A stretch of 64,000 bases of DNA from Leeia speluncae (lineage in GTDB: Bacteria > Pseudomonadota > Gammaproteobacteria > Burkholderiales > Leeiaceae): contig NZ_JAJBZT010000001.1 of assembly GCF_020564625.1 (NCBI RefSeq), positions 434,001 through 498,000 on the forward strand. Direction: 5' to 3'. The translations under genes and the position numbers were made by a program. Below the pieces are notes generated by a model that saw only the letters and a program-made list of their open reading frames with translations, did no database searches and was not told the DNA's origin. Below are positions 1-64,000 of this stretch, piece after piece; the first letter of the stretch is position 1; the number at the start of each line of letters is the position of its first letter.

Positions 1-1
1 G

Positions 2-22
2 TCCGTTCACAATAGATAAACC
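2..22 (+). repeat. Left copy of a 21-bp near-identical direct repeat
   Basis: This 21-bp segment begins TCCGTTC and ends CAATAGATAAACC. It recurs in the same orientation at 20539-20559 with one substitution (A at position 9 here, T there). The two copies lie 20.5 kb apart and each is beside an insertion-sequence ruin. It could be a remnant of a shared mobile element or an old boundary repeat. No function is visible. Confidence 0.5.
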
Positions 23-56
23 TCCGAAATGTGCCAGCAGATAGTTACTACCGCTT

Positions 57-410
57 GGCTTTGTTGCACAAATCAATCAATAATCACGCAACCTCAATCC
101 CTAGACTTACTTACCCTGCACATACCGTCTTGAGCGTGCACAATGCGCTAAAGTGATTTAATATCGCTGCACAGATTTTAAGCTCAGCAATCTGCAAGTC
201 AAAGTCTCGCGACTTGACTCGATTAGCCAACAATTTAAGCAGTGAATTTGCGTTTCCACTAAGCTTCGCCGATGGTAGCAGCTCCAAGTTTCCAAAGTGT
301 TCTCGCCAGATGTCACCCCCGATTGCTAGTAACAGTTGGCTAACCATTCTGTGCCTTTGTCGAACCAGAGTAATATCTGTCTGCGTTGTTTTGTGACTGC
401 TTGCATGCAT
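57..410 (-). mobile_element. Degenerate 3' end of an IS5-family (IS903-like) insertion sequence
   Basis: Position 57 starts GGCTTTGTTGCACAAATC, which matches the IS903-type terminal repeat GGCTTTGTTGAATAAATC at 16 of 18 positions (the IS903 repeat is from memory). Inside it, a minus-strand frame (410 to 111, 99 codons) ends with SRDFDLQIAELKICAAILN and FSALCTLKTV, which resembles the C-terminal end of IS5-type transposases (typically ..ARDFDRQVAE..RAAILNRFTALG..). The rest of the frame aligns poorly, the DDE catalytic residues are absent, and no opposite terminal repeat is seen. It is read as a truncated, frame-damaged copy. The family call is by pattern memory and is moderately certain. Confidence 0.55.
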
Positions 411-847
411 GCCAGTTGGTGGTCCGGTACTTTGTAGAATGATGTTTGGTTATGTCATCATTCTAGCAAAATGGCGTAGGCGCTGATGTGCGCAGCATAG
501 CCTTACTGCTTATCACTTGCAAAATGATGTATGCCTAGACTCTTGGTGAGGCAACCGCTCTTTGGGTAGGCATCGATTCCGTTTCGCCATCATTTAAGAT
601 AAAGCCCTAATTTTTCAGGCTACTTTAACCAGCACAAAAATCTGATTATCCTTTTTCACTTTGAAAACGCTAATAATCTTCTCTTCCATCGTGAAATTTT
701 CTTACGATATTGCCAATTAACTGCAAATATCTATCGGAGGTGAGCCTATACCCTATTAGACACCGTTTGTGGATGTACTAGGAGTGAAATGAAGGGTACC
801 CCACTTCACATTAACTTCTGATATTGATATGGGGGCAAGGGTTTAAA
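411..847. other. Non-coding stretch with a perfect 10-bp inverted repeat
   Basis: No convincing gene is seen between the IS ruin and the AlpA-like gene. The one clear structure is a perfect inverted repeat, TAGAATGATG at 435-444 and CATCATTCTA at 456-465, separated by 11 nt. No T-run follows, so it is not a typical terminator. It may be an operator or a decayed element end. Confidence 0.4.
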
Positions 848-1042
848 ATGAACGAAATCAATTGTTTTTTAAGGTTGCCAGATGTACTAAGGATTATTCC
901 GGTTTGCAGGGCTACTTGGTACAACGGGATAAAGCAAGGAAGGTTTCCCGCTCCTGTAAAATGCGGAGCTCGTCTTTCTATGTGGCGTATGAGTGATATC
1001 CAAAAACTTGTGGCCGATATCAGTAACTCTAATATCCAATGA
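848..1042 (+). CDS. AlpA-family phage/island transcriptional regulator
   Basis: A 64-aa protein with the AlpA layout: an N-terminal 'FLRLPDVLRIIPVCRATWYN' winged-helix segment (residues 7-26), then GRFPAPVKCG, then the MWR..DI stretch. The family is MerR-related; its members are small DNA-binding proteins that usually activate excision or integrase genes of P4-like and other integrative elements. The start at 848 is chosen because the family begins a few residues before the 'LR' motif; an in-frame ATG at 824 would add 8 residues. No integrase is adjacent. The nearest is at 18785-20203 on the opposite strand, so this gene supports reading the left part of the window as island DNA. A 27-codon frame (1058-1141) follows and was not called. 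Confidence 0.75.
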   Translation: MNEINCFLRLPDVLRIIPVCRATWYNGIKQGRFPAPVKCGARLSMWRMSDIQKLVADISNSNIQ

Positions 1043-1181
1043 GTCTGGTTTAACTGCATGATGGCGATGAGATATTACAACCCGACTGCAAGTGACTTGG
1101 TCGCGGCAGTGCGGAAGAAAGTGGAGCCTAATAGAGTCTGATAGTATTTGCAGTTCGTGTTTCTATTTAGCATGCTGTGAA

Positions 1182-1204
1182 AGGGGCATCAAACTGATGC
1201 CCCT
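1182..1204. terminator. Hairpin between the AlpA gene and hipA
   Basis: AGGGGCATCA (1182-1191), loop AAC, TGATGCCCCT (1195-1204): a perfect 10-bp stem with a 3-nt loop, placed between convergent genes. There is no strong T-run on the plus side; on the minus side it is followed by a mildly T-rich stretch. A bidirectional terminator is likely. Confidence 0.5.
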
Positions 1205-1248
1205 ATCTACATAAATATTTTCTAATGCTTGTTTGGGTTACCTGACGT

Positions 1249-2676
1249 TTATTTCTTGCGTTCAATACGGCTCACTAAATCCTTGTTGGCCATTACTTCT
1301 AATGGGCGAAATGCAGTACTTACATCATTAATTGTACTTTCTGATGCGCCGTAAGATGAAAAGCAAGATTTCCATAATCTTACTTTTGACCATAACTGGC
1401 GGATGCAATCAATCGCGATTTCTTCATCTTTGACAAAATCCCCGTAACAAGAAAGAGCGTTTTCTAAACTAGCAACTTTCCCCTCCGTCCCAATATTTAA
1501 ATGCAGCCGTCTTTCGTAAGAAAAACTTGGGCGTGGCACGACATCATAAACAGGGGATAGCCTCCAGCCACTAATTCGAAAATCGTAAAGAAAACCATGA
1601 TTTCGCAGATGGTCATCGTCATTATTGATGAGGATGTTATAAACCATTCTGCTGAATAGTTCTTTGCAGTCGGCCTCTACAAAATCTGGATGCACATTTT
1701 GTCGAATTGCATTCGCAAGATGGCTATAGCTCATGTAGGGGGAATCAAACTCACTACACCCAAGTAAGGTTAAGGCACTAATGAAGGGAATCCGATATTC
1801 ATGTGCGCCAGGCTTCTGTAATGCGTCATAGAGATTGGCGGTGTGAATTGACTCATCAAGGTGATGCCAGAATCTGTCAAATCGTCTTACAAGTAAGATA
1901 GGTTGATTACCTATGAATTCTCTTCTCACTTCCGCTACGTTTAAACCACACGCCTTGGCAAGCTTCATTGCACAGTATTCCGCAGTAACCAAGTCATGAC
2001 TGTCATTTGCTGAAGGAAATTTAGCTAGCCACAGACACATATCTTCATCTCTAATGATTGCTTTTGGGCGTGCGCCTCCCGCACCGCACATGCTTGGCAG
2101 TAAGTGGAGAAATGTTGATGGAAGTAGTGCTTCGCTTTCGATAATGCTTTTGATTTCTAATAAAGTGGAAATCTTGTCGATAGGGCAGGCTGATGGTGTA
2201 TAGGGGGAGTTGATTGAAGCTCGTATATCTAGCGCACCAATCCTATCTCCACCCGCAGCAAGCAAATAAGTAGATTCCGGTAATCCATTAAGCGACGCGT
2301 TAAAACGCGTCTCGATAACCCGGCGGCCCCATGCATCAGGCGCTGCATCACAGATACCACCAAATGAAAGTAAGCCATGTGCTGGAAAGTAAACTTCTGA
2401 TGAGGGAGGCTGCTTAACCCCGAGGCTAGTGGGGTCTATAGGGAATGCATATTTTGAATGGCTATATGGCAATTCGTACGAAAATGTGTGCCTTTCAATG
2501 AGATGATTAGCACTGTTTGGTAAGGTGATATGGAGTTTACCGACTAATTGCCACTTGCCACCATCTTGTGGCAAGTGAGAGAAAATATTGAGCATGTTCA
2601 AAGCGAAAAAGCTAATCAATTGAGAGCCTGATGGTTCTTGAAAATTATCATGACAAAGTGGATTGCTCTTAAGCAT
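1249..2676 (-). CDS. hipA: HipA-type serine/threonine kinase (toxin-like)
   Basis: A 475-aa protein with the HipA fold signatures: an N-terminal subdomain, then GAGGARPK (about 198-205, phosphate-binding loop), the NNDDDHLRNHG catalytic loop (351-361) and the metal-binding Asp in SPVYDVVP (about D378). HipA proteins phosphorylate cytosolic targets (glutamyl-tRNA synthetase in E. coli) and cause dormancy when not held by a partner. All core catalytic residues are present, so it is probably active. It starts 8 bp inside the end of the upstream gene on the same strand, so the two are translationally coupled, and an Xre regulator is transcribed divergently. Length is slightly above the usual 440 aa. 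Substrate unknown. Confidence 0.85.
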   Translation of the reverse strand: MLKSNPLCHDNFQEPSGSQLISFFALNMLNIFSHLPQDGGKWQLVGKLHITLPNSANHLIERHTFSYELPYSHSKYAFPIDPTSLGVKQPPSSEVYFPAHGLLSFGGICDAAPDAWGRRVIETRFNASLNGLPESTYLLAAGGDRIGALDIRASINSPYTPSACPIDKISTLLEIKSIIESEALLPSTFLHLLPSMCGAGGARPKAIIRDEDMCLWLAKFPSANDSHDLVTAEYCAMKLAKACGLNVAEVRREFIGNQPILLVRRFDRFWHHLDESIHTANLYDALQKPGAHEYRIPFISALTLLGCSEFDSPYMSYSHLANAIRQNVHPDFVEADCKELFSRMVYNILINNDDDHLRNHGFLYDFRISGWRLSPVYDVVPRPSFSYERRLHLNIGTEGKVASLENALSCYGDFVKDEEIAIDCIRQLWSKVRLWKSCFSSYGASESTINDVSTAFRPLEVMANKDLVSRIERKK

Positions 2677-3076
2677 CTTTGTCTGAACTTAAATACCATG
2701 ACCCTTCCTCACGGATGATTTCTCCTGATGCAATCCCCTCTGCAACGCAGTCCCTTATTTCATTCTCAGTACGGAGTTCATATTTGCCAGGATTATTTCT
2801 CACATAATCCACGAGTTTCCAAGCATCAAAGCGATTAATTTCGCCATTTAGGCCAAAGTCAAAATCGACATTTATTTCCCCCATTTGACATTCCAAACCG
2901 ATTCCATGCTTACGTAACGAGAAGGATTTTGCTAGTCCATTTAGACGAGGACGGGGTGAAAAAGCCCATTGGATATTGGTTTGTGGTCGTCTAAAGCCGC
3001 ACGTCTCCAATATCCTTATCGCAGTAGCTACATCAGCTAGGTAATCTTTAATAAGTACTGCTAGTCGTTGGTCCAT
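2669..3076 (-). CDS. Small hipA-linked protein, possibly DUF6896-like
   Basis: A 135-aa protein; the start at 3076 is chosen because AGGGG lies 6-10 nt upstream and because longer readings run through the operator region and the divergent gene. The sequence has a helical N-terminus (DQRLAVLIKDYLADVATAIRI), a 'TNIQWAF' segment and a 'VDFDFGLNGEINRFDAWKL' core that I associate with DUF6896-type proteins, though I cannot verify this. It sits between the repressor promoter and hipA and overlaps hipA by 8 bp. The locus therefore has three components: repressor, this protein, kinase. Inference: it may be an immunity or adaptor protein for the kinase. Function is not established. Confidence 0.7.
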   Translation of the reverse strand: MDQRLAVLIKDYLADVATAIRILETCGFRRPQTNIQWAFSPRPRLNGLAKSFSLRKHGIGLECQMGEINVDFDFGLNGEINRFDAWKLVDYVRNNPGKYELRTENEIRDCVAEGIASGEIIREEGSWYLSSDKDA

Positions 3077-3112
3077 CACGTTTCCCCTGTGAAATTTCAA
3101 AAAAAAGTTAAA

Positions 3113-3129
3113 TCTACGATTTACGTAGA
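3113..3129. promoter_or_regulatory. Operator O1 of the hipA locus
   Basis: TCTACG (3113-3118), spacer ATTTA, CGTAGA (3124-3129): a perfect inverted repeat. A matching site, O2, lies 33 bp away centre to centre, about three helical turns. Both lie in the intergenic space between the divergent hipA operon and the Xre gene. This is the expected position for autorepression by the 105-aa Xre protein. Confidence 0.7.
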
Positions 3130-3144
3130 GATTTGCTGTGACAA

Positions 3145-3163
3145 TTCTACGACTATCGTAGAA
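3145..3163. promoter_or_regulatory. Operator O2 of the hipA locus, overlapping the repressor start codon
   Basis: TTCTACG (3145-3151), spacer ACTAT, CGTAGAA (3157-3163). It has the same TCTACG-N5-CGTAGA core as O1, and its last base is the A of the repressor ATG. Binding here would block initiation of the repressor's own transcript. There is no Shine-Dalgarno sequence before the ATG, so that transcript may be leaderless. Confidence 0.7.
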
Positions 3164-3480
3164 TGAGCGCAAATTCCAAATCGAATGTAATAGGGCGACG
3201 CCTCCGTGAGGCTCGCAAAATGGCTGGCTTACCCCAAGACCGTCTAGGTGTCTTGGTTGGTCTAGATGAACATACGGCCAGTGCAAGGATTTCCAGATAT
3301 GAAACAGGCGTACACGAGCCAAACTTTGAAATGGCAGAAAAACTAGCTGGCATTCTGGGGGTGCCAGTCATCTACTTTTATTGTGAAGATGACGAACTGG
3401 CAAGCTTGGTAAAAGCGTGGGAGAAGTTGACCGATAGTGATAGAGCTAAATTTCTAACGGAACTACAACGAAGTACATGA
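3163..3480 (+). CDS. Xre-family repressor of the hipA locus
   Basis: A 105-aa protein with a Cro/C1-type helix-turn-helix at residues 8-65 (RLREARKMAGLPQDRLG ... ARISRYETG ... LAGILGVP), followed by a short acidic C-terminal tail ending LTELQRST. HipA partners of the HipB type have the same fold, but here the gene is divergent from hipA instead of leading the operon. Two perfect operators lie directly upstream and one touches the start codon, which supports autoregulation. An alternative is a general phage-type repressor; the shared promoter region makes the hipA partnership more likely. Confidence 0.8.
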   Translation: MSANSKSNVIGRRLREARKMAGLPQDRLGVLVGLDEHTASARISRYETGVHEPNFEMAEKLAGILGVPVIYFYCEDDELASLVKAWEKLTDSDRAKFLTELQRST

Positions 3481-3878
3481 ATGTTTTTTGTCGGTTTGAG
3501 ATGTAACTAATAAAACAATTCAGGTGAAAGACCTACTTTTCGGCCAAAGTGGTTACTCAGATGACTAATATATAATGTTGGTATTTCATCAATTCACAGA
3601 CTGTTGCAGTACTTTATTATTTACTAATAATACAGACTCGCACTTATGAGACGAAATGCCATATTCACCGTCGACCAGCTAGAGCGACAAAGTATACTCG
3701 CATTTGAAAGACCGTTTGCAATCTGTTTGGAAGAGTGTTCTGGAGCTCAATTTATTGTGGTCAGATGGTGTTCACTCTTCTAAACATGAAAAAGACCTAG
3801 AACTAAATAGAGAGAAGCTTGCCATTCAGTTCTAGCTAGTCTTAATACAAGCAACATGTATTTGGTGTTAGATAGGTA
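3481..3878. other. About 400 bp without a credible gene
   Basis: Only one short frame stands out, 45 codons at 3646-3783, with no ribosome-binding site and no recognisable family. The stretch is AT-rich and looks like decayed DNA between two accessory modules. Confidence 0.4.
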
Positions 3879-4529
3879 CTAATAGCCAATCGTGAAGCGC
3901 GCTCGTTCATGTGCAGGTTTCTCTAGTTCATTCACTAGCGCAACTGCATAATCTTCAAACGAAACCTTGCTCTTTTGTTTGTCATCAAAAATCACATCAT
4001 CAGTGCCAAGTCTGAAAATGCCTGTTCGTACTCCTGGTTCAATTAGCATTGGAGGGCTAAAGTAAGTCCAATTGATGTTTGATGAACGCAAGGCCGCAAA
4101 CGCTTTCATATGCGACGTTGCTATTGGAACGAGAGGTTCTGGCCAATGGCCAGAGTTGAGCACAGTCACACCTTTAGAGAACCAAAGTGAGCCTGCTCCC
4201 CCTACCATAATAAGTCGAGGGACACCTGATTGACGGATGGCTTCAATCTCTCGTTCCGTTACGCTTGCCAATTGATCTGTGTAATTAATATCAGAGAAGA
4301 ATCTCGGATCACTTTTGTCTGGGCCGTATGCACTAACGACCGCATCAGCGCCGGAAATGATGTCTGCAATTCGTTCTACGCTGCTTAGGTCATCTTGTAC
4401 TGAACGGATACTTTTTGGCAATTTGTCCGTATTCCTTGCAACAGCTGTTACTTCGTGCCCACGGTAAATCAGCTCACTGAGTACCGTTCTACCTGCTTGC
4501 CCTGTTGCTGCTAAAACAACTACTTTCAT
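3879..4529 (-). CDS. NAD(P)-binding NmrA-like / atypical SDR protein
   Basis: A 216-aa protein beginning MKVVVLAATGQAGRTVLSEL, a Rossmann phosphate-binding loop of the TGxxGxxG kind used by atypical short-chain dehydrogenases (NmrA/YwnB-like). The D(D)LSS..R segment at 54-60 and the 'VSAYGP' stretch fit cofactor and strand-end positions. The start at 4529 is chosen because AGGAG lies 7 nt upstream; the open frame extends further upstream without a ribosome-binding site. It lies 76 bp downstream of an Old-Yellow-Enzyme gene on the same strand, so the two probably form an operon controlled by the TetR operators. Likely role: NAD(P)H-dependent reduction or redox sensing linked to electrophile stress. 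Substrate unknown. Confidence 0.75.
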   Translation of the reverse strand: MKVVVLAATGQAGRTVLSELIYRGHEVTAVARNTDKLPKSIRSVQDDLSSVERIADIISGADAVVSAYGPDKSDPRFFSDINYTDQLASVTEREIEAIRQSGVPRLIMVGGAGSLWFSKGVTVLNSGHWPEPLVPIATSHMKAFAALRSSNINWTYFSPPMLIEPGVRTGIFRLGTDDVIFDDKQKSKVSFEDYAVALVNELEKPAHERARFTIGY

Positions 4530-4605
4530 GCTTAGTCTCCTGATAAAGAACTTTTTAAGTGAACTGAGAATCAATTGATACTCAGTAGTAAGTGATTTTG
4601 TTGGC

Positions 4606-5715
4606 CTAATTAATAAGATCCGACTCCTCAAAAGCTGGATAATCGGTGTAACCAATAGCATTGCCACCATAAAAGGTTGAACGGTTATAAGGGTTTAATT
4701 GGGCATTGGTTTTGAGCCGCCAAGGTAAATCTGGATTCGCAATGAACCATCGTCCAAATCCAATCGCATCTGCGCGACCAGCACTGATTGCGTCTTCTGC
4801 TGTTTCTTTTGTGAATCCGCCCGATAAAATTAATGTTCTTGGCCAAAAGGCACGAAGTTCGTCAACAGAGCTTGGCGTGCCAATCTGCATTCCACCACCG
4901 CCACGAGCCTCAATCAGACTTACATAGGCGATACCTGTTTTTTCTAGATTTTGAAGCACATAGCTGTAGAGTTTTATAGGGTCGGAATCGCCCACATCGT
5001 TATAAGTTGAAAATGGTGACAGGCGAACGCCTACACGATCTGCTCCCCATATCTCGGTGACTGCTTGAGTCACTTCAAGTAGCAAGCGCGCACGATTTTC
5101 AATAGACCCACCGTAGCGGTCTTGACGATGATTCGAGCTGTTATGTAGGAATTGTTCGAGTAAATAGCCATTCGCACCATGTACTTCAACACCGTCAAAG
5201 CCTGCAGACATCGCATTACGTGCGCCATCTCGATAGGCCTCAATGATGCTTGGTATTTCATCTAAGTTGAGCGCTCGAGGTGTTTCGTAAGGAACCTGTT
5301 TCCAATCTGGGGTCAGTGATACTTCGGTTGAGATTGCAATCGGAGAAGGCGCAACTGGTAGAACGCCATCTGGTTGAAAACTTGAGTGCGACGAGCGACC
5401 AACGTGCCACAACTGTAAAAAGATAAGCCCTCCCTTGGCATGTACGGCATTCGTTACTTTTTTCCACCCTTCTACCTGTGCGGTAGTATGAATTCCAGGC
5501 GTTGACGGATAGCCTTGTCCATAAGGGGTTATCTGAGTTGCTTCGGCAACAATAAATCCACCTGCAGTGGCTCGCTGGCTGTAATACGCTGGTGCAAGTG
5601 AATTTGGTACGTTCCCCTTTTCGGCTCGCATGCGGGTTAGTGGAGGCATGACGACACGATGGCTAAGCTGATAGCGACCAAGTTTTAATGGGGAAAATAG
5701 CGAGGGGGCGTTCAT
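4606..5715 (-). CDS. Old Yellow Enzyme, NemA-like ene-reductase
   Basis: A 369-aa flavoprotein of the classical OYE group. It reduces activated C=C bonds (N-ethylmaleimide, enones) or nitro groups with NADPH and FMN. Seen in the sequence: an N-terminal FSPLKLGRYQLSHRVVMPP, LQLWHVGR, the substrate-binding HGANGYLLEQFL (His/Asn pair), DRYGGSIENR, and a C-terminal GFGRWFIANPDLP phosphate-binding segment. The start at 5715 has AGGA upstream. It is transcribed divergently from a TetR regulator, and an operator copy lies about 90 bp upstream of the start. This matches the NemR-nemA design of electrophile-induced detoxification, although the regulator sequence itself is not clearly NemR. Confidence 0.9.
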   Translation of the reverse strand: MNAPSLFSPLKLGRYQLSHRVVMPPLTRMRAEKGNVPNSLAPAYYSQRATAGGFIVAEATQITPYGQGYPSTPGIHTTAQVEGWKKVTNAVHAKGGLIFLQLWHVGRSSHSSFQPDGVLPVAPSPIAISTEVSLTPDWKQVPYETPRALNLDEIPSIIEAYRDGARNAMSAGFDGVEVHGANGYLLEQFLHNSSNHRQDRYGGSIENRARLLLEVTQAVTEIWGADRVGVRLSPFSTYNDVGDSDPIKLYSYVLQNLEKTGIAYVSLIEARGGGGMQIGTPSSVDELRAFWPRTLILSGGFTKETAEDAISAGRADAIGFGRWFIANPDLPWRLKTNAQLNPYNRSTFYGGNAIGYTDYPAFEESDLIN

Positions 5716-5806
5716 TTTACAAATCCTCTTTAATAACAATTCAAGTCCGATGAAAAAAGCAAAGATGCTGGTATTTGTTAACGTAAACTAATCTTCTTTT
5801 TTATAA

Positions 5807-5822
5807 TATGACCGGTCGTCTT
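5807..5822 (+). promoter_or_regulatory. TetR operator on the OYE side
   Basis: TATGACCGGTCGTCTT, containing the palindromic core GACCGGTC. The identical 16 bp occur in reverse orientation at 5983-5998. It lies 85 bp upstream of the OYE start and is the expected repression site for the OYE-reductase operon. Confidence 0.75.
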
Positions 5823-5982
5823 GAATTAGTCAAGTAGGATATCTAACTTGGTACGCAATGTTTCTACGGTGAAAATTGATCGTAAGATAATGAAGGGGGA
5901 GAAGAGCTGCTGGTTATATCTAACTTAATGGGGATTAACTAATGATGTTCTTGACACTGAAGCACAAGCGTAACAAAATTAA

Positions 5983-5998
5983 AAGACGACCGGTCATA
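5983..5998 (-). promoter_or_regulatory. TetR operator on the tetR side
   Basis: AAGACGACCGGTCATA is the exact reverse complement of the site at 5807-5822. It ends 19 bp before the tetR start codon, so it suits autorepression. A TTGACA hexamer lies upstream at 5951-5956, but the matching -10 is weak. Confidence 0.75.
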
Positions 5999-6017
5999 AT
6001 TAAGTAAGGAACTTTTA

Positions 6018-6635
6018 ATGGAATACCAATCCTCTCCTGCACGTCGAGGGCCTAAACCTAAGCCACATACGCGTGATAATCTTATTCAAGCAGGGATGAG
6101 GATGTTTCATGAGGCTGGTTTTTCTGCGACAGGGATTAAAGAAATTGTTGATGCGGTAGACGTGCCAAAAGGATCTTTTTATAACCATTTTGAAAGCAAG
6201 GAAGCTTTCGGAAAAGAGGTGGTTGATTTTTACTTTAATCGTGGCCTTGCTGATATTCAGGCCCATTTTGAGCGGACTGATATTCCGCCACTAGATAAAT
6301 TGAAAATGTATTTTGAGCAGCGCATTAATGGCTTTCGGGCTGCCGGCTATGTTCGTGGCTGCTTATTGGGTAACCTAAGCTTGGAAATTGCAGACCATAG
6401 CCTGTTGATTCGTGAAAGCCTCTCTCTACACTTTAGTACATGGAGTTCTCTTTTCGAGCATTGCATTGCTGCGGCACAAAAAAATGGAGAAATTAACAAT
6501 CCATTGTCTGCGTCCCTTATCGCGCAATTCCTTCTTAATAGCTGGGAAGGGGCATTATTAAGAATGCGGGCTGACAACAGTGATGCACCACTAATTACAT
6601 TCATGGAAGTCGTTTTTCATTCGATACTTGTATGA
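6018..6635 (+). CDS. TetR/AcrR-family repressor of the OYE operon
   Basis: A 205-aa protein with a TetR N-terminal DNA-binding domain (residues about 17-64: GIKEIVDAVDVPKGSFYNHF is the recognition region) and a ligand-binding helical C-terminal half. A Cys in 'VRGCLLGNLSLEIA' (about residue 115) sits where many electrophile-sensing members carry a reactive thiol. AAGGA precedes the ATG. It is divergent from the OYE gene, and two identical inverted operators flank the intergenic space, so it very probably represses both directions until an electrophile or quinone releases it. The ligand is inferred, not seen. Confidence 0.9.
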   Translation: MEYQSSPARRGPKPKPHTRDNLIQAGMRMFHEAGFSATGIKEIVDAVDVPKGSFYNHFESKEAFGKEVVDFYFNRGLADIQAHFERTDIPPLDKLKMYFEQRINGFRAAGYVRGCLLGNLSLEIADHSLLIRESLSLHFSTWSSLFEHCIAAAQKNGEINNPLSASLIAQFLLNSWEGALLRMRADNSDAPLITFMEVVFHSILV

Positions 6636-6843
6636 AATGTCTAAAGTAGCCCTTCTCGAGTCCTTTCTTGCGAAAAACGACCGAATAAATCATCTAATTT
6701 GATGCTTCCTAGTTCGGTCAAATTTCAAGTTCCAAAGCCTGAAATTGTCCTTTCATCGTCTTGCCAACTTCCCCTGTTGTATTTAATAGTCGTACAATAG
6801 ATACATCAATCAACTAAACTGATGATGAATTCAAGGATTTTTT

Positions 6844-7413
6844 GTGAGTCAAACCGACATCAATACAGCGCCTACCCTTGGGGAAGAGGTTAGGAAACTA
6901 CGTAAAGCAAAAGGGAAATCTCTTGCATATGTAGCTAGCTCCATCAATCGCTCTGTTAGCTTTATCAGCCAAGTTGAGCGGGGACAAACAGATCCATCTA
7001 TTCCTGATTTAAAAGCCATTGCAAAAACGCTTGGTGTTCCACTGGGGTGGTTCTTTTCATCGGACACTATGCCAAATTCAGAAAAGGGCAAGATTGTAAG
7101 GGCAGATACACGGCGAAAAATTGGCACAGTGACGGATGGCTTAGTTGAGGAATTACTCTCTCCAAGTATCGGTGGCAGTTTTGAAATGATTCTTAGTCGA
7201 ATTGAGCCTGGTGCTGCGCAAGACCCAGTTCAGCGTGTAACAGAAGAAGAAGTCTATGTAATTTCTGGGAAACTCGATTTGTGGATTAATGAGCAAGCAT
7301 TTCAAGTTTCTGCTGGTGATAGCTTTAGAATTGAGAATGCGCCTTTTCGCTGGAAAAATAATTCGGAAGAGCCTGTGATTCTTGTGTGGGTAATCTCCCC
7401 TCCAATGTACTAA
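6844..7413 (+). CDS. XRE-cupin transcriptional regulator
   Basis: A 189-aa protein with an N-terminal Cro/C1 HTH (about residues 11-68, including SINRSVSFISQVERGQTDPS) and a C-terminal cupin (about 115-187, EEEVYVISGKLDLWINEQAF). This is the PuuR/SutR-like layout in which a small metabolite or amino acid binds the cupin. It starts with GTG at 6844, preceded by AAGGA at a good distance; no usable ATG lies upstream. A strong terminator follows, and then repeated GTAACTT motifs just before purU. Inference: it controls the purU-folD-binding-protein genes downstream. The effector is unknown. Confidence 0.85.
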   Translation: MSQTDINTAPTLGEEVRKLRKAKGKSLAYVASSINRSVSFISQVERGQTDPSIPDLKAIAKTLGVPLGWFFSSDTMPNSEKGKIVRADTRRKIGTVTDGLVEELLSPSIGGSFEMILSRIEPGAAQDPVQRVTEEEVYVISGKLDLWINEQAFQVSAGDSFRIENAPFRWKNNSEEPVILVWVISPPMY

Positions 7414-7440
7414 AAAAATTTAGTGATAAACGTCTAAAGG

Positions 7441-7475
7441 ACACTCCATCAGTTAAATGATCGAGTGTTTTTTTG
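7441..7475 (+). terminator. Intrinsic terminator after the XRE-cupin gene
   Basis: ACACTC(C)ATCA, loop GTTAAA, TGAT(C)GAGTGT (7441-7468): an 11-position stem with one mismatch, running straight into a T-run. It separates the regulator from the purU promoter region. Confidence 0.8.
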
Positions 7476-7551
7476 TAACTTGCAAAATAAAAAGTTACAC
7501 GAAAAAATAAATTTAGTGTTATATTTATTATTCTATGTAACTTTTTATTTT
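7475..7551. promoter_or_regulatory. Array of GTAACTT half-sites before purU
   Basis: GTAACTT occurs at 7475-7481, its complement AAGTTAC at 7492-7498, and GTAACTT again at 7537-7543. The last two are part of a perfect 15-bp inverted repeat (7484-7498 with 7537-7551). The right arm ends at the purU ribosome-binding site. The layout suggests a cooperative operator for the XRE-cupin regulator, or an mRNA structure acting on the GGAG at 7552-7555. Confidence 0.55.
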
Positions 7552-7561
7552 GGAGTGCGTG

Positions 7562-8437
7562 ATGAACGACAAGCAATCAGTACAAGAAAGCTTTATTTTA
7601 ATGGTCAGCTGTAAGGGGTTATGCGGCATTGTTGCTGCAATTGGTAACTTTCTTGCTGACAGAGGTTGCTACATCACGTCTATGTCTCAGTTTGATGATG
7701 TTGAGTCAGATAGATATTTCTCCAGAGTAACTTTTACAACTAGCGCTCATCATCCCGCTTCTCTTGATGAGCTTAAAGACGCTTTCAAAGCGACAGCTGC
7801 TAGTTTTGAAATGGACTGGGATATCTATGACGCGGCTGAAAGACCAAAAGTGTTGCTGATGGTGTCTAAGTTTGACCATTGCTTACAAGATCTTTTCTAT
7901 CGTCAAAAAACGGGCGAATTAAAAATCGACATAACAGCTGTTGTTTCAAATCATGAAGATTTGCGTGAGTTTGTCGAATCAAATGATGTGCCTTTCCATT
8001 ATTTACCTGTTAATCCAGAGAATAAGGCGGCGCAAGAAAATAAGTTATTAGAGATTGTGGATTCAACTAAGAGTGAATTAGTTGTGTTAGCTCGATATAT
8101 GCAGATCTTATCAAATGATCTCTGTAGAAAACTCTCTGGGCGTGCAATCAATATTCATCACTCTTTCCTACCTGGTTTTAAAGGGGCAAAACCTTATCAC
8201 CAAGCATTTGACCGCGGTGTAAAACTGATTGGCGCGACTGCTCACTATGTCACGGCAGATCTTGATGAAGGTCCAATTATCGAACAAGTAGTCGAGCGAG
8301 TCGACCATGCTTTTATGCCTGATGACCTAGTGGCAGCAGGTAGAGATTCTGAACGTTTAGCGCTGGCAAAAGCCGTTCGTTTTCACATAGAGCGCCGTGT
8401 ATTTATGAATGGACATCGAACGGTTGTCTTTAAGTAA
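7562..8437 (+). CDS. purU: Formyltetrahydrofolate deformylase PurU
   Basis: A 291-aa protein that hydrolyses 10-formyl-THF to THF and formate, balancing one-carbon folate pools. An N-terminal ACT domain (about residues 8-85, [20 protein letters not shown]) senses an amino acid (glycine/methionine in E. coli). The C-terminal formyltransferase-like domain carries [20 protein letters not shown] and [19 protein letters not shown] with the catalytic His and Asp. The start at 7562 has GGAG 6 nt upstream. It is followed after 11 bp by folD. purU/folD pairs outside the purine genes commonly serve glycine-betaine/sarcosine demethylation, which loads THF with one-carbon units. Confidence 0.95.
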
Positions 8438-8448
8438 AGGGGATTGCA

Positions 8449-9312
8449 ATGAAGGCTACAGTTTTGGATGGAAAGTCTCTTTCCTTGGATATCGAGTCTA
8501 GCTTAAAAATCAAAGTTAGCAACCTTATCGAAAAAACGGGTATTACTCCAGTACTTGCAACCATTCTTGTGGGTGATGATCCATCCTCTGCGATTTATGT
8601 GCAGATGAAAGTAAATGCCTGTCACCGGGTAGGTTTGGGCTCTCGTAAGATCGTACTGCCTCAAGAAACTAGTACTGCTGAATTACTAGCTGTCATTGAC
8701 TCACTTAATCAAGATGAGAGTGTTAGAGGAATTTTGCTTCAACATCCTGTTCCTCCTCAAATTGATGAGCAGGCGTGTTTTGACAGAATCGACTTAGATA
8801 AAGACGTCGATGGTGTTACCTGCCATGGGTTCGGACGAATGAGTTTTGGCCAATTTTCTTATGGTGCAGCAACACCATCTGGCGTAATGAAATTATTGGC
8901 ATTTCATGAAGTCAATTTATCGGGGCTAAATGCAGTCGTTGTTGGTCGAAGCACGATCCTAGGCAAGCCGATGGCTCAAATGTTGTTAAATGAAAATGCG
9001 ACCGTCACCATTTGTCACTCTAGGACGAAACATTTGCCGGAAATCATTTCTAGAGCCGATTTAATTGTCGGGGCAGTCGGTAAGCCTCACTTCATCAAAT
9101 CAGCATGGATAAAGGATGGCGCAATTGTTATTGATGCCGGTTATCATCCTGGAGGCATCGGTGATATCGAAGTCAGCACACTACCAGAGAGAAGCCTAGC
9201 TTATACCCCTGTTCCAGGAGGCGTAGGCCCTATGACTATTTCTACCTTAATTTCACAAACTGTCGATTCTGCCTATCAACTCTATTTATCCGGAGATGGT
9301 AGTAGGCATTAA
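8449..9312 (+). CDS. folD: Methylene-THF dehydrogenase / cyclohydrolase FolD
   Basis: A 287-aa bifunctional enzyme: 5,10-methylene-THF to 5,10-methenyl-THF (NADP) and on to 10-formyl-THF. Seen in the sequence: [14 protein letters not shown] with the catalytic Lys, [21 protein letters not shown], the nucleotide loop [16 protein letters not shown] and [22 protein letters not shown] precedes the ATG. Placed after purU, the two enzymes would run methylene-THF to formyl-THF to formate plus THF. It is probably a second, pathway-specific copy, since the housekeeping folD is normally elsewhere. That last point is an inference. Confidence 0.95.
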
Positions 9313-9368
9313 AGATTTAAATCCCCCCCGTTGGTTGTATATCGTTGCAAACTTTTGGAGAGAGTAAG

Positions 9369-10499
9369 ATGAAACATACAGCATCAACCGTGATCACTTC
9401 GGCTTTTGTATTAGGTACTTTAAGCCTAGTGTCACAGGCCGAGACCATTGTTAAATTAGGCTTTGGCTCGCCATTAACAGGCCCTCAAGCTCACTATGGC
9501 AAAGACAACTTGAATGGTGTTCAACTCGCTGTTGAAGAGTTAAATGTAAAGGGTCTGACCATTGCTGGTCAGAAAGTAAAATTTCAAATTGTGTCAGAAG
9601 ATGACCAAGCCGATCCTCGTGCGGGCACTCAAGTCGCCCAGAAATTGGTAGATCAGAAAGTGAATGCAGTGCTTGGCCATTTCAACTCTGGAGTGACAAT
9701 TCCGGCTTCGAAATTGTACTCAGAAGCAGGCATTCCTGAGTTAGCGGTTGCAACTAATCCTCAATATCTTAAGCAAGGTTTTAAATCTGCATTCCGCTTA
9801 GTCGGCAATGATGCGCTACTAGGTAAGGTTCTTGGTGAATATGCAGTGAAAACACTAAAAGCCAAAAATATTGTAGTCGTTGATGACCGTACCGCCTATG
9901 GCCAAGGCTTAGCAGATGAGTTTGAAAAAGCAGTGAAGACCAATGGAGGGACCGTTTCACGCCGTGAGTTTACAACGGATAAATCTACAGATTTCACTTC
10001 TATTCTAACCTCTCTTAAAGCGAATAAACCGGAAGTGCTTTTCTATGGTGGCGCAGATGCGCAAGGTGCTCCAATGGTAAAACAAATGCAATCACTCGGT
10101 ATTTCGGCCAAGATCATGGGTGGGGATATGCTCAATACAGACCAGTTTATTGAGTTAGCTGGTGGAAAAGCTGCTGAGGGACACTTTTCGGCTGTATCAG
10201 GCGCACCAATTGATCGCCAGCCCGGTGGACCGGCGTTTGAGAAGAAATATAAGCAGCGTTACAAACAAGATGTGGTTCTGTTTGCACCTCAGTTCTACGA
10301 TGCTGCCTACCTAGTTGCTGAAGCAATGAAAAAAGCAAACAGTGTCGAGCCTGCAAAGTATTTGCCTGCGCTGCAAAAAATTAACTATGCAGGTGTAACT
10401 GGCCAATTCCAATTTGACAATAACGGTGAGCCTAAAAATGCACCAGTTACTATTTATCAAGTGAAAAACGGCAAATGGACAGTTGTGGCTGTTAAATAG
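9369..10499 (+). CDS. Branched-chain-amino-acid-type ABC substrate-binding protein
   Basis: A 376-aa periplasmic binding protein of the LivJ/LivK class. The signal peptide spans about residues 1-24 (MKHTASTVITSAF..VSQA, then ETIVKLG). The mature part opens GFGSPLTGPQAHYGKDNLNG and contains ILTSLKANKPEVLFYGG, both typical of the Peripla_BP_6 fold. GGAGAG lies before the ATG at 9369. No permease or ATPase genes are adjacent, so it must dock with a transporter encoded elsewhere or be an orphan. Its position after purU-folD suggests the ligand may be a one-carbon donor such as a methylated glycine, but LivK-type proteins bind many amino acids and amides. Confidence 0.85.
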   Translation: MKHTASTVITSAFVLGTLSLVSQAETIVKLGFGSPLTGPQAHYGKDNLNGVQLAVEELNVKGLTIAGQKVKFQIVSEDDQADPRAGTQVAQKLVDQKVNAVLGHFNSGVTIPASKLYSEAGIPELAVATNPQYLKQGFKSAFRLVGNDALLGKVLGEYAVKTLKAKNIVVVDDRTAYGQGLADEFEKAVKTNGGTVSRREFTTDKSTDFTSILTSLKANKPEVLFYGGADAQGAPMVKQMQSLGISAKIMGGDMLNTDQFIELAGGKAAEGHFSAVSGAPIDRQPGGPAFEKKYKQRYKQDVVLFAPQFYDAAYLVAEAMKKANSVEPAKYLPALQKINYAGVTGQFQFDNNGEPKNAPVTIYQVKNGKWTVVAVK

Positions 10500-10530
10500 T
10501 TGGGGGACAGATGAAAGTCTGTTAGCTCTT

Positions 10531-10562
10531 TGCCAGACCAAGCCTTGGTCTGGCATTTTTTT
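10531..10562 (+). terminator. Strong intrinsic terminator
   Basis: TGCCAGACCAA, loop GCC, TTGGTCTGGCA (10531-10555): an 11-bp perfect stem followed by seven T. It closes the purU-folD-binding-protein operon. Confidence 0.9.
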
Positions 10563-10600
10563 AATTGTGTTTAACAACGCTCGCATTCAAGGCTTTTAGA

Positions 10601-11635
10601 ATGGCTGTTTACTCTTCTGGCGGGCAGGACAGCAATGCTTCGCCAATTCGTATCATTCGCTTTGGCTTTATCTTGTCTCCACAGTTTACACTCGGAGCAT
10701 TTTCGAATTTTTTGGATGTGATTGAGCTTGCAAGAAAGCAAAGCTTAGCAAGCTCCTCAACAATTCGTATTGAATGGGATGTGATTAGTCACGATGTGCA
10801 ACCAATAAAATCCAGTGCACAGTTATGTTTAGTACCGACTACGCTGATAAGGCAACGCATACATTATGATTATCTTGTGATCGTTGGTGGATTATTAAAT
10901 GAGTCTAATAAACTACCGACAGTGACTAATCAATTTATTCAATCTGCCGCAGCTAACCAAACAACGCTAATAGGGATTTGTACGGGTACATTTATATTAG
11001 CTAGATTAGGTCTATTTACGTCTGCAAGAGTCTGCATCAGTTGGTTTCATCATCAACAATTTGTTAGTGAGTTCCCCCAATTACGCTGTAGTTCTGATCG
11101 GCTATATCACGTGGAGCCTGGCAGAATTACTTGTGCAGGCGGTGTTGGTGCACTTCATCTTGCAGCGTATTTAATTGAACAACACTTTGGAAAATTTTCT
11201 GCATTGCAAGCACTTCGTGAGTTGCAATCTGATTTTCCATTACCGCCCAATACCTTGCAACCGCCACCATCTCTTGTTACTCAAGTTCAAAATGCCAAAC
11301 TCAAAAAAGCGATATTACATTTTGAACAAAGAATACGGCATCCGTTTTCAATGGATGAAGTGGCAAATGAATTAAGCCTGAGTACTCGTCATTTGGAAAG
11401 ACTATTTATGAGAGAGTTAAAGCTTAGTCCAACCCAGTTTTTTATAAAACTTAGACTAAACCATGCCTATCAGCTCATCAAGTATAGTAACCACTCAATT
11501 TCGTATATTGCTTTTGAGGCAGGTTTTTCTGACTTACCGTACTTTTGTCGCCGTTTTAAAGAAGAATTTGGTTTCTCTGCGTCTGAATTAAGGAAGAACC
11601 ATCATACTTTAGTAGCTGAAACGACGTTGCAATGA
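10601..11635 (+). CDS. GlxA-family AraC-type transcriptional regulator, copy 1
   Basis: A 344-aa protein with an N-terminal DJ-1/PfpI-like (class I amidotransferase-like) sensory domain (about residues 10-190; GICTGTFILARLGL around the nucleophile-elbow position) and a C-terminal AraC double HTH (about 225-325; FSMDEVANELSLSTRHLERL and ISYIAFEAGFSDLPYFCRRF). GlxA-type regulators include GbdR and CdhR, which control glycine-betaine and carnitine catabolism. The start at 10601 has AAGG upstream. Its stop overlaps the start of a second GlxA-type gene (ATGA). The target is probably the neighbouring one-carbon operon. Confidence 0.9.
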   Translation: MAVYSSGGQDSNASPIRIIRFGFILSPQFTLGAFSNFLDVIELARKQSLASSSTIRIEWDVISHDVQPIKSSAQLCLVPTTLIRQRIHYDYLVIVGGLLNESNKLPTVTNQFIQSAAANQTTLIGICTGTFILARLGLFTSARVCISWFHHQQFVSEFPQLRCSSDRLYHVEPGRITCAGGVGALHLAAYLIEQHFGKFSALQALRELQSDFPLPPNTLQPPPSLVTQVQNAKLKKAILHFEQRIRHPFSMDEVANELSLSTRHLERLFMRELKLSPTQFFIKLRLNHAYQLIKYSNHSISYIAFEAGFSDLPYFCRRFKEEFGFSASELRKNHHTLVAETTLQ

Positions 11636-12633
11636 AACCGCTTAAACAAATCTCAATTGGGTTTATCTTAGATCATGGCTTTACATTAAGTACACTTGCC
11701 AATTTTCTTGATGCAATACGTTTAGCTTCAGATGATCAGGATCAAAGTCGCCAGTTTCGGTTTACCTGGGATATTGTTTCTTCCTCAGGCCAGTACATTC
11801 GTACAAGTAGTAAACTGGAACTCATCCCAACCAAAAAGCTTGAGGATCACTTGCTATATGATTATTTAGTTATCATTGGCGGGACGCCCAGTGAGCTCTC
11901 GTTACTAGATGATTCAATGCTGAAGTTGATTGAGAACCACTGGAAAAGAAATAAACGTATTGTTGGTCTTGGCGGTGGAGTATTTCTACTTGCTCAAAGC
12001 ACTAAATTAAGAGGATATCAATTTTGCGTAAGTCGCTCTCAATTTCATGAATTCACTTCTAGTTACCCTGAAATTCATGCAAGTAGTGAGGCGTTATTTT
12101 TACAAGATAGGAATCTATATACATGTGCAGGCGGGATTGGCACTGCCCAATTGGCCGCGCAGTTGATTACCAGTCATTATGGAAAGATGATTGCAGAAAA
12201 ATCATTGAGAATCATGATTGAAAACATAAATCATGATGAAGTGCAAACCCAGCCATCTGCACTGGTTCAACAACGTATCAATAATCGTAACGTACGGATT
12301 GCAACTGAAATTATTGAGAAAAACTTAAAAACGCCCCTGACTATTCCAGACATTGCTAATCAGATAAATATTAGTACGCGCCAATTAGAACGTTTGTTTA
12401 TTAGTGAAATGGGTTTAACGCCTGCAGAATACATTAAGAAGACAAGAATGCACTTGGCGCTAAAATATCTACTCAATACAGACTTTGCGATTGAACATAT
12501 TGCTAAGGACACTGGGTTTCTTTCTAATTCACACTTCTCTAAAGCATTTCGACAAGCCTTTCAATGTACTCCCAGAGAGATGAGAAAACGATCCATTCAG
12601 AATGGCGCAACCAATTTTCAACGTTTCGATTAA
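11632..12633 (+). CDS. GlxA-family AraC-type transcriptional regulator, copy 2
   Basis: A 333-aa paralogue of the preceding gene with the same layout: a DJ-1/PfpI-like domain (about 5-185; GLGGGVFLLAQS replaces the GICTG of copy 1, so the cysteine is missing) and an AraC HTH (about 220-320; LTIPDIANQINISTRQLERL, IEHIAKDTGFLSNSHFSKAF). It is translationally coupled to copy 1 by a 4-bp overlap. Loss of the elbow Cys does not preclude function, since these domains sense ligands and do not catalyse. Two coupled GlxA regulators are unusual; they could form a heteromeric regulator or respond to two related methylamines. Confidence 0.88.
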   Translation: MKPLKQISIGFILDHGFTLSTLANFLDAIRLASDDQDQSRQFRFTWDIVSSSGQYIRTSSKLELIPTKKLEDHLLYDYLVIIGGTPSELSLLDDSMLKLIENHWKRNKRIVGLGGGVFLLAQSTKLRGYQFCVSRSQFHEFTSSYPEIHASSEALFLQDRNLYTCAGGIGTAQLAAQLITSHYGKMIAEKSLRIMIENINHDEVQTQPSALVQQRINNRNVRIATEIIEKNLKTPLTIPDIANQINISTRQLERLFISEMGLTPAEYIKKTRMHLALKYLLNTDFAIEHIAKDTGFLSNSHFSKAFRQAFQCTPREMRKRSIQNGATNFQRFD

Positions 12634-12647
12634 TGTGAAGAAACTCA

Positions 12648-13580
12648 CTACTGGAGTGATGGACTAGACGGGTAGCAAAGTTGTGTTTTTAAGAAGTCAA
12701 CAAAAGCGCGAACACGTGCTGATAAATGTCGGTTTTGTGGATATGTCACTGAAAATTGTCGAGATCTTCCTCCATAGGACTTCAGCACTTCTACTAACTC
12801 TCCACGGGCTAATGCAGGTTCAGCGATAAAATGATATGTCTGGAATAATCCGCCACCTGCTAGTCCCCAACTGATACAGCCGAAAGCATCCTCATGGATG
12901 CGAAAACGGCTATTAAATTGATAATCCATTGGCTCACCATTAGGCATATTTAATATCCAAGGCATGATTCGGCCTGTTGATGGAAGAACAAATTGTAAAC
13001 AATCGTGGTTTGATAAATCATTCAGGTGTTCTGGCATACCATGCTCCTGAAGATATTCTGGTGTAGCAAAGATCCCGACCGTTGCATCTTCCAATTTGTG
13101 TGCAATTAAGCGGGTGTCTTGTGGTGTACCAATCCGTATGGCAAGGTCGTATCCTTCTTCCACAATGTCTGCAACTCGGTTCGATAAACTAATTTCGAGT
13201 TCAATCTGTGGATAAGCGGAAGTAAATTTCTTCAAAATTGGCAGTAGGCGATAGTTTGCATATAAGGTTCCAACACTTATCCGCAATAATCCACTTGGGA
13301 CTTTCTGCTGGCCGGTAATAATCCGTTCCGCCTCTGCAATCTGTTCGAGTGCTTGTTTGCATTCATTCCAATATAACTCACCTTCACGAGTCAATCTCAC
13401 TAGCCGTGTGGTTCGCGAGAATAGACGAACACCCAAGCGTTCTTCTAGTCGCTTGATTGACCTGCTAACAGACGCAGGTGTTAGTCCAAGTGTTTCGGCT
13501 GCTGTAGAGAAGCTCTGAAATTCTGCTGCTTTGCAAAATAACTCGATAGTACCTACTTGTGTTGAATCAAATGCTCTCAT
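12648..13580 (-). CDS. LysR-family transcriptional regulator
   Basis: A 310-aa protein. The winged HTH lies in residues 9-66 (TIELFCKAAEFQSFSTAAETL, ASVSRSIKRLEERLGVRLF) and the LysR substrate-binding domain in about 95-295. It is transcribed divergently from the SRPBCC gene with 106 bp between starts, the usual LysR arrangement in which the regulator acts on its divergent neighbour. It converges on the second GlxA-type gene. The targets are probably the SRPBCC, OYE and dehydrogenase genes on the plus strand. Inducer unknown. Confidence 0.9.
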   Translation of the reverse strand: MRAFDSTQVGTIELFCKAAEFQSFSTAAETLGLTPASVSRSIKRLEERLGVRLFSRTTRLVRLTREGELYWNECKQALEQIAEAERIITGQQKVPSGLLRISVGTLYANYRLLPILKKFTSAYPQIELEISLSNRVADIVEEGYDLAIRIGTPQDTRLIAHKLEDATVGIFATPEYLQEHGMPEHLNDLSNHDCLQFVLPSTGRIMPWILNMPNGEPMDYQFNSRFRIHEDAFGCISWGLAGGGLFQTYHFIAEPALARGELVEVLKSYGGRSRQFSVTYPQNRHLSARVRAFVDFLKTQLCYPSSPSLQ

Positions 13581-13686
13581 TTTGTTCTTCTATGTAATAA
13601 ATTAATTGATTTTACTGCTATTTATTTGAGTGTATGTAATTAGTACAGTATCGCTCATCAATTAATTAGATTCAAAGGAAAACTTT

Positions 13687-14208
13687 ATGAGCGACATCAT
13701 TTGGCCAGCAGGTTATGTACCAGGGTTTACTGACAATTATTGCTCTAACGAAGTCATTGTCACCGGCGTATCAATCGAGAGCGTTTGGACATTACTCAAT
13801 ACACCGCATCTATGGCCTACTTATTACGCTAATTCAGCAAATACCCGCTTTTATGATGACAAAGGTCCGGAACTTGCTAATGGCGATCGTTTTTACTTCG
13901 AAACATTTGGCTTCCCTGTTGAAGCGCAGGTTGTCGAGCATGTGCCGCCTGTACTAGGTCAAGCTGCAAGAATCGCTTGGCATGGCTGGGCAGGCAATAC
14001 GGAAGAGGATCGTCTAGATGTCCATCATGCATGGTTAATTGAAGAACTGTCTGGTGGCCGTCTTCGTATTCTTACTCAAGAAACACAATTAGGAAAACCT
14101 GCGCTAGCACTTGCTAAAGCTAAACCTAATCCAATGATTAATGGGCATCAAGATTGGTTGGATGGGCTTGTGGCGGAAGCATTGAATACAAGCAAATCCA
14201 ATAATTAA
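13687..14208 (+). CDS. SRPBCC-fold (polyketide cyclase / START-like) protein
   Basis: A 173-aa protein with the helix-grip SRPBCC pattern: 'ESVWTLLNTPHLWPTYYANS' near the N-terminus (the wxxlxdwexwpxw-type motif), a central beta-rich part with FGFPVEAQVVEHVPP, and a long C-terminal helix. Members bind hydrophobic ligands or catalyse cyclisation or hydrolysis; this one is uncharacterised. AAAGGA precedes the ATG. It is divergent from a LysR regulator and followed by its own terminator, so it is probably a single-gene, LysR-controlled unit. Confidence 0.75.
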   Translation: MSDIIWPAGYVPGFTDNYCSNEVIVTGVSIESVWTLLNTPHLWPTYYANSANTRFYDDKGPELANGDRFYFETFGFPVEAQVVEHVPPVLGQAARIAWHGWAGNTEEDRLDVHHAWLIEELSGGRLRILTQETQLGKPALALAKAKPNPMINGHQDWLDGLVAEALNTSKSNN

Positions 14209-14224
14209 TCATAACGAATTTATC

Positions 14225-14259
14225 AGCCAACAATACTCAGGTGATGTTGGCTTTTTTTA
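14225..14259 (+). terminator. Intrinsic terminator after the SRPBCC gene
   Basis: AGCCAACA (14225-14232), 12-nt loop, TGTTGGCT (14245-14252), then seven T. Confidence 0.8.
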
Positions 14260-14279
14260 TATTGGGATGAGTAACCGGA

Positions 14280-15413
14280 ATGTCAGTTTTATTTTCCCCT
14301 TTTGAGCTAAATGGTATCAAGCTTCGCAATCGAATCGCTGTACCGCCTATGTGCCAATATAGTGCGGTTAATGGTTATACAAATGATTGGCATCAGACGC
14401 ATTATGCGAGCATTGCTCGAGGAGGAGCCGGCCTGGTAATCGTAGAGGCAACCGCCGTTTCTCCTGAAGGACGAATTACCCCTAGTTGCCTTGGACTATG
14501 GGAGGATGGTCAAAAAGAAGGGTTATCCATTATTGCTTCTTCTATCAAGAAAGCTGGTGCTGTACCAGGAATACAAATTGCGCATGCAGGAAGAAAAGCT
14601 TGTGCAAATCGTCCGTGGGAGGGGGATGATCATATCCCTTCCGATGCGCCAGAAGCATGGGAGACGATTGCGCCTTCTGCCATACCATTTGGTGGTGGAT
14701 TAAATCGCACACCACGAAAGATGACACTCGAAGATATTGAACGCGTAAAGGCTGACTTTGTTGCTGCCGCACGCCGTGCGAAAGAATCGGGCTTCGAATG
14801 GTTAGAGCTTCATTTTGCACATGGCTATTTGGCACAATCCTTTTTTTCAGATCACTCCAATCAACGTGTGGATCACTATGGTGGTAGCTTTGAGAATCGC
14901 GCTAGATTTATTTTGGAAACACTAGAGGCTGTTCGAGACATTTGGCCTGCAAAATTTGCCCTAACAGCACGATTGGGTGTTATTGAATATGATGGTCGGG
15001 ACACAGAGACACTTGAAGAATCAATAGAGCTTGCTCGAAGAATGCGCGTTCTAGGAATTGATCTGTTGAATGTGAGTGTTAATTTTGTGATTCCAGATAC
15101 TCATATTCCTTGGGGCGAAACTGCATTCTTGGCTCCAATCGCTGCTAGCGTCAAACGAGAAGCCAATATCCCCGTTGCATCTAGTTGGGGGTTAGATAAC
15201 CCATTCGTTGCCCAGCAGGTTGTAGAAAGTGGACAAATGGATTTAGTGATGATTGGACGAGCAATGCTTGCGAATCCTCATTATCCTCATCTGCTTGCTC
15301 ATGCGCTTGAAATTAAACACCCCGACTGGACTCTACCTGCACCCTATGCTCACTGGTTAGAGCGATATCGCGGCGCTGCTCAATATCCAGTGAGGCTTTT
15401 AGGTGACGCCTAA
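14280..15413 (+). CDS. Old Yellow Enzyme, XenA/YqjM-type ene-reductase
   Basis: A 377-aa FMN flavoprotein of the thermophilic-like or YqjM/XenA class, different from the NemA-like enzyme at 4606. Seen in the sequence: VPPMCQYSA with the class-defining Cys25, HAGRKAC, LHFAHGYLAQSFFSD with the His/His pair, GGSFENRARF, and VMIGRAMLANPH. XenA-type enzymes reduce enones, nitro compounds and quinones with NADPH; Cys25 tunes the flavin potential. It is followed after 60 bp by a dehydrogenase gene, and the two are probably co-transcribed. The LysR gene upstream is the likely regulator. Confidence 0.9.
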   Translation: MSVLFSPFELNGIKLRNRIAVPPMCQYSAVNGYTNDWHQTHYASIARGGAGLVIVEATAVSPEGRITPSCLGLWEDGQKEGLSIIASSIKKAGAVPGIQIAHAGRKACANRPWEGDDHIPSDAPEAWETIAPSAIPFGGGLNRTPRKMTLEDIERVKADFVAAARRAKESGFEWLELHFAHGYLAQSFFSDHSNQRVDHYGGSFENRARFILETLEAVRDIWPAKFALTARLGVIEYDGRDTETLEESIELARRMRVLGIDLLNVSVNFVIPDTHIPWGETAFLAPIAASVKREANIPVASSWGLDNPFVAQQVVESGQMDLVMIGRAMLANPHYPHLLAHALEIKHPDWTLPAPYAHWLERYRGAAQYPVRLLGDA

Positions 15414-15473
15414 AAATACCTGCTCTCTATCTCTGCTTGAATAGTCGATTATTAAAAACTGAAAGGAAATTAG

Positions 15474-16340
15474 ATGAGCCAAATTGCGTTTCTTGGACTG
15501 GGTGCGATGGGGTCTCGAATGGCCGCCAATCTTCTTCGTGCTGGATACTCGTTAACTGTTTGGAATCGAAGTAATGAACCTACTTATCCATTACTGCATC
15601 AAGGGGCAAAAGTTGCACGATCTCCGAAAGAGGCTGTAGCTGGAGCTGATTTCGCGATTTCTATGCTACGAGATGATGAAGCGTCAAGACATGTATGGCT
15701 AGATCGGGAGGGTGGCGCACTTGCAGGAATGAAAACGGGTGCTATCGCGATTGAAAGCTCAACGTTAACACCACGGTGGATCAAGCAATTTGGTGAGACA
15801 GCAGCAGAAAAAGGGATCGACTTGTTGGAGGCACCTGTTTCTGGAAGCACACCCCAAGCCGAGATGGCACAACTTATTTATCTAGTTGGAGGAAAAAGTA
15901 CTACATTAAACCAATGTGATTTTCTTCTTAGAGAAATGGGTTCTTCAATCCAATATGTTGGCGAACTAGGCAATGGTGCTTTAGCAAAGCTCTGTACTAA
16001 TACAATGTTAGGCATTCAGCTAACCACATTGGCTGAACTAATCGGTATTCTCCAGAAATGCGGGGCAGATGTTTCTCAGGTTTTATCCGCCGTTGCTACA
16101 ACTCCTGTGTGGAGTGTGGTTGCCGGTCGGCTTGCTACTTCAATGCAAGCGGGTAACTTTAATCCGCAATTCCCAATTTCACTGATTGAAAAAGACTTTA
16201 ACTATATTTTGAATGTAGTCGAGAGTGACTCATTTACGCCGACAATTCAAGCAGCAAGAGATGTATTTCATGAGGCAGAAGCTAAAGGTTTAGGAAACCA
16301 AAACATGACAGCTATTGTGAAGCTATTTGCATCTGTTTAG
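15474..16340 (+). CDS. 3-hydroxyisobutyrate-dehydrogenase-family NAD(P) oxidoreductase
   Basis: A 288-aa beta-hydroxyacid dehydrogenase. The N-terminal Rossmann loop is FLGLGAMGSRMAANLL (residues 5-20); SSTL (95-98) and EAPVSGSTPQA (119-129) are the substrate loops; the catalytic Lys172 is in GALAKLCTNTMLG. The family oxidises 3-hydroxyisobutyrate, tartronate semialdehyde or related beta-hydroxyacids, or acts as a succinic/glyoxylate semialdehyde reductase; the sequence does not decide between these. AAAGGA lies at the ATG. It is downstream of the XenA-like gene and is closed by a long hairpin. Confidence 0.85.
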   Translation: MSQIAFLGLGAMGSRMAANLLRAGYSLTVWNRSNEPTYPLLHQGAKVARSPKEAVAGADFAISMLRDDEASRHVWLDREGGALAGMKTGAIAIESSTLTPRWIKQFGETAAEKGIDLLEAPVSGSTPQAEMAQLIYLVGGKSTTLNQCDFLLREMGSSIQYVGELGNGALAKLCTNTMLGIQLTTLAELIGILQKCGADVSQVLSAVATTPVWSVVAGRLATSMQAGNFNPQFPISLIEKDFNYILNVVESDSFTPTIQAARDVFHEAEAKGLGNQNMTAIVKLFASV

Positions 16341-16346
16341 TTGTTA

Positions 16347-16387
16347 CTATCCATAGATATCACCTTTATGTTGATATCTATGGATAG
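16347..16387 (+). terminator. 16-bp perfect hairpin after the dehydrogenase gene
   Basis: CTATCCATAGATATCA (16347-16362), 9-nt loop, TGATATCTATGGATAG (16372-16387). The stem is perfect, but no T-run follows. It lies 6 bp after the stop codon, so a terminator or mRNA 3'-stabilising stem is likely. Confidence 0.6.
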
Positions 16388-16609
16388 ATCATGATGGCCA
16401 CTCTAAAATAATTCGTCTAAATTCCCCCAATATTATGATGTATCGGTTGTACTTAGAGTTCACCCTGAGAGATCACCGTTGATGGCTCTGCTATAAAAGT
16501 ATTCGCATCATGAAAAGAGATCATACTCTCGTTGAGTATTCCTCTTGATGCATTAATTCGTTCACTTTGTGCTTCATGCCTCAGAGATGAGTCAAGGTTA
16601 AGCCAAGCA

Positions 16610-16656
16610 ACCCGGGCAACGAGATTGTTGCCCGGGTCTGAGTGGTAATTTTTTCC
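16610..16656 (+). terminator. GC-rich terminator-like hairpin at the edge of the hairpin-dense region
   Basis: ACCCGGGCAAC (16610-16620), loop GAGATT, GTTGCCCGGGT (16627-16637): an 11-bp perfect stem, with a T6 run 12 nt further on (TAATTTTTTCC). It either stops transcription from the left or marks the outer border of the structured region that follows. Confidence 0.6.
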
Positions 16657-16689
16657 TTTCAAATTTTTCCTGTCTTGCTACCTAACCGG

Positions 16690-17790
16690 CCAAGGTCAGG
16701 CATTCATTTTACTAGCGGCCAAGCTGGTAAAATGGCACATACAAACAACGGGCTGCCAAGCCCAACCACACACTTCGCAAATCGCTCCCACCTTTCGGGA
16801 CACGGTACCTCCGTGCCGCTGCAATTGCAGCTCCCCATACGTTTCGGTCGTATCACGCATGAGTCAAACCCTACTCAGTTAGTCTCCCCCTCTCACTATC
16901 AGTCTGCACGGTGCCACCCGATGCTGTCAGTGAGAGGTTCCCACGTTAGTGACTAGTTACTGCGCAACATAGCGCCACTGTCTCCGCATTCCCCTAGTCT
17001 TTCGACTCCCCGTAGGTTTCCCCGGCGCGATGTTCCAAAGCCGCTCAGGTACTCAGTTCATGCTTCATCGACTACGAACCACGGCTTCATGCCTATGGCT
17101 CTACGTTGCTCCGCACAGCACCCTCTTTGGGGGCCGTTACAGGTTTGAGCTATCCATCGACCCCTGATTTCTCAAGGTGCCAGCTGCGCTAGGTTTCCCC
17201 TTGCAGCCCTGCCGTGTTGCCACGGCCTCAGAAGCCATCCTGTGCGGTACGGGTTGCGCCCTTCCGGTACGCCCCCCGAGTCGGCCTTGCACCGACTTTC
17301 ACATGGTCACAGGTCACAAGGCCATTTCCTGCCTAGTGCCGTTTCCGTGTCGCCCAACATACATTGTTAGCTAAAAAATACGACGTATTTTGATTGGGTC
17401 GAAGACGGGAGTTACACCCGCCAGCGCCCAGCGTAGCCGCACCAGCCCTATTAGAGGCATGCGGCTTCAGCGATTGCTCGATTCCAGATTGGCGATCTGG
17501 AGTCTTCCGGGGTGGCGCCCCGACTGGTCCTTTCGGACGTGTGTGTTTGCAGTTGGCAGCCTGCTTTATAAGTCCTCTCTCATACTTCGAAGACTCATAA
17601 AACAGACTGCCGTGCATGCAATCCTCTCGGGCTTCCCCGAGTGCATCTCTAAATTTTGACTGTCCTGAATATGTATAGCGTCAAAATTCCCATGCTGCGC
17701 ATGGAACATCAATTAGTGTGACTTCGTCACACAAAATCACACTACAACAATCAGGCTTTTAGCCTGATTACTGCATTACATCCTGCTTCA
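16690..17790. ncRNA. Candidate large structured non-coding RNA region upstream of the 272-aa gene
   Basis: About 1.1 kb, visibly G+C-richer than its surroundings, with no credible protein gene. Hairpins are dense: 16705-16734 (12 bp with one G-U in the plus RNA), 16801-16816 (CACGG..CCGTG), 16819-16832 (GCTGCAATTGCAGC), 16889-16937 (CCTCTCACT with AGTGAGAGG), 17279-17297, the CCAGAT..ATCTGG pair near 17485, 17527-17538 (GTCC-TTTC-GGAC), 17627-17642 (CTCGGG-CTTC-CCCGAG), a long pair AATTTTGAC / GTCAAAATT near 17652-17688, CCATGC..GCATGG near 17690-17704, 17717-17733 (GTGTGAC-TTC-GTCACAC) and 17749-17769 (AATCAGGCT-TTT-AGCCTGATT). Read on the minus strand, at least two loops are GAAA tetraloops (17531-17534 and 17000-17003), which favours a minus-strand RNA; the G-U pair favours plus. 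Strand, ends and function are not settled. Confidence 0.45.
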
Positions 17791-17833
17791 TTTGCCTATA
17801 CATCAATACCTAATACAAATTAAGAGTTACATC

Positions 17834-18652
17834 ATGACCGTTGCTAAGTCACTCTCATTACCTATCGCTCGCTCAAAAACAGCAGCGCTCGCTCGCGTTA
17901 TCGACCTGGTTGCCAAGGGATACCATTTTTACTTCTCAGGTCAGTGCCCGGCGGAGCGCCTGCTAACACTCGTTCGCAAACTCCATGAAAAATACGGAGT
18001 TGCATGCTCTCCTGCGCAGCGGTTGATACGAAAACAGCAGGGAAGGGCGAATGCTGCACTGGTGATATTTCTACCAACAGAGAGGATGCTCCTACAGCAG
18101 CCTAATGATGATATATCTGCAGCTACAGAGAACAACTCCCTGGCCAGCATGGATGACAATCCGTCATCCACAAAAGGCACCAACGTAGCAATCTCTGGTG
18201 AGGCGTCTTTAGCATCTAAACGCATGCTGGAAAGTGTGCTGGCTCAGGTGGATGGCAAGCGCCGAATCGAGTGGTTATTGCTGGCTACCAATGGCGCTGG
18301 ATTGGTACATGAAGAGGAGCAACTGCGCGATGTAAAAGGTAAACACCGGCTCATCTTCTGTGGATATGAATTGGTGCGGCACACGACGCGCGGCAAGGCT
18401 GCTTGGACGTTCCGGCGAACTCGAGAGGAGATGACTGACTGGTACACCTTATTGGGTGACCAACTGCGTCGGCAAAGGATGGCGGAAGTGGCGAAGGCGT
18501 TGCAATGTATCGCCCATCAACCTGGGTTCGCCGGTGTGCGTGAGCAAAGTTCGCGCCTATTCGATTTTGCTATTCAGCGCGGCTATCGGAAAGAGGTTCC
18601 TTTTTTGTTCTTCGTTCAGAAGCTCTCACACGGGGATAGGGTGCTTATTTAG
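17834..18652 (+). CDS. Unrecognised 272-aa protein paired with the structured region
   Basis: I cannot assign this to a named family. The start at 17834 (MTVAKSLSLPIARSKTAALA) is preferred to a TTG 42 nt upstream. Three parts are visible: a basic N-terminal domain (1-85; helical, with KLHEKYGVACSPAQRLIRKQ), a polar Ser/Asn/Thr-rich linker (about 93-130), and a C-terminal domain (about 135-272) with RRIEWLLLATNGAGLVHEEE, CGYELVRHTTRGKAAWTFRR, QPGFAGVREQSSRLFDFA and VQKLSHGDRVLI. These read as strongly conserved-type motifs and not as decay. It lies between the hairpin-dense region and a 15-bp hairpin, next to an integrase, so it travels with an island. A nucleic-acid-binding role is inferred from the basic N-terminus and context only. 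Confidence 0.7.
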   Translation: MTVAKSLSLPIARSKTAALARVIDLVAKGYHFYFSGQCPAERLLTLVRKLHEKYGVACSPAQRLIRKQQGRANAALVIFLPTERMLLQQPNDDISAATENNSLASMDDNPSSTKGTNVAISGEASLASKRMLESVLAQVDGKRRIEWLLLATNGAGLVHEEEQLRDVKGKHRLIFCGYELVRHTTRGKAAWTFRRTREEMTDWYTLLGDQLRRQRMAEVAKALQCIAHQPGFAGVREQSSRLFDFAIQRGYRKEVPFLFFVQKLSHGDRVLI

Positions 18653-18678
18653 GGGCGGCAATTAAGGTAAGCAATAGA

Positions 18679-18713
18679 CTAAGCCGAGCTATCTGTTAGA
18701 TAGCTCGGCTTAG
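18679..18713. terminator. 15-bp hairpin closing the 272-aa gene
   Basis: CTAAGCCGAGCTATC (18679-18693), loop TGTTA, GATAGCTCGGCTTAG (18699-18713). The stem is perfect and lies between this gene and the convergent integrase gene. No T-run follows on either side, so it is terminator-like but not classical. Confidence 0.65.
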
Positions 18714-18784
18714 GTTGTTGGGATTCCCGAATGAAGTAGTCACTCGGCGGCGTTGTTATTTTGATAGCAGAATCACATCGCTCG

Positions 18785-20203
18785 TCAGATTGTTCTTTCA
18801 AATGTATCTTCTGAAAGAATTTCATTGATACGATTACCTAACAAATTCCATGCCTCCGATTTTTCTTTCGAATAGTCATGGTGTAGATAATGTCGACGCA
18901 CCTTTGAACCAGTAATTATGTGGTTTTGACATCTATCGATGACATCGAGACTTACTCCAAGCGCTTGCATCATAGTCGCTCCTGTCCGACGCAAATCGTG
19001 TGGAGTCCATTCACCGTTAGCTCCTCTGGATAAAACAAGAGAATTATCAAAAGCGCGTGCCTTGAGTGGTGAATTGCGATTTTTGAAGCAAATTTGTCTA
19101 TCACCGACCTGCTTGCTTACCGTCTTTAGGCAAACATGTGTCGTAACGCCGACAGTATTTTTTGCTGGAAAACACCACTCTCCAGAACCTGTTAACTTAT
19201 GCAACTCGGCAAACTGGTGACGTGCAAAGTTGGAGAGAAATATATAGTGTTCATGTTTCTTGCCCCTTACGCCTTTCACATTTTCTCTAGGTATAAACCA
19301 AACACCGGTCTCAAGATTAACGTGCTCCCAGCGGGCCATTAGTAATTCGCCTATGCGACATAGCGTACCTAGACTAATCCAGAGCGCAAAGCGCGTTTTT
19401 TTGTCTACGGGGCGAGTTGCCAACCGCTTATTTGGAGCACCTTCATAGGCTGAGTCCATTTTCTTGAAAATCTCAGCAAGCTCCCGAATTTCAGCGCCTG
19501 ATAAGACTCTATCACGCTCTTCTTCGTACTCTTCGGGTAATAATTTGCGTATCTCAACAAGGTCACATGGGTTTCCGTCGGTCAGTAATGGCCGCCATGG
19601 TTTACGTTTTTCTGCCCATGCCATCATTTGACTGATGTCTGTAAATGTGGAAACTGCTAAACGCACCACTCCCCGTCCCATTTGTTTCCTAAGAACAGAA
19701 AGAATATCGCTGTGCTGTAATTCACCAAGTACTATCTGACCGATTTGCGGGAGAACATCCTTGGCAAATCGACGACGCAATTCAGCATTACCGTCTTTTC
19801 TTGCAACACCGTCCACAATCCATGAGTTAAACAAATCCTCAACAGTTAAAGAGGCAACTCGCTCTTGCTCGGCTTTGGCGATAGTCGCGGCAACAGCTGC
19901 CTGAGCTTCAATACTCTGAGCTTTTTTGGCTGCGTTTAAATTAATTCCCTGCTGCGCAATGGGTTTTAACCGGTCCCGCTCAACACGTATATCCGCGAGG
20001 CTCTTTTTTGGCCAGGCACCGAGGCGGCAGTCCATCTTTTTACCGCCTTGCGAGTACTCATAGCGGAAAAGAACAGAAATTCCCCGTGTTCCTGCCCGAA
20101 CTTTGCCAACTAGCCCGCCAACCTCGCGAAGGACTCGACCATCATCTGCATCGGATAGGTTCTCAAGTTGCTTAACTGTAATCTTAGAACTATTTTGCCC
20201 CAT
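18785..20203 (-). CDS. int: P4-like tyrosine recombinase (island integrase)
   Basis: A 472-aa site-specific recombinase. The N-terminal DUF4102-like arm-binding domain (LFRYEYSQGGKKMDCRLGAW, SLADIRVERDRLKPIAQQG), the core-binding domain (about 118-215) and the catalytic domain are in order. The residues seen are Arg283 (CRIGELLMARW), the HxxR pair His402/Arg405 (HDLRRTGATMMQ), His428 and the probable nucleophile Tyr439 (RRHYLHHDY). It appears intact. Its start codon lies 143 bp from the tRNA-Pro 3' half at 20347-20391, the usual int-att arrangement for elements that integrate into tRNA 3' ends. It probably catalysed integration of the element to its left. Confidence 0.92.
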   Translation of the reverse strand: MGQNSSKITVKQLENLSDADDGRVLREVGGLVGKVRAGTRGISVLFRYEYSQGGKKMDCRLGAWPKKSLADIRVERDRLKPIAQQGINLNAAKKAQSIEAQAAVAATIAKAEQERVASLTVEDLFNSWIVDGVARKDGNAELRRRFAKDVLPQIGQIVLGELQHSDILSVLRKQMGRGVVRLAVSTFTDISQMMAWAEKRKPWRPLLTDGNPCDLVEIRKLLPEEYEEERDRVLSGAEIRELAEIFKKMDSAYEGAPNKRLATRPVDKKTRFALWISLGTLCRIGELLMARWEHVNLETGVWFIPRENVKGVRGKKHEHYIFLSNFARHQFAELHKLTGSGEWCFPAKNTVGVTTHVCLKTVSKQVGDRQICFKNRNSPLKARAFDNSLVLSRGANGEWTPHDLRRTGATMMQALGVSLDVIDRCQNHIITGSKVRRHYLHHDYSKEKSEAWNLLGNRINEILSEDTFERTI

Positions 20204-20346
20204 TTTTGCCCCATAATCATAACGAGCTGTGGCTAGACATTGCTAGACGACTGTGGATTTAATTATGGCATATTTTCCAATATTTCAATAGGTTGTGTTG
20301 TTTAAAGGAGTGTGTGAAAGTCTAATAACAACTATATTATAATTAA

Positions 20347-20391
20347 ATGGGGTGCAAGGGGTAGGAGGTTCGAATCCTCTCGCTCCGACCA
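20347..20391 (+). other. Attachment-site scar: 3' half of tRNA-Pro (anticodon GGG)
   Basis: The segment begins ATGGGGTGCAAG (anticodon loop with GGG and the 3' anticodon stem), continues through GGAGGTTCGAATCCTCT (T arm) and ends CGCTCCGACCA (acceptor strand, discriminator A, CCA). The matching 5' half (expected acceptor CGGAGCG) is not present to the left, where island DNA starts. This is what remains on the distal side when an element inserts into the tRNA and rebuilds it at its other end. The intact tRNA should lie beyond the left edge of the window. Confidence 0.85.
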
Positions 20392-20408
20392 ATAGTTTCA
20401 AATAATCA

Positions 20409-20433
20409 GGCCACTTTTGAAAGTGGCCTTTTT
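20409..20433 (+). terminator. Terminator downstream of the tRNA-Pro fragment
   Basis: GGCCACTT / AAGTGGCC hairpin (20409-20428) followed by five T. It was presumably the native terminator of the tRNA gene before integration. Confidence 0.8.
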
Positions 20434-20538
20434 GTTATGTATATTTTCCCCCACGATTGTTTCAGATTGAAATCCAATACTGTGTCGAGTGATTGCAACG
20501 CATTTACACATTTCAAATCAAGCTAGACCTCATCTATC

Positions 20539-20559
20539 TCCGTTCTCAATAGATAAACC
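20539..20559 (+). repeat. Right copy of the 21-bp direct repeat
   Basis: Same as 2-22 with one substitution. It lies 148 bp right of the tRNA fragment and upstream of an IS3-family ruin. The sequence between the two copies contains the whole putative island. Confidence 0.5.
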
Positions 20560-20848
20560 CCTGACATCCTGTTCTGACCATAGTAGACGCACTATCTTTT
20601 AATAGTTTGCTGCTTATTGCTGGATTCCAGTGCGTAAACTGATGGTCCTAAGTTAGCTAATTGTGATTGTCTGTGCTGTCGGTTATAAAGCTTTCTATGT
20701 ACTCTTGGATAGGTGCCTCTGTTTCTGCACATGTTTCTTAAGCGTGCTGGCAGGTCAGTTCATTTTTCAAATTTCCCCTAGAAGCTTTTTATTGGCGCAT
20801 TACCTGTACTTTCAAGATGTTCATCGTCGTTATTGACTCACTCATACA

Positions 20849-21080
20849 ATGACCGATGGTTACGACTGTTATCACAATGCGTTAGCAGAACAAATCTAAA
20901 GGAATACTTAAGGGAGAATTCTTACTGTGTCGGGCATTAGATCTATAGCAAGCTTATAAGATGGTTTCCCTGCCGATTCAGATTTATAATGAAGAAAGGC
21001 CGCACAGCCTTGAAATCCAAAACGCCCGATGCAGTACATTGAGCGGTTGTGTGGCAATAAATACTGTCAACCTATTTTAG
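20849..21080 (+). pseudogene. IS3-family transposase (orfB) remnant
   Basis: Fragments of the integrase core are readable in shifting frames: MTDGYDCYHNALAEQI (20849-20896), then after a frameshift KGILKGEFL (20898-20924), YNEERPH (from 20985) and KSKTPDAVH (to about 21039). They match the IS3 family pattern DCYDNAxAERxxGxLKxE and YNxxRPHxxLxxxTPxxVH. TGTCAACCTATTTTAG at 21065-21080 resembles the non-coding 3' end of IS51-group elements. At least two frameshifts and stops make it dead. The rest of the 20.4-21.25 kb gap shows no gene. Confidence 0.75.
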
Positions 21081-21259
21081 AACTCTACAATTTCGTCAAA
21101 TACAAGTTTTCTTTGATTATTGATGAAATCATTCTTCTGTTTGTTCACTTTTCTTTTACTCGCTCATCTACTGAGCAACTGAGTGTGAAATAATTCATTC
21201 GACTTGGTGTCATATCTTTTCAATTTTTCCCTATTAAATTTTTCATTTGAGTGATCTCC

Positions 21260-22477
21260 ATGCGTATTTTACATACCTCTGATTGGCATTTTGGGCAGTC
21301 TTTTATGGGGAAGAACCGTCATGCGGAGCATGAGCAATTGATTGCTTGGTTGTTGCAGCAGGTTGATGTATTAGCGATTGATGCGGTGATTATTGCGGGG
21401 GATATTTTTGATACGGGTGCGCCGCCAAGTTATGCACGCGAACTATATAACCGTTTGATTGTTGGATTACATGAAAAGCAGGTGGGTTTGGTTATCTTGG
21501 GCGGTAACCATGATTCGGTTGCGATGCTGGCTGAAAGTAAACCTTTACTGACTTATCTGAGTACTTCTGTGATACCCGGTGCTTTAGCTTCTATTGATGA
21601 GGAAGTGGTGGTCATCAACAAAAGGGATGGTACGCCAGGTGCGGTTGTTTGTGCGGTGCCTTTTTTGCGCCCGCGTGATGTGCAACAAAGCGAGGATGGG
21701 CAATCTGCTGATGATAAACAGGCTGGATTAATGCTTGCGATAGAGAAGCATTACGATGCTGTGTATCAGGTTGCCTTGGCGGTCAATGCAAAATTGGGTG
21801 GTCGTTTACCGATGATAGCGACGGGGCATCTGACTACTATTGGGGCGAGTGTTAGTGAGTCTGTTCGCGATATTTATGTTGGGTCTTTATCTGCATTTCC
21901 TGCAAGCGGATTTCCTCCGGTTGATTACATCGCGTTAGGGCATATTCATCGTCCGCAGGTGGTAAAACCGCATATTCGCTATTGTGGTTCTCCGATTCCG
22001 CTTAGCTTTGATGAGTTAGGTCATGAAAAGCAAATGCTGTTGGTGTCTTTTGAGCAACCTGGTACTGCCCCGGAGATTCAGCCGGTTTTGATTCCTAATT
22101 TTCAGCCAATGGCGAGTATAAAAGGGGATTTGGCTACGGTTGAAAAAGCGTTAAAGACTAGCGGAAAACACGGGACTCCTGAGCGCCCTGTATGGGTGGA
22201 AGTTGAGGTGGAAACGGATGATTACTTAAGTGATTTGACGTTACGGCTTCAAACTATGGTGGCGGAATTGCCGATTGAAATTTTGCGCATTAAACGGGCG
22301 AGAGGCAATGTCAGCCAAAGTTTAGTAGCAGAACGAAAAGAAACGTTAGCGGAGCTATCTGTTGATGAGGTTTTTTTACGGCGGTTGTCGGTTGAAGTGT
22401 TGGATGAAGATTTGGCTGCCCAATTAACCTTGTGCCATCAGCAAATTGCTAGTGAATTACAGGAGCCGCAAGTATGA
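21260..22477 (+). CDS. sbcD: Exonuclease SbcD (Mre11-like nuclease subunit)
   Basis: A 405-aa calcineurin-like phosphoesterase, the nuclease subunit of SbcCD, which cuts DNA hairpins and blocked ends during replication repair. Metal-ligand motifs are visible: HTSDWHFGQ (near residue 6), AGDIFDTGAPPSYA, GGNHDS, GHLTT and GHIHRPQ. The C-terminal capping domain follows. The ATG at 21260 is chosen over a GTG nine bases upstream because the family begins MRILHTSDWH. It overlaps sbcC by 4 bp (ATGA), so the two subunits are coupled. Confidence 0.95.
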   Translation: MRILHTSDWHFGQSFMGKNRHAEHEQLIAWLLQQVDVLAIDAVIIAGDIFDTGAPPSYARELYNRLIVGLHEKQVGLVILGGNHDSVAMLAESKPLLTYLSTSVIPGALASIDEEVVVINKRDGTPGAVVCAVPFLRPRDVQQSEDGQSADDKQAGLMLAIEKHYDAVYQVALAVNAKLGGRLPMIATGHLTTIGASVSESVRDIYVGSLSAFPASGFPPVDYIALGHIHRPQVVKPHIRYCGSPIPLSFDELGHEKQMLLVSFEQPGTAPEIQPVLIPNFQPMASIKGDLATVEKALKTSGKHGTPERPVWVEVEVETDDYLSDLTLRLQTMVAELPIEILRIKRARGNVSQSLVAERKETLAELSVDEVFLRRLSVEVLDEDLAAQLTLCHQQIASELQEPQV

Positions 22478-25400
22478 AGATATTGAGCTTGCGGTTAAAG
22501 AATTTAAACTCTTTAAAGGATGAGTGGGCCATTGATTTTACGGCTTCTCCATTTAAGGAAAATGGTTTATTTGCGATAACTGGGTCTACGGGGGCAGGAA
22601 AGTCTACTTTGCTGGATGCGATTTGTTTGGCGCTTTACCATGAAACGCCTAGGTTAAAGTCGATTACGGCAAGTAGTAATGAAATTATGACTCGCCATAC
22701 CAACGAGTGTATGGCTGAGGTGACATTTGAAGTAAAAGGCAAAGCTTACCGCGCTTTTTGGAGCCAACGGAAGGCCGCCTCTGGCCGATTACAAGCTGCG
22801 CAAGTGGAGTTGGCTGAAATTGATGGGAAAATTTTAGCTAGCCAGGTGAATGAAAAGAAACGCCTAATTGAAGAAATTACCGGTTTGGATTTTGGTCGGT
22901 TTACGAAATCTATGCTGCTGGCACAAGGTGGATTCGCCGCCTTTTTGAATGCAGATGCAAGCGAGCGGGCTGGCTTGTTAGAAAAGCTTACCGGTACGGA
23001 TGTGTATGGTTTGATTTCGCAAAAGGTGTTCGAGCGACATAAGACGGAAGCGGAAAGTTTACGGACGCTTCGACTGAAGGCTGACATGGTTAGCGTGATG
23101 TCTGAAACGTTGCGCGTAGAGAAAGAAACTCAACTAGCGGATGTTGATAGTGAACTAGCAAAAAAGAAGCAATTAGCAGGCGAGTTACAGGTTAGCTTGC
23201 AATGGTTTGCTGACATCGATGCATTAGCAAATAAGCGGCTAGCTACTGAAACGAGTGTAAATGCACAAAAGCAATTGCTTGTTGCCGCCAAGCCTGAGCT
23301 AGACCGATTAGCCATGCATGCGCCAGCGGCCGACATTGCTATTGTGTTTGAACAGCTTCAACACAGTAAGGCGGCTTGTGGGCATTTACAAGAGAAACAG
23401 CAAGATTTAGCAAAGCAATCGCAACAGCAAAAAGAGCAGTTAGTTAGTTTGACATGGCAAGGGTGGCAGTCAGCGCGTCATTTACAGGCGAGATATTTGC
23501 ACAATCAGGCTGACTTGCAGAATCAGTTAACTGAACTTGATGGTTGGCTATCTGCGCACCCTCATTTTTCCCTTTTGCAAACAGAGTTAGGTGCATGGCA
23601 AGTTAGCTATCAAGGGATAAATGATTTAGCGGCACAAATAGCGAAACAAACTACCCAGATACAGGCTGTTGAAGATGACATTAATAAAGCGTCTGCTAGT
23701 TACCAACTGTTAGTGCAAACGGTGGCTGAACATGCTTCTGCCGTAAACCAAACCCAGGCGATTCTTGCGGAGAAAAGTGAGCAATTGTCTGTGATATTGG
23801 CAGGGGAGTCGATTGCGAATGTCCAAACTGCGTATCAGGCTAAGTTATTGGATAAGCAGCGTTGGGAGAGTCTGATTCAACTAGCTAAGCAGCGGCAGCA
23901 ATTGCTTAGCCAAAAAGAGCAATTGCTTCGTGATGTTGCCTTGAATGAAGCAGATTTCAACCGTGAGCAATCTCTTTTAGATGGGTATTCAAAGCAGGTA
24001 ATGTCACTGACAGAGCAAGTTGCTGATAAACAGCAGTTGCTAGTGCAAGCGCAGTTGATTCGCAGTCTTGAGTCGCACCGCGCACATTTAAAGGCCGGCG
24101 AGGAATGCCCTCTATGTGGGGCTACTTCGCACCCATTCGTCACGGCGTACCAAACTGATCAGGCACCGGAAGTGGAAAGCCGTTTAACCGCTTTGCAAGC
24201 CGAGTTAGTTGAGCTAAGTGAACAGAAGAGTGCTTGTCAGGCAAGACTGGCTGCCTTACAGGAGCGTTTGCAGTCTCAGGTGCAACAAAGAGAACAGATT
24301 TCTGCTGACGAACAGGCGCAAGCTGGCGAGTGGTTGTTAGTGGCTGGCTATTTGCTGGTGGCAGATGATGCATGGCAAGAGAAGACAACGCTGGATGCAT
24401 TGTTTACTGCATTTATGGATGTGCTAAATAAGATGCAGACTGTTGTGCAATTAGCACTAAGTGTTGACGCCGAGATTCAGTCTTTCAAACAAGCGTTTGA
24501 TGCAGCGAATATCCAACTGAATGAACAGCAGTTTGCGGTGCAGATTGCGCAGCAGCACATAGCACATTTACACCTGCAGCTTTCAGAATTACAGGTATCG
24601 CAAAGAGAAAGCGCTCAACAACACCTTCAACTACAGGAACAGCTGATTGCCAAGATTGTTGCGGCAGGCTTTGTGCTTGATTTGCCTTTAGATGAGTGGC
24701 TGCCAGCAAGAATGAATGATCTGGCATTGTGGACGGCACAGCAGACTAAGGCGCAACAGTTTCGGCAGCAGTTAACCGCGCTGGAACTTACGCTGGCGAC
24801 GTGTAATCCGTTGGTAGAAAGTTGGCAGCAAAAATGGCATGCATTCGCGATGTCTGATGATGCGATGCCGACGATTGATACTGCCGGCGAGTTGCCGCAG
24901 TTAACCTTGGCGCTTCAACAGGTATCTTCTTTACAAGCGAACTATCAGGCAACGATGGCTCAGTTAGCAATGGGGGAATCTCTGATTATTGAGGCACAAA
25001 CCAACGTGACCCAGTTGGCTGAGCGGTGGGCAGACACGTTATCAAGTAGCCCATTTGCTGATGAGGATGCATTTTTAGCGGCTCGTTTGACCGATGAATT
25101 GGTGGCACAACTTACACTACAAGCAAAACGCTTAAACGATGGCTTACTGACGGCTGAAGCATTATTGGCGGATATTGTTCTGCAGCAAGAGACTTTGCTT
25201 GCGAAGTCGCTTACCGACATGCCTAAAGAAGACGTGCTAGCAAGATGGCAGACGACTGAGCAAGATAAAGAACGTTTGACAGGAGAGATGGCGACGTTGA
25301 AAGCATTGTTAGCAGCAGATGTGTCTGCTAGAGCGCAATTTGCGGAACAGATGGTGGCGATCGCTTCTCAAGAAAAGACGTGTGATCTCTGGGCTAGATT

Positions 25401-25890
25401 GAATGATTTAATCGGTTCGCAAAGTGGGGATAAATACCGTAGATTTGCCCAAGGTTTGACGTTGGATCATTTGATTTATTTAGCGAATTCGCACTTACGC
25501 CGACTACAAGGCCGATACCAATTGCAACGTAAAGCTAGTGGCGAATTGGAAATGGAAATTGAGGATACTTGGCAAGCAGATGCTAGACGAGACACCCGAA
25601 CCTTGTCTGGAGGGGAAAGCTTTTTGGTAAGTTTGGCGCTGGCATTGGCTTTGTCTGATTTAGTGAGTCAGAAAACGTCGATTGATTCTTTATTTTTAGA
25701 TGAAGGGTTTGGCACATTGGATGCGGAGACTTTGTCTGTGGCACTGGATGCACTGGATAATTTAAATGCAGCTGGAAAGTCGATTGGAATTATTAGCCAT
25801 ATTGAAGGCTTAAAAGAACGCATTCCAGTGCAAATAGTGATTCAAAAAGGGGCTGGAATAGGTACGTCTCAGATTCGGATTAAATCGTAA
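22474..25890 (+). CDS. sbcC: Exonuclease SbcC (Rad50-like ATPase subunit)
   Basis: A 1138-aa SMC-like ATPase. Walker A is GSTGAGKS (37-44). Two long coiled coils flank the zinc hook CPLC (545-548, in GEECPLCGATSHP). The C-terminal ABC signature LSGGESFLVSLALALAL and Walker B/D-loop SLFLDEGFGTLD are intact. It forms a heterotetramer with SbcD and feeds DNA to the nuclease by ATP-driven clamping. The length agrees with bacterial SbcC (about 1050-1200 aa). The coiled-coil part is rich in Gln/Ala/Leu, as expected. Confidence 0.95.
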   Translation: MKILSLRLKNLNSLKDEWAIDFTASPFKENGLFAITGSTGAGKSTLLDAICLALYHETPRLKSITASSNEIMTRHTNECMAEVTFEVKGKAYRAFWSQRKAASGRLQAAQVELAEIDGKILASQVNEKKRLIEEITGLDFGRFTKSMLLAQGGFAAFLNADASERAGLLEKLTGTDVYGLISQKVFERHKTEAESLRTLRLKADMVSVMSETLRVEKETQLADVDSELAKKKQLAGELQVSLQWFADIDALANKRLATETSVNAQKQLLVAAKPELDRLAMHAPAADIAIVFEQLQHSKAACGHLQEKQQDLAKQSQQQKEQLVSLTWQGWQSARHLQARYLHNQADLQNQLTELDGWLSAHPHFSLLQTELGAWQVSYQGINDLAAQIAKQTTQIQAVEDDINKASASYQLLVQTVAEHASAVNQTQAILAEKSEQLSVILAGESIANVQTAYQAKLLDKQRWESLIQLAKQRQQLLSQKEQLLRDVALNEADFNREQSLLDGYSKQVMSLTEQVADKQQLLVQAQLIRSLESHRAHLKAGEECPLCGATSHPFVTAYQTDQAPEVESRLTALQAELVELSEQKSACQARLAALQERLQSQVQQREQISADEQAQAGEWLLVAGYLLVADDAWQEKTTLDALFTAFMDVLNKMQTVVQLALSVDAEIQSFKQAFDAANIQLNEQQFAVQIAQQHIAHLHLQLSELQVSQRESAQQHLQLQEQLIAKIVAAGFVLDLPLDEWLPARMNDLALWTAQQTKAQQFRQQLTALELTLATCNPLVESWQQKWHAFAMSDDAMPTIDTAGELPQLTLALQQVSSLQANYQATMAQLAMGESLIIEAQTNVTQLAERWADTLSSSPFADEDAFLAARLTDELVAQLTLQAKRLNDGLLTAEALLADIVLQQETLLAKSLTDMPKEDVLARWQTTEQDKERLTGEMATLKALLAADVSARAQFAEQMVAIASQEKTCDLWARLNDLIGSQSGDKYRRFAQGLTLDHLIYLANSHLRRLQGRYQLQRKASGELEMEIEDTWQADARRDTRTLSGGESFLVSLALALALSDLVSQKTSIDSLFLDEGFGTLDAETLSVALDALDNLNAAGKSIGIISHIEGLKERIPVQIVIQKGAGIGTSQIRIKS

Positions 25891-25980
25891 TTTTTGTGTG
25901 ATTGATTTATCTAGCCGTTGAGAAATCAATTTTTATGTCATTATTTATTGACGAATGAATAATTTGATCTAATCTAACAG

Positions 25981-26017
25981 TTGGCTAACTAAAAAGGCAT
26001 ACTTTTTAGTTAGCCAA
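25981..26017. promoter_or_regulatory. Perfect 16-bp inverted repeat before the WYL regulator
   Basis: TTGGCTAACTAAAAAG (25981-25996), loop GCATA, CTTTTTAGTTAGCCAA (26002-26017). It lies 40 bp before the chosen start of the WYL-domain gene and 90 bp after sbcC. It could be an autoregulatory operator or a hairpin that terminates sbcCD; no T-run follows the stem. Confidence 0.6.
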
Positions 26018-26057
26018 TGGTGAGGTGATTCAAATAATCTTTGTTGGGAATGATGGT

Positions 26058-27053
26058 GTGAATCAGATAGAACGCATTTATAAAATTGAAAATTTACTGA
26101 ATCAGCTCGGTGTAGTGAATCAATCGCGTTTTCTAGAAGAGTTGGAGGTTTCTTCGGCTACTTTTCGGCGCGATATTGAATATATGCGTAGTCGATTTAA
26201 TGCCCCGATTGAGTGGTCTGCAGAGAAAAAAGGCTACCATTTTGTTAACCAAGGAATTGGTCCACGCTTCGCCTTGCCGGGGCTTTGGTTAAGTGAATCG
26301 GAAATCTATGCCTTATTGTGCATGCAGAATTTGTTGAAAGGGCTGGGCACGGGCTCATTAGCTTCTCATATTCAGCCTATTTCTAAACGATTGACGAGTA
26401 TTCTCAATAAAGGGACACAAGCCGCCGATGAGTTAGAAAAGCGCATTCGTTTTATTCAGCCCGCTAAGCGCTTAGTGCAAAATAAATGCTTCGAGCAAAT
26501 TGCGACCGCGACGATTTCCCGCAAAAAATTATCTATTCTTTATTACACTAAATCGACAGATCAAACCAAGATGCGCGTCATTTCACCGCAGGTGCTGACG
26601 TATTACCGAGATAATTGGTATGCCGATAGTTTTTGCCATGAGGCAAATGGGTTTCGACGATTTGCGGTGGATTCTATTCGGGAAGTCAAAGTATTAGACG
26701 AAGCGAGCCAAGCCTTTACCCCTGAAGAAACGATTGCTGCAATTGGCTCGGGATATGGCGTGTTTGCAGGAGAGGCTAAGCAGATGGCGAAGCTTAAATT
26801 TAGCAAAACGCGAGCGCGTTGGGTGGCGATGGAGCAATGGCATGCGGAACAAACGTCTCATACCTTGGCTGATGGCAGCTATGTACTTGAGTTTCCTTAT
26901 GCCGATCACCGTGAATTGCTCATGGATATTCTAAAGTATGGTGCGGATGTGGAGGTATTGGCACCGACCTCTTTAAAAGCCGCAGTGATGGATGAAATTC
27001 AGCAGATGGCAAAGTTGTATGGGCAATCTGCAGAACAATCAGTGTATTCGTAA
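26058..27053 (+). CDS. WYL-domain transcriptional regulator with DeoR-like HTH
   Basis: A protein of 331 aa from a GTG at 26058 (the frame stays open to a GTG at 26025). The N-terminal HTH (about residues 1-60; QIERIYKIENLLNQLGVV, VSSATFRRDIEYMR) is the HTH_11/DeoR type. The WYL domain (about 140-215) shows LSILYYTKSTDQTKMRVISP and LTYYRDNWYADSFCHEANGFRRFAVDSI, the latter standing in for the usual 'wYLvayc'. WYL domains bind single-stranded nucleic acid and regulate DNA-damage or phage-defence genes. Its position after sbcCD suits a DNA-damage link. Exact target unknown. Confidence 0.85.
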   Translation: MNQIERIYKIENLLNQLGVVNQSRFLEELEVSSATFRRDIEYMRSRFNAPIEWSAEKKGYHFVNQGIGPRFALPGLWLSESEIYALLCMQNLLKGLGTGSLASHIQPISKRLTSILNKGTQAADELEKRIRFIQPAKRLVQNKCFEQIATATISRKKLSILYYTKSTDQTKMRVISPQVLTYYRDNWYADSFCHEANGFRRFAVDSIREVKVLDEASQAFTPEETIAAIGSGYGVFAGEAKQMAKLKFSKTRARWVAMEQWHAEQTSHTLADGSYVLEFPYADHRELLMDILKYGADVEVLAPTSLKAAVMDEIQQMAKLYGQSAEQSVYS

Positions 27054-27175
27054 CGTCTTTTTTTCCTCTTTTTTATTCACAGATAGTTGAGTCGCTCATT
27101 CCTTGAGCGACTCCCCCCTTTACACTAGTTGGCATGATTCGTTTGTTCTGATGTGCCACTTTGGAAAGGTGATCT

Positions 27176-27604
27176 GTGCAAGTTCTACTGAAAACCCAGT
27201 TTAAACAACATCCTTTGTATCAATTTCATAGCCGTAATGCGGTGCAGCAACTTGCACGTAATCATCCTGCTTGTTGGTTAATGGTGGATACACTCAGTGC
27301 GGGTAATTTGCAGGAAATTGCGCATCGCCGGGATTGGCTGGAAATCTTTCGTGCGGCAAGTGCGTATGAAGCAGCATTTGCGCTGGCATATGAATCAGTG
27401 AATACCGTGATTGATGGCGAATTGGTGGGGGATGTTTGGTTATCTCACAACCCAACCGCGTTATTTGCGTGGTGGCAAAGCCATGATGTGAGTGATTTGG
27501 CCATTAATCGTCCTATTGATGGGATGAGTTTTATGAATTGGATTGGCTACCAGCTACAGATGGCTAGTGAGCAATTTGAATGGGCAAAACGTATCGCTGC
27601 CTGA
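27176..27604 (+). CDS. Hypothetical protein, 142 aa
   Basis: I do not recognise the family. The start is GTG at 27176 with GGAAAGGTGATCT directly upstream, a good ribosome-binding site. The protein is soluble, Trp-rich in its second half (VWLSHNPTALFAWWQSHDVS, MNWIGYQLQMASEQFEWAKR) and has no signal peptide. It is followed by a small membrane-protein gene 27 bp later, so the two are probably co-transcribed. Codon use is like its neighbours, supporting a real gene. Confidence 0.6.
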   Translation: MQVLLKTQFKQHPLYQFHSRNAVQQLARNHPACWLMVDTLSAGNLQEIAHRRDWLEIFRAASAYEAAFALAYESVNTVIDGELVGDVWLSHNPTALFAWWQSHDVSDLAINRPIDGMSFMNWIGYQLQMASEQFEWAKRIAA

Positions 27605-27631
27605 GTAAAAATAGAAAAGGAGAGATTGCTT

Positions 27632-27892
27632 ATGTATTACTACTTCATTAAGTTTGAGAAAACTGCTTGGGTGCTGATGCTAGGGCTAATGATTTGGATG
27701 GCGGTGTGGGTTGTTGCAAGTAGCCAGATTTATCAGTTGCAACCGTTGGCGGGTGCTGAGCCAGTGAATGAAATGCTGCAAATGCATTTGCAAGAAAAAG
27801 TAGATACCTGCATTCAGTTTGGTTTGGTATTTGTTTTACTTGCGACAGTGAAAAGGTTTCGCAAAGATTACCGGCGTGATCCATTTATGTGA
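27632..27892 (+). CDS. Small two-helix inner-membrane protein, 86 aa
   Basis: The start is ATG at 27632 with AGGAGA 9 nt upstream. Two hydrophobic segments are visible: about residues 11-30 (WVLMLGLMIWMAVWVVASSQ) and about 58-74 (CIQFGLVFVLLATVK), separated by a polar loop; the C-terminus is basic (RFRKDYRRD), so it probably faces the cytoplasm. No family recognised. It is followed by a terminator-like palindrome, which ends this small unit before the hydrogenase locus. Confidence 0.6.
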   Translation: MYYYFIKFEKTAWVLMLGLMIWMAVWVVASSQIYQLQPLAGAEPVNEMLQMHLQEKVDTCIQFGLVFVLLATVKRFRKDYRRDPFM

Positions 27893-28069
27893 GCTGATGA
27901 AAGATGGCATGTGTGAAGAGGTCTTATATAAGACCTCTTCTTGTCTATGTATTTTGGTTGTAAGCACCGTTTCCACTTCGGAAACTATCTTTCCTTTCTT
28001 TGTTTTGTCCCCGCATTCCTAGTGCTCATAACTATCTGTTTTCAAAGATAAAAAATAATTCTCCTGATC
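27893..28069. other. Start of the intergenic region before hupS
   Basis: The gap to hupS is 335 bp (27893-28227). This part holds a 26-bp palindrome (27915-27940) and pyrimidine-rich DNA; the right part holds the hupS promoter at 28070-28087 and about 140 nt of leader. No gene is seen. Confidence 0.5.
27915..27940. terminator. 26-bp perfect palindrome, probable terminator
   Basis: GAAGAGGTCTTAT followed directly by ATAAGACCTCTTC. A hairpin of about 11 bp with a small loop would form 22 bp after the small membrane-protein gene. The T-run is weak (TTGTCTAT). Confidence 0.6.
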
Positions 28070-28087
28070 TGGCATGGTATTTGATTG
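28070..28087 (+). promoter_or_regulatory. Sigma-54-like promoter of hupSLC
   Basis: TGGCAT-GGTAT-TTGATTG. It shares TGGCAY-N5-TTGATTG, in the same spacing, with sites before hupD (32407) and hupE (48057). The -24 part matches sigma-54 consensus (TGGCAC); the -12 part reads TTGAT where TTGCW is usual. AAAAATAATTCT lies just upstream (28051-28062) and again before hupE. HoxA in the same locus is the expected activator. Confidence 0.65.
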
Positions 28088-28227
28088 TGCTATCTACCCA
28101 CTTGGCTTGCTGGTGCAGTACGGCGAGCTGATCTATATCCCTGATGTGGTTGCTAGTGCTGATAGCCATCGGCTGTTGTGTGGCGGCGAATGTTAGGGTT
28201 ATCCAGACGACAGGAGAATAAAAAATA

Positions 28228-29352
28228 ATGGAGACTTTCTACCAAGCCATGCGGCGGCAGGGGATTACGCGTCGCAGCTTTCTAAAATTTTGTAGTCTGA
28301 CCGCGACTTCTCTGGGGTTAGGCTCTGCTTTTGTTCCTCGCATTGCCCAAGCGTTGGAAACTAAACCGCGTGTACCGGTAATCTGGTTGCACGGGTTGGA
28401 ATGTACCTGTTGTACCGAATCATTTATCCGTTCTGCGCATCCGCTAGCGAAGGATGCGATCTTGTCACTGATTTCTCTGGATTACGACGATACGATCATG
28501 GCGGCGGCTGGTCATCAGGCCGAGGCGATTCTGGATGACATCATCAAGAATTACAAAGGGAATTACATTGTGGCAGTGGAGGGGAATCCACCGCTGAACG
28601 AAGATGGGATGTTCTGTTTCCCGGGTGGTGAGCCATTTGTAGAAAAACTGCGTCGTGTGTCTGCCGATGCGAAAGCGCTGATTGCCTGGGGATCTTGTGC
28701 GTCTTGGGGGTGTGTGCAGGCTGCTAAGCCGAACCCGACCCGTGCAACGCCAGTGCATCAGGTAATTACCGATAAACCAGTGATCAAGGTGCCGGGTTGC
28801 CCGCCGATTCCGGAAGTAATGGCGGCTGTGATTACCTATATGGTGACATTTGACCGGATTCCGGAACTAGACCGTCAAGGACGTCCGAAGATGTTCTACG
28901 GCCAGCGGATTCATGACAAGTGCTATCGCCGTCCACATTTTGATGCGGGGCAGTTTGTGGAATCTTGGGATGATGAAGGCGCGCGCAAGGGATATTGCCT
29001 TTATAAAGTGGGCTGTAAAGGGCCAACCACTTATAACGCGTGTTCGACTGTGCGTTGGAATGGTGGCGTTTCTTTCCCGATTCAGTCTGGTCATGGCTGT
29101 ATTGGTTGTTCGGAAGAGGGTTTCTGGGACAAAGGGTCTTTCTATGACCGTGTAACGAATATTCCTCAGTTTGGTGTGGAAGCGAACGCAGACAAGATTG
29201 GCTTTGCGGTAGCGGGAACAGCAGGAGCGGCGATTGCTGCGCATGCGGCGGTCAGTGCGATTAAGAGCACGATCCTAAGAAAACAGGATTTAAAACCGAT
29301 CGATAAAGATGCGGATGACCAGCCAAACAATAAAGCGCAGGAGAAAGTCTGA
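28228..29352 (+). CDS. hupS: Uptake [NiFe] hydrogenase small subunit (O2-tolerant type)
   Basis: A 374-aa FeS subunit of a membrane-bound group-1 hydrogenase (HyaA/HupS/HoxK). The twin-arginine signal TRRSFLKF is at residues 14-21, with cleavage near residue 42. The proximal-cluster region has LECTCCTE with Cys59, Cys61, Cys62 and GSCASWGC with Cys157 and Cys162. Cys61 and Cys162 are the two extra cysteines that ligate the [4Fe-3S] cluster of O2-tolerant enzymes. Distal and medial cluster ligands ([26 protein letters not shown]) follow. The C-terminal hydrophobic segment (about 329-350) anchors it in the inner membrane from the periplasmic side. It overlaps hupL by 1 bp. Confidence 0.97.
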
Positions 29353-31145
29353 TGGCTTACCAGACTCAAGGTTTTACCCTAGATAACAGTGGCCGCCGTG
29401 TGGTGGTGGATCCGGTAACGCGGATTGAAGGACATTTACGTTGTGAAGTGAACATTGATAGTAATAATGTGATTACCAATGCGGTCTCGACCGGCACGAT
29501 GTGGCGTGGTTTAGAGGTGATTTTAAAAGGCCGAGATCCGCGCGATGCATGGGCGTTTGTGGAGCGAATTTGCGGGGTTTGTACCGGTACGCACGCGCTG
29601 ACCTCGGTACGGGCGGTGGAAGACGCGTTAAAGATCGAGATTCCGGATAACGCGAACCTGATCCGTAACATGATGCAAGCCGCGTTGTATGTGCATGACC
29701 ATTTGGTGCACTTCTACCACTTGCACGCTTTGGATTGGGTGGATGTGGTGTCTGCATTAAAGGCCGATCCGAAAAAAACCTCTGAATTAGCGCAAAGTAT
29801 TTCTTCTTGGGCAATGTCTAGCCCAGGGTATTTCCGTGATTTGCAATCTCGCCTGAAGCGCTTTGTGGAAAGTGGCCAATTGGGCCCATTCCGCAATGGT
29901 TATTGGGGCCACCCTGCGATGAAGTTGCCGCCAGAGGCCAATCTAATGGCGGTGGCGCATTATCTGGAGGCGTTGGATTTCCAGAAAGAAATCGTCAAGA
30001 TTCACACCATTTTTGGTGGTAAGAACCCGCATCCAAACTGGTTGGTGGGCGGCATGCCGTGCGCGATTAATGTGGATGATGTGGGGGCGGTTGGCGCAAT
30101 CAATATGGAACGGCTGAATTTGGTGAAGTCGATTATTGATCGAACCATCGAATTCTGTGAGCAAGTGTATGTGCCGGATGTCATCTCTATTGCGTCTTTC
30201 TACCCGGATTGGTTCAAAATTGGTGGCGGGTTGGCTTCGCAAAGCGTGATGTCTTATGGCGATTTCCCGGATAAGGCGAATGACTATAGCGAGAGCAATT
30301 TGCTATTGCCACGCGGCGCGATTGTGAATGGTAAGTTTTCTGAAATTCACCCCATCGATTTGTATGCCCCTGATGAGATTCAGGAATTTGTGGCGCATTC
30401 TTGGTATACCTATGGGGATGACAACAATAAAGGTCTGCATCCGTTTGATGGGATTACCGAGCCGAAGTTTGAGTTGGGCGCGAACCACAAGGGGACAAAA
30501 ACCAAGATTGAACAGCTAGATGAATCGGCTAAGTATTCCTGGATCAAGTCGCCTCGTTGGAAGGGGCATGCCATGGAGGTAGGGCCATTAGCGCGTTACC
30601 TGATTGGTTATCATCAGAATAAGGCTGAGTTTAAAGAGCCGGTGGATGCACTCTTGAAGCAATTGAATGCACCGATTGATGTGTTGTTCTCTACCGTTGG
30701 CCGTACCGCAGCCCGAGCGCTGGAATCGGTTTGGGCGGCGCGCAAGATGAGCGATTTTTATGATCGTCTGATTGCGAATATCAAGGTGGGTAATACCGCG
30801 ACTGCCAACGTGGACAAGTGGGACCCTTCTACTTGGCCTGCAGAAGTAAAAGGGGTGGGCTTTACCGAGGCGCCGCGTGGTGCTTTGGGCCACTGGCTAA
30901 AAATTAAAAATACCCGCATCGATAGCTACCAATGTGTAGTGCCGACAACCTGGAATGCTGGCCCACGTGATGCCAAAGGGCAGATTGGTGCGTATGAAGC
31001 ATCGCTAATGAATACCAAGCTGGCGGTGCCGGATCAGCCATTGGAAATCTTGCGGACGCTACATAGTTTTGATCCGTGCCTTGCGTGTTCTACCCATGTG
31101 ATTGGGCAGGATGGTGGCGAATTGGTGAATGTGAAAGTTCGCTAA
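29352..31145 (+). CDS. hupL: Uptake [NiFe] hydrogenase large subunit
   Basis: A 597-aa subunit holding the NiFe(CN)2CO site that oxidises H2. The first ligand motif is [11 protein letters not shown] (Cys74, Cys77), the second DPCLACSTH (Cys576, Cys579). The chain continues 15 residues beyond His582, the extension removed by HupD after nickel insertion, so it is a normal precursor. It has no signal of its own and is exported with HupS through Tat. TGATG links it to hupS. Confidence 0.97.
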
Positions 31146-31204
31146 TCAACCGGTGGGTAACTATGTAGATGGTTGCCCGCTTGAGTCTTGAAGAGGAGAA
31201 CACA

Positions 31205-31912
31205 ATGAAAGGTTATGGTTTTGACGGGAGCGCCCCGCAGGGGATAGGCCGCAAAGTGACCTCGGTGTATGTGTACGAGGCGCCTGTTCGGTTGTGGCAT
31301 TGGGTGACTGTGCTTTGCATTATTACACTTTCACTCACCGGGTATTTTATTGGTAAGCCGCTACCTTCTGTGCCGGGCGAGGCGACGTTTTTGTTTGTGA
31401 TGGGGTATATCCGCTTTGCGCATTTTACGGCGGGCTATATTTTGGCGATTGGCTTATTGGTGCGGATTTATTGGGCGTTTGTGGGGAATTCTCACGCACG
31501 GGAAATCTTTCTGGTACCGATCTGGGATAAGCAATGGTGGGGCGAGTTCTTTTTTGAATTGCGCTGGTATTTGTTTATCGAGCGCTACCCGAAAAAATAT
31601 ATTGGGCACAACCCGATTGGCCAATTGGCGATGGCGTCTTTTATCTGGGCGGCTATTTTCATGATTTTCTCTGGCTTTGCCTTGTATGGGGAAGGCTTGG
31701 GAACCAAGAGTTGGGCGTATAGCTGGTTTGGCTGGGTGATTGATGTATTTGGTGGCAATAGCCTGACGGTACACAACTGGCATCGACTAGGCATGTGGTC
31801 GATTGTGCTATTTGTGATGATTCATGTCTATGCCGCGATCCGCGAAGACATTATGTCTAAGCAAAGCATGGTTTCCACCATGATTAGTGGTTTTAGGATG
31901 TTTAAAGATTAG
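31205..31912 (+). CDS. hupC: Ni/Fe-hydrogenase b-type cytochrome subunit
   Basis: A 235-aa di-haem cytochrome b with four membrane helices that passes electrons from HupS to the quinone pool and anchors the enzyme. Seen in the sequence: VYEAPVRLWHWVTVLCI (first helix with a haem His), FAHFTAGYILAIGLLVRIYW, HNPIGQLAMASFIWAAIF, and VHNWHRLGMWSIVLFVMIHVY with paired His. The start at 31205 has GAGGAG upstream; a TTG 36 nt earlier is not needed. A UUCG terminator follows, so hupSLC is one transcript that is at least partly closed here. Confidence 0.95.
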   Translation: MKGYGFDGSAPQGIGRKVTSVYVYEAPVRLWHWVTVLCIITLSLTGYFIGKPLPSVPGEATFLFVMGYIRFAHFTAGYILAIGLLVRIYWAFVGNSHAREIFLVPIWDKQWWGEFFFELRWYLFIERYPKKYIGHNPIGQLAMASFIWAAIFMIFSGFALYGEGLGTKSWAYSWFGWVIDVFGGNSLTVHNWHRLGMWSIVLFVMIHVYAAIREDIMSKQSMVSTMISGFRMFKD

Positions 31913-31927
31913 TAATAGTGGGCTTTG

Positions 31928-31952
31928 GGGGGACTTCGGTCCCCCGTTTTTT
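31928..31952 (+). terminator. UUCG tetraloop terminator after hupC
   Basis: GGGGGAC (31928-31934), TTCG, GTCCCCC (31939-31945), then G and six T. A very stable intrinsic terminator. Confidence 0.9.
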
Positions 31953-32005
31953 GCCTTGGATTTCTCTTTATATGGATTTGGGTAAGGGTGTGAGGTGGCG
32001 ACAAA

Positions 32006-32308
32006 ATGAAACCTGTTAACGCACATGCTTTTTTGCCTACCCGCAGCCCGATTCACCCTGGCCGTTTTTTAGAAACTCGATTTTTGTTGCCTGCTCGTTT
32101 ATCGCAAACCGAGGCGGCGAGATTATTGGGGATATCTAGAAGACGCCTAAACGAGGTGGTATCGGGCAAGCGGGGTATTTCTCCTGACACGGCATTACGC
32201 CTGTCTTATCTGTTTGGGTTGCCACCCGCCTTTTGGCTTTCTTTGCAAAGCGATTGGGATTTGGCGCAGACCCGTCGTCGCCTCCCTATTGGGGTGTCAA
32301 TCAACTAA
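32006..32308 (+). CDS. HigA-family HTH protein without a HigB partner
   Basis: A 100-aa Xre-type protein with the HigA/VapI signature: HPGRFLETRFLLPARLSQTE, then AARLLGISRRRLNEVVSGKRGIS, then DTALRLSYLFGLPPAFWLSL. HigA is normally the antitoxin of the HigB RNase. No HigB-like gene (about 90 aa) precedes or follows it. It sits between the hupC terminator and the hupD promoter, so it splits the hydrogenase genes into two transcription units. It may be a stray antitoxin or a local repressor. No clear ribosome-binding site; an ATG is used. Confidence 0.85.
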   Translation: MKPVNAHAFLPTRSPIHPGRFLETRFLLPARLSQTEAARLLGISRRRLNEVVSGKRGISPDTALRLSYLFGLPPAFWLSLQSDWDLAQTRRRLPIGVSIN

Positions 32309-32406
32309 TCGCTATGCTTGCCTTGATGGAAACTAAGTTTTCACATGGTCAGTGGTGGTGGTGGTTAAGTATCTGATTTTATTCATTATCCTGTTGTATA
32401 CCTAGT

Positions 32407-32424
32407 TGGCACAGAAATTGATTG
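32407..32424 (+). promoter_or_regulatory. Sigma-54-like promoter of the hupD-hyp genes
   Basis: TGGCAC-AGAAA-TTGATTG, identical in layout to the sites at 28070 and 48057. The -24 hexamer is a perfect consensus. It lies 99 bp before the first base of hupD and would drive the accessory operon. Confidence 0.6.
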
Positions 32425-32505
32425 TAACGGGGGGTGTAACAGGTGTTTCTAAATAAAAAATGAAGCGACAATTTTTGGACGTTTCATGATGAGAATAGAG
32501 GCGAT

Positions 32506-33129
32506 ATGCAGGAAATGTCTTCTGCCGAGCTGCCATGCATTAAGGTGCTGGGGCTGGGTAATCTGTTGTGGGCGGACGAGGGCTTTGGCGTGCGGGTGGC
32601 CGAGCAATTGTTTGGCCGCTATCAATTGCCGCCATCGGTTGAGGTGATCGATGGGGGGACGCAAGGTTTGCTTTTACTACCGTATGTAGAAGCCGCCGAT
32701 AAACTCATTATTTTAGATGCCATCGATTTTGGTTTGCAGCCGGGTGAGTTGCGGGTGTTTTGTAACGAGGCAGTGCCAGCCTATTTAACTGCTAAAAAAA
32801 TGAGCCTGCACCAGACGGGGTTTTCTGAAGTGCTGGGGCTGGCCGAGCTAAAGGGCAATTATCCAGAGGAAGTGGTGCTAATCGGGGTGCAACCCGTCGT
32901 GCTAGAAGATTATGGTGGTAGTTTGTCTGATCCGGTACGCGCGCAAGTTGCGCCGGCGTTAGCCTTGGCTGAGCGGCAATTAACGGAATGGGGCGTTGTG
33001 CTGAGCCCGCGCCAAGATGAAGACCGATTGAACGACGATAGTTTATCGATGACACGTTATGAGGCCGAGCGACCATCAGAAGAAGTGGCATGTCGTGTTG
33101 GCGATGCACGAGTGTGGGGAGGTGTGTGA
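32506..33129 (+). CDS. hupD: Hydrogenase maturation endopeptidase HupD
   Basis: A 207-aa member of the HyaD/HybD peptidase family that removes the C-terminal extension of HupL once nickel is bound. Nickel-recognising residues sit in LWADEGFGVRVA (Glu), LDAIDFG (Asp) and SLHQTGF (His). The last ~45 residues (from about 160) exceed the usual family length and are charged and low in complexity. It overlaps hupF by TGATG. It is the first gene of the accessory operon. Confidence 0.95.
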   Translation: MQEMSSAELPCIKVLGLGNLLWADEGFGVRVAEQLFGRYQLPPSVEVIDGGTQGLLLLPYVEAADKLIILDAIDFGLQPGELRVFCNEAVPAYLTAKKMSLHQTGFSEVLGLAELKGNYPEEVVLIGVQPVVLEDYGGSLSDPVRAQVAPALALAERQLTEWGVVLSPRQDEDRLNDDSLSMTRYEAERPSEEVACRVGDARVWGGV

Positions 33130-33443
33130 TGTGTTTGGGCGTACCCATGCAAGTGTTGGAATCGAACGGATTTGTTGCCCTATGTGCGGATGATTCTGGC
33201 GTCAGTGCCGTGGATGTCTCTCTCGTGGGGGAGGTGAGTGAAGGCGAGTGGCTACTAGTGTTTACCGGCGCTGCGCGAGAGCGCTTGTCTGAAGCGCGCG
33301 CTCTGGATATTCGCGATGCGCTCTCTGCGCTGACGGCTGCTTTAAACGGGGATTTTGACCCAAATGCCCATTTCCAAGATTTAATCAATAGAGAACCAAG
33401 TTTGCCACCGCATTTGCAAGCCTTGGTCAAGAAGGAGGCCTGA
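33129..33443 (+). CDS. hupF: HupF, HypC-family hydrogenase chaperone
   Basis: A 104-aa paralogue of HypC that starts MCLGVPMQV, with the N-terminal Cys2 that contacts the large-subunit precursor or the Fe(CN)2CO carrier. In rhizobia HupF protects HupL maturation under oxygen. The start at 33129 is set by the MC motif; the open frame upstream overlaps hupD. It carries a C-terminal extension relative to the 79-aa HypC encoded at 40234. Confidence 0.92.
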   Translation: MCLGVPMQVLESNGFVALCADDSGVSAVDVSLVGEVSEGEWLLVFTGAARERLSEARALDIRDALSALTAALNGDFDPNAHFQDLINREPSLPPHLQALVKKEA

Positions 33444-33444
33444 G

Positions 33445-33891
33445 ATGACCATCATGACACCTGGCATGCAAGAAGCGGGTTTACTGGCCAGATTGGCGGG
33501 TTTGGGTTACCAAGAGGTGACGCTAGATAGCCTAGAAGCCATTGCGAGCGAACACCCTCACACGTTGGTGATGTTGAGTGATGACCCGGTGAAATACCCA
33601 GAGGTAATGGACAATGTGGTGATCGTGCCAGAGGTGTTAAAAGCACTGCCAGCAGGCAGCTTTTTCCCTGTCTATGCCAATTTGGCGGAAAGCAAAGCCA
33701 TCGCCAAAAAATATGGGGTGATTAAATTCCCCGCCTTGGTTTTTTTACGTGGAACAGATTATGTGGGACTAATTGGTGGCTTGATGGATTGGCCAGATAT
33801 TGTGCATGCGTTTGCGAGCAAACTAAAAGCGACTACGCAACGCCCACCATCGGTTGGAATTCCTGTCGTTACTGAACAGAAAGGTTGCTAA
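33445..33891 (+). CDS. hupG: HupG/HyaE-family thioredoxin-like chaperone
   Basis: A 148-aa thioredoxin-fold protein without the CxxC pair; the fold is suggested by FFPVYANLAESKAIAKKYGV and IKFPALVFLRGTDYVG. HyaE/HoxO/HupG proteins bind the Tat signal of the small subunit and delay export until it is mature. A ribosome-binding GGAGG overlaps the end of hupF. It overlaps the start of hupH by 1 bp. Confidence 0.88.
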   Translation: MTIMTPGMQEAGLLARLAGLGYQEVTLDSLEAIASEHPHTLVMLSDDPVKYPEVMDNVVIVPEVLKALPAGSFFPVYANLAESKAIAKKYGVIKFPALVFLRGTDYVGLIGGLMDWPDIVHAFASKLKATTQRPPSVGIPVVTEQKGC

Positions 33892-34751
33892 TGAAGCCAT
33901 TTCCTATTCCTGTTGTGGGGCTTGGCCCAGGATCGCAACCAGAAGATCCTGATTTGTCTTACATGCCCTTGCCAAGAGAGATTGAAGGGTTTGATATGCC
34001 TTATCTGCCAACGGCAGAAGAGGTAACTAACCTGGCTGCCGCCAAGCAAGTGATGGCTGACCTGATTACCGCCCTCAAAGCATATGATGGCGATGCTAGC
34101 CAATATCCCGTGCTAGACATCACCCATTTAGATAGTGAAAACCGCGCCTTAATCAACCAATTATTGGGTGAAGGGGAGGTCTCTGCAATGACGAAGCCGG
34201 TTGCCGGTGGGGAATTGCGCATTCAGGAATCGGTATTTGCCGGGATTTGGCGGGTATTAGAGGAAGATGGCCAAGGTAATGTAATTGCCGACCGTATTGA
34301 GGCTTGCCCAATCCCACATCAAGTTTGGCAAGAAGCACAAGCATTTGGTCGTGCAGAGGCGGTAATGCCGGATCCTGGTAATGTGCCGCTAATGAATGCA
34401 GGGTACGTGATGCAAGAGATCGCCGCCAAGCTGAGCCAGCCATTGGGGATGGAACCGCATATCATCAATTTTTCTTTATTGCCGATGAGCCCGGAAGATA
34501 TGGCGTATATCGATTCTTGTTTGGGCGGTGGGAATAGTGGCGTGTTTTCTCGGGGTTATGGTAAATGCCGAGTGATGAGTACCGCGTTAAAGAATGTGTG
34601 GAAGGTGCAGTACTTTAACGGGATGAATAGCATCTTGTTAGATACGATCGAGATTACGCGCATTCCGGAAGTGGCATTGGCCTCGATGGAAGATTTGGAG
34701 GATTCGCTGCTGCGGCTAGAAGAAGCGTATGAATGGCTGACAGGGGAATAA
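33891..34751 (+). CDS. hupH: HupH/HyaF-family maturation protein
   Basis: A 286-aa protein with LDITHLDSENRALINQLLGEGEVSA near residues 65-90 and a second half (INFSLLPMSPEDMAYIDSCLGGG, GVFSRGYGKCRVMST) typical of HupH/HyaF/HoxQ. The family escorts the small subunit together with HupG. The start at 33891 (ATG overlapping the hupG stop) is preferred to a TTG two codons upstream. It is followed after 1 bp by hupI. Confidence 0.9.
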   Translation: MKPFPIPVVGLGPGSQPEDPDLSYMPLPREIEGFDMPYLPTAEEVTNLAAAKQVMADLITALKAYDGDASQYPVLDITHLDSENRALINQLLGEGEVSAMTKPVAGGELRIQESVFAGIWRVLEEDGQGNVIADRIEACPIPHQVWQEAQAFGRAEAVMPDPGNVPLMNAGYVMQEIAAKLSQPLGMEPHIINFSLLPMSPEDMAYIDSCLGGGNSGVFSRGYGKCRVMSTALKNVWKVQYFNGMNSILLDTIEITRIPEVALASMEDLEDSLLRLEEAYEWLTGE

Positions 34752-34752
34752 G

Positions 34753-34971
34753 ATGGCTGGCTTTGAAGGATCTTATCTCGGAAAAGAAGAGCGTATTTCT
34801 GACGAATCGACCATGGAATGCAAAATTTGCTGGTGGGTGTATGACCCATCAGTGGGCGATGATGTTTGGCAGATTCCCGCTGGTACACCATTTTCTGCAT
34901 TGCCAGACCATTGGAAGTGTCCAAATTGCGATGGCGCCAAAGACCAATTTATGGTGACACATGCCGAATGA
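34753..34971 (+). CDS. hupI: Rubredoxin HupI
   Basis: A 72-aa rubredoxin with an N-terminal extension. Iron ligands are CKICWWVYDP (CxxC) and CPNCDGAKDQF (CPxC), separated by about 32 residues. In hydrogenase clusters (HupI/HoxR) it supports small-subunit FeS assembly under oxygen, which fits the O2-tolerant HupS here. It overlaps hupJ by 11 bp. Confidence 0.93.
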   Translation: MAGFEGSYLGKEERISDESTMECKICWWVYDPSVGDDVWQIPAGTPFSALPDHWKCPNCDGAKDQFMVTHAE

Positions 34972-35422
34972 AGTAACGGCGAAATTAGTCTCTACTTTTG
35001 AACACATTTGGCGTAACCGTATGGCAGATGTACCCATCTTGAATCCGAATTTATCGGTGCAAGCCGTTGGGTTCAGAATGACAGATGGTCGTTGGACAGG
35101 GGTGTTGATTACCCCTTGGTTTATGAATTTGCTCTTGCTGCCCGCAGACGGTGAATTGCCCGCATCTACCCCGGGAGACCCGGTATTGGTCAATTTACCG
35201 GGGGGTGAAATGCCTTTTTTATTGGCGAATGAACCTGGTATTGGGGAGTACGCCATGTGTTCGCTGTTTTCGCCGGTAATGGAGTTTGCTGATATGGATG
35301 CCGCCGTGGCGACGGCAGAAGCCGTGCTGGCACTGATGTTTCCTGCGACAACGCCAGAAGAAACCGTCAGTGCAGAACCTGTGGCGATGAGTCGTCGTCG
35401 TTTGTTTGGATTTAGTCGTTAA
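34961..35422 (+). CDS. hupJ: HupJ, HybE-family hydrogenase assembly chaperone
   Basis: A 153-aa protein with FEHIWRNRMADVPILNPNLSVQAVGF and ITPWFMNLLLLPAD, the HybE/HoxT/HupJ core. Proteins of this family bind the twin-arginine precursor of the small subunit. The C-terminal tail is basic (MSRRRLFGFSR). The ATG lies inside the end of hupI and the stop abuts hupK (TAATG). Confidence 0.9.
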   Translation: MPNEVTAKLVSTFEHIWRNRMADVPILNPNLSVQAVGFRMTDGRWTGVLITPWFMNLLLLPADGELPASTPGDPVLVNLPGGEMPFLLANEPGIGEYAMCSLFSPVMEFADMDAAVATAEAVLALMFPATTPEETVSAEPVAMSRRRLFGFSR

Positions 35423-36447
35423 TGCAGCGAAATATTGAAGTTTCTTCGACTTTACTCAATACGGGGCAACCCGTTTGTTCGGTACACTGGCATCGTGTAC
35501 CTGCAGAACGATTGTTTATTGGGAAGCCAGCAAGTAGCGTGTTGCCATTGGTTCCCCTGCTGTTTTCGCTATGTGGAAAGGCGCAATCGTTAGCCGCCAT
35601 GCTGGTGCTGGATCAAGCGATTCTTGCCGATATGCTGGCAGAAGTGCGTTTAGAAGCGATTCGTGAAACGGTATTTCGATTTTCTGTAGACTGGCCGAAA
35701 TTGCGTGGCTTTATACCGGCAAACTTGGCTGAATTTCGTACCTTTAGTGAATTAACCGACTGGAAGACATGGTGTGAGCAACACTGGTTTGGCATGCCGG
35801 TACACGAATGGGCGGGGCTAGGAGAGGCGGGCTGGCTAAGTTGGATTCAGTCTGGCGCCACCCCCATTGCAAATGATGCACGCTGCTTGTTTGGGCAAGT
35901 GATGCCAATCCCCAAGCTCTGGCCTTGGCAGAGTGCGGCGCATCTTGTTGAAGCCATTAATCCAAGCTTGTGGACCGCGACGACATTGCCTGCGGGGCTA
36001 GATGCGAGTGCATTATCGATAGAACAACGTGAAGTGCATGGGTTGCTGCACGAGGGGCGAATCCCGCTAGCGAGATGGTTAAGCAGGATGGTGAGGTTAG
36101 CTAGGATGCTAACACTGACCGAACCACATGCATCGGTAGCGCGTTTAGAAAGAGATGGGCAACCACCAATCAATGTAGCGATGGTAGAAACTGCGCGTGG
36201 GTATTTGTTGCATCTTGCGGCCAGTAATGAAGCAGGTGTGGTCGAAACTTACCAAGTCATTCCGCCCACCGCATGGCATGCTCATCCTGAAGGCGTCATC
36301 TATAACGCAGTGATGAGTTGCCTGTTAGGGAATGCGTTCGATTGGCAGCAACAAGTGACACTCATTGATCCGTGTACAGGATTTGAGTTAGCCACACCGC
36401 CAAAGAATAGCGCGGGTACGATGGAAGAAAGACAAATTCATGCATGA
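35422..36447 (+). CDS. hupK: HupK, large-subunit-like scaffold protein
   Basis: A 341-aa protein distantly resembling a hydrogenase large subunit. It has IDPCTGFEL near the C-terminus where the second ligand motif of HupL lies, but only one of the two cysteines there and no N-terminal CxxC motif. HupK/HoxV proteins carry Fe(CN)2CO intermediates to HupL during assembly. Overlaps at both ends (hupJ, hypA) fit a tight operon. Sequence divergence makes this call mainly positional, but it is well supported by the C-terminal motif. Confidence 0.85.
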   Translation: MQRNIEVSSTLLNTGQPVCSVHWHRVPAERLFIGKPASSVLPLVPLLFSLCGKAQSLAAMLVLDQAILADMLAEVRLEAIRETVFRFSVDWPKLRGFIPANLAEFRTFSELTDWKTWCEQHWFGMPVHEWAGLGEAGWLSWIQSGATPIANDARCLFGQVMPIPKLWPWQSAAHLVEAINPSLWTATTLPAGLDASALSIEQREVHGLLHEGRIPLARWLSRMVRLARMLTLTEPHASVARLERDGQPPINVAMVETARGYLLHLAASNEAGVVETYQVIPPTAWHAHPEGVIYNAVMSCLLGNAFDWQQQVTLIDPCTGFELATPPKNSAGTMEERQIHA

Positions 36448-36781
36448 AATGTCCTTGGCAGAAGGCATTGTTCAACTGCTAGAAGCCGAAGCAAAAAAGC
36501 AGTCGTTTACGCGAGTAAAACAACTATGGTTGTCGATTGGCGAATTGGCAGGGGTGGAGCTAGAAGCCCTGAAGTTCTCGCTGGACGTCGTGATGCGAGA
36601 TTCGCTGGCTAATGGCGCAACGGTACATGTTGAGCGCGAGCCAGGCCAAGGCTGGTGTATGGCGTGTAGCCAACCAGTGCTGATCCATGCCCGTTATGAC
36701 GCCTGCCCGAAATGTGGTGTGTTCCAAGTACAGGTAACGGGTGGGGACGAAATGCAGGTAAAAGAATTAGAAGTGGAATAA
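36440..36781 (+). CDS. hypA: Hydrogenase nickel-incorporation protein HypA
   Basis: A 113-aa nickel chaperone. MHEMSLAEGI carries the N-terminal nickel-binding His2. The zinc site is formed by CMACSQP and CPKCG (two CxxC pairs). It delivers Ni to the HupL precursor with HypB. It overlaps hupK by 8 bp; a 100-bp gap follows before hypB. Confidence 0.96.
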   Translation: MHEMSLAEGIVQLLEAEAKKQSFTRVKQLWLSIGELAGVELEALKFSLDVVMRDSLANGATVHVEREPGQGWCMACSQPVLIHARYDACPKCGVFQVQVTGGDEMQVKELEVE

Positions 36782-36881
36782 CCATTTGCGGTGGTTCTCG
36801 CTGATGTGATCAGCACGTAGTGGATGAGCGATTAATGGCGTGGCAGGGTGTTTCTGCTAACAAGAATGAAAAGAGGGTGTT

Positions 36882-37889
36882 ATGTGTACGGTATGTGGAT
36901 GTGCAGACGGAAATGTACAGATCGAAGGGGCAAGCAAGGGGATGAAATACCCATACCGCCCAAAACGCGGACATGTGCACGCTCACCATCATCACCATGA
37001 TCACACCCATCCTCATGATCACGTTCATGAGCACTCGCATACGCCAACCGCAGTGGCGGTGGTAGAAGAAGCTGTCATCGTTAATGAATCCACCGGCGAT
37101 CGTGACTATGGTCAAGGCCCTGCTCACGCCCATGCACCGGGGATGACACAAGCGCGGATGGTGAAGATCGAGCAAGATATTCTAGGGAAAAATCAGCAAT
37201 TAGCCGAAATTAACCGCAAGTGGTTTGCAGATCGTGGCGTATTTGCGATCAACCTCGTGTCTAGCCCTGGCTCTGGTAAAACGACGCTACTGACCGAAAC
37301 GATTAAATCACTACAAGATATTGGCAAAGTGTATGTGATAGAGGGTGACCAACAGACCACCCATGATGCGGATCGGATTCGGGCAACCGGTGCGGCGGCA
37401 CTTCAGATTAATACGGGTAAAGGTTGTCATCTGGATGCCCATATGGTGGGAGAAGCCTTGCCGCGACTCAACATTGCAGACAATAGTTTGGTGTTGATCG
37501 AGAACGTGGGCAATTTAGTCTGCCCATCGGCGTTTGATTTGGGGGAAGCTCATAAAGTCGCCGTATTGTCTGTCACCGAAGGGGAAGACAAACCGCTGAA
37601 ATACCCTGATATGTTTGCCGCTTCTGACGTCATGATTCTAAACAAGATCGATTTATTGCCGTATTTAGATTTTGATGTGGATGCTGCCATTGGCTACGCC
37701 AAGCGTGTGAACCCAAACATCCGTGTCATTCAAGTATCTGCCCGAAAAGGGGATGGGATGGATGAATGGCTAGATTGGCTACATCAAGGCATGAATAAAG
37801 CCCAATTAGCACGTCAGCAATGGGTGCAAGAACTAGAAGCACGTATTGCCGTGTTAGAAGCGCAATTAGCCGCGCAAACTTCTCGTTAA
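36882..37889 (+). CDS. hypB: Hydrogenase nickel GTPase HypB
   Basis: A 335-aa G3E-family GTPase. The N-terminal CTVCGC is the high-affinity nickel site. Residues 31-53 contain 14 His in 23 positions, a nickel-storage tract like that of rhizobial HypB. GTPase motifs are SSPGSGKTT (127-135), ENVGNLVCP and NKIDLLPY. An extra Q/A/E-rich coiled tail ([20 protein letters not shown], near residue 305 onward) is longer than in E. coli. Activity: GTP-driven nickel insertion. The 100 bp upstream show only a small GCTGAT..ATCAGC hairpin. Confidence 0.96.
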
Positions 37890-37896
37890 TGGCGAG

Positions 37897-40215
37897 ATGG
37901 TTTTGAGCCAGCCGTTAGCGATAGGTGAGCGTTGGTTAGTGAGCGGCCGCGTTCAGGGGGTGGGGTTCCGCCCCTTCGTCTGGCAATTGGCCAAGACGCA
38001 CCAGTTAATTGGCTGGGTCAGAAACACCCCAAGCGGCGTAGAGATTTGCTGGCAAGGGTCGGCTGAAAGCTTTGATTCGTTAGCAGCAGACTTTTACCGT
38101 CAGTTACCTCCGTTGGCGCATGTTCATACCTTGGTGAGAGAGGTTTCACCTTTACAAGCTTGTGCCGATTTTCAGATCTTGCCGAGCCTGCAAGGAGAGG
38201 TAAAAACCAGTATTCCGGCCGATTTAGGCATTTGCGACGCCTGTTTGAATGAGTTGTTTGATCCAGAAGACCCTCGCAACGGCTATCCGCTGATCAACTG
38301 TACCCATTGCGGCCCGCGCTACAGTATTTGCCATGCGTTGCCTTACGATCGTCAGCAGACCAGTATGGCCACTTTCCCCATGTGCTCACGCTGTGAGGCG
38401 GAATATCATGCGCCAGATAATCGCCGATTTCATGCCGAACCAACTGCATGTCCAGCGTGCGGGCCAAGATTGCAATGGCGGCGTATTGGCGCTGGGCTAG
38501 TCAACGATTCTCCTCTGACTGCGGCAATTCATGCGTTACAAGCTGGCGAGTGGATTGCGGTAAAAGGGTTGGGCGGATTTCATCTGGTGGGCGATGCCAA
38601 ACAGCCTGCAGTCGTAGCTACTATTCGCGATAAAAAACGCCGAGCGACCAAGCCGCTCGCAGTCATGATGATGAACCTGGATAGCGTTAAGGCATGGTGC
38701 GAAGTCACACCAGCAGAGGCAATGTGGCTAACCCGCCCTGAACGGCCAATTGTGCTCCTGAAAAAGAAGCCCATTGCCGATACGGCTTTATCGGGTATTG
38801 CACCGAATATGGACCGAATTGGGGTGATGTTGCCCTATACGCCGCTCCAGTGGCTAATGTTTCATGAAGCCTTGGGAAAACCCGTCGGGCAACATTGGCG
38901 AGAGGTGGCGAATGATCTGGTTTGGATCATGACGAGTGCCAATCATGCCGGTTCACCGATTCTCACTAGTGCGGAAGCGGTTGAAGAAAAGCTTGATCAT
39001 CTGGTTGGCGGCATTTTGGATCATGATCGACCAATTATTCATCCCTGCGACGATAGTGTATTGAGCGTGGTGGATGATCAGCCTGTTTGGTTACGCCGAG
39101 CAAGAGGCTTGGCACCAGAGCCGATTTATCTTCGGTCAACCGGTGCAGACGTGTTGGCGCTAGGCGGGCTCCTAAAAAATACCATCACGGTGTGTAAAGA
39201 AGATCAGGCTTTTGTTTCCCCTCATCTGGGAGACCTTCAACATCCCGCAGTCGCAGAGCGGCTACTTGAAACCGTAGATAGCTTATTGGCTTTTACCCAT
39301 GCCAAACCAGCGGTGATTAGTTGTGATGCGCAGCCAGATTACATTGGCTATCGGTTGGCTGAACAGTTGGCGGAAAAGTGGCAAATCCCGTTGACTCCTG
39401 TGCAGCATCATCATGCGCATATTGGTGCCGTGTTGGCTGAAAAAGGGGTAGAAGAACCAGTATTGGGGCTGGTGCTGGATGGTTTTGGCTGGGGCGAGGA
39501 CGGCACCGCGTGGGGCGGCGAATTACTGCTAGTCGATGGGAAAACAGCGAATCGATTGGGGCATATCAGTGAAATAGCGCTACCCGGGGGAGATTTGGCC
39601 GCCAAACTACCTTGGCGGATGGCGGTTGCATTGGGGCAGCAAATACAGCGTGCATTGCCTGCCGAGGTTGCAAATCAAACCGGTGTTCAGGTGGTGAAAC
39701 AGCAATTGGCTTTAGGACTAAATGCGCCAACTACCAGCAGTATGGGGCGCTGGTTTGATGCCATTGCCGGTTGGCAGGGAATATGCAGTGAGCAGATTTT
39801 TGAAGGAGAAGCACCTATGCGCTTAGCCGCTTTATTAGGTGAGTTTCCGCCGCCGTCAGTTATCTCTGATATTCCTCCCTTTGCCCCTGTACTGGATTTA
39901 CTACCTCTTGCCAAAGCGGCATTGGCCGCTAGTGATGATACAGAGGTTGCGCGCCAATGGCATGTAGGGCTTGTGCAGCAACTGGCGGGTTGGGTGTTAT
40001 CTGCAGCCCAACAAACCGCGCTTAAAACGGTGGTATTAGCAGGTGGCGTATTTGCGAATGCTTATTTGTTGGCTGGCTTAAAACAACAGCTTCTTCAGCA
40101 TGGAATTAACGTGTTAGTGGCCGAACAAATGCCCGTTGGCGATGGCGGCATTAGCCTGGGTCAAGCATGGATAGCGCGAAAGCATCTGCAGCAACACGAA
40201 CAACACACAAAATAA
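37897..40215 (+). CDS. hypF: Carbamoyltransferase HypF
   Basis: A 772-aa enzyme that makes the CN ligands from carbamoyl phosphate and passes the carbamoyl group to HypE. Domains in order: acylphosphatase (about 12-95, GRVQGVGFRPFVWQLA), two zinc fingers (CDACLNEL, CTHCGPRYSI, CSRCEAEYH, CPACGP; about 112-190), YrdC-like (about 205-390, with KRRATKPLAVMM) and a Kae1-like domain with HHHAHIGAVLAEKG and LAGGVFANAYLL. The ATG at 37897 lies 8 bp after the hypB stop. Confidence 0.96.
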   Translation: MVLSQPLAIGERWLVSGRVQGVGFRPFVWQLAKTHQLIGWVRNTPSGVEICWQGSAESFDSLAADFYRQLPPLAHVHTLVREVSPLQACADFQILPSLQGEVKTSIPADLGICDACLNELFDPEDPRNGYPLINCTHCGPRYSICHALPYDRQQTSMATFPMCSRCEAEYHAPDNRRFHAEPTACPACGPRLQWRRIGAGLVNDSPLTAAIHALQAGEWIAVKGLGGFHLVGDAKQPAVVATIRDKKRRATKPLAVMMMNLDSVKAWCEVTPAEAMWLTRPERPIVLLKKKPIADTALSGIAPNMDRIGVMLPYTPLQWLMFHEALGKPVGQHWREVANDLVWIMTSANHAGSPILTSAEAVEEKLDHLVGGILDHDRPIIHPCDDSVLSVVDDQPVWLRRARGLAPEPIYLRSTGADVLALGGLLKNTITVCKEDQAFVSPHLGDLQHPAVAERLLETVDSLLAFTHAKPAVISCDAQPDYIGYRLAEQLAEKWQIPLTPVQHHHAHIGAVLAEKGVEEPVLGLVLDGFGWGEDGTAWGGELLLVDGKTANRLGHISEIALPGGDLAAKLPWRMAVALGQQIQRALPAEVANQTGVQVVKQQLALGLNAPTTSSMGRWFDAIAGWQGICSEQIFEGEAPMRLAALLGEFPPPSVISDIPPFAPVLDLLPLAKAALAASDDTEVARQWHVGLVQQLAGWVLSAAQQTALKTVVLAGGVFANAYLLAGLKQQLLQHGINVLVAEQMPVGDGGISLGQAWIARKHLQQHEQHTK

Positions 40216-40233
40216 CCAGAAGAGGAGAGCCAA

Positions 40234-40473
40234 ATGTGTTTGGCGATGCCAGTAAAAATTACCGAACTCTTGCCAGATGACATGGCAAAAGTCGATGTCG
40301 ATGGCGTGACGCGAGAGGTTTCTATCGCCTTAATCGAATCCCCGGCCGTTGGTGACTACGTTATCCTGCATGTGGGGTACGCGATTGGCAAATTAGACCC
40401 GGCAGAGGCCGCTCAAACGCTTGCTTTGATGGAAGAACTGGCTGCGAGCGAAGCAGAAGGGGCAACGCCATGA
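40234..40473 (+). CDS. hypC: Hydrogenase chaperone HypC
   Basis: A 79-aa protein, MCLAMPVKI, with Cys2 that binds iron with HypD and hands the Fe(CN)2CO unit to HupL. GTREVS-like core (GVTREVSIALIE) and VGDYVILHVGYAIGKLD are typical. AGAGGAGAG precedes the ATG. It overlaps hypD by ATGA. It is the second HypC-family gene in the locus, next to HupF (33129). Confidence 0.95.
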   Translation: MCLAMPVKITELLPDDMAKVDVDGVTREVSIALIESPAVGDYVILHVGYAIGKLDPAEAAQTLALMEELAASEAEGATP

Positions 40474-41609
40474 AATACGTTGACGAATTCCGCCGTGGCG
40501 ATGTGGCGCGTGGTATTGCCAAGCATATCGCAGGTTTAGTCGATCCGGCTCGCGAATACCGTCTAATGGAGTTCTGTGGCGGGCATACCCATGCCATCGC
40601 CCGTTATGGCCTAACTGGATTATTGCCTTCTAATATCCGCCTGATTCATGGTCCGGGTTGTCCGGTCTGTGTATTGCCTATTGGTCGGATAGATTCTGCA
40701 ATTGAGCTGGTGCTACAACATCAGGTAATTTTGTGTACCTATGGCGATACCTTACGTGTGCCGGCTTCAAACCGGATGAGCCTATACAAAGCCCGCGCAG
40801 AAGGGGGAGATGTACGGGTTATCTATTCAACTAGCGATGCACTGCGTATTGCGCGAGAAAACCCGGATCGGCAGGTAGTCTTTTTCGGGATCGGATTCGA
40901 GACCACCACCCCACCAACCGCCATGGCACTCAAAACCGCGAAGACTGAAGGACAAAAGAACTTCTCCGTGTTCTGTAACCATGTTCTGACTCCCCCCGCC
41001 ATGCAGCACCTGTTGTCTGCGGGCGATGCAGTGGAATTAGATGGGTTTATTGGCCCCTCTCACGTTAGTACCGTGATTGGCAGTGATCCATACCAAGCGG
41101 TCGCCAAGCAATATCGTAAACCGGTGGTGATCGCTGGTTTCGAGCCACTCGATGTCCTGCAAGCCACCGCCATGTTAGTCGAAGACATTAATCATGGCCG
41201 CGATGGCGTTAGCACCCAATTTACCCGCGCCGTTACACCAGAAGGTAACCAAAAGGCGAGGTCTGTGGTGATGGAAACCATGATGCTAAGGGATACCTTT
41301 GAATGGCGTGGATTAGGACAAGTCCCACATTCAGCTTTGGCGATTCATCCAGATTACGCTGACTTTGATGCTGAGCAGCGCTTTGCTTTACCTTATCGTC
41401 ACGTGCCCGATCACAAAGCCTGCGAATGCGGCGCGATACTGCGCGGGCAAAAACAACCAAGTGATTGCAAAGTGTTTGGCATTGTCTGTACGCCCGATAA
41501 CCCGCTCGGTTCCTGTATGGTCTCTAGCGAAGGGGCGTGCGCGGCGCACTACCACTATGGCCGATTTGTAAAATCGCCCACGCAAACAAGCGTGGAGGAG
41601 GGCGCATGA
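40470..41609 (+). CDS. hypD: Hydrogenase maturation protein HypD
   Basis: A 379-aa FeS protein that forms the scaffold on which iron receives CN and CO. Motifs: MEFCGGHTHAIARYG, IHGPGCPVCVLP, GFETTTPPTA, and C-terminal cysteines CECGAIL, CKVFG and C(T)PDNPLGSCMVS that hold the [4Fe-4S] cluster. It overlaps hypE by ATGA. Confidence 0.96.
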   Translation: MKYVDEFRRGDVARGIAKHIAGLVDPAREYRLMEFCGGHTHAIARYGLTGLLPSNIRLIHGPGCPVCVLPIGRIDSAIELVLQHQVILCTYGDTLRVPASNRMSLYKARAEGGDVRVIYSTSDALRIARENPDRQVVFFGIGFETTTPPTAMALKTAKTEGQKNFSVFCNHVLTPPAMQHLLSAGDAVELDGFIGPSHVSTVIGSDPYQAVAKQYRKPVVIAGFEPLDVLQATAMLVEDINHGRDGVSTQFTRAVTPEGNQKARSVVMETMMLRDTFEWRGLGQVPHSALAIHPDYADFDAEQRFALPYRHVPDHKACECGAILRGQKQPSDCKVFGIVCTPDNPLGSCMVSSEGACAAHYHYGRFVKSPTQTSVEEGA

Positions 41610-42646
41610 AAATGGCTTACCAACGGAAACTAGATTTACAAAACGGAAAGATTGATTTAACACATGGCAGCGGTGGTCGCGCCATGGTACAACTGATTCA
41701 TGAGCTGTTCGCCGACGCGTTTGGCAACGAATGGTTGGCGCAAGGCAATGATCAAGCCATTCTGCCGCCAACACAGGGCAGGTTAGCGATTGCGACCGAT
41801 AGCCATGTGATTTCGCCGCTATTTTTTCCTGGCGGGAATATCGGTAGTTTGGCTGTCCACGGAACAGTGAACGATCTCGCCATGGGCGGGGCGATACCGC
41901 AATATTTATCAGTTGGCTTCATCCTGGAAGAAGGCTTGCCCCTTTCGCAACTGGCAGAGATTGTGCGCTCGATGGGCGAAGCAGCGAAAGCAGTAGGTAT
42001 TGCCATTGTCACGGGCGACACCAAGGTGGTCGAAAAGGGTAAAGGTGACGGAATTTTTATCAGCACCACTGGCGTTGGTTATGTACCGGATGGCGTGAAT
42101 TTGTCGGGTGATCAGGCGCAAGTCGGAGATGTGATTTTAGTCTCTGGCACCATGGGCGATCATGGCATGGCGATCATGTCGCAACGGCAAAATCTAGGTT
42201 TCGAGAGCAATATTTGCTCGGATTCTGCCTCGTTGCACGAACTTAGCGCCGCGTTAGTGAAACACGTACCCAGTTTGCGTCTGATGCGAGATCCAACCCG
42301 AGGCGGGTTGGCGACTACTTTAAACGAAATAGCTCATCAGTCTGCTGTGGGCATGTCGCTCTCGGAAAGTGCGATTCCGGTGAATCCATCGGTACGGGCT
42401 GCTTGCGAATTATTAGGACTAGATCCTTTGTATATGGCAAACGAAGGCAAGCTGATTGCAATTTGTTCGGCAGAAGATGCTGACATTGCGCTAAACACGC
42501 TGCAATCGCATCCGCTGGGTAAGAATGCGGCGGTGATTGGCACCGTGGTCGAAGATCCGCATCAGTTTGTACGTGTCAGTACGGATTTTGGTGGCGAGCG
42601 TTTACTCGATTGGCTAAGTGGCGACATGTTGCCCCGTATTTGCTAA
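41606..42646 (+). CDS. hypE: Hydrogenase maturation protein HypE
   Basis: A 346-aa ATP-dependent dehydratase of the PurM/SelD fold that converts the carbamoyl group on its C-terminal Cys to thiocyanate. LTHGSGGRAMVQLI is near the start, TGDTKVVEKGKGDG and MRDPTRGGLATTLNE are the ATP-site motifs, and the protein ends PRIC with the acceptor Cys346. The start at 41606 is chosen because it overlaps the hypD stop (ATGA) and because homologues begin just before LTHGSGG; a longer frame from 41537 is rejected. Confidence 0.95.
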   Translation: MKMAYQRKLDLQNGKIDLTHGSGGRAMVQLIHELFADAFGNEWLAQGNDQAILPPTQGRLAIATDSHVISPLFFPGGNIGSLAVHGTVNDLAMGGAIPQYLSVGFILEEGLPLSQLAEIVRSMGEAAKAVGIAIVTGDTKVVEKGKGDGIFISTTGVGYVPDGVNLSGDQAQVGDVILVSGTMGDHGMAIMSQRQNLGFESNICSDSASLHELSAALVKHVPSLRLMRDPTRGGLATTLNEIAHQSAVGMSLSESAIPVNPSVRAACELLGLDPLYMANEGKLIAICSAEDADIALNTLQSHPLGKNAAVIGTVVEDPHQFVRVSTDFGGERLLDWLSGDMLPRIC

Positions 42647-42736
42647 TCGTATTTGTAGCAGTTAAAGAATAAAAGCGGCTGGGATGCAATCAACAATCAA
42701 ATCTCATCGCAAGAAAGTAGAAAAGAAAGGCTTGCA

Positions 42737-44176
42737 ATGGCAGTGCAACCCGCAGTGTTGTTGGTCGATGATGAACCGCGCTCACTTGAAGCCTTGGTAC
42801 GCACGTTAGAGGATGATTTTGTCCTCTTTACGGCGGGAAGTGCGGCAGAGGCGCTCAGCATTTTGTCGTCTGAATTTATTCAGGTCATCGTCAGTGATCA
42901 GCGTATGCCAGATAGAACCGGTGTCGAGTTTCTCCAACAAGTAAGAGAAGAATACCCTGCCATTGTGCGTATTATCTTATCGGGCTATACCGATAACGCC
43001 GATATTATTTCCGCTGTGAACGAGGCCGGTATCTATCAATACCTGCTCAAACCATGGCGACCAGAATCCCTCTTACTGACGGTACAAGGGGCGGCAGAAC
43101 TACATCGCCTCCAGCAAGAAAACCAGTCTCTTAACATCGAGCTCAAATCTTCAGCCCCTTGGTTGCAAGCGCAAGTCGAAAAAAAACGCACAGAAGTACA
43201 GCAACGCTCTGCGATGGAGCGGATTGTCCGTGCGCCAGATAGCCCGCTCAACCATGTTTGCGATCTACTCTTACGTGTCGCGCCTTTTGACATTGCGGTG
43301 CTGATCGAAGGCGAATCTGGCGTGGGTAAAGAGTTACTCGCCAGAGCGCTGCATTATGTGAGCCACCGCAAAGATCGCCCATTTATTGTAGAAAACTGTG
43401 CCGCGATGCCAGAGCAATTGCTAGAAAGCGAACTATTTGGCCATAAACGTGGCTCATTTAGTGGTGCGTATCGCGACCATATTGGCCTCTTTCAACAAGC
43501 CGATGGCGGGACAATTTTCCTCGATGAAATTGGTGAAACGTCACCCGCTTTTCAAGCAAAGTTGCTCCGCGTATTGCAAGAAGGGGAAATCCGCCCAGTA
43601 GGCAGCTCACGCCCAATAAAGGTCGATGTCAGAGTTGTGTCCGCAACCAATAAAACCTTGCAAGACTTAGTAAAACAAGGTTTATTTAGGGAAGATTTAT
43701 TTTATCGCTTATCGGCATTTTCTGTGGTGGTTCCTCCGCTGAGAGAACGTCCGCAAGATATACCATTTATTGCGAACTCATTACTCGATCAGGCCAAGGC
43801 GCATTTCCAACGCCCGCAAGCGACATTGGGTAAAGAAATCTTACAATGCCTATCTGCCTATCGTTGGCCAGGTAATGTAAGGCAGTTACGAAACGAAATT
43901 AGCCGTTTGCTGGTGCTGAGTGATGCTTCTGAACTCTCTGCCAAAAATTTATCTGCAGAAGTATTGCAAGCGGCAGATGAAGGACAAGAAGCAGAGCATG
44001 CCTTTCTAGCAAATGTCTCGGGCGATTTGAAAACCAGACTAGATGCGTTAGAAAAACAAATTATCAAAGAAACCTTAACTCGGTTACGCTGGAATAAAAC
44101 CAAGGTGGCAAGCGAACTAGGCTTGTCTAGAGTCGGTTTACGGAATAAGTTGACACGCTATGGCCTTGAAAAATAA
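42737..44176 (+). CDS. hoxA: HoxA/HupR-type NtrC-family hydrogenase regulator
   Basis: A 479-aa response regulator. Receiver domain 5-120 with phospho-acceptor Asp54 (VSDQRMP) and Lys105; AAA+ domain about 165-395 with Walker A GESGVGK (192-198) and Walker B GGTIFLDEIG (257-266); Fis-type HTH at the C-terminus (KTKVASELGLSRVGLRNKL). The sigma-54 contact loop reads GSFSGA (239-244), close to the canonical GAFTGA. It should act with sigma-54 at the TGGCAY-N5-TTGATTG promoters. In related systems the kinase phosphorylates it when H2 is absent, which inactivates it; that sign is not visible here. It overlaps hupU by 17 bp. Confidence 0.92.
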   Translation: MAVQPAVLLVDDEPRSLEALVRTLEDDFVLFTAGSAAEALSILSSEFIQVIVSDQRMPDRTGVEFLQQVREEYPAIVRIILSGYTDNADIISAVNEAGIYQYLLKPWRPESLLLTVQGAAELHRLQQENQSLNIELKSSAPWLQAQVEKKRTEVQQRSAMERIVRAPDSPLNHVCDLLLRVAPFDIAVLIEGESGVGKELLARALHYVSHRKDRPFIVENCAAMPEQLLESELFGHKRGSFSGAYRDHIGLFQQADGGTIFLDEIGETSPAFQAKLLRVLQEGEIRPVGSSRPIKVDVRVVSATNKTLQDLVKQGLFREDLFYRLSAFSVVVPPLRERPQDIPFIANSLLDQAKAHFQRPQATLGKEILQCLSAYRWPGNVRQLRNEISRLLVLSDASELSAKNLSAEVLQAADEGQEAEHAFLANVSGDLKTRLDALEKQIIKETLTRLRWNKTKVASELGLSRVGLRNKLTRYGLEK

Positions 44177-45167
44177 CAAAAAGCGCATGATCTGGCTGCA
44201 ATCTGGTGGATGTGGCGGCTGTACCTTGTCCCTCTTAAATGCAGAGCAACCCAATGTGTTGCTTGCACTTGAAGATATGGATATCGACATCGTTTGGCAT
44301 CCTACGCTATCTGAAGCTTCATTAGATGAAGTGAGTGCCTGTTTAGAACAATTACTTACAGGTGAAGCACCAGTTGATATTCTCTGTTTAGAGGGGTCCG
44401 TCATGACAGGTGCCGCAGGTAGCTATCATCGTCTACCCAATGGGCAAAGCATGGCCTCTATGATTACCCAGTTAGCCAATTTGGCAGACTATGTCGTCGC
44501 CGTGGGTACCTGTGCAGCCTATGGCGGGATTACCGCCAGTGGCGATAATCTAACCGGTGCGGTTGGGTTAATGTTCGAAGGAAGCCAACTTGGTGGCGCA
44601 TTAGGGGGGGCGTTCGTCTCCAAATCCGGCTTGCCGGTGATTAATATTTCCGGTTGCCCCACCCACCCAGATTGGGTATTGGATACCTTTGCCTTGATCG
44701 CTGCCAATAAACTGACGCATCAAGATTTAGATCCGCTCGGTCGTCCCCGTTTTTACGCCGATCGTTTGGTGCATCATGGTTGTGACAAAAACGAGTTTTA
44801 CGAATTTAAAGCTAGTGCAGAAGCGCCTGGTCAAATGGGCTGCTTAATGGAGTTTGTCGGCTGTAAGGGGACACAAGCCCATGCCGATTGCAATATTCGG
44901 CCTTGGAATGGCAATGGCTCTTGTTTAACCGGTGGTTACCCTTGCATTAATTGCACTTCGCCAGATTTTGCCGATCCCGGACATGCCTTTTTCGAAACGC
45001 CAAAAGTGGCTGGGTTTCCAGTTGGTTTGCCTACCGATATGCCGAAAGCGTGGTTTGTCGCATTATCTACCCTGTCTAAATCGGCAACGCCAAATCGGGT
45101 AAAGGCCAATGCAACAAAAGATCGGATTACCGTTGCACCGTCATTACCAGAAAGCAAGAAAAAATGA
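44160..45167 (+). CDS. hupU: Regulatory (H2-sensing) hydrogenase small subunit
   Basis: A 335-aa HupU/HoxB-type FeS subunit. It has no twin-arginine signal (starts MALKNNKKRMIWLQSGGCGG), so it stays in the cytoplasm. Cluster ligands include SGGCGGCTLSLL, GTCAAYGGI, ISGCPTHPDW, HHGCDKNEFYEF and MEFVGCKGTQAHADCN. The proximal cluster region has the standard CxxC without the extra cysteines of HupS, as in known O2-insensitive sensor hydrogenases. It forms the sensor with HupV and overlaps it by 4 bp (ATGA). Confidence 0.95.
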   Translation: MALKNNKKRMIWLQSGGCGGCTLSLLNAEQPNVLLALEDMDIDIVWHPTLSEASLDEVSACLEQLLTGEAPVDILCLEGSVMTGAAGSYHRLPNGQSMASMITQLANLADYVVAVGTCAAYGGITASGDNLTGAVGLMFEGSQLGGALGGAFVSKSGLPVINISGCPTHPDWVLDTFALIAANKLTHQDLDPLGRPRFYADRLVHHGCDKNEFYEFKASAEAPGQMGCLMEFVGCKGTQAHADCNIRPWNGNGSCLTGGYPCINCTSPDFADPGHAFFETPKVAGFPVGLPTDMPKAWFVALSTLSKSATPNRVKANATKDRITVAPSLPESKKK

Positions 45168-46606
45168 GTAGTAATCGTCGGATTCTCGGCCCATTTAATC
45201 GGGTAGAAGGTGATCTGAGTATCGCCATTGCTATCGAAAAAGGCTTAGTTAACAAAGCAGAAGTTACTGCGCCTTTGTTTAGAGGGTTCGAGCGAATGCT
45301 CGCCGGTCGTGATGCGTTAGATGCGTTAACGATCGTACCAAGAATTTGCGGTATTTGCTCCGTTTCGCAATCCGTGGCTGCTGTACGCGCACTGACCCAA
45401 TTGTTTGGTGTTACGCCACCCACTAATGGTTATCGGATGATGAATCTGATCCATGCAGTCGAAAACCTTGGCGATCATCTCTCGCATTTTTATTTATTCT
45501 TTATGCCAGATTTTGCAAGAGATGCTTATGCTGATCGGCCTTGGTTTCCTACGGCTGTAAAAAAATTTAAAGCCACAAAAGGCGAGTCTCAACAAAAAAT
45601 GCTAGAAGCGCGGGCATTGTTTATGCACTTGATGGGAACACTAGCTGGTCACTGGCCGCATACCTTATGCCTGCAGCCAGGCGGTGTTACGCGGGTGATT
45701 CATGCTGCCGAACAAGCCAAGCTATTGCAAATCCTTCGCCAAATGCGCCGATATCTAGAAACTTATACTTTTGGCGTTTCGCTAGAGACCGTCTGTGATT
45801 GGCATGATGATCTGCAGCTAGATGATTATCGTCTCCAGCATCCAGATACCGATTTTTCTCTTTTCTTGCAAATTGCCGCAGATCTTAGGCTTAGTGATTA
45901 CGGTAGGGCGTATGATCGATTTATTGCTACTTCATCCTATCAAATGGGAAATGACACGCCATCCATTACGCTATGGGAAAAGGGAGCGTTAACCTATCTT
46001 TCTGCGAGTGAAGTAACCGAAGACCATCAATATAGTTGGTATTCAGGGGACGATGCGGTTTCGCCATTTGCATCAGAAACAACCCCATTGCCTGACAAAC
46101 AAGATGCATATAGTTGGAGTAAGGCTCCGCGCTTATCTGGCTTGCCAGCAGAAACCGGTGCGATTTCTAGAGCAATGATGAGTAGTCAGCCCTTAATTAC
46201 TCAATTAGTTAAACAACAAGGTGGCAATGTCTTTAGCCGAGTGGTGGCTAGGCTCACCGAAGTAGCCAGAATTCTTCCACAAATGGAACGCTGGTTAGCG
46301 GATATTCAACTAGATGCCGCATTTTCTGCCGATACGCCAGCGAAGCCGATGCACCAACAAGCCATTGGTTTTACAGAAGCTGCCAGAGGGCTGTTAGGTC
46401 ACTGGGTCACGTTAGATGGTCGGCAAATTACGGATTACCAAATCATTGCGCCAACGACTTGGAATTTCTCGCCAAGAGATCACGTTGGTGTGCCCGGCCC
46501 ATTGGAAAAAGCCTTAGAAGGTTTGCCCGCAGAAGATGCGCAAGCCTTAATGATTCAGCATGTGGTTAGAAGCTTTGACCCATGCCAAGTTTGTACCACC
46601 CATTAA
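45164..46606 (+). CDS. hupV: Regulatory (H2-sensing) hydrogenase large subunit
   Basis: A 480-aa HupV/HoxC-type subunit with the NiFe site: RICGICSVSQS (Cys62, Cys65) and DPCQVCTTH (Cys474, Cys477). The protein ends at His480, so there is no C-terminal extension and no protease is needed, which distinguishes sensors from HupL. It is about 117 residues shorter than HupL. It reports H2 to HupT. Confidence 0.95.
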   Translation: MSSNRRILGPFNRVEGDLSIAIAIEKGLVNKAEVTAPLFRGFERMLAGRDALDALTIVPRICGICSVSQSVAAVRALTQLFGVTPPTNGYRMMNLIHAVENLGDHLSHFYLFFMPDFARDAYADRPWFPTAVKKFKATKGESQQKMLEARALFMHLMGTLAGHWPHTLCLQPGGVTRVIHAAEQAKLLQILRQMRRYLETYTFGVSLETVCDWHDDLQLDDYRLQHPDTDFSLFLQIAADLRLSDYGRAYDRFIATSSYQMGNDTPSITLWEKGALTYLSASEVTEDHQYSWYSGDDAVSPFASETTPLPDKQDAYSWSKAPRLSGLPAETGAISRAMMSSQPLITQLVKQQGGNVFSRVVARLTEVARILPQMERWLADIQLDAAFSADTPAKPMHQQAIGFTEAARGLLGHWVTLDGRQITDYQIIAPTTWNFSPRDHVGVPGPLEKALEGLPAEDAQALMIQHVVRSFDPCQVCTTH

Positions 46607-46632
46607 ACAATCACGAAGAGGATTAGTTGGGT

Positions 46633-47952
46633 ATGGGAATCGCGCCACAAGTTGCTAGTGCCGGCCAAGAGTTAGCCGAAGCCGCTTGGATTGAAGTTAT
46701 CCAACGGATGGATCAAGTCTATAGTGAATTGGTCGCATCACAAGAAAACCTAGAAGAAAAGCACCAAGAATTAGCCGACGCACACCATTTTACCGAGCGT
46801 GTACTAGCGGCGATGACCGATGTACTAGTTGTATGTGATGCCCAAGGCCATGTCACGCAAGTCAACCATGCAATGCAATCGCTAACTGGACAAAAAAGTA
46901 ATCTGCTCACAGGTAAGCATATTTTGTCTTTGTTAAATACCGATCTTGCCATTCAAACCATGCAACACCTGATTGAAACTGGCAAAACAGATACGCTAGA
47001 TCTCGAGTTACCCCTGCGTACCAACACGGGAGAATCTATCCCCGTTACTTGGAATATTAGCCCCTTATCCGATGGGGCAGGGCGCTATAGTGGCTTCGTT
47101 GCCGTTGGCCGACCAATTGGAGAATTAAAGCGCGCTTATTCCGAGTTACAAGCAGCACACAAAGCCTTGCAAGCCGCCCAAGCGCAGTTAATTCAAGCAG
47201 AAAAAATGGCATCAATTGGTCGCTTAGTTGCTGGTGTTGCACATGAGCTCAATAATCCAATTAGCTTTATTTTGGGTAATACGTTTGCGATGAGCAAATA
47301 CGCGACGAAGTTAGAAACTTACTGCCAAGCATTACACCAAGAAACATTGTCTCCGGCACTGCAAACGTTGCGAGAACAACTAAAAATCGATCGTTTAATG
47401 AAGGATCTTCCTTCTTTGGTGGATGGTTTACGAGAAGGTGCAGAGAGAAGTACGCAAATTGTCGATGCTTTAAAACGTTTTTCTGCGGTGGAAGAAAACC
47501 TTCAACAACCCTTAGATTTAGCGGAAGCAATTAGAAGATCGCTTTACTGGGTGACGCGAGCCACACCAAGCAATATTTCGGTGAAAACAGAAGGCCTAGA
47601 CCATACGGTGATGGTCTCTGGCTCGGTCAACCAATTGCAGCAAGTGTTCGTCAACCTTATTCAAAATGCCGTTGATGCGGTCGAAAAAGCAGCGCATCCA
47701 GAAATAACCATTTCACTCACTAGTGATCCCCAGTATGTAACAGTCTGTGTGGCAGATAATGGCACCGGTATCCCAACCGAAAATTTATCCGCCATTTTTG
47801 ATCCCTTCTTTACCACCAAGCCAATTGGTAAAGGCACAGGGTTGGGGCTCTCTATTTCTTACGGCATCGTCGAAAACCATCTTGGGCATCTGATGGTAGA
47901 AAATCGGGAAACTGGTGGTGCGCAATTTAAAGTGCAACTCCCGTTACATTAA
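46633..47952 (+). CDS. hupT: Histidine kinase HupT/HoxJ of the H2-sensing pathway
   Basis: A 439-aa soluble kinase. Order: N-terminal coiled coil (about 15-55), PAS domain (about 55-160, with [20 protein letters not shown]), second coiled coil, HisKA ([13 protein letters not shown] with the phosphorylated His) and HATPase ([38 protein letters not shown]). No membrane segment. In Ralstonia and Rhodobacter the partner hydrogenase docks to the N-terminal half and controls autophosphorylation. The start may be the ATG at 46633 or a TTG at 46627, which lies closer to the ribosome-binding AGAGGA. Confidence 0.93.
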
Positions 47953-48056
47953 ATCTGGAAACTTACTGTACACCAAGGTTTGTTAACCGTTAACTTGCTT
48001 ATCGAAAAGGTGAGTGGCGATTTTCTATGTGCTTGATAAATATATAAAAATAATTC

Positions 48057-48074
48057 TGGCATGGTTCTTGATTG
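48057..48074 (+). promoter_or_regulatory. Sigma-54-like promoter of hupE
   Basis: TGGCAT-GGTTC-TTGATTG, the third copy of TGGCAY-N5-TTGATTG in the locus. AAAAATAATTCT stands at 48046-48057, directly joined to the promoter. It is 106 bp before the hupE start. Confidence 0.65.
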
Positions 48075-48180
48075 CATAGCATGAATAAATTGGCTGAATC
48101 CTACCTGTGTGGCACTCATTAGCAGGACTCACCTCAATTTGCCGCTTGCTGGCAATCATCAGAATACTTGGAGACACAAG

Positions 48181-48759
48181 ATGAAACTTTGGAAATACCT
48201 GCCAGCAGTGGCAATGGGCGCGATGGCGACAGTCGCCTCTGCACACCCTGGGCATGCAGAAACGGTTTCTTTTCTAACTGGTGCACTTCATCCACTAACA
48301 GGGCTAGATCATTTGCTAGTCATGTTTGGCGTTGGTGTTTGGGCTGCTCAGCAAGAAAAGTCCGCTAGTTTAGCTATCCCCGTTACGTTTGTACTGGTCA
48401 TGATGCTGTCTGGCATTGCAGGTTACCTTGGGGTGACATTGCCACGCGTAGAAACCGGCATTGCTTCCTCTGTTGTGCTCATCGGTTTGTTAGTGGCATT
48501 TGCGATAAGATTACCCGCATGGATTGGCATGCTGATGACGACTGTGTTTGCCGTGTTTCATGGGCATGCTCACGGATCAGAATATTCAGAAAGTCATGGA
48601 TTCTGGTTATACGGGCTCGGATTTGCGCTAGTGACGGCTGCGTTACATGCAAGTGGTTACTTAGTTGGATATCGCTTTAGCCAAAACCGCCGTGCGGTGG
48701 CAGTTGGTGGTGTATTAATGGCGACTGCGGGCGTGGTGATGCTTAGCCAAACCATTTAA
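48181..48759 (+). CDS. hupE: HupE/UreJ-family nickel permease
   Basis: A 192-aa membrane protein with an N-terminal signal-like segment (MKLWKYLPAVAMGAMATVAS) followed by AHPGHAETVSF, LHPLTGLDHLLVMFGVGVWA, FHGHAHGSEYS and several helices; these His motifs match nickel-transporting HupE. It supplies Ni2+ to the hydrogenase. The start at 48181 follows GGAGACACAAG; an upstream frame is not needed. It is monocistronic, with its own sigma-54-like promoter and a terminator. Confidence 0.9.
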   Translation: MKLWKYLPAVAMGAMATVASAHPGHAETVSFLTGALHPLTGLDHLLVMFGVGVWAAQQEKSASLAIPVTFVLVMMLSGIAGYLGVTLPRVETGIASSVVLIGLLVAFAIRLPAWIGMLMTTVFAVFHGHAHGSEYSESHGFWLYGLGFALVTAALHASGYLVGYRFSQNRRAVAVGGVLMATAGVVMLSQTI

Positions 48760-48786
48760 TTCACGCGCTAGACCTTCCATTTTCAA

Positions 48787-48822
48787 GCAAAACCCCACAC
48801 TTTATGTGGGGTTTTGCTTTTT
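48787..48822 (+). terminator. Terminator after hupE
   Basis: GCAAAACCCCACA (48787-48799), loop CTTTA, TGTGGGGTTTTGC (48805-48817), followed by five T. Confidence 0.9.
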
Positions 48823-48917
48823 CAGCGACAGAGTAAGCAAGCATTTAGTTAGCATGCGTTTATTCGACACAAAGGCATGTTATAATTCAACGTTTTGATT
48901 GTTCATCGGATACCCCA

Positions 48918-50732
48918 ATGTCACGCGCATTACGCAATATTGCCATTATCGCCCACGTTGACCACGGTAAGACTACCCTGGTTGACCAACTACTCCGCCA
49001 AAGCGGTACTTTCCGCGACAACCAACAGGTTGACGAACGTGTAATGGATAGTAACGACTTGGAAAAAGAACGTGGTATCACGATTCTTGCCAAGAACACC
49101 GCTATCGAATACGAAGGTACACACATCAACATCGTGGATACCCCAGGACACGCAGACTTCGGTGGTGAAGTTGAGCGCGTATTGGGTATGGTGGATGGCG
49201 TATTGCTACTTGTTGATGCCGTAGAAGGCCCGATGCCACAAACACGTTTTGTGACCAAAAAAGCATTGGCTCAAGGCTTGCGTCCAATCGTGGTGATCAA
49301 CAAGGTTGACCGTCCAGGCGCGCGTCCTGACTGGGTTGTAGACCAAACTTTCGATCTATTCGACAAGCTAGGTGCAACAGATGAACAGCTAGATTTCCCA
49401 ATCATTTACGCTTCAGGCCTAAATGGTTTTGCTAAGCTAGATCTAAACGCAGAATCTTCTGATATGCGTCCATTGTTCGAAACTGTATTGCAACACGTTC
49501 CAACCCCTCCGGGTGATCCAGAAGCACCGCTTCAGTTGCAAATCGCAGCGCTAGACTACTCTACTTACACTGGCCGCCTAGGGGTTGGCCGTGTATTGAA
49601 TGGCCGTATCAAGCCAGGTCAAGCAGTAGTGGTAATGAACCACGAAGACCAAGTTGGCCAAGGCCGTATCAACCAAGTACTTGGTTTCAAAGGTTTGGAC
49701 CGTGTACCGGTTGAATCTGCAGAAGCTGGCGACATTATCATCATCTCTGGTATCGAAGAAATCGGTATTGGTGTGACGATTGCAGACAAAGATAATCCTG
49801 TTGGTCTACCAGTATTGGCTGTTGACGAACCAACCCTAACCATGGACTTCATGGTTAACACTTCTCCACTAGCTGGTACAGAAGGTAAGTTCGTTACTAG
49901 CCGTCAAATTCGTGACCGCTTGACTAAAGAGTTGCTAACTAACGTAGCGCTTCGTGTAGAAGACACTGGTGACGCGGACGTATTCCGTGTTTCTGGTCGT
50001 GGTGAATTGCACTTGACTATCTTGTTGGAAAACATGCGTCGTGAAGGCTTCGAAATGGCCGTTGCGAAACCACGGGTTGTTTACAAAGAGATCAATGGCG
50101 AAAAATGTGAGCCATACGAAAACCTAACGATCGACTTGGAAGATTCAAACCAAGGCGCAGTGATGGAAGAAATTGGTCGTCGTCGTGGCGAATTAACCAA
50201 TATGGAATCTGACGGCATGGGCCGAACTCGTTTGGAGTACCACATCCCAGCGCGCGGTCTAATTGGTTTCCAATCTGACTTCATGACGATGACCCGTGGT
50301 ACCGGTCTAATGTCTCACGTGTTTGATGACTACGGTCCTGTGAAAGCAGATTTGCCAGGTCGTCATAACGGCGTATTGATCTCTCAAGAAGGTGGCGAAG
50401 CAGTTGCTTACGCGCTATGGAACTTGGAAGATCGTGGTCGTATGTTTGTTAGCCCAGGCGACAAACTATACGAAGGTATGATTATCGGTATTCACAGCCG
50501 TGATAACGATCTAGTGGTTAACCCAATTAAGGGTAAAAAACTAACTAACGTTCGTGCCTCTGGTACTGACGAAGCTGTTCGTTTGACTACCCCTATCAAA
50601 CTAACTCTAGAATCTGCTGTTGAATTCATCGATGATGATGAATTAGTAGAAATCACTCCACAAACAATTCGTATCCGTAAGCGTTACTTGTCAGAAAACG
50701 AGCGTCGTCGTGCTGCTCGTGCTGGCGATTAA
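48918..50732 (+). CDS. typA: Ribosome-associated GTPase TypA/BipA
   Basis: A 604-aa translational GTPase that helps large-subunit assembly at low temperature and under stress. G domain motifs: [11 protein letters not shown] (P loop), [17 protein letters not shown] and [12 protein letters not shown]. Domains 2, 3, 5 and the C-terminal domain follow, with [21 protein letters not shown] and [11 protein letters not shown]-like segments. Codon use is biased to the preferred set (CGT, GAA, AAC), as expected of a well-expressed gene. Two hairpins follow the stop. Confidence 0.97.
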
Positions 50733-50745
50733 TCTGCTTCACTGA

Positions 50746-50802
50746 AAAGCCCACGGTCTTCGTGGGCTTTCCAAGAGGGCCGATTTTGCAGATCGGCCTT
50801 TT
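50746..50802 (+). terminator. Two consecutive hairpins after typA
   Basis: First: AAAGCCCACG (50746-50755), loop GTCTT, CGTGGGCTTT (50761-50770). Second: GGCCGAT (50778-50784), 7-nt loop, ATCGGCC (50792-50798) followed by four T. A tandem terminator. Confidence 0.85.
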
Positions 50803-50832
50803 GTAGTCTAGACTTAACTCAGGAAGCACAGC

Positions 50833-51180
50833 ATGAGCCAAATTGAACGTATTGGGGTGACCAAGCGTTGGTCTGATGTCGTACTGCATGGTCAGACAGC
50901 GTATTTTGTTGAAGTGCCTGATTCTCTGCACGCCGACATCCAAACCCAAACTAAAGAAGTGTTAGCCAGCGTAGAGCAGCGTTTAGCTGGTTTTGGCAGT
51001 GATAAAACACGCTTGTTGCAAGTGGTTATTTATCTGACAGATATGCGTTATCTGGCAGAGTTCAACGAACTTTGGGATAGCTGGTTGCCCGAAGGTTCTG
51101 CTCCTTCACGCGCTTGTGTGAAAGCAGAATTAGCAGACCCAGGTTATAAAGTAGAGCTAGTCATTACAGCAGCTCGCTAA
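50833..51180 (+). CDS. RidA/YjgF-family protein
   Basis: A 115-aa protein. SQIERIGVTKRWSDVVLHGQ, TKEVLASVEQRLAGFGSDKTRLLQV and TDMRYLAEFNELWDSWL fit the YjgF/RidA fold. The conserved Arg lies in APSRACVKAELADPGYKVEL, but the usual P-x-R-A-T-V is altered to PSRACVK. RidA deaminates reactive enamines/imines from PLP enzymes; this member belongs to a divergent subgroup and its substrate is unknown. GGAAG precedes the ATG. Confidence 0.88.
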   Translation: MSQIERIGVTKRWSDVVLHGQTAYFVEVPDSLHADIQTQTKEVLASVEQRLAGFGSDKTRLLQVVIYLTDMRYLAEFNELWDSWLPEGSAPSRACVKAELADPGYKVELVITAAR

Positions 51181-51203
51181 CCAACTGCGTAGATACCAGT
51201 TTT

Positions 51204-51237
51204 GTGCAATGGTGAATTGGGGGAAGTACCATTGCGC
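51204..51237. other. Hairpin in the gap after the RidA-like gene
   Basis: GTGCAATGGT (51204-51213), 14-nt loop, ACCATTGCGC (51228-51237) with one G-U pair. No T-run follows; it is probably a 3' stabilising stem or a weak terminator. Confidence 0.4.
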
Positions 51238-51311
51238 AATGAATAAAAAATAGTATAAAAAGACGCAAACAATAAATATAACGTCAAACCCTAACGAGTA
51301 CGCGTGCCCGC

Positions 51312-51638
51312 ATGATTTGCAACCCTTATGAAATTATTATTCAAGGCCTAACGTCAAATGGCCGCCAGTTCCGACCAAGTGATTGGGCGGAGCGTCTGTC
51401 TGGCATCTTGTCCACTTTCGGATGGGATCAAAAGATGTCTTATTCACCTTATGTTCGTCCAATGACTTTAGATGGCGTGCGTTGTGTCGCTGTTGATCGC
51501 CAGTTGGAAGAAATTAATCCACGAGTGTTTGCTTTCATCATGGCATTTGCCAAAGACAATGATTTGAAAGTAGTGGACTGTCGTACCCTAATGACAGAGC
51601 TAGAAGCGAGTGGTAAAGCGGGTGATACTGCTGCTTAA
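51312..51638 (+). CDS. DUF3579 family protein
   Basis: A 108-aa protein. EIIIQGLTSNGRQFRPSDWAERLSG and VRCVAVDRQLEEINPRVFAFI match DUF3579, a small family common in betaproteobacteria and often near speE or pilin genes. Its function is not known. The start at 51312 (ATGATTTGCAACCC) is typical of family members. It is followed by a T-rich terminator. Confidence 0.8.
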   Translation: MICNPYEIIIQGLTSNGRQFRPSDWAERLSGILSTFGWDQKMSYSPYVRPMTLDGVRCVAVDRQLEEINPRVFAFIMAFAKDNDLKVVDCRTLMTELEASGKAGDTAA

Positions 51639-51706
51639 TAGACTTGCAACTAACTTGTCATGTATCCGATTGTATTTGCAATCAAATGGCTCATATGCCA
51701 AAAATA

Positions 51707-51735
51707 AACGCTTGGATTAACCAGGCGTTTTTTTT
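51707..51735 (+). terminator. Terminator after the DUF3579 gene
   Basis: AACGCTTGG (51707-51715), loop ATTAA, CCAGGCGTT (51721-51729), with a T-run to 51735. Confidence 0.8.
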
Positions 51736-51878
51736 ATCTAGTGAACTATAGTTTAAAAAAGTGTGCGTGAATCCCGGTAGCCAAGTATGCAGAGAAAAAT
51801 ACCAGCACCGTAGTTTTCCCCATTGCCGTCGCGTTATTTGCCATTTATTGTCTCTTTCCCCCTAGGAGAGAAAAACGT

Positions 51879-52802
51879 ATGGCCACCTATGATTATCAAA
51901 ACATCTTAGAAACCATTGCTGCTGAAGTTTCGCCATTAACTTGGCAAGGAAAGGTTGCGGATTATATTCCCGCCTTAGCTTCTGTCCCTTTGGGAAAATT
52001 TGGCATGTCTGTTCAAACGGTAGATGGCCAAACTTTTAGTGTTGGCGATGCGGAAGAGCGCTTTTCGATTCAAAGTATGTCGAAACTCTTTACGTTGACC
52101 ATGGCATTTCGCTTATTAGGTGATGAGCTTTGGCAAAGATTGGGAAGAGAGCCTTCTGGCAATCCATTTAATTCCTTAGTGCAGCTGGAATACGAGCAAG
52201 GCAAACCAAGAAACCCGTTTATCAATGCGGGTGCCTTGGTGGTGACAGATGTGCTAAGCAGCCACTATGTACAAGCGGAAATTGCCTTTTTGCAATTCAT
52301 GCGAAAGCTAACTGGATTAACCAATATCCATTTCGATACGGTCGTGGCACAGTCCGAAATAGCGACTTCATCACGAAATGCCGCGATGGCGCATTTGATG
52401 AAGAGCTTTGGTAATTTAAAGTCACCAGTAGATATTGTGCTAAACAGCTACTGCCATCAATGTTCAGTCACCATGTCTTGTGAAGAAATTGCTCGCGCAG
52501 CGCTGTTTTTAGCTAATCACGGTGAAGTGCCGATGAGTGGAGAGCGATTACTCAGTGTGAGTGCTTCTAAGCGCATTAGCGCAGTGATGCTGACATGCGG
52601 CACTTATGATGCAGCGGGTGACTTTGCTTTCCGCGTTGGCTTGCCTGCAAAGAGTGGTGTCGGCGGCGGTATTGTTGCTTTGCTACCCGGTGAAGCCTCT
52701 ATCTGCGTGTGGTCGCCAGGCCTAGACGAAAATGGAAACTCATTAGCTGGTGGAAAGGCATTAGAACTCTTTACTACGCTAACAGGACGTTCTATTTTCT
52801 AA
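51879..52802 (+). CDS. glsA: Glutaminase A
   Basis: A 307-aa serine-dependent beta-lactamase-like glutaminase that turns glutamine into glutamate and ammonia. The catalytic SxxK is Ser66-Met-Ser-Lys69 (FSIQSMSKLF); further motifs are PRNPFINAGALV, NSYCHQCSVTMSCEEIARA and KSGVGGGIVA. Length is normal. Preceded by a CCTAGGAGAG ribosome-binding site. It converges on the EAL-HDOD gene. Confidence 0.95.
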   Translation: MATYDYQNILETIAAEVSPLTWQGKVADYIPALASVPLGKFGMSVQTVDGQTFSVGDAEERFSIQSMSKLFTLTMAFRLLGDELWQRLGREPSGNPFNSLVQLEYEQGKPRNPFINAGALVVTDVLSSHYVQAEIAFLQFMRKLTGLTNIHFDTVVAQSEIATSSRNAAMAHLMKSFGNLKSPVDIVLNSYCHQCSVTMSCEEIARAALFLANHGEVPMSGERLLSVSASKRISAVMLTCGTYDAAGDFAFRVGLPAKSGVGGGIVALLPGEASICVWSPGLDENGNSLAGGKALELFTTLTGRSIF

Positions 52803-52873
52803 TTAATAATTAATAGATAGGGGGAGTTTGGGTTTGCGATCTGGCTGAGTGCAAATACAAACTACCACTACAT

Positions 52874-54109
52874 TTAGGATGGATTACTTTGGTTTAATTG
52901 ATTTGCCCACTCAAGTGCTTGCAATTCTGCGCTGAGTAAATCTGCTTCATTCAGATTAACGGGTAATTCACCGGACACCATGTCTAGACGCTTTTCTGTT
53001 TCCTCGACTAGTAACAAAAGACGTCCTAATTCACCCTCTCGCAGTATCAGCGCATTATGCACTGCCGGGTCTAAATTAAGCGGCGTAATAATCTCTACTA
53101 GCGGTTGTTGAAATAATGCGTCGAGTAAAGAAAAAATACCAATCATGAATGCTTGGTCTTGCTGCTCAGAATGAAGCCCTAATTTGCCTGCTAGAATTTC
53201 CATTTGCTTGCCGCGAACACTGGCTAGTAGCATAAGTGGATTATTCTCAAGGCTATTCCCTGTATCACCAGATGAGAACATCAGCACTTGAATCCAGCGC
53301 TTTAATTGCTGCCTGCCAAGAATAATCAGGGCTCTAGATAGCGTGTCAATTTGCCGATTCGCCCCAGAACCAACTGAATTCACGATTTTCATCAAATTGA
53401 CCGCAAGGTTTGGGTTACGCTTAAAGACTTGCTCAATTTCATGTACTTCGGCATCCCGCATCACCAAGCCTAGCAAAGTGAGCAGGGCAATGTGAGAAGT
53501 GCTACTCTTTTTACCTTCTAACATCGTCGGCTTAGCGAAGTAATACCCTTGGAAAAGGTCAAAACCCAACTCCATACAACGCTGATGCTGTTTGGCATTA
53601 TCAATTTTTTCTGCGAGCAAACTAACTTTTTGTTTGCGCAAAAACTCTACAATAGTGCCTAGTTTGTGATCCGCAATTCCAAGTAAATCCAATTTCACAA
53701 TATCAATAAACGGTAAAATATCAGGGAGACGTTTATCTAATTGGACGACATCATCTAAGGCTAAGGTAAAGCCTTCTTGTTTCAGATATTTGCAGCGGGC
53801 GATGACTTCCGAGTCTAACTCAATGGTTTCCAACAACTCTAAAACAACCTGTTCTTTCGGTAGCAACCCAATCAGATCAGACATCAATAAATCGCGAGAA
53901 ATATTGATAAAACCTCTATGTTTGCCTAGTACATGGTGAATGCCTAGTTCAGAAAAAGCATATTGAATGACGCTAGACGTAGCAGAAACGTCATCGGTGA
54001 TATCTGCGCTGTTAAAGTGACTTGAACGAAATAAGAGTTCATAGGCAACCTGTTCACCTTGTCGGTTTAATATAGGCTGTCGTCCGAGAAAGAAGGGTTG
54101 ATGAGTCAT
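52874..54109 (-). CDS. EAL-HDOD signalling protein (CdgJ/YuxH-like)
   Basis: A 411-aa protein with an N-terminal EAL domain (about 5-195) and a C-terminal HDOD domain (about 205-400, with LLTLLGLVMRDAEVHEIEQV and NPNLAVNLMKIVNS). The EAL motif is replaced by YELLFR, and catalytic metal ligands are not all visible (LALDDVVQLDKRLP, VKLDLLG), so it probably does not hydrolyse c-di-GMP. Homologues such as CdgJ influence motility and biofilm. It is a single gene, convergent with glsA. Confidence 0.85.
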   Translation of the reverse strand: MTHQPFFLGRQPILNRQGEQVAYELLFRSSHFNSADITDDVSATSSVIQYAFSELGIHHVLGKHRGFINISRDLLMSDLIGLLPKEQVVLELLETIELDSEVIARCKYLKQEGFTLALDDVVQLDKRLPDILPFIDIVKLDLLGIADHKLGTIVEFLRKQKVSLLAEKIDNAKQHQRCMELGFDLFQGYYFAKPTMLEGKKSSTSHIALLTLLGLVMRDAEVHEIEQVFKRNPNLAVNLMKIVNSVGSGANRQIDTLSRALIILGRQQLKRWIQVLMFSSGDTGNSLENNPLMLLASVRGKQMEILAGKLGLHSEQQDQAFMIGIFSLLDALFQQPLVEIITPLNLDPAVHNALILREGELGRLLLLVEETEKRLDMVSGELPVNLNEADLLSAELQALEWANQLNQSNPS

Positions 54110-54187
54110 GGGTGATCTTTTATTACTTCAGGAGAGGATTCATTGCGGTTGCAATCAATCAGCCTGCTGCAATCAAAATAGCATAAT

Positions 54188-54243
54188 CCCATTCATTCAA
54201 CTACCCAATATGGTGAAATATTGCGTATTGTTAAATGAATGGG
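54188..54243. other. Nested inverted repeat between algC and the EAL-HDOD gene
   Basis: The outer arms CCCATTCATT (54188-54197) and AATGAATGGG (54234-54243) are perfect; within the 36-nt loop CAATAT / ATATTG forms an inner stem. It lies downstream of algC and upstream of the EAL-HDOD gene, on the same strand. It may be a 3' stem or an operator. Confidence 0.45.
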
Positions 54244-54275
54244 AAAAAGTGGGTAAAAACCAGTAAGTAATTTGA

Positions 54276-55655
54276 TTAGAAATTCAATGTTAAAGAATTA
54301 TCTACTTTGAGCAGCTCTTCTTTAAAGCGAGCTTGAATACGCTGTAAAGCCGCTTCTGTATGACCTTCAAAACGAATCACCACAACAGGGGTTGTGTTGG
54401 ATGCTCGTGCTAGTCCAAACCCATCTTCAAACTCAATACGCAGCCCATCAATGCTGATGGTTTCAACTGCCTCAGGAAAGTCTGCGACTTCTAATAATTT
54501 GGCAATCAGTGCGTGTTGTTCACCTTCTGCCTTGCAATCAATATGCAGTTCAGGTGTAGATGGGCACTGTGGCAAATTATTTAAGATTTCTGTTGGGTTT
54601 GCATGGGCAGATAGAATTTCTAGCAAGCGTGCGCCAGCATAAATACCATCATCAAAACCAAACCAACGCTCTTTAAAGAAAATATGGCCACTCATTTCAC
54701 CCGCTAATGGCGCACCAGTTTCTTTCAATTTCGCTTTCATGAAAGAGTGACCCGTTCTCCACATGAGTGGTTTACCACCATGATCTTTAATCCATTTGCC
54801 GAGTAAACCACTAGACTTCACATCAAAGATGATCTCGCTGCCAGGATTTCTTTCCAAAATATCTGCTGCAAATAACATCATTTGACGATCAGGATAAATA
54901 ATTTCACCTGATTTGGTTACAACGCCAAGACGATCGCCATCGCCATCAAAAGCTAAACCTAATTCCGCATCAGAGTTGGCTAGTGCATTCTTCAAATCGA
55001 CTAAGTTTTCTGGCTTGGCTGGATCAGGATGATGGTTAGGGAAATTGCCATCAACTTCACAAAACATCTCGGTGACAGTGCATCCAAGTCGTTTAAATAA
55101 GGTTGGCGCAAACGCACCTGCCACGCCATTACCTGCATCTACAATAATATTGAGTGGTCGTTTTAATTGGATATGGCCAACAATATTATCTAAATAAGCA
55201 TCGGTAATGCTGGTGGTTTCATAGCTGCCATTGCCTGTCACAAACCCTTTGTTGACGATTCGCTCATAAAGCGCCTGAATACGCTCGCCTGCGAGCGTTT
55301 CACCAGCCAACATCATTTTCAAACCGTTGTAGTCTGGTGGGTTATGGCTGCCGGTAATCATGACTGCAGAGTAGGTTTTTAGATGATGCGCCGCAAAGTA
55401 CGTCATAGGGGTTGCAACACAGCCTACATCAATCACGTTGGTGCCGGTGGACTGAATCCCTTTGGCGAGTGCTTTGGCAAACGCAGGGCCTGAGTGACGG
55501 CCATCACGACCAATCACAATTGCCTTAACTCCTTTTTCAACGGCTTCAGTGCCAATCGACTGTCCAACTAACTCAACCACTTCTTCCGTCAAATTTTTGC
55601 CTACAATTCCACGAATATCGTAAGCCTTAAAAATTTCTCTTGCGAGGGTTGTCAT
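54276..55655 (-). CDS. algC: Phosphomannomutase/phosphoglucomutase AlgC-type
   Basis: A 459-aa alpha-D-phosphohexomutase that interconverts hexose-1- and 6-phosphates for LPS and exopolysaccharide sugars. Active-site phosphoserine loop ITGSHNPPDYNG, metal loop FDGDGDRLG, sugar loop GEMSGHIFF and phosphate loop near RASNTTPVVV. The start at 55655 (MTTLAREIFKAYDIRG) has CGGAG upstream; a longer frame from 55757 overlaps the upstream gene and is rejected. Confidence 0.95.
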   Translation of the reverse strand: MTTLAREIFKAYDIRGIVGKNLTEEVVELVGQSIGTEAVEKGVKAIVIGRDGRHSGPAFAKALAKGIQSTGTNVIDVGCVATPMTYFAAHHLKTYSAVMITGSHNPPDYNGLKMMLAGETLAGERIQALYERIVNKGFVTGNGSYETTSITDAYLDNIVGHIQLKRPLNIIVDAGNGVAGAFAPTLFKRLGCTVTEMFCEVDGNFPNHHPDPAKPENLVDLKNALANSDAELGLAFDGDGDRLGVVTKSGEIIYPDRQMMLFAADILERNPGSEIIFDVKSSGLLGKWIKDHGGKPLMWRTGHSFMKAKLKETGAPLAGEMSGHIFFKERWFGFDDGIYAGARLLEILSAHANPTEILNNLPQCPSTPELHIDCKAEGEQHALIAKLLEVADFPEAVETISIDGLRIEFEDGFGLARASNTTPVVVIRFEGHTEAALQRIQARFKEELLKVDNSLTLNF

Positions 55656-55707
55656 GTGTACTCCGTGAAATTTGTCTAAATTTAAATTTGAAATTTGTAG
55701 TACCCAC

Positions 55708-56658
55708 TTAGTTGGGCAGGGAATGAAAATAATTGAGTACGATATCGGGCAAAGCATTATTTTGCTTTGCTAAAAAACAACCTTTTTGAAATCCAACATG
55801 GCCCCCTCTTGCCGGAAATTGGCGGGTAACCAAACTCGATACATCGTTACTAGAGGGTAATGAGTCTGCTGGAATAAAAGGGTCGTTTAGCGCATTTAAT
55901 AAAAGAGTAGGGACAGATATCTGCTTTAAAAGCGGTAAACTGCTCGCCTTTTCCCAATAGTCATCTACGCTTTTAAAACCATGCAGCGGGGCAGTAAAGT
56001 ATTCATCAAACTCACCAATCGTGGTGGCATTTTCAATTTTGCCTACATTTAATTGGGATGATAATGCCGGGTGTTGACGAATAATTGCCAATGCTTTCGG
56101 CTTTAATGAATACAAGAAATAATTGCCATATAGCTTTTTGTTCCAGCCAATATTGAGTGCGTTTCCTGCTTTTAATAAGTTCATTGGGGCTGAAATCGCT
56201 GCAGCGCCTTTGACAAGTTGGTGCGCAAGGTGAGGCGCTTTGCCTAGCCAATGTAACAGCGCATTGCCGCCTAAAGAGACACCTGCAACATAAAGTTCAG
56301 TTGGACGAAATTGATTGGCAACTTGCTGAATAATCCAACCAATCTCTTCATAATCGCCTGCGTGATAAGCTCTTGGCTGTAGATTTGCGAGTTCGCCACA
56401 AGTACGGAAATGGGGAAGGGTAACTGCCCAACCCACTTGCTGAAGCTTAGCCACAATATACTTTGCATAATGGCTACTGCTTCCGCCTTCTAATCCATGA
56501 AACAGGACAAGGCGCTTTCCACTTAATTGGGTCGAGCTATGGTCCACCGCAATACGATCATTATCTGGCGTACTCCAGACTTCTCTTGTGAGTGAGATCG
56601 TTGGTTTTCTCGCCAGTTTCGCTGGAATGATCGTGTCGAGATGAGAAAGAAAGCTCAA
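55708..56658 (-). CDS. YheT-like alpha/beta hydrolase
   Basis: A 316-aa hydrolase of the YheT/EMB8 family. LFHGLEGGSSSHY (oxyanion region), LPHFRTCGELANLQPRAYHAGD, and the nucleophile elbow AGVSLGGNALLHWLG are visible; the acid and His lie in LNDPFIP and RGGHVGF. Substrate unknown; E. coli YheT is a predicted esterase. It starts with TTG at 56658; no ATG is available nearby and the frame is well supported by homology to the family start. It lies 17 bp after the SnoaL-like gene. Confidence 0.85.
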   Translation of the reverse strand: MSFLSHLDTIIPAKLARKPTISLTREVWSTPDNDRIAVDHSSTQLSGKRLVLFHGLEGGSSSHYAKYIVAKLQQVGWAVTLPHFRTCGELANLQPRAYHAGDYEEIGWIIQQVANQFRPTELYVAGVSLGGNALLHWLGKAPHLAHQLVKGAAAISAPMNLLKAGNALNIGWNKKLYGNYFLYSLKPKALAIIRQHPALSSQLNVGKIENATTIGEFDEYFTAPLHGFKSVDDYWEKASSLPLLKQISVPTLLLNALNDPFIPADSLPSSNDVSSLVTRQFPARGGHVGFQKGCFLAKQNNALPDIVLNYFHSLPN

Positions 56659-56675
56659 GTCTGACCCACCAAAAC

Positions 56676-57089
56676 TTAGTGAAGGACAGGACTATCGACA
56701 TTCCCAGTTAACAATGGTGTGGCGTGGTGGGCTAATAGGCGCCAGCCATGTTCGGTGAGAATAAAAACATTGGTTGCTGAGACCCAGTGCTGTTGGCTTT
56801 CATCACTATCGAGGTACACCATTTCGGTGACATGGTGAATAGCTAAACCGGGGGCTTGGACAATTTTACGGTCTTGGATATGCACATGCATCGCCGGCAT
56901 GTGTTGAAACAATCCTTCCCAGCCAGCATGAATTTCTGCAAGCCCATTCATACAATGGCCAGCAGGGTGAACACAATACGTTCTTTCATCATCCGCCCAT
57001 AGTGACATCATGGTACGTAAATCACGACGTTCAAACGATTCGTAAAAAGCGATTTCCAAATCTAGCGGAGAAGAAAAAGTATCAGGCAT
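56676..57089 (-). CDS. SnoaL/NTF2-like protein
   Basis: A 137-aa cone-fold protein with the SnoaL_3 pattern: EIAFYESFERRDLRTMMSLW, DDERTYCVHPAG, and WVSATNVFILTEHGWRLLAHHATP. Such proteins bind small hydrophobic ligands or act in stress-related hydrolysis; no reaction can be assigned. It overlaps the waaF end by 8 bp and is probably part of a waaF-SnoaL-YheT-algC operon. Confidence 0.85.
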   Translation of the reverse strand: MPDTFSSPLDLEIAFYESFERRDLRTMMSLWADDERTYCVHPAGHCMNGLAEIHAGWEGLFQHMPAMHVHIQDRKIVQAPGLAIHHVTEMVYLDSDESQQHWVSATNVFILTEHGWRLLAHHATPLLTGNVDSPVLH

Positions 57090-58137
57090 GTTGTTCAGCC
57101 GTTTTAGGCGGCTGTCCTTTTTTGTTCTGAATAAACTCTAATTTTTGCCAAACAATGTTGGGCGCCAAATCTTCCAAGCACTTTAAATGTCCTAATGGAC
57201 AGGTGCGTTCAAAACAGGGGCTACACTCTAAAGCCAGATGGGCTAATTTGGCTTTAGCAGAAAGAGGCGGGGTAAAGTCTGGGCTACTAGAGCCATATAT
57301 GGCTACCATCGGCTTATCTAAAGCAGCCGCGACATGCATTAACCCAGAGTCATTGCTAATGACTTGACTGGCTACGGCAATTAAATCAATTGCTTGCGTC
57401 AAAGAGGTATTGCCACAAAGGTTAATGGCCTCTGGGCAAGTCTGACGTATTTCTTCGGCAACTTCACTATCTTTTCCTGATCCCAACAACCAAACTTGCA
57501 TGCCTGCCGCAATCGCATCTTGCCCCACTTTGCCAAAGTGTTGCGAAGGCCAGCGTTTGGCTGGGCCATACTCTGCGCCAGGGCATAACACTAACACGGG
57601 TAATTCATCAGAAAGACCAAGTGCAGATAATGTGCTGAGTTGTTGCGCCCGTGTACTGGTTAATTTTGGTTGTTTTAAAGCGGAAGCCGGGAGTGGAGAG
57701 GCTGACTTATCTTCAGCCAACCAAGCAAAACGTTCTGCCATGGTAGGCAATGCGGTTTTATCTAGCTGACGTAGATCGTTCAGTAGACCATATCGTTGTT
57801 CGCCCTTAAAGCCGGTTCGCTTTCCGATACTGGCAAAAAAAGGAACAATCGCGGATTTTAGCGAATTGGGTAAAACAATTGTTTGATCATAGCCTTGGAC
57901 AGCCAAAGAGCGGCCAAGTTGGAAGCGTGCTTTTAACCGAATTTGACCATGGGCAAATGGGTTGTCAAAAGTCGCATGAACTTCTGGCATCCGAGAAAGT
58001 AATGGTCTTGTCCATGCGGGTGCCAGTACATCTAGCTGCAATCCCTCTGGGTGCAATTCATGCAACCTTGACATCATCGGTTGGGCTAATACAGTATCCC
58101 CCACCCAAGCTGGGGCTACGATCAGAATTTTGTACAC
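57082..58137 (-). CDS. waaF: Lipopolysaccharide heptosyltransferase II
   Basis: A 351-aa GT9 glycosyltransferase that adds the second L-glycero-D-manno-heptose to the LPS inner core at the cytoplasmic membrane. Conserved stretches are KILIVAPAWVGDTVLAQPMM, LCPGAEYGPAKRWPSQHFG, SNDSGLMHVAAALDKPMVAIYG and ECSPCFERTCPLGHLKCLE. The GTG at 58137 (VYKILIVAPAW) is chosen since heptosyltransferases begin at this point; a GTG at 58194 would overlap the zinc-finger gene. Confidence 0.93.
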   Translation of the reverse strand: MYKILIVAPAWVGDTVLAQPMMSRLHELHPEGLQLDVLAPAWTRPLLSRMPEVHATFDNPFAHGQIRLKARFQLGRSLAVQGYDQTIVLPNSLKSAIVPFFASIGKRTGFKGEQRYGLLNDLRQLDKTALPTMAERFAWLAEDKSASPLPASALKQPKLTSTRAQQLSTLSALGLSDELPVLVLCPGAEYGPAKRWPSQHFGKVGQDAIAAGMQVWLLGSGKDSEVAEEIRQTCPEAINLCGNTSLTQAIDLIAVASQVISNDSGLMHVAAALDKPMVAIYGSSSPDFTPPLSAKAKLAHLALECSPCFERTCPLGHLKCLEDLAPNIVWQKLEFIQNKKGQPPKTAEQHA

Positions 58138-58165
58138 GTGCTGAACTTTATCTGTTCTGAATGGC

Positions 58166-58369
58166 TTAGTGGTGTCCGCCTTGAAGCGCGCCACCTTTTA
58201 AGGTGTAGTGGGTACCACAGTACGGGCAAAGTGCTTCACCCGTTTTTTCTACTTTTAAGAAGACGCGAGGGTGCGCGTTCCATTTTTCCATATTTGGCAT
58301 TGGGCAATGTAGTGGTAAATCCTCAGCCGTAACTTCAATTGAGCGTTTTGTATTTTCAATCAATGACAT
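58166..58369 (-). CDS. Small zinc-finger protein (zf-CHCC family)
   Basis: A 67-aa protein with LHCPMPNMEKWNAHPRVFL and CPYCGTHYTL: C-x(n)-H-x(n)-CxxC, the zf-CHCC fold shared with the NDUFS6-type subunit of respiratory complex I. Bacterial members are conserved next to ilvE and waaF in betaproteobacteria, with no known role. Followed by waaF after 28 bp. Confidence 0.85.
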   Translation of the reverse strand: MSLIENTKRSIEVTAEDLPLHCPMPNMEKWNAHPRVFLKVEKTGEALCPYCGTHYTLKGGALQGGHH

Positions 58370-58444
58370 TTGTGAATTCCTTCAATATAAAGCAAATGCC
58401 ATCCTATGCTGTCGGATGGCATGTAATCGAATTTATTTTATCAA

Positions 58445-59368
58445 TTAGCGAACGTAGGTTAGCCAATCGCTGTGTTTATCGTCACGGCCTTGTACCGCAT
58501 CGAAGAATAGTTTTTGCAATGCTTTTGTCACTGGGCCTGCAGAGCCATTACCAATTTGGCGATCATCTAGCTCTCTAATTGGCGTGATTTCTGCGGCAGT
58601 ACCAGTGAAGAAGGCTTCGTCAGCGGTATATACTTCATCACGAGTGATGCGTTTTTCAACCACAGTAAGCCCCATTTCATTGGCTAGTTGAACAACGGTA
58701 TCTCTGGTTATACCCTCTAAAGCAGAGGTCAAATCTGGTGTAAAGATTTTACCCTTACGAATAATAAAGATATTCTCACCAGAGCCTTCAGCAACAAAAC
58801 CATCTACATCTAGTAGCAAGGCTTCATCATAGCCAAGGCTGCTCGCCTCTTGGAACGCAAGAATGGAGTTAACATAGTTGCCAGAGGTTTTGGCTTTACA
58901 CATCGTTACATTCACATGGTGACGGGTGAATGATGAGGTTTTGATGCGAATGCCTTTTTCTAGCGCTTCGGCGCCTAGGTAAGCACCCCAAGTCCACGCT
59001 GCGACAGCAACATGCACTGATAGTGTTTTTGCAGAAATGCCAAGCGCTTCTGAGCCATAAAATGCAAATGGACGCAAGTAAGCAGACTCTAGGTTATTGT
59101 CTCTAACCACTGCTACTTGTGCTTCCATCAGTGTTTCCAGATCAAACGGGACTTTCATGCCCAAGATCTTGGCTGAATTTAACAAGCGCTCTGTATGTTC
59201 TTTTAAACGAAAAATAGCCGGACCACGAGGCGTGTTGTACGCGCGGACACCTTCAAATACCCCCAAGCCGTAATGTAGGGTATGTGTTAGTACATGCGTG
59301 GTCGCATCGCGCCACGGTACCATATTGCCATCATACCAAATTAAGCCGTCACGGTCGGACATCGACAT
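58445..59368 (-). CDS. ilvE: Branched-chain amino acid aminotransferase
   Basis: A 307-aa fold-type IV PLP transaminase, last step of Val/Leu/Ile synthesis. HYGLGVFEGVRAYNT, the Lys in CKAKTSGNYVNS that binds PLP (near residue 160), EGSGENIFI and GITRDTVVQLA are visible. Starts MSMSDRDGLIWYDG with AGGAG upstream. Confidence 0.96.
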   Translation of the reverse strand: MSMSDRDGLIWYDGNMVPWRDATTHVLTHTLHYGLGVFEGVRAYNTPRGPAIFRLKEHTERLLNSAKILGMKVPFDLETLMEAQVAVVRDNNLESAYLRPFAFYGSEALGISAKTLSVHVAVAAWTWGAYLGAEALEKGIRIKTSSFTRHHVNVTMCKAKTSGNYVNSILAFQEASSLGYDEALLLDVDGFVAEGSGENIFIIRKGKIFTPDLTSALEGITRDTVVQLANEMGLTVVEKRITRDEVYTADEAFFTGTAAEITPIRELDDRQIGNGSAGPVTKALQKLFFDAVQGRDDKHSDWLTYVR

Positions 59369-59489
59369 TCTGTGTCTCCTGTTCCTCGAGGGTATTTAAA
59401 ATGAGCGTTACTCGTTTTGCTTGCCAATTTGAGGCTAAGCGTTAAATAGTCTTGATTGTAGCGCGTTTTAGTCATCCCGTGTACGGGGT

Positions 59490-62180
59490 CTAGGCCCGTA
59501 CCTCGCCAAAAACATGTTGCCACAAGGTTTTTACTGCTTGTTGCTCTTGATAGAGGTTTTCTTCCGGGATGCGATTGTTTTGTTGACCTGCTAGCCTCAG
59601 TATATGTTGTTGATGTCTTAGGGTGCGATAAGCATTACTTGCGGCGAGTGCAACCCCTGGCGGCAAAATACCTTGCAACCCAGCCACATTCAGTAGGGCA
59701 ATATTACCACTGTTGCGTGTTAACTCAGGGTGTTTGGGCGAAAGCGCAAGCACTAAGTACTGAACACAAAACTCAACATCGATTAACCCACCCGCATCAT
59801 GCTTTACATCGAACATCCCTTCCTTCATCGGGTGAGCATCGTGCATTTTTTGGCGCATTTCCATTACTTCTGTTTTGAGTGGCGCCATGTCTCTATGGTT
59901 CGTTAAAACCGCCAATTTAATATCATCAAATTGCTGACCAACCAATGGATCGCCAGCAACAAAGCGTGCGCGAGTTAATGCTTGGTGTTCCCAAACCCAT
60001 GCCGCACGGGATTGGTACTCAGTAAATGCTTCAACACTCGACACTAATAACCCACTTTCGCCATTTGGTCGCAAGCGTAAATCTAGCTCGTAGACGATTC
60101 CTCCTGCTGTTGGCGTTGTTAGCCACGACGATAGCCTTTTTGCCAAGCGTGCATAGTTTTCTGATGCGTCAGGATGATCGTCATCATATAAAAAGATGAT
60201 GTCTAAGTCGGTGGCATAACCAATTTCTTTGCCACCTAATTTGCCATATCCAATTACCGCAAACTTGGGGTCTTCAATATGCTTTTGTTTAATTTCTTTC
60301 CAGCAACGTGGTATGCAGGCTTCTAAGATAATATCGGCCAAGTCTGAAAGATAGTCTCCCAATGCTTCGACAGAATGCATGCCGGCTAAATCCTGCGCAG
60401 CTAAGCGAAATACCTGTGTGTGGTGAACATGGCGTAAGACTTGCATGATTTGCTCGGTGTCACCAGCTACTTCGTCTAATGCCTCATTTAGCTCTTGTCT
60501 TAGTTTTTCTTTATCTTGCGCTTGGTACAGAATCCTGCCATCTAAGAGTTCATCTAGCAAAATAGGGTGGCTAGTGAGGTATTCAGACACCCAAGGGCTA
60601 GCACCATACAAATTCGCCAATTTTTGAAGTGTCTGCGGGTGCTCTACTAACAAGGCAAGGTAGGATTCTCGTCGACTAATTGCCTCCATCAAGCTTAATA
60701 ATCTGGTTAGCGTGATGTCAGGCATTGGTTGCTTAGAGGCTACTGCAATCAGTGGTGCAATGAGTAAGTCGAATCGTCGTTTGCAACTGGTAGGTAAATT
60801 TAGATACCGGTGACTCGTTCGAATACTACATAGCCGTTGCCTGGTTTGATCTGGATCTCTAAATCCTAATGTTGCTAAAGAATCATTCGTTGATTCTTGC
60901 GATTCACAATCTAACCAAATGCCGTCAAGTGGATGACTTGCATTATCCATTGGGGCAATAAACACCTGCTCGAAGTGACGGCTAACTAAATGGCGATGTG
61001 TATCTAATTCTTTTAATAGCGCATCATATGAAGGGCAGTCCATTGCCATGGCTAAGCGATGCTGATCTTCTGGTTGTCTTGGTAAGGTTTGCGTTTGTTG
61101 GTCGTCTAAGTATTGAATGCGGTGCTCTAGTCTTCTTAAGAAATGATAAGCCACACTTAATTCATCAACGGTTTGCTCTGGCAGCAAGCCTAGGCTGGCA
61201 ATTTCGGTTAGCGCTATCCGTGTACTTTTTACTTGCAGTTTTGGCGTGCGCCCACCTCGGATCAATTGAAAAATTTGGGCTATAAATTCAACTTCCCGGA
61301 TGCCGCCCGGGCCTAATTTAATATCGTCTGTTTTGTCTCTGCGATTTACTTCTCGACGAATTTGGCTATGTAAGTCCCGAATTGAACTATACGCGCCATA
61401 GTCTAGGTATTTTCTGAAAACAAATGGCTTGATTAAATCGTATAAGCCAGATTCTTCTCCTGTCAGGATGCGCGCTTTCATCCATGCATAACGTTCCCAT
61501 TCTCTACCTTGAGTGACTAAGTAGTTTTCAAGCATAGCGTGGCTAGCGACAAGTGGGCCTGAATCCCCATGCGGACGTAAGCGCATATCGACCCGGAAGA
61601 CAAATCCATCGCCAGTGACATCATTGAGCGATTTAATAATGCGTTGACCAAGGCGAGTAAAATACTCTGCGTTTCTAATGACTCGCGGGCCTGTAGTGTC
61701 ACCATCTTCTGGGTAAATAAAGATTAAATCGATATCAGAAGAAACATTTAATTCTGCTCCGCCTAATTTACCCATGCCAACAATGGCAAGTGTTTGTTGC
61801 GTATTGGTTTCTTCACCAATTGGCGCACCATGAATCGCTTCAAGGTTTTTGGTGTGGTAAGTCAATGCGCTAGAAACTGTAAACTCTGCAAAACGAGTTA
61901 CCGAGGTGACTACCTCATCTAAGCTGGCCAAGTCATTTACATCTCGAATAATGAGGTGAACCATCATTTTTCGGCGTAATTGTCTGAGTTGGCTATTAAA
62001 TTCTTCATCAGAACTCGGGTTGGCAAATTGACTTTGCCAACGCTGGAAGACTTCTGTATCCAGTGGCTGATCAATTTGACTCAGTAACTCACTTGTCCAG
62101 TCTGGATTGATGTTAGTCACTCTGGTGACGTAGTGGCTAACGGAGCAGGCTTTTTGCAGCAATTTTTGTGTCTCAGGCAT
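59490..62180 (-). CDS. glnE: Glutamine synthetase adenylyltransferase
   Basis: An 896-aa bifunctional enzyme that adds and removes AMP on glutamine synthetase according to PII state. Two nucleotidyltransferase domains are visible: the N-terminal deadenylylase with GMGKLGGAELNVSSDIDLIF (about 150-168) and the C-terminal adenylylase with GYGKLGGKEIGYATDLDIIF (about 645-665). Both GS(x)DxD metal motifs are intact (SSDIDLI, ATDLDII). HDAGGLIDVEFCVQYLV is near the C-terminus. Length is typical. It is divergent from the YhdP-like gene. Confidence 0.96.
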   Translation of the reverse strand: MPETQKLLQKACSVSHYVTRVTNINPDWTSELLSQIDQPLDTEVFQRWQSQFANPSSDEEFNSQLRQLRRKMMVHLIIRDVNDLASLDEVVTSVTRFAEFTVSSALTYHTKNLEAIHGAPIGEETNTQQTLAIVGMGKLGGAELNVSSDIDLIFIYPEDGDTTGPRVIRNAEYFTRLGQRIIKSLNDVTGDGFVFRVDMRLRPHGDSGPLVASHAMLENYLVTQGREWERYAWMKARILTGEESGLYDLIKPFVFRKYLDYGAYSSIRDLHSQIRREVNRRDKTDDIKLGPGGIREVEFIAQIFQLIRGGRTPKLQVKSTRIALTEIASLGLLPEQTVDELSVAYHFLRRLEHRIQYLDDQQTQTLPRQPEDQHRLAMAMDCPSYDALLKELDTHRHLVSRHFEQVFIAPMDNASHPLDGIWLDCESQESTNDSLATLGFRDPDQTRQRLCSIRTSHRYLNLPTSCKRRFDLLIAPLIAVASKQPMPDITLTRLLSLMEAISRRESYLALLVEHPQTLQKLANLYGASPWVSEYLTSHPILLDELLDGRILYQAQDKEKLRQELNEALDEVAGDTEQIMQVLRHVHHTQVFRLAAQDLAGMHSVEALGDYLSDLADIILEACIPRCWKEIKQKHIEDPKFAVIGYGKLGGKEIGYATDLDIIFLYDDDHPDASENYARLAKRLSSWLTTPTAGGIVYELDLRLRPNGESGLLVSSVEAFTEYQSRAAWVWEHQALTRARFVAGDPLVGQQFDDIKLAVLTNHRDMAPLKTEVMEMRQKMHDAHPMKEGMFDVKHDAGGLIDVEFCVQYLVLALSPKHPELTRNSGNIALLNVAGLQGILPPGVALAASNAYRTLRHQQHILRLAGQQNNRIPEENLYQEQQAVKTLWQHVFGEVRA

Positions 62181-62355
62181 GATTTGTTCCGGGAATTGAT
62201 CTATTAAGTGTCAATTTTCATTACTTTGCAGAAACTTAACGTCAAGTCACTGCGTCACACTGCTACAAGCATACATTTCACAGGTAGAATGCAAACAAGG
62301 GAAATGTACGGCGAAGTACAAATTAAAACTAGCATAGCATTTGGTTGGACGCTAA

Positions 62356-64000
62356 TTGTTCGAAAATATCAAAAACTCTTTTCAACGATGGTATTCGGAA
62401 AAAAAAGCGGCAGGCTTTTTTCTGAGACTGATCGGATTCATCTGGCGTTGGACCAGAAGAATTGTGCTGTCTGTCGTTATCCTCGTTTGTACAATCATGA
62501 TTGTGCTTCGCTACTGGTTATTGCCGGATATTAATCGATATAAACCCAATGTAGAGCAACTGCTCAGTCAAGCGATGGGCGTGAATGTCACCATTGCTTT
62601 GCTAGAGGCCGATTGGCAGGGACTAAATCCACATCTATCCACTTATGGCCTCACCATTTACGACCCGCAAAAAAGACCTGCGATTTACTTAGATAAAGTA
62701 GAAGGGACGATCTCTTGGTGGACGCTGTCTACGCTTGATCTCCGTTTCCGCTCGTTAAATTTTGATGCGCCGGAACTGTATTTCAGAAAACATAAAGATG
62801 GACTCATCGAATTAGCCGGAATTCCGTTAAATCAGGAAAAAAATCCTTCTGATAACTCATCCATGGGTAACTGGCTCCTACGCCAAGGAGAGATTAATAT
62901 CCGCGGCGCGAGTTTATCTTGGGATGATGAGAGTAAACCAACCCCATTAGTGTTAAAACAAGTTAGTTTATCGCTGCAAAACGGCTTCTTTAGACATGAT
63001 TTCTTATTACTTGCAAAACCGCCTGCAGAACTTGCTACTACGCTAGATATTCGAGCCAATATGCGTGGCAGAGATATCAACCGTATTAATGAATGGAAAG
63101 GGAAAGTATTTGTCCGGCTTGATTCAACCGATCTTCCATTATGGAAAAATTGGTTGCCAGCATCCGTTGCCGCGCATCCGTCTTATCCAAGTAAGGGCAA
63201 AGGCGGGGTTCGCGCTTGGTTTAATGTGGCAGATGGTCGCGTAAGTAGTGCTACGCTGGATATGGCATTACGTAATGTAGAAGCGCAGTTATCAAAAAAT
63301 GCAAAAGTGATCCCGCTGAAATCATTAACCGGACGGTTGTCTTGGGAAATGGACACAGAGCAGGTAGATATTGCTACCAATAACTTAAAATTATCCCTCA
63401 CTAATGGTACAGCACTCCCCGCACTCACCATGAATGCGTCGCTACAACGTGGGAAGGGTTCTACAATCACTGGCGGCAGTGCAAGAGCAGAACATTTGCC
63501 TCTTGCCCCACTCGCCACGCTATCGCAATTTTTGCCGATTGCTGACCAAATCAAACAACCACTATTGACGATGTCACCTAGCGGCAGCATTGATGATATG
63601 AAGGTTGCTTGGAAAGGCGAGAAAAATCTATCGCAATTTACGCTTTCAGGTGAGTTTAACCAGTTAGTGACAAAACCTTGGCAGGATGTGCCAGGGTTAT
63701 CTGGCATTTCTGGTTCAGTAAACGTATCTGACAAAGATGGCGAACTCAATGTAAAAGGTAAACAAGTTCATTTGGATTGGCCATCTGTCTTTGCTGTTCC
63801 ATTAAATACCGATCAATTAGATGCGCGAGTGCGTTGGGAAAAGCAAAATGGGCAATGGGCGGTAACCTTAGATCGCATTGCATTAAAAGGCCCTGAAGCA
63901 GAAGGCACATTTGCAGGCCGTTACCAGACTGAGGCTAAAGGGGCTGGTTGGATTGATTTACGCGGGACATTAAAAAGAGGCTCTGCAAACGCGGTATGGA
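62356..64000 (+). CDS. YhdP-family (AsmA-like) protein, 5' part only
   Basis: An open frame runs to the right edge of the window, about 548 codons shown; typical YhdP proteins exceed 1200 aa. It starts with basic residues and one membrane segment (RIVLSVVILVCTIMIVLRYW), then LLPDINRYKPNVEQLLSQAM and EADWQGLNPHLSTYGLTIYD, the DUF3971/YhdP N-terminal signature, followed by beta-rich repeats. AsmA-like proteins span the periplasm and help transport phospholipids to the outer membrane. An in-frame TAA precedes a TTG at 62356, the earliest possible start; a later GTG (62464) or ATG would cut into the membrane segment. The start is uncertain. Confidence 0.88.
   Translation, partial: MFENIKNSFQRWYSEKKAAGFFLRLIGFIWRWTRRIVLSVVILVCTIMIVLRYWLLPDINRYKPNVEQLLSQAMGVNVTIALLEADWQGLNPHLSTYGLTIYDPQKRPAIYLDKVEGTISWWTLSTLDLRFRSLNFDAPELYFRKHKDGLIELAGIPLNQEKNPSDNSSMGNWLLRQGEINIRGASLSWDDESKPTPLVLKQVSLSLQNGFFRHDFLLLAKPPAELATTLDIRANMRGRDINRINEWKGKVFVRLDSTDLPLWKNWLPASVAAHPSYPSKGKGGVRAWFNVADGRVSSATLDMALRNVEAQLSKNAKVIPLKSLTGRLSWEMDTEQVDIATNNLKLSLTNGTALPALTMNASLQRGKGSTITGGSARAEHLPLAPLATLSQFLPIADQIKQPLLTMSPSGSIDDMKVAWKGEKNLSQFTLSGEFNQLVTKPWQDVPGLSGISGSVNVSDKDGELNVKGKQVHLDWPSVFAVPLNTDQLDARVRWEKQNGQWAVTLDRIALKGPEAEGTFAGRYQTEAKGAGWIDLRGTLKRGSANAVW

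Follow-up and report, generated by a model that had tools for sequence, protein, structure and literature searches.

A 900-nt circularly permuted (CP) group II RNA has been described from plasmids of Thermus and of proteobacteria, pPNAP05 being one of them (Roth et al., 2021; PMC8637638). Its domain 5 (D5) is described as carrying an AGC and a U-N bulge with five base pairs between them. According to the accessible parts of the same paper, AcpG, the protein encoded beside such RNAs, has no homology to any known protein class, many CP group II RNAs have no acpG nearby, and the roles of the ribozyme and of AcpG are left open. Among openly licensed PMC papers, no later one on the function of CP group II RNAs or AcpG was found. 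Large catalytic RNAs have rarely been discovered of late, and CP group II ribozymes are one of these few.

Here we analyze a locus of Leeia speluncae within a window, i.e., the whole stretch of 64,000 nucleotides that was studied. Judged by sequence, the minus-strand RNA at about 17564-16689 is a CP group II ribozyme, an already known class, and the protein encoded beside it is AcpG, a homologue of the protein encoded next to such RNAs. As a whole, the locus is probably best explained as a CP group II ribozyme gene with a divergent acpG, whose product would be a maturase-like partner of the RNA, both serving the element that carries them. What is new here is the predicted reverse transcriptase (RT)/maturase fold of AcpG and the plasmid distribution of the pair.

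Results

A structured RNA on the minus strand

Between 16690 and 17833, the ORF list of the window contains short ORFs and no credible gene, and three of these ORFs had no convincing match in Pfam, PHROG, or NCBIfam (best NCBIfam E-value 0.21). This agrees with the original prediction, made from the letters alone, which had also seen that the region is richer in G+C than its surroundings. In 500-base steps, its G+C content is 0.47-0.57, compared with mostly 0.39-0.47 on the left and 0.39-0.53 on the right, the top value of which is that of the protein gene. No Rfam family matched at gathering scores anywhere in the 64-kb window, and over 16500-17900 there were chance matches only, at E-values up to 5. 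The segment 16689-17564 folds with -361.5 kcal/mol on the minus strand (z -5.5) and with -322.3 kcal/mol on the plus strand (z -4.4), none of 20 shuffles being as good in either case, and D5 and domain 6 (D6) appear unaided in the minimum-energy structure predicted for the minus strand.

For the analysis of covariation, 95 D5-D6 segments, minus one broken by an insertion sequence (L019) and five repeats, left 89 distinct rows, in which the pairs were picked by eye. Cells are paired in 96.8% of cases versus 76.8% in shuffles, double-change cells number 401 versus 107, and the covariation score is 0.583 versus 0.183, each of these values being reached in 0 of 500 shuffles; slid controls are paired to 41-47%. 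Two of the five covariation measures are weak, with 5 and 21 of 500 shuffles as high. The helices of D6 are paired to 99.8% and 99.1%, part of the 3' side being fixed by the pattern with which the rows were found. Because this pattern fixed the 3' side of helix 2 and demanded GGGCGAC, part of the conservation of helix 2 was built in, unlike that of helices 1 and 3. Covariation, by which the proposed structured RNA was to be judged, is strong in D5-D6, the part examined.

Read on the minus strand, D5-D6 of the 89 sequences contain 219 G-U versus 27 A-C cells, 88 of the 219 being supplied by one nearly invariant U-G pair, and because of this bias the RNA is assigned to the minus strand, as GAAA tetraloops had suggested in the original prediction. 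Since the structured unit lies on the minus strand with its 5' end facing acpG, it is divergent from this gene and not its leader. Hairpins named earlier, at 17749-17769, at 16609-16637 (GC-rich), and behind acpG (15 bp), are all present on reading the sequence, but that at 17749-17769, formerly taken for the last of the structured region, lies outside the unit. GC-rich non-coding DNA does form hairpins, and the plus strand, too, folds better than its shuffles, so that the hairpins might have arisen by chance or belong to a structured leader of the mRNA for the protein; this explanation is refuted, retaining practically no probability, by the D5-D6 covariation, the G-U bias, the opposite orientation of RNA and acpG at all listed loci that hold both, and the occurrence of the RNA alone on small plasmids. 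A large structured RNA, as originally proposed, is upheld by its fold, by covariation, and by homology.

Features of a CP group II ribozyme

The D5-D6 model R1 gives the window copy, itself part of the model, a score of 93.5 bits. The conserved RNA opens with D5 and D6. Next come two splice-site-like segments, reversed in order and separated by a short linker, and then a long structured remainder; conserved sequence continues for about 660 nt 3' of D6, where D1-D4 would lie. The window copy shows the spacing of AGC and U-N bulge in D5, the bulged A in D6, and the reversed splice-site-like segments (Table 1), which in similar form were demanded by the search pattern for other loci itself. For the putative pseudoknots P1-3' end and P2-D2, complementary words are present, and 61 of 87 loci have TTGGC at a distance of 600-900 nt, compared with 31 for one control word.

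Table 1. Features of the locus, in positions of the window
Feature	Positions	Strand	Basis or remark
CP group II RNA	16689..17564	minus	Homology to plasmid and chromosomal copies, D5-D6 match, fold, positions of elements; putative edges at the P1-like hairpin (5') and at the CUUGGC word complementary to the P1 loop (3')
P1-like hairpin, GCAGGCUGCCAACUGC	17549..17564	minus	Sequence
P2-like hairpin, CCAGAUCGCCAAUCUGG	17484..17500	minus	Sequence; also drawn in the minimum-energy fold
D5	17435..17466	minus	AGC (17466-17464) and U-N bulge (17444-17443) separated by five base pairs
D6, bulged A at 17399	17396..17429	minus	Directly 3' of D5
3'-splice-site-like end CAAUC	17392..17396	minus	
36-nt linker between the two splice-site-like segments	17356..17391	minus	
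5'-splice-site-like start GGGCG (17355-17351) and beginning of D1	17345..17355	minus	
acpG, 272-aa protein	17834..18652	plus	Predicted RT/maturase-like fold
15-bp hairpin separating acpG from the integrase gene, perhaps a terminator for both directions	18679..18713		Sequence
P4-like tyrosine integrase of the island	18785..20203	minus	
Displaced 3' half of tRNA-Pro	20347..20394	plus	

By the published biochemistry of its relatives, the transcript would back-splice itself, giving a branched RNA along with a small circle, and the linker would correspond to the segment released in circular form from the relatives (PMC8637638). A first reading of the region as a new replicon, as well as the idea of an unknown RNA class, were dropped on the map of pMtBL and on PMC8637638.

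DNA searches with the region recovered pieces of 65-81% identity in nine plasmids of α-, β-, and γ-proteobacteria, pPNAP05 among them, and a hypothetical protein is encoded in the vicinity in every case. Aligned upstream regions share an element of about 800 nt, with 74% identity over 759 bp between Halomonas and Azotobacter. Copies outside the model were found by R1 in Thermus (E-values 5.8e-8 and 3.2e-6), in Acinetobacter (3.4e-13), in the congener G002 (1.4e-19), which has its own copy elsewhere, and on four small RNA-only plasmids; a third genome, G001, gave no DNA match to the region. Thiothrix unzii pTunz1 carries two D5-D6 copies (L020:17672-17756 and 33063-33147), and on Pandoraea pPO70-4 an IS256-family element splits the RNA in D5 (L019:20950-22474). 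Thirteen Acinetobacter plasmids match part of the RNA, and a divergent pair from this genus has a D5-D6 match at L164:1205-1293 beside a 330-aa AcpG relative at 1634-2626.

The RNA and acpG occur together

A motif of the RNA alone, searched in one genome per species (84,980 species), occurs in at least 80 stretches. AcpG is encoded (E-values up to 0.01) at 65 of the 80 listed loci found in this way, always on the strand opposite to the RNA (65/65), on its 5' side, i.e., divergently, in 62 cases and on its 3' side in 3. The 15 listed loci without acpG belong, by title, to 12 genomes, 10 of which hold AcpG elsewhere, in part perhaps just beyond the stored stretch. Because RNAs without nearby acpG are also described in the accessible parts of PMC8637638, the link between the two seems to be tighter at the level of the genome than at that of the locus. 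On plasmids, a D5-D6 match accompanies 17 of 21 AcpG genes, and R1 found none on the other four (L015, L017, L018, and L022). The expectation that homologues of the protein would come with the RNA therefore stands for most plasmids and fails for these four, whereas the proposal that RNA and protein travel as a pair on mobile DNA is well borne out by the 65 loci. On pMtBL, both lie on one strand. The RNA is also present on some plasmids that lack AcpG, and in Novacetimonas C110 the two halves are on two plasmids. A metagenome-assembled genome labelled Oscillospiraceae holds the pair (L033, L084), so that it may occur outside proteobacteria and Thermus, misbinning being possible.

At the Leeia locus, the P4-like integrase that had been recognized earlier belongs to the tyrosine recombinases and contains an arm DNA-binding domain. 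The tRNA-Pro repeat behind it is exact over 31 bp (20364-20394) and extends to 48 bp with one mismatch, and the intact tRNA-Pro gene lies 59 kb away at contig positions 395332-395408. The region between the two is a candidate island of about 59 kb, and owing to the 3'-half repeat and the intact gene, the RNA/acpG pair would close this island at its integrase end. The genome holds a single AcpG.

The predicted fold of AcpG resembles that of group II intron maturases

The predicted length of 272 aa was correct, and sequence searches of Pfam, NCBIfam, PHROG, and the PDB assigned the protein to no family; a match to PHROG 6298 (E-value 0.034) was taken as chance. Single-sequence protein patterns run over the genome contigs were too narrow and found no relative. 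Protein searches with two different relatives as queries gave 31 and 24 plasmid records, respectively, from proteobacteria, Thermus, and one uncultured record. The window protein forms one family with proteins of Thermus and Polaromonas plasmids and with the 65 RNA-linked proteins. After removal of the fragments L035, L090, and L101 and of the duplicate-looking L039, 61 of the latter were aligned with the window protein. In these 62 members, E162 is the sole invariant residue, no conserved catalytic Asp pair exists, and position D166 is Asp in 39.

AlphaFold models, which share one alignment, reached a pLDDT of 86.3 for the window protein and of 91.0 for L034, which is 29% identical to it. Of the PDB chains, the four ranked highest against the window model are all protein components of group II intron complexes: 8t2r_D (Z 8.7; 173 residues, 5.4 Å), 6me0_C (Z 8.3; 176 residues, 3.7 Å), 8t2s_D (Z 8.3), and 8fli_B (Z 8.2; 178 residues, 3.4 Å). 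For L034, the best are 8t2s_D (8.8; 184 residues, 3.9 Å), 6me0_C (8.8), and 7k9y_A (8.7), and further intron RTs, DRT9, Prp8 (4i43_B, 6.5), retron RTs, and telomerase follow at lower scores. Chain A of 5lj3 (Z 7.4), which we take to be Prp8, also matches L034. Values of 8-9 only slightly exceed the 7-8 commonly obtained with models that have no clear relatives, and the unrelated matches of L034, two designed proteins at 8.4 and 7.9 included, are mostly helical proteins covering only the thumb helices. Foldseek placed 8t2r_D first and the G2L4 RT second for L034, neither significantly, and gave no match below an E-value of 0.001 for either model; a viral structure library likewise contained none below 0.001. 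HUH, LAGLIDADG, and other nuclease folds are absent among the structure matches listed, which excludes nothing.

In a comparison with a profile of 25 intron proteins, the GYELVR..WTWR segment of AcpG and the helices following it align with FLGF (RT7) and the thumb. The C-terminal half scores 27.3 (E-value 0.0075, HH-suite probability 5%), and one of 100 column shuffles reached 27.1, the next 21.6. Against 14 intron proteins the score is 25.1, with at most 17.5 for ten other neighbour families and at most 19.4 for 30 column shuffles. There is, hence, moderate support for AcpG sharing the predicted fold of group II intron RT/maturases, and the structural comparison foreseen in the original prediction has given a best resemblance to these proteins. 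Because this fold and profile evidence coincides with a group II ribozyme as partner, AcpG is quite likely a reduced, inactive maturase. As a shortened, catalytically dead relative of RT/maturases, it would act as folding or splicing partner of the ribozyme in the way of intron-encoded proteins. The binding of the RNA by the protein, part of the original prediction, is putative.

Carriers of the pair

All plasmids found with the two protein queries (31/31 and 24/24) are typed as without relaxase (non-mobilizable), as are 33 of 34 RNA-bearing plasmids, one RNA-matching plasmid being typed mobilizable; for comparison, 444 (8.9%) of the best 5000 VirB4-bearing plasmids are so typed. The relaxase families PF03432, PF08751, and PF03389, to which the search was confined, are each missing from 19 records (0/19), E. 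coli L016 being outside the 19. A gene for a type IV coupling protein (T4CP; TraG-D_C) is present on 4 of these records and gave no match on the other 15. The RNA lies between the T4CP gene and acpG in Paraburkholderia, Gluconacetobacter, and Pandoraea, and in E. coli L016 acpG, a T4CP-like gene whose product is without Pfam match, and virB11 are consecutive. The neighbours of the 80 listed chromosomal loci (117 ORFs, those below 130 or above 1100 aa left out) include VirB11-type ATPases (6), integrases (5), KfrA (5), and T4CPs (4), 25 of 66 families being among the matches listed.

Among 5426 E. coli genomes, 21 carry the RNA on 22 plasmid records. Seven of these plasmids measure 2.9-3.1 kb and lack acpG, whereas the remaining 15, of 27-35 kb, have both and coincide with the set of 15 acpG carriers; strain FHI_NMBU_11 harbours a small and a large one. 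The gene list of one large carrier shows genes of a type IV secretion system (T4SS), and those of three small ones show RepL and no acpG. Similarity between small and large plasmids stops with the RNA, over about 705-716 bp at 96% identity. Novacetimonas hansenii C110 has the two on separate plasmids, with the RNA gene located on pKHC110_1 and acpG on pKHC110_2.

These distributions suggest, as a bold reading that is less likely than not, that RNA and AcpG form a transfer module replacing oriT and relaxase on elements that use a T4SS, with the RNA or its folded single-stranded gene acting in cis and AcpG in trans. The small E. coli plasmids and the Novacetimonas pair would fit a cis-acting element, and the relaxase typing and the neighbouring T4CP and VirB11 genes would fit the module as a whole. 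However, T4SS-bearing carriers in the set represent about three lineages; a VirB4 gene is found in Paraburkholderia, Pandoraea, Gluconacetobacter, and E. coli, i.e., in few lineages, and the small and the Thermus plasmids show no T4SS in their annotation. By analogy, the division between RNA-only and RNA/acpG plasmids would behave like oriT and its trans factors, but equally like an antidote or any other cis-acting element.

An antidote-like RNA would indeed account for RNA-only plasmids, and defence is listed as a possibility in the accessible parts of PMC8637638. Defence or plasmid addiction, with a ribozyme that attacks or guards nucleic acids and AcpG as its partner, nevertheless seems unlikely; the motif has no match in 2.9 million viral contigs, which neither supports nor excludes this role.

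Control of replication or copy number, with the RNA as an origin or its regulator, had been one of the options named earlier, and many carriers are small plasmids, pMtBL among them. On this plasmid of Pseudoalteromonas TAC125, however, D5-D6 are at 3117-3198, apart from the mapped OriR at 1918-2759 (PMC10033558). The carriers hold varied Rep genes (TrfA, RepL, RepB, and RepC), and pTT8 is reported to replicate when most of the ribozyme is missing (PMC8637638), possibly with help from a chromosomal copy. A replication function is therefore very improbable. The pMtBL copy outside OriR (L012:3117-3198) lies on a plasmid that is a source of vectors, and no mention of a CP group II RNA was seen in the accessible parts of PMC10033558 and PMC6848147.

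Discussion

A putative ribonucleoprotein of the minus-strand ribozyme and AcpG would serve its carrier plasmid or island, transfer being held the likeliest step. The RNA might instead be a passenger that renders no service to its carrier and is kept by spread alone; for this speak the selfishness of canonical group II introns and the fact that the reaction of CP group II RNAs yields no product that obviously reinserts (PMC8637638). Against a passenger speaks the strong conservation of structure and linked gene across α-, β-, and γ-proteobacteria and Thermus, so that this reading is rather improbable. If service to the carrier takes the form of conjugation without relaxase, ribozyme and dead RT-fold protein might prepare or escort plasmid DNA for the type IV channel, with the ribozyme gene as the cis element kept by satellite plasmids, a mechanism that we consider possible at best. 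A pair serving transfer would constitute an RNA-based way to move plasmids, and the E. coli plasmids make ideas on maturase and transfer testable in laboratory strains.

With the published CP group II RNA, the window copy shares the size near 900 nt, D5-D6 at the front, AGC and U-N bulge five pairs apart, the bulged A of D6, the reversed splice-site-like segments with their short linker, carriers that are plasmids as well as chromosomes, and an adjoining acpG. No difference is seen in these features, and this copy would presumably be catalytic like its relatives. AcpG of Thermus thermophilus, TTHC007, is likewise a protein of about 260 aa encoded beside and divergently from the RNA; the likeness is one of description and of a family that includes Thermus plasmid proteins. 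As published, TTHC007 is without known homology, whereas the window AcpG has a predicted fold like that of group II intron RTs.

With the RT/maturases of group II introns, AcpG has in common the predicted palm-thumb fold, the profile alignment over RT7 and thumb, and a group II ribozyme as partner. In contrast to them, it is shorter, lacks the conserved catalytic Asp pair and a significant sequence match in Pfam, and is encoded beside the RNA on the other strand and not inside the intron RNA. Should AcpG be a stripped-down intron protein, the ribozyme would have lost retromobility and yet retained a protein partner, in much the same manner as the spliceosome with Prp8. Compared with pairs of oriT and relaxase, the AcpG system differs in having no known relaxase domain, in using a ribozyme gene as cis element, and in that its transfer is putative; it resembles them in the small plasmids with the cis element only beside larger ones holding the trans gene, and in the vicinity of RNA and acpG to genes for T4CP and VirB11.
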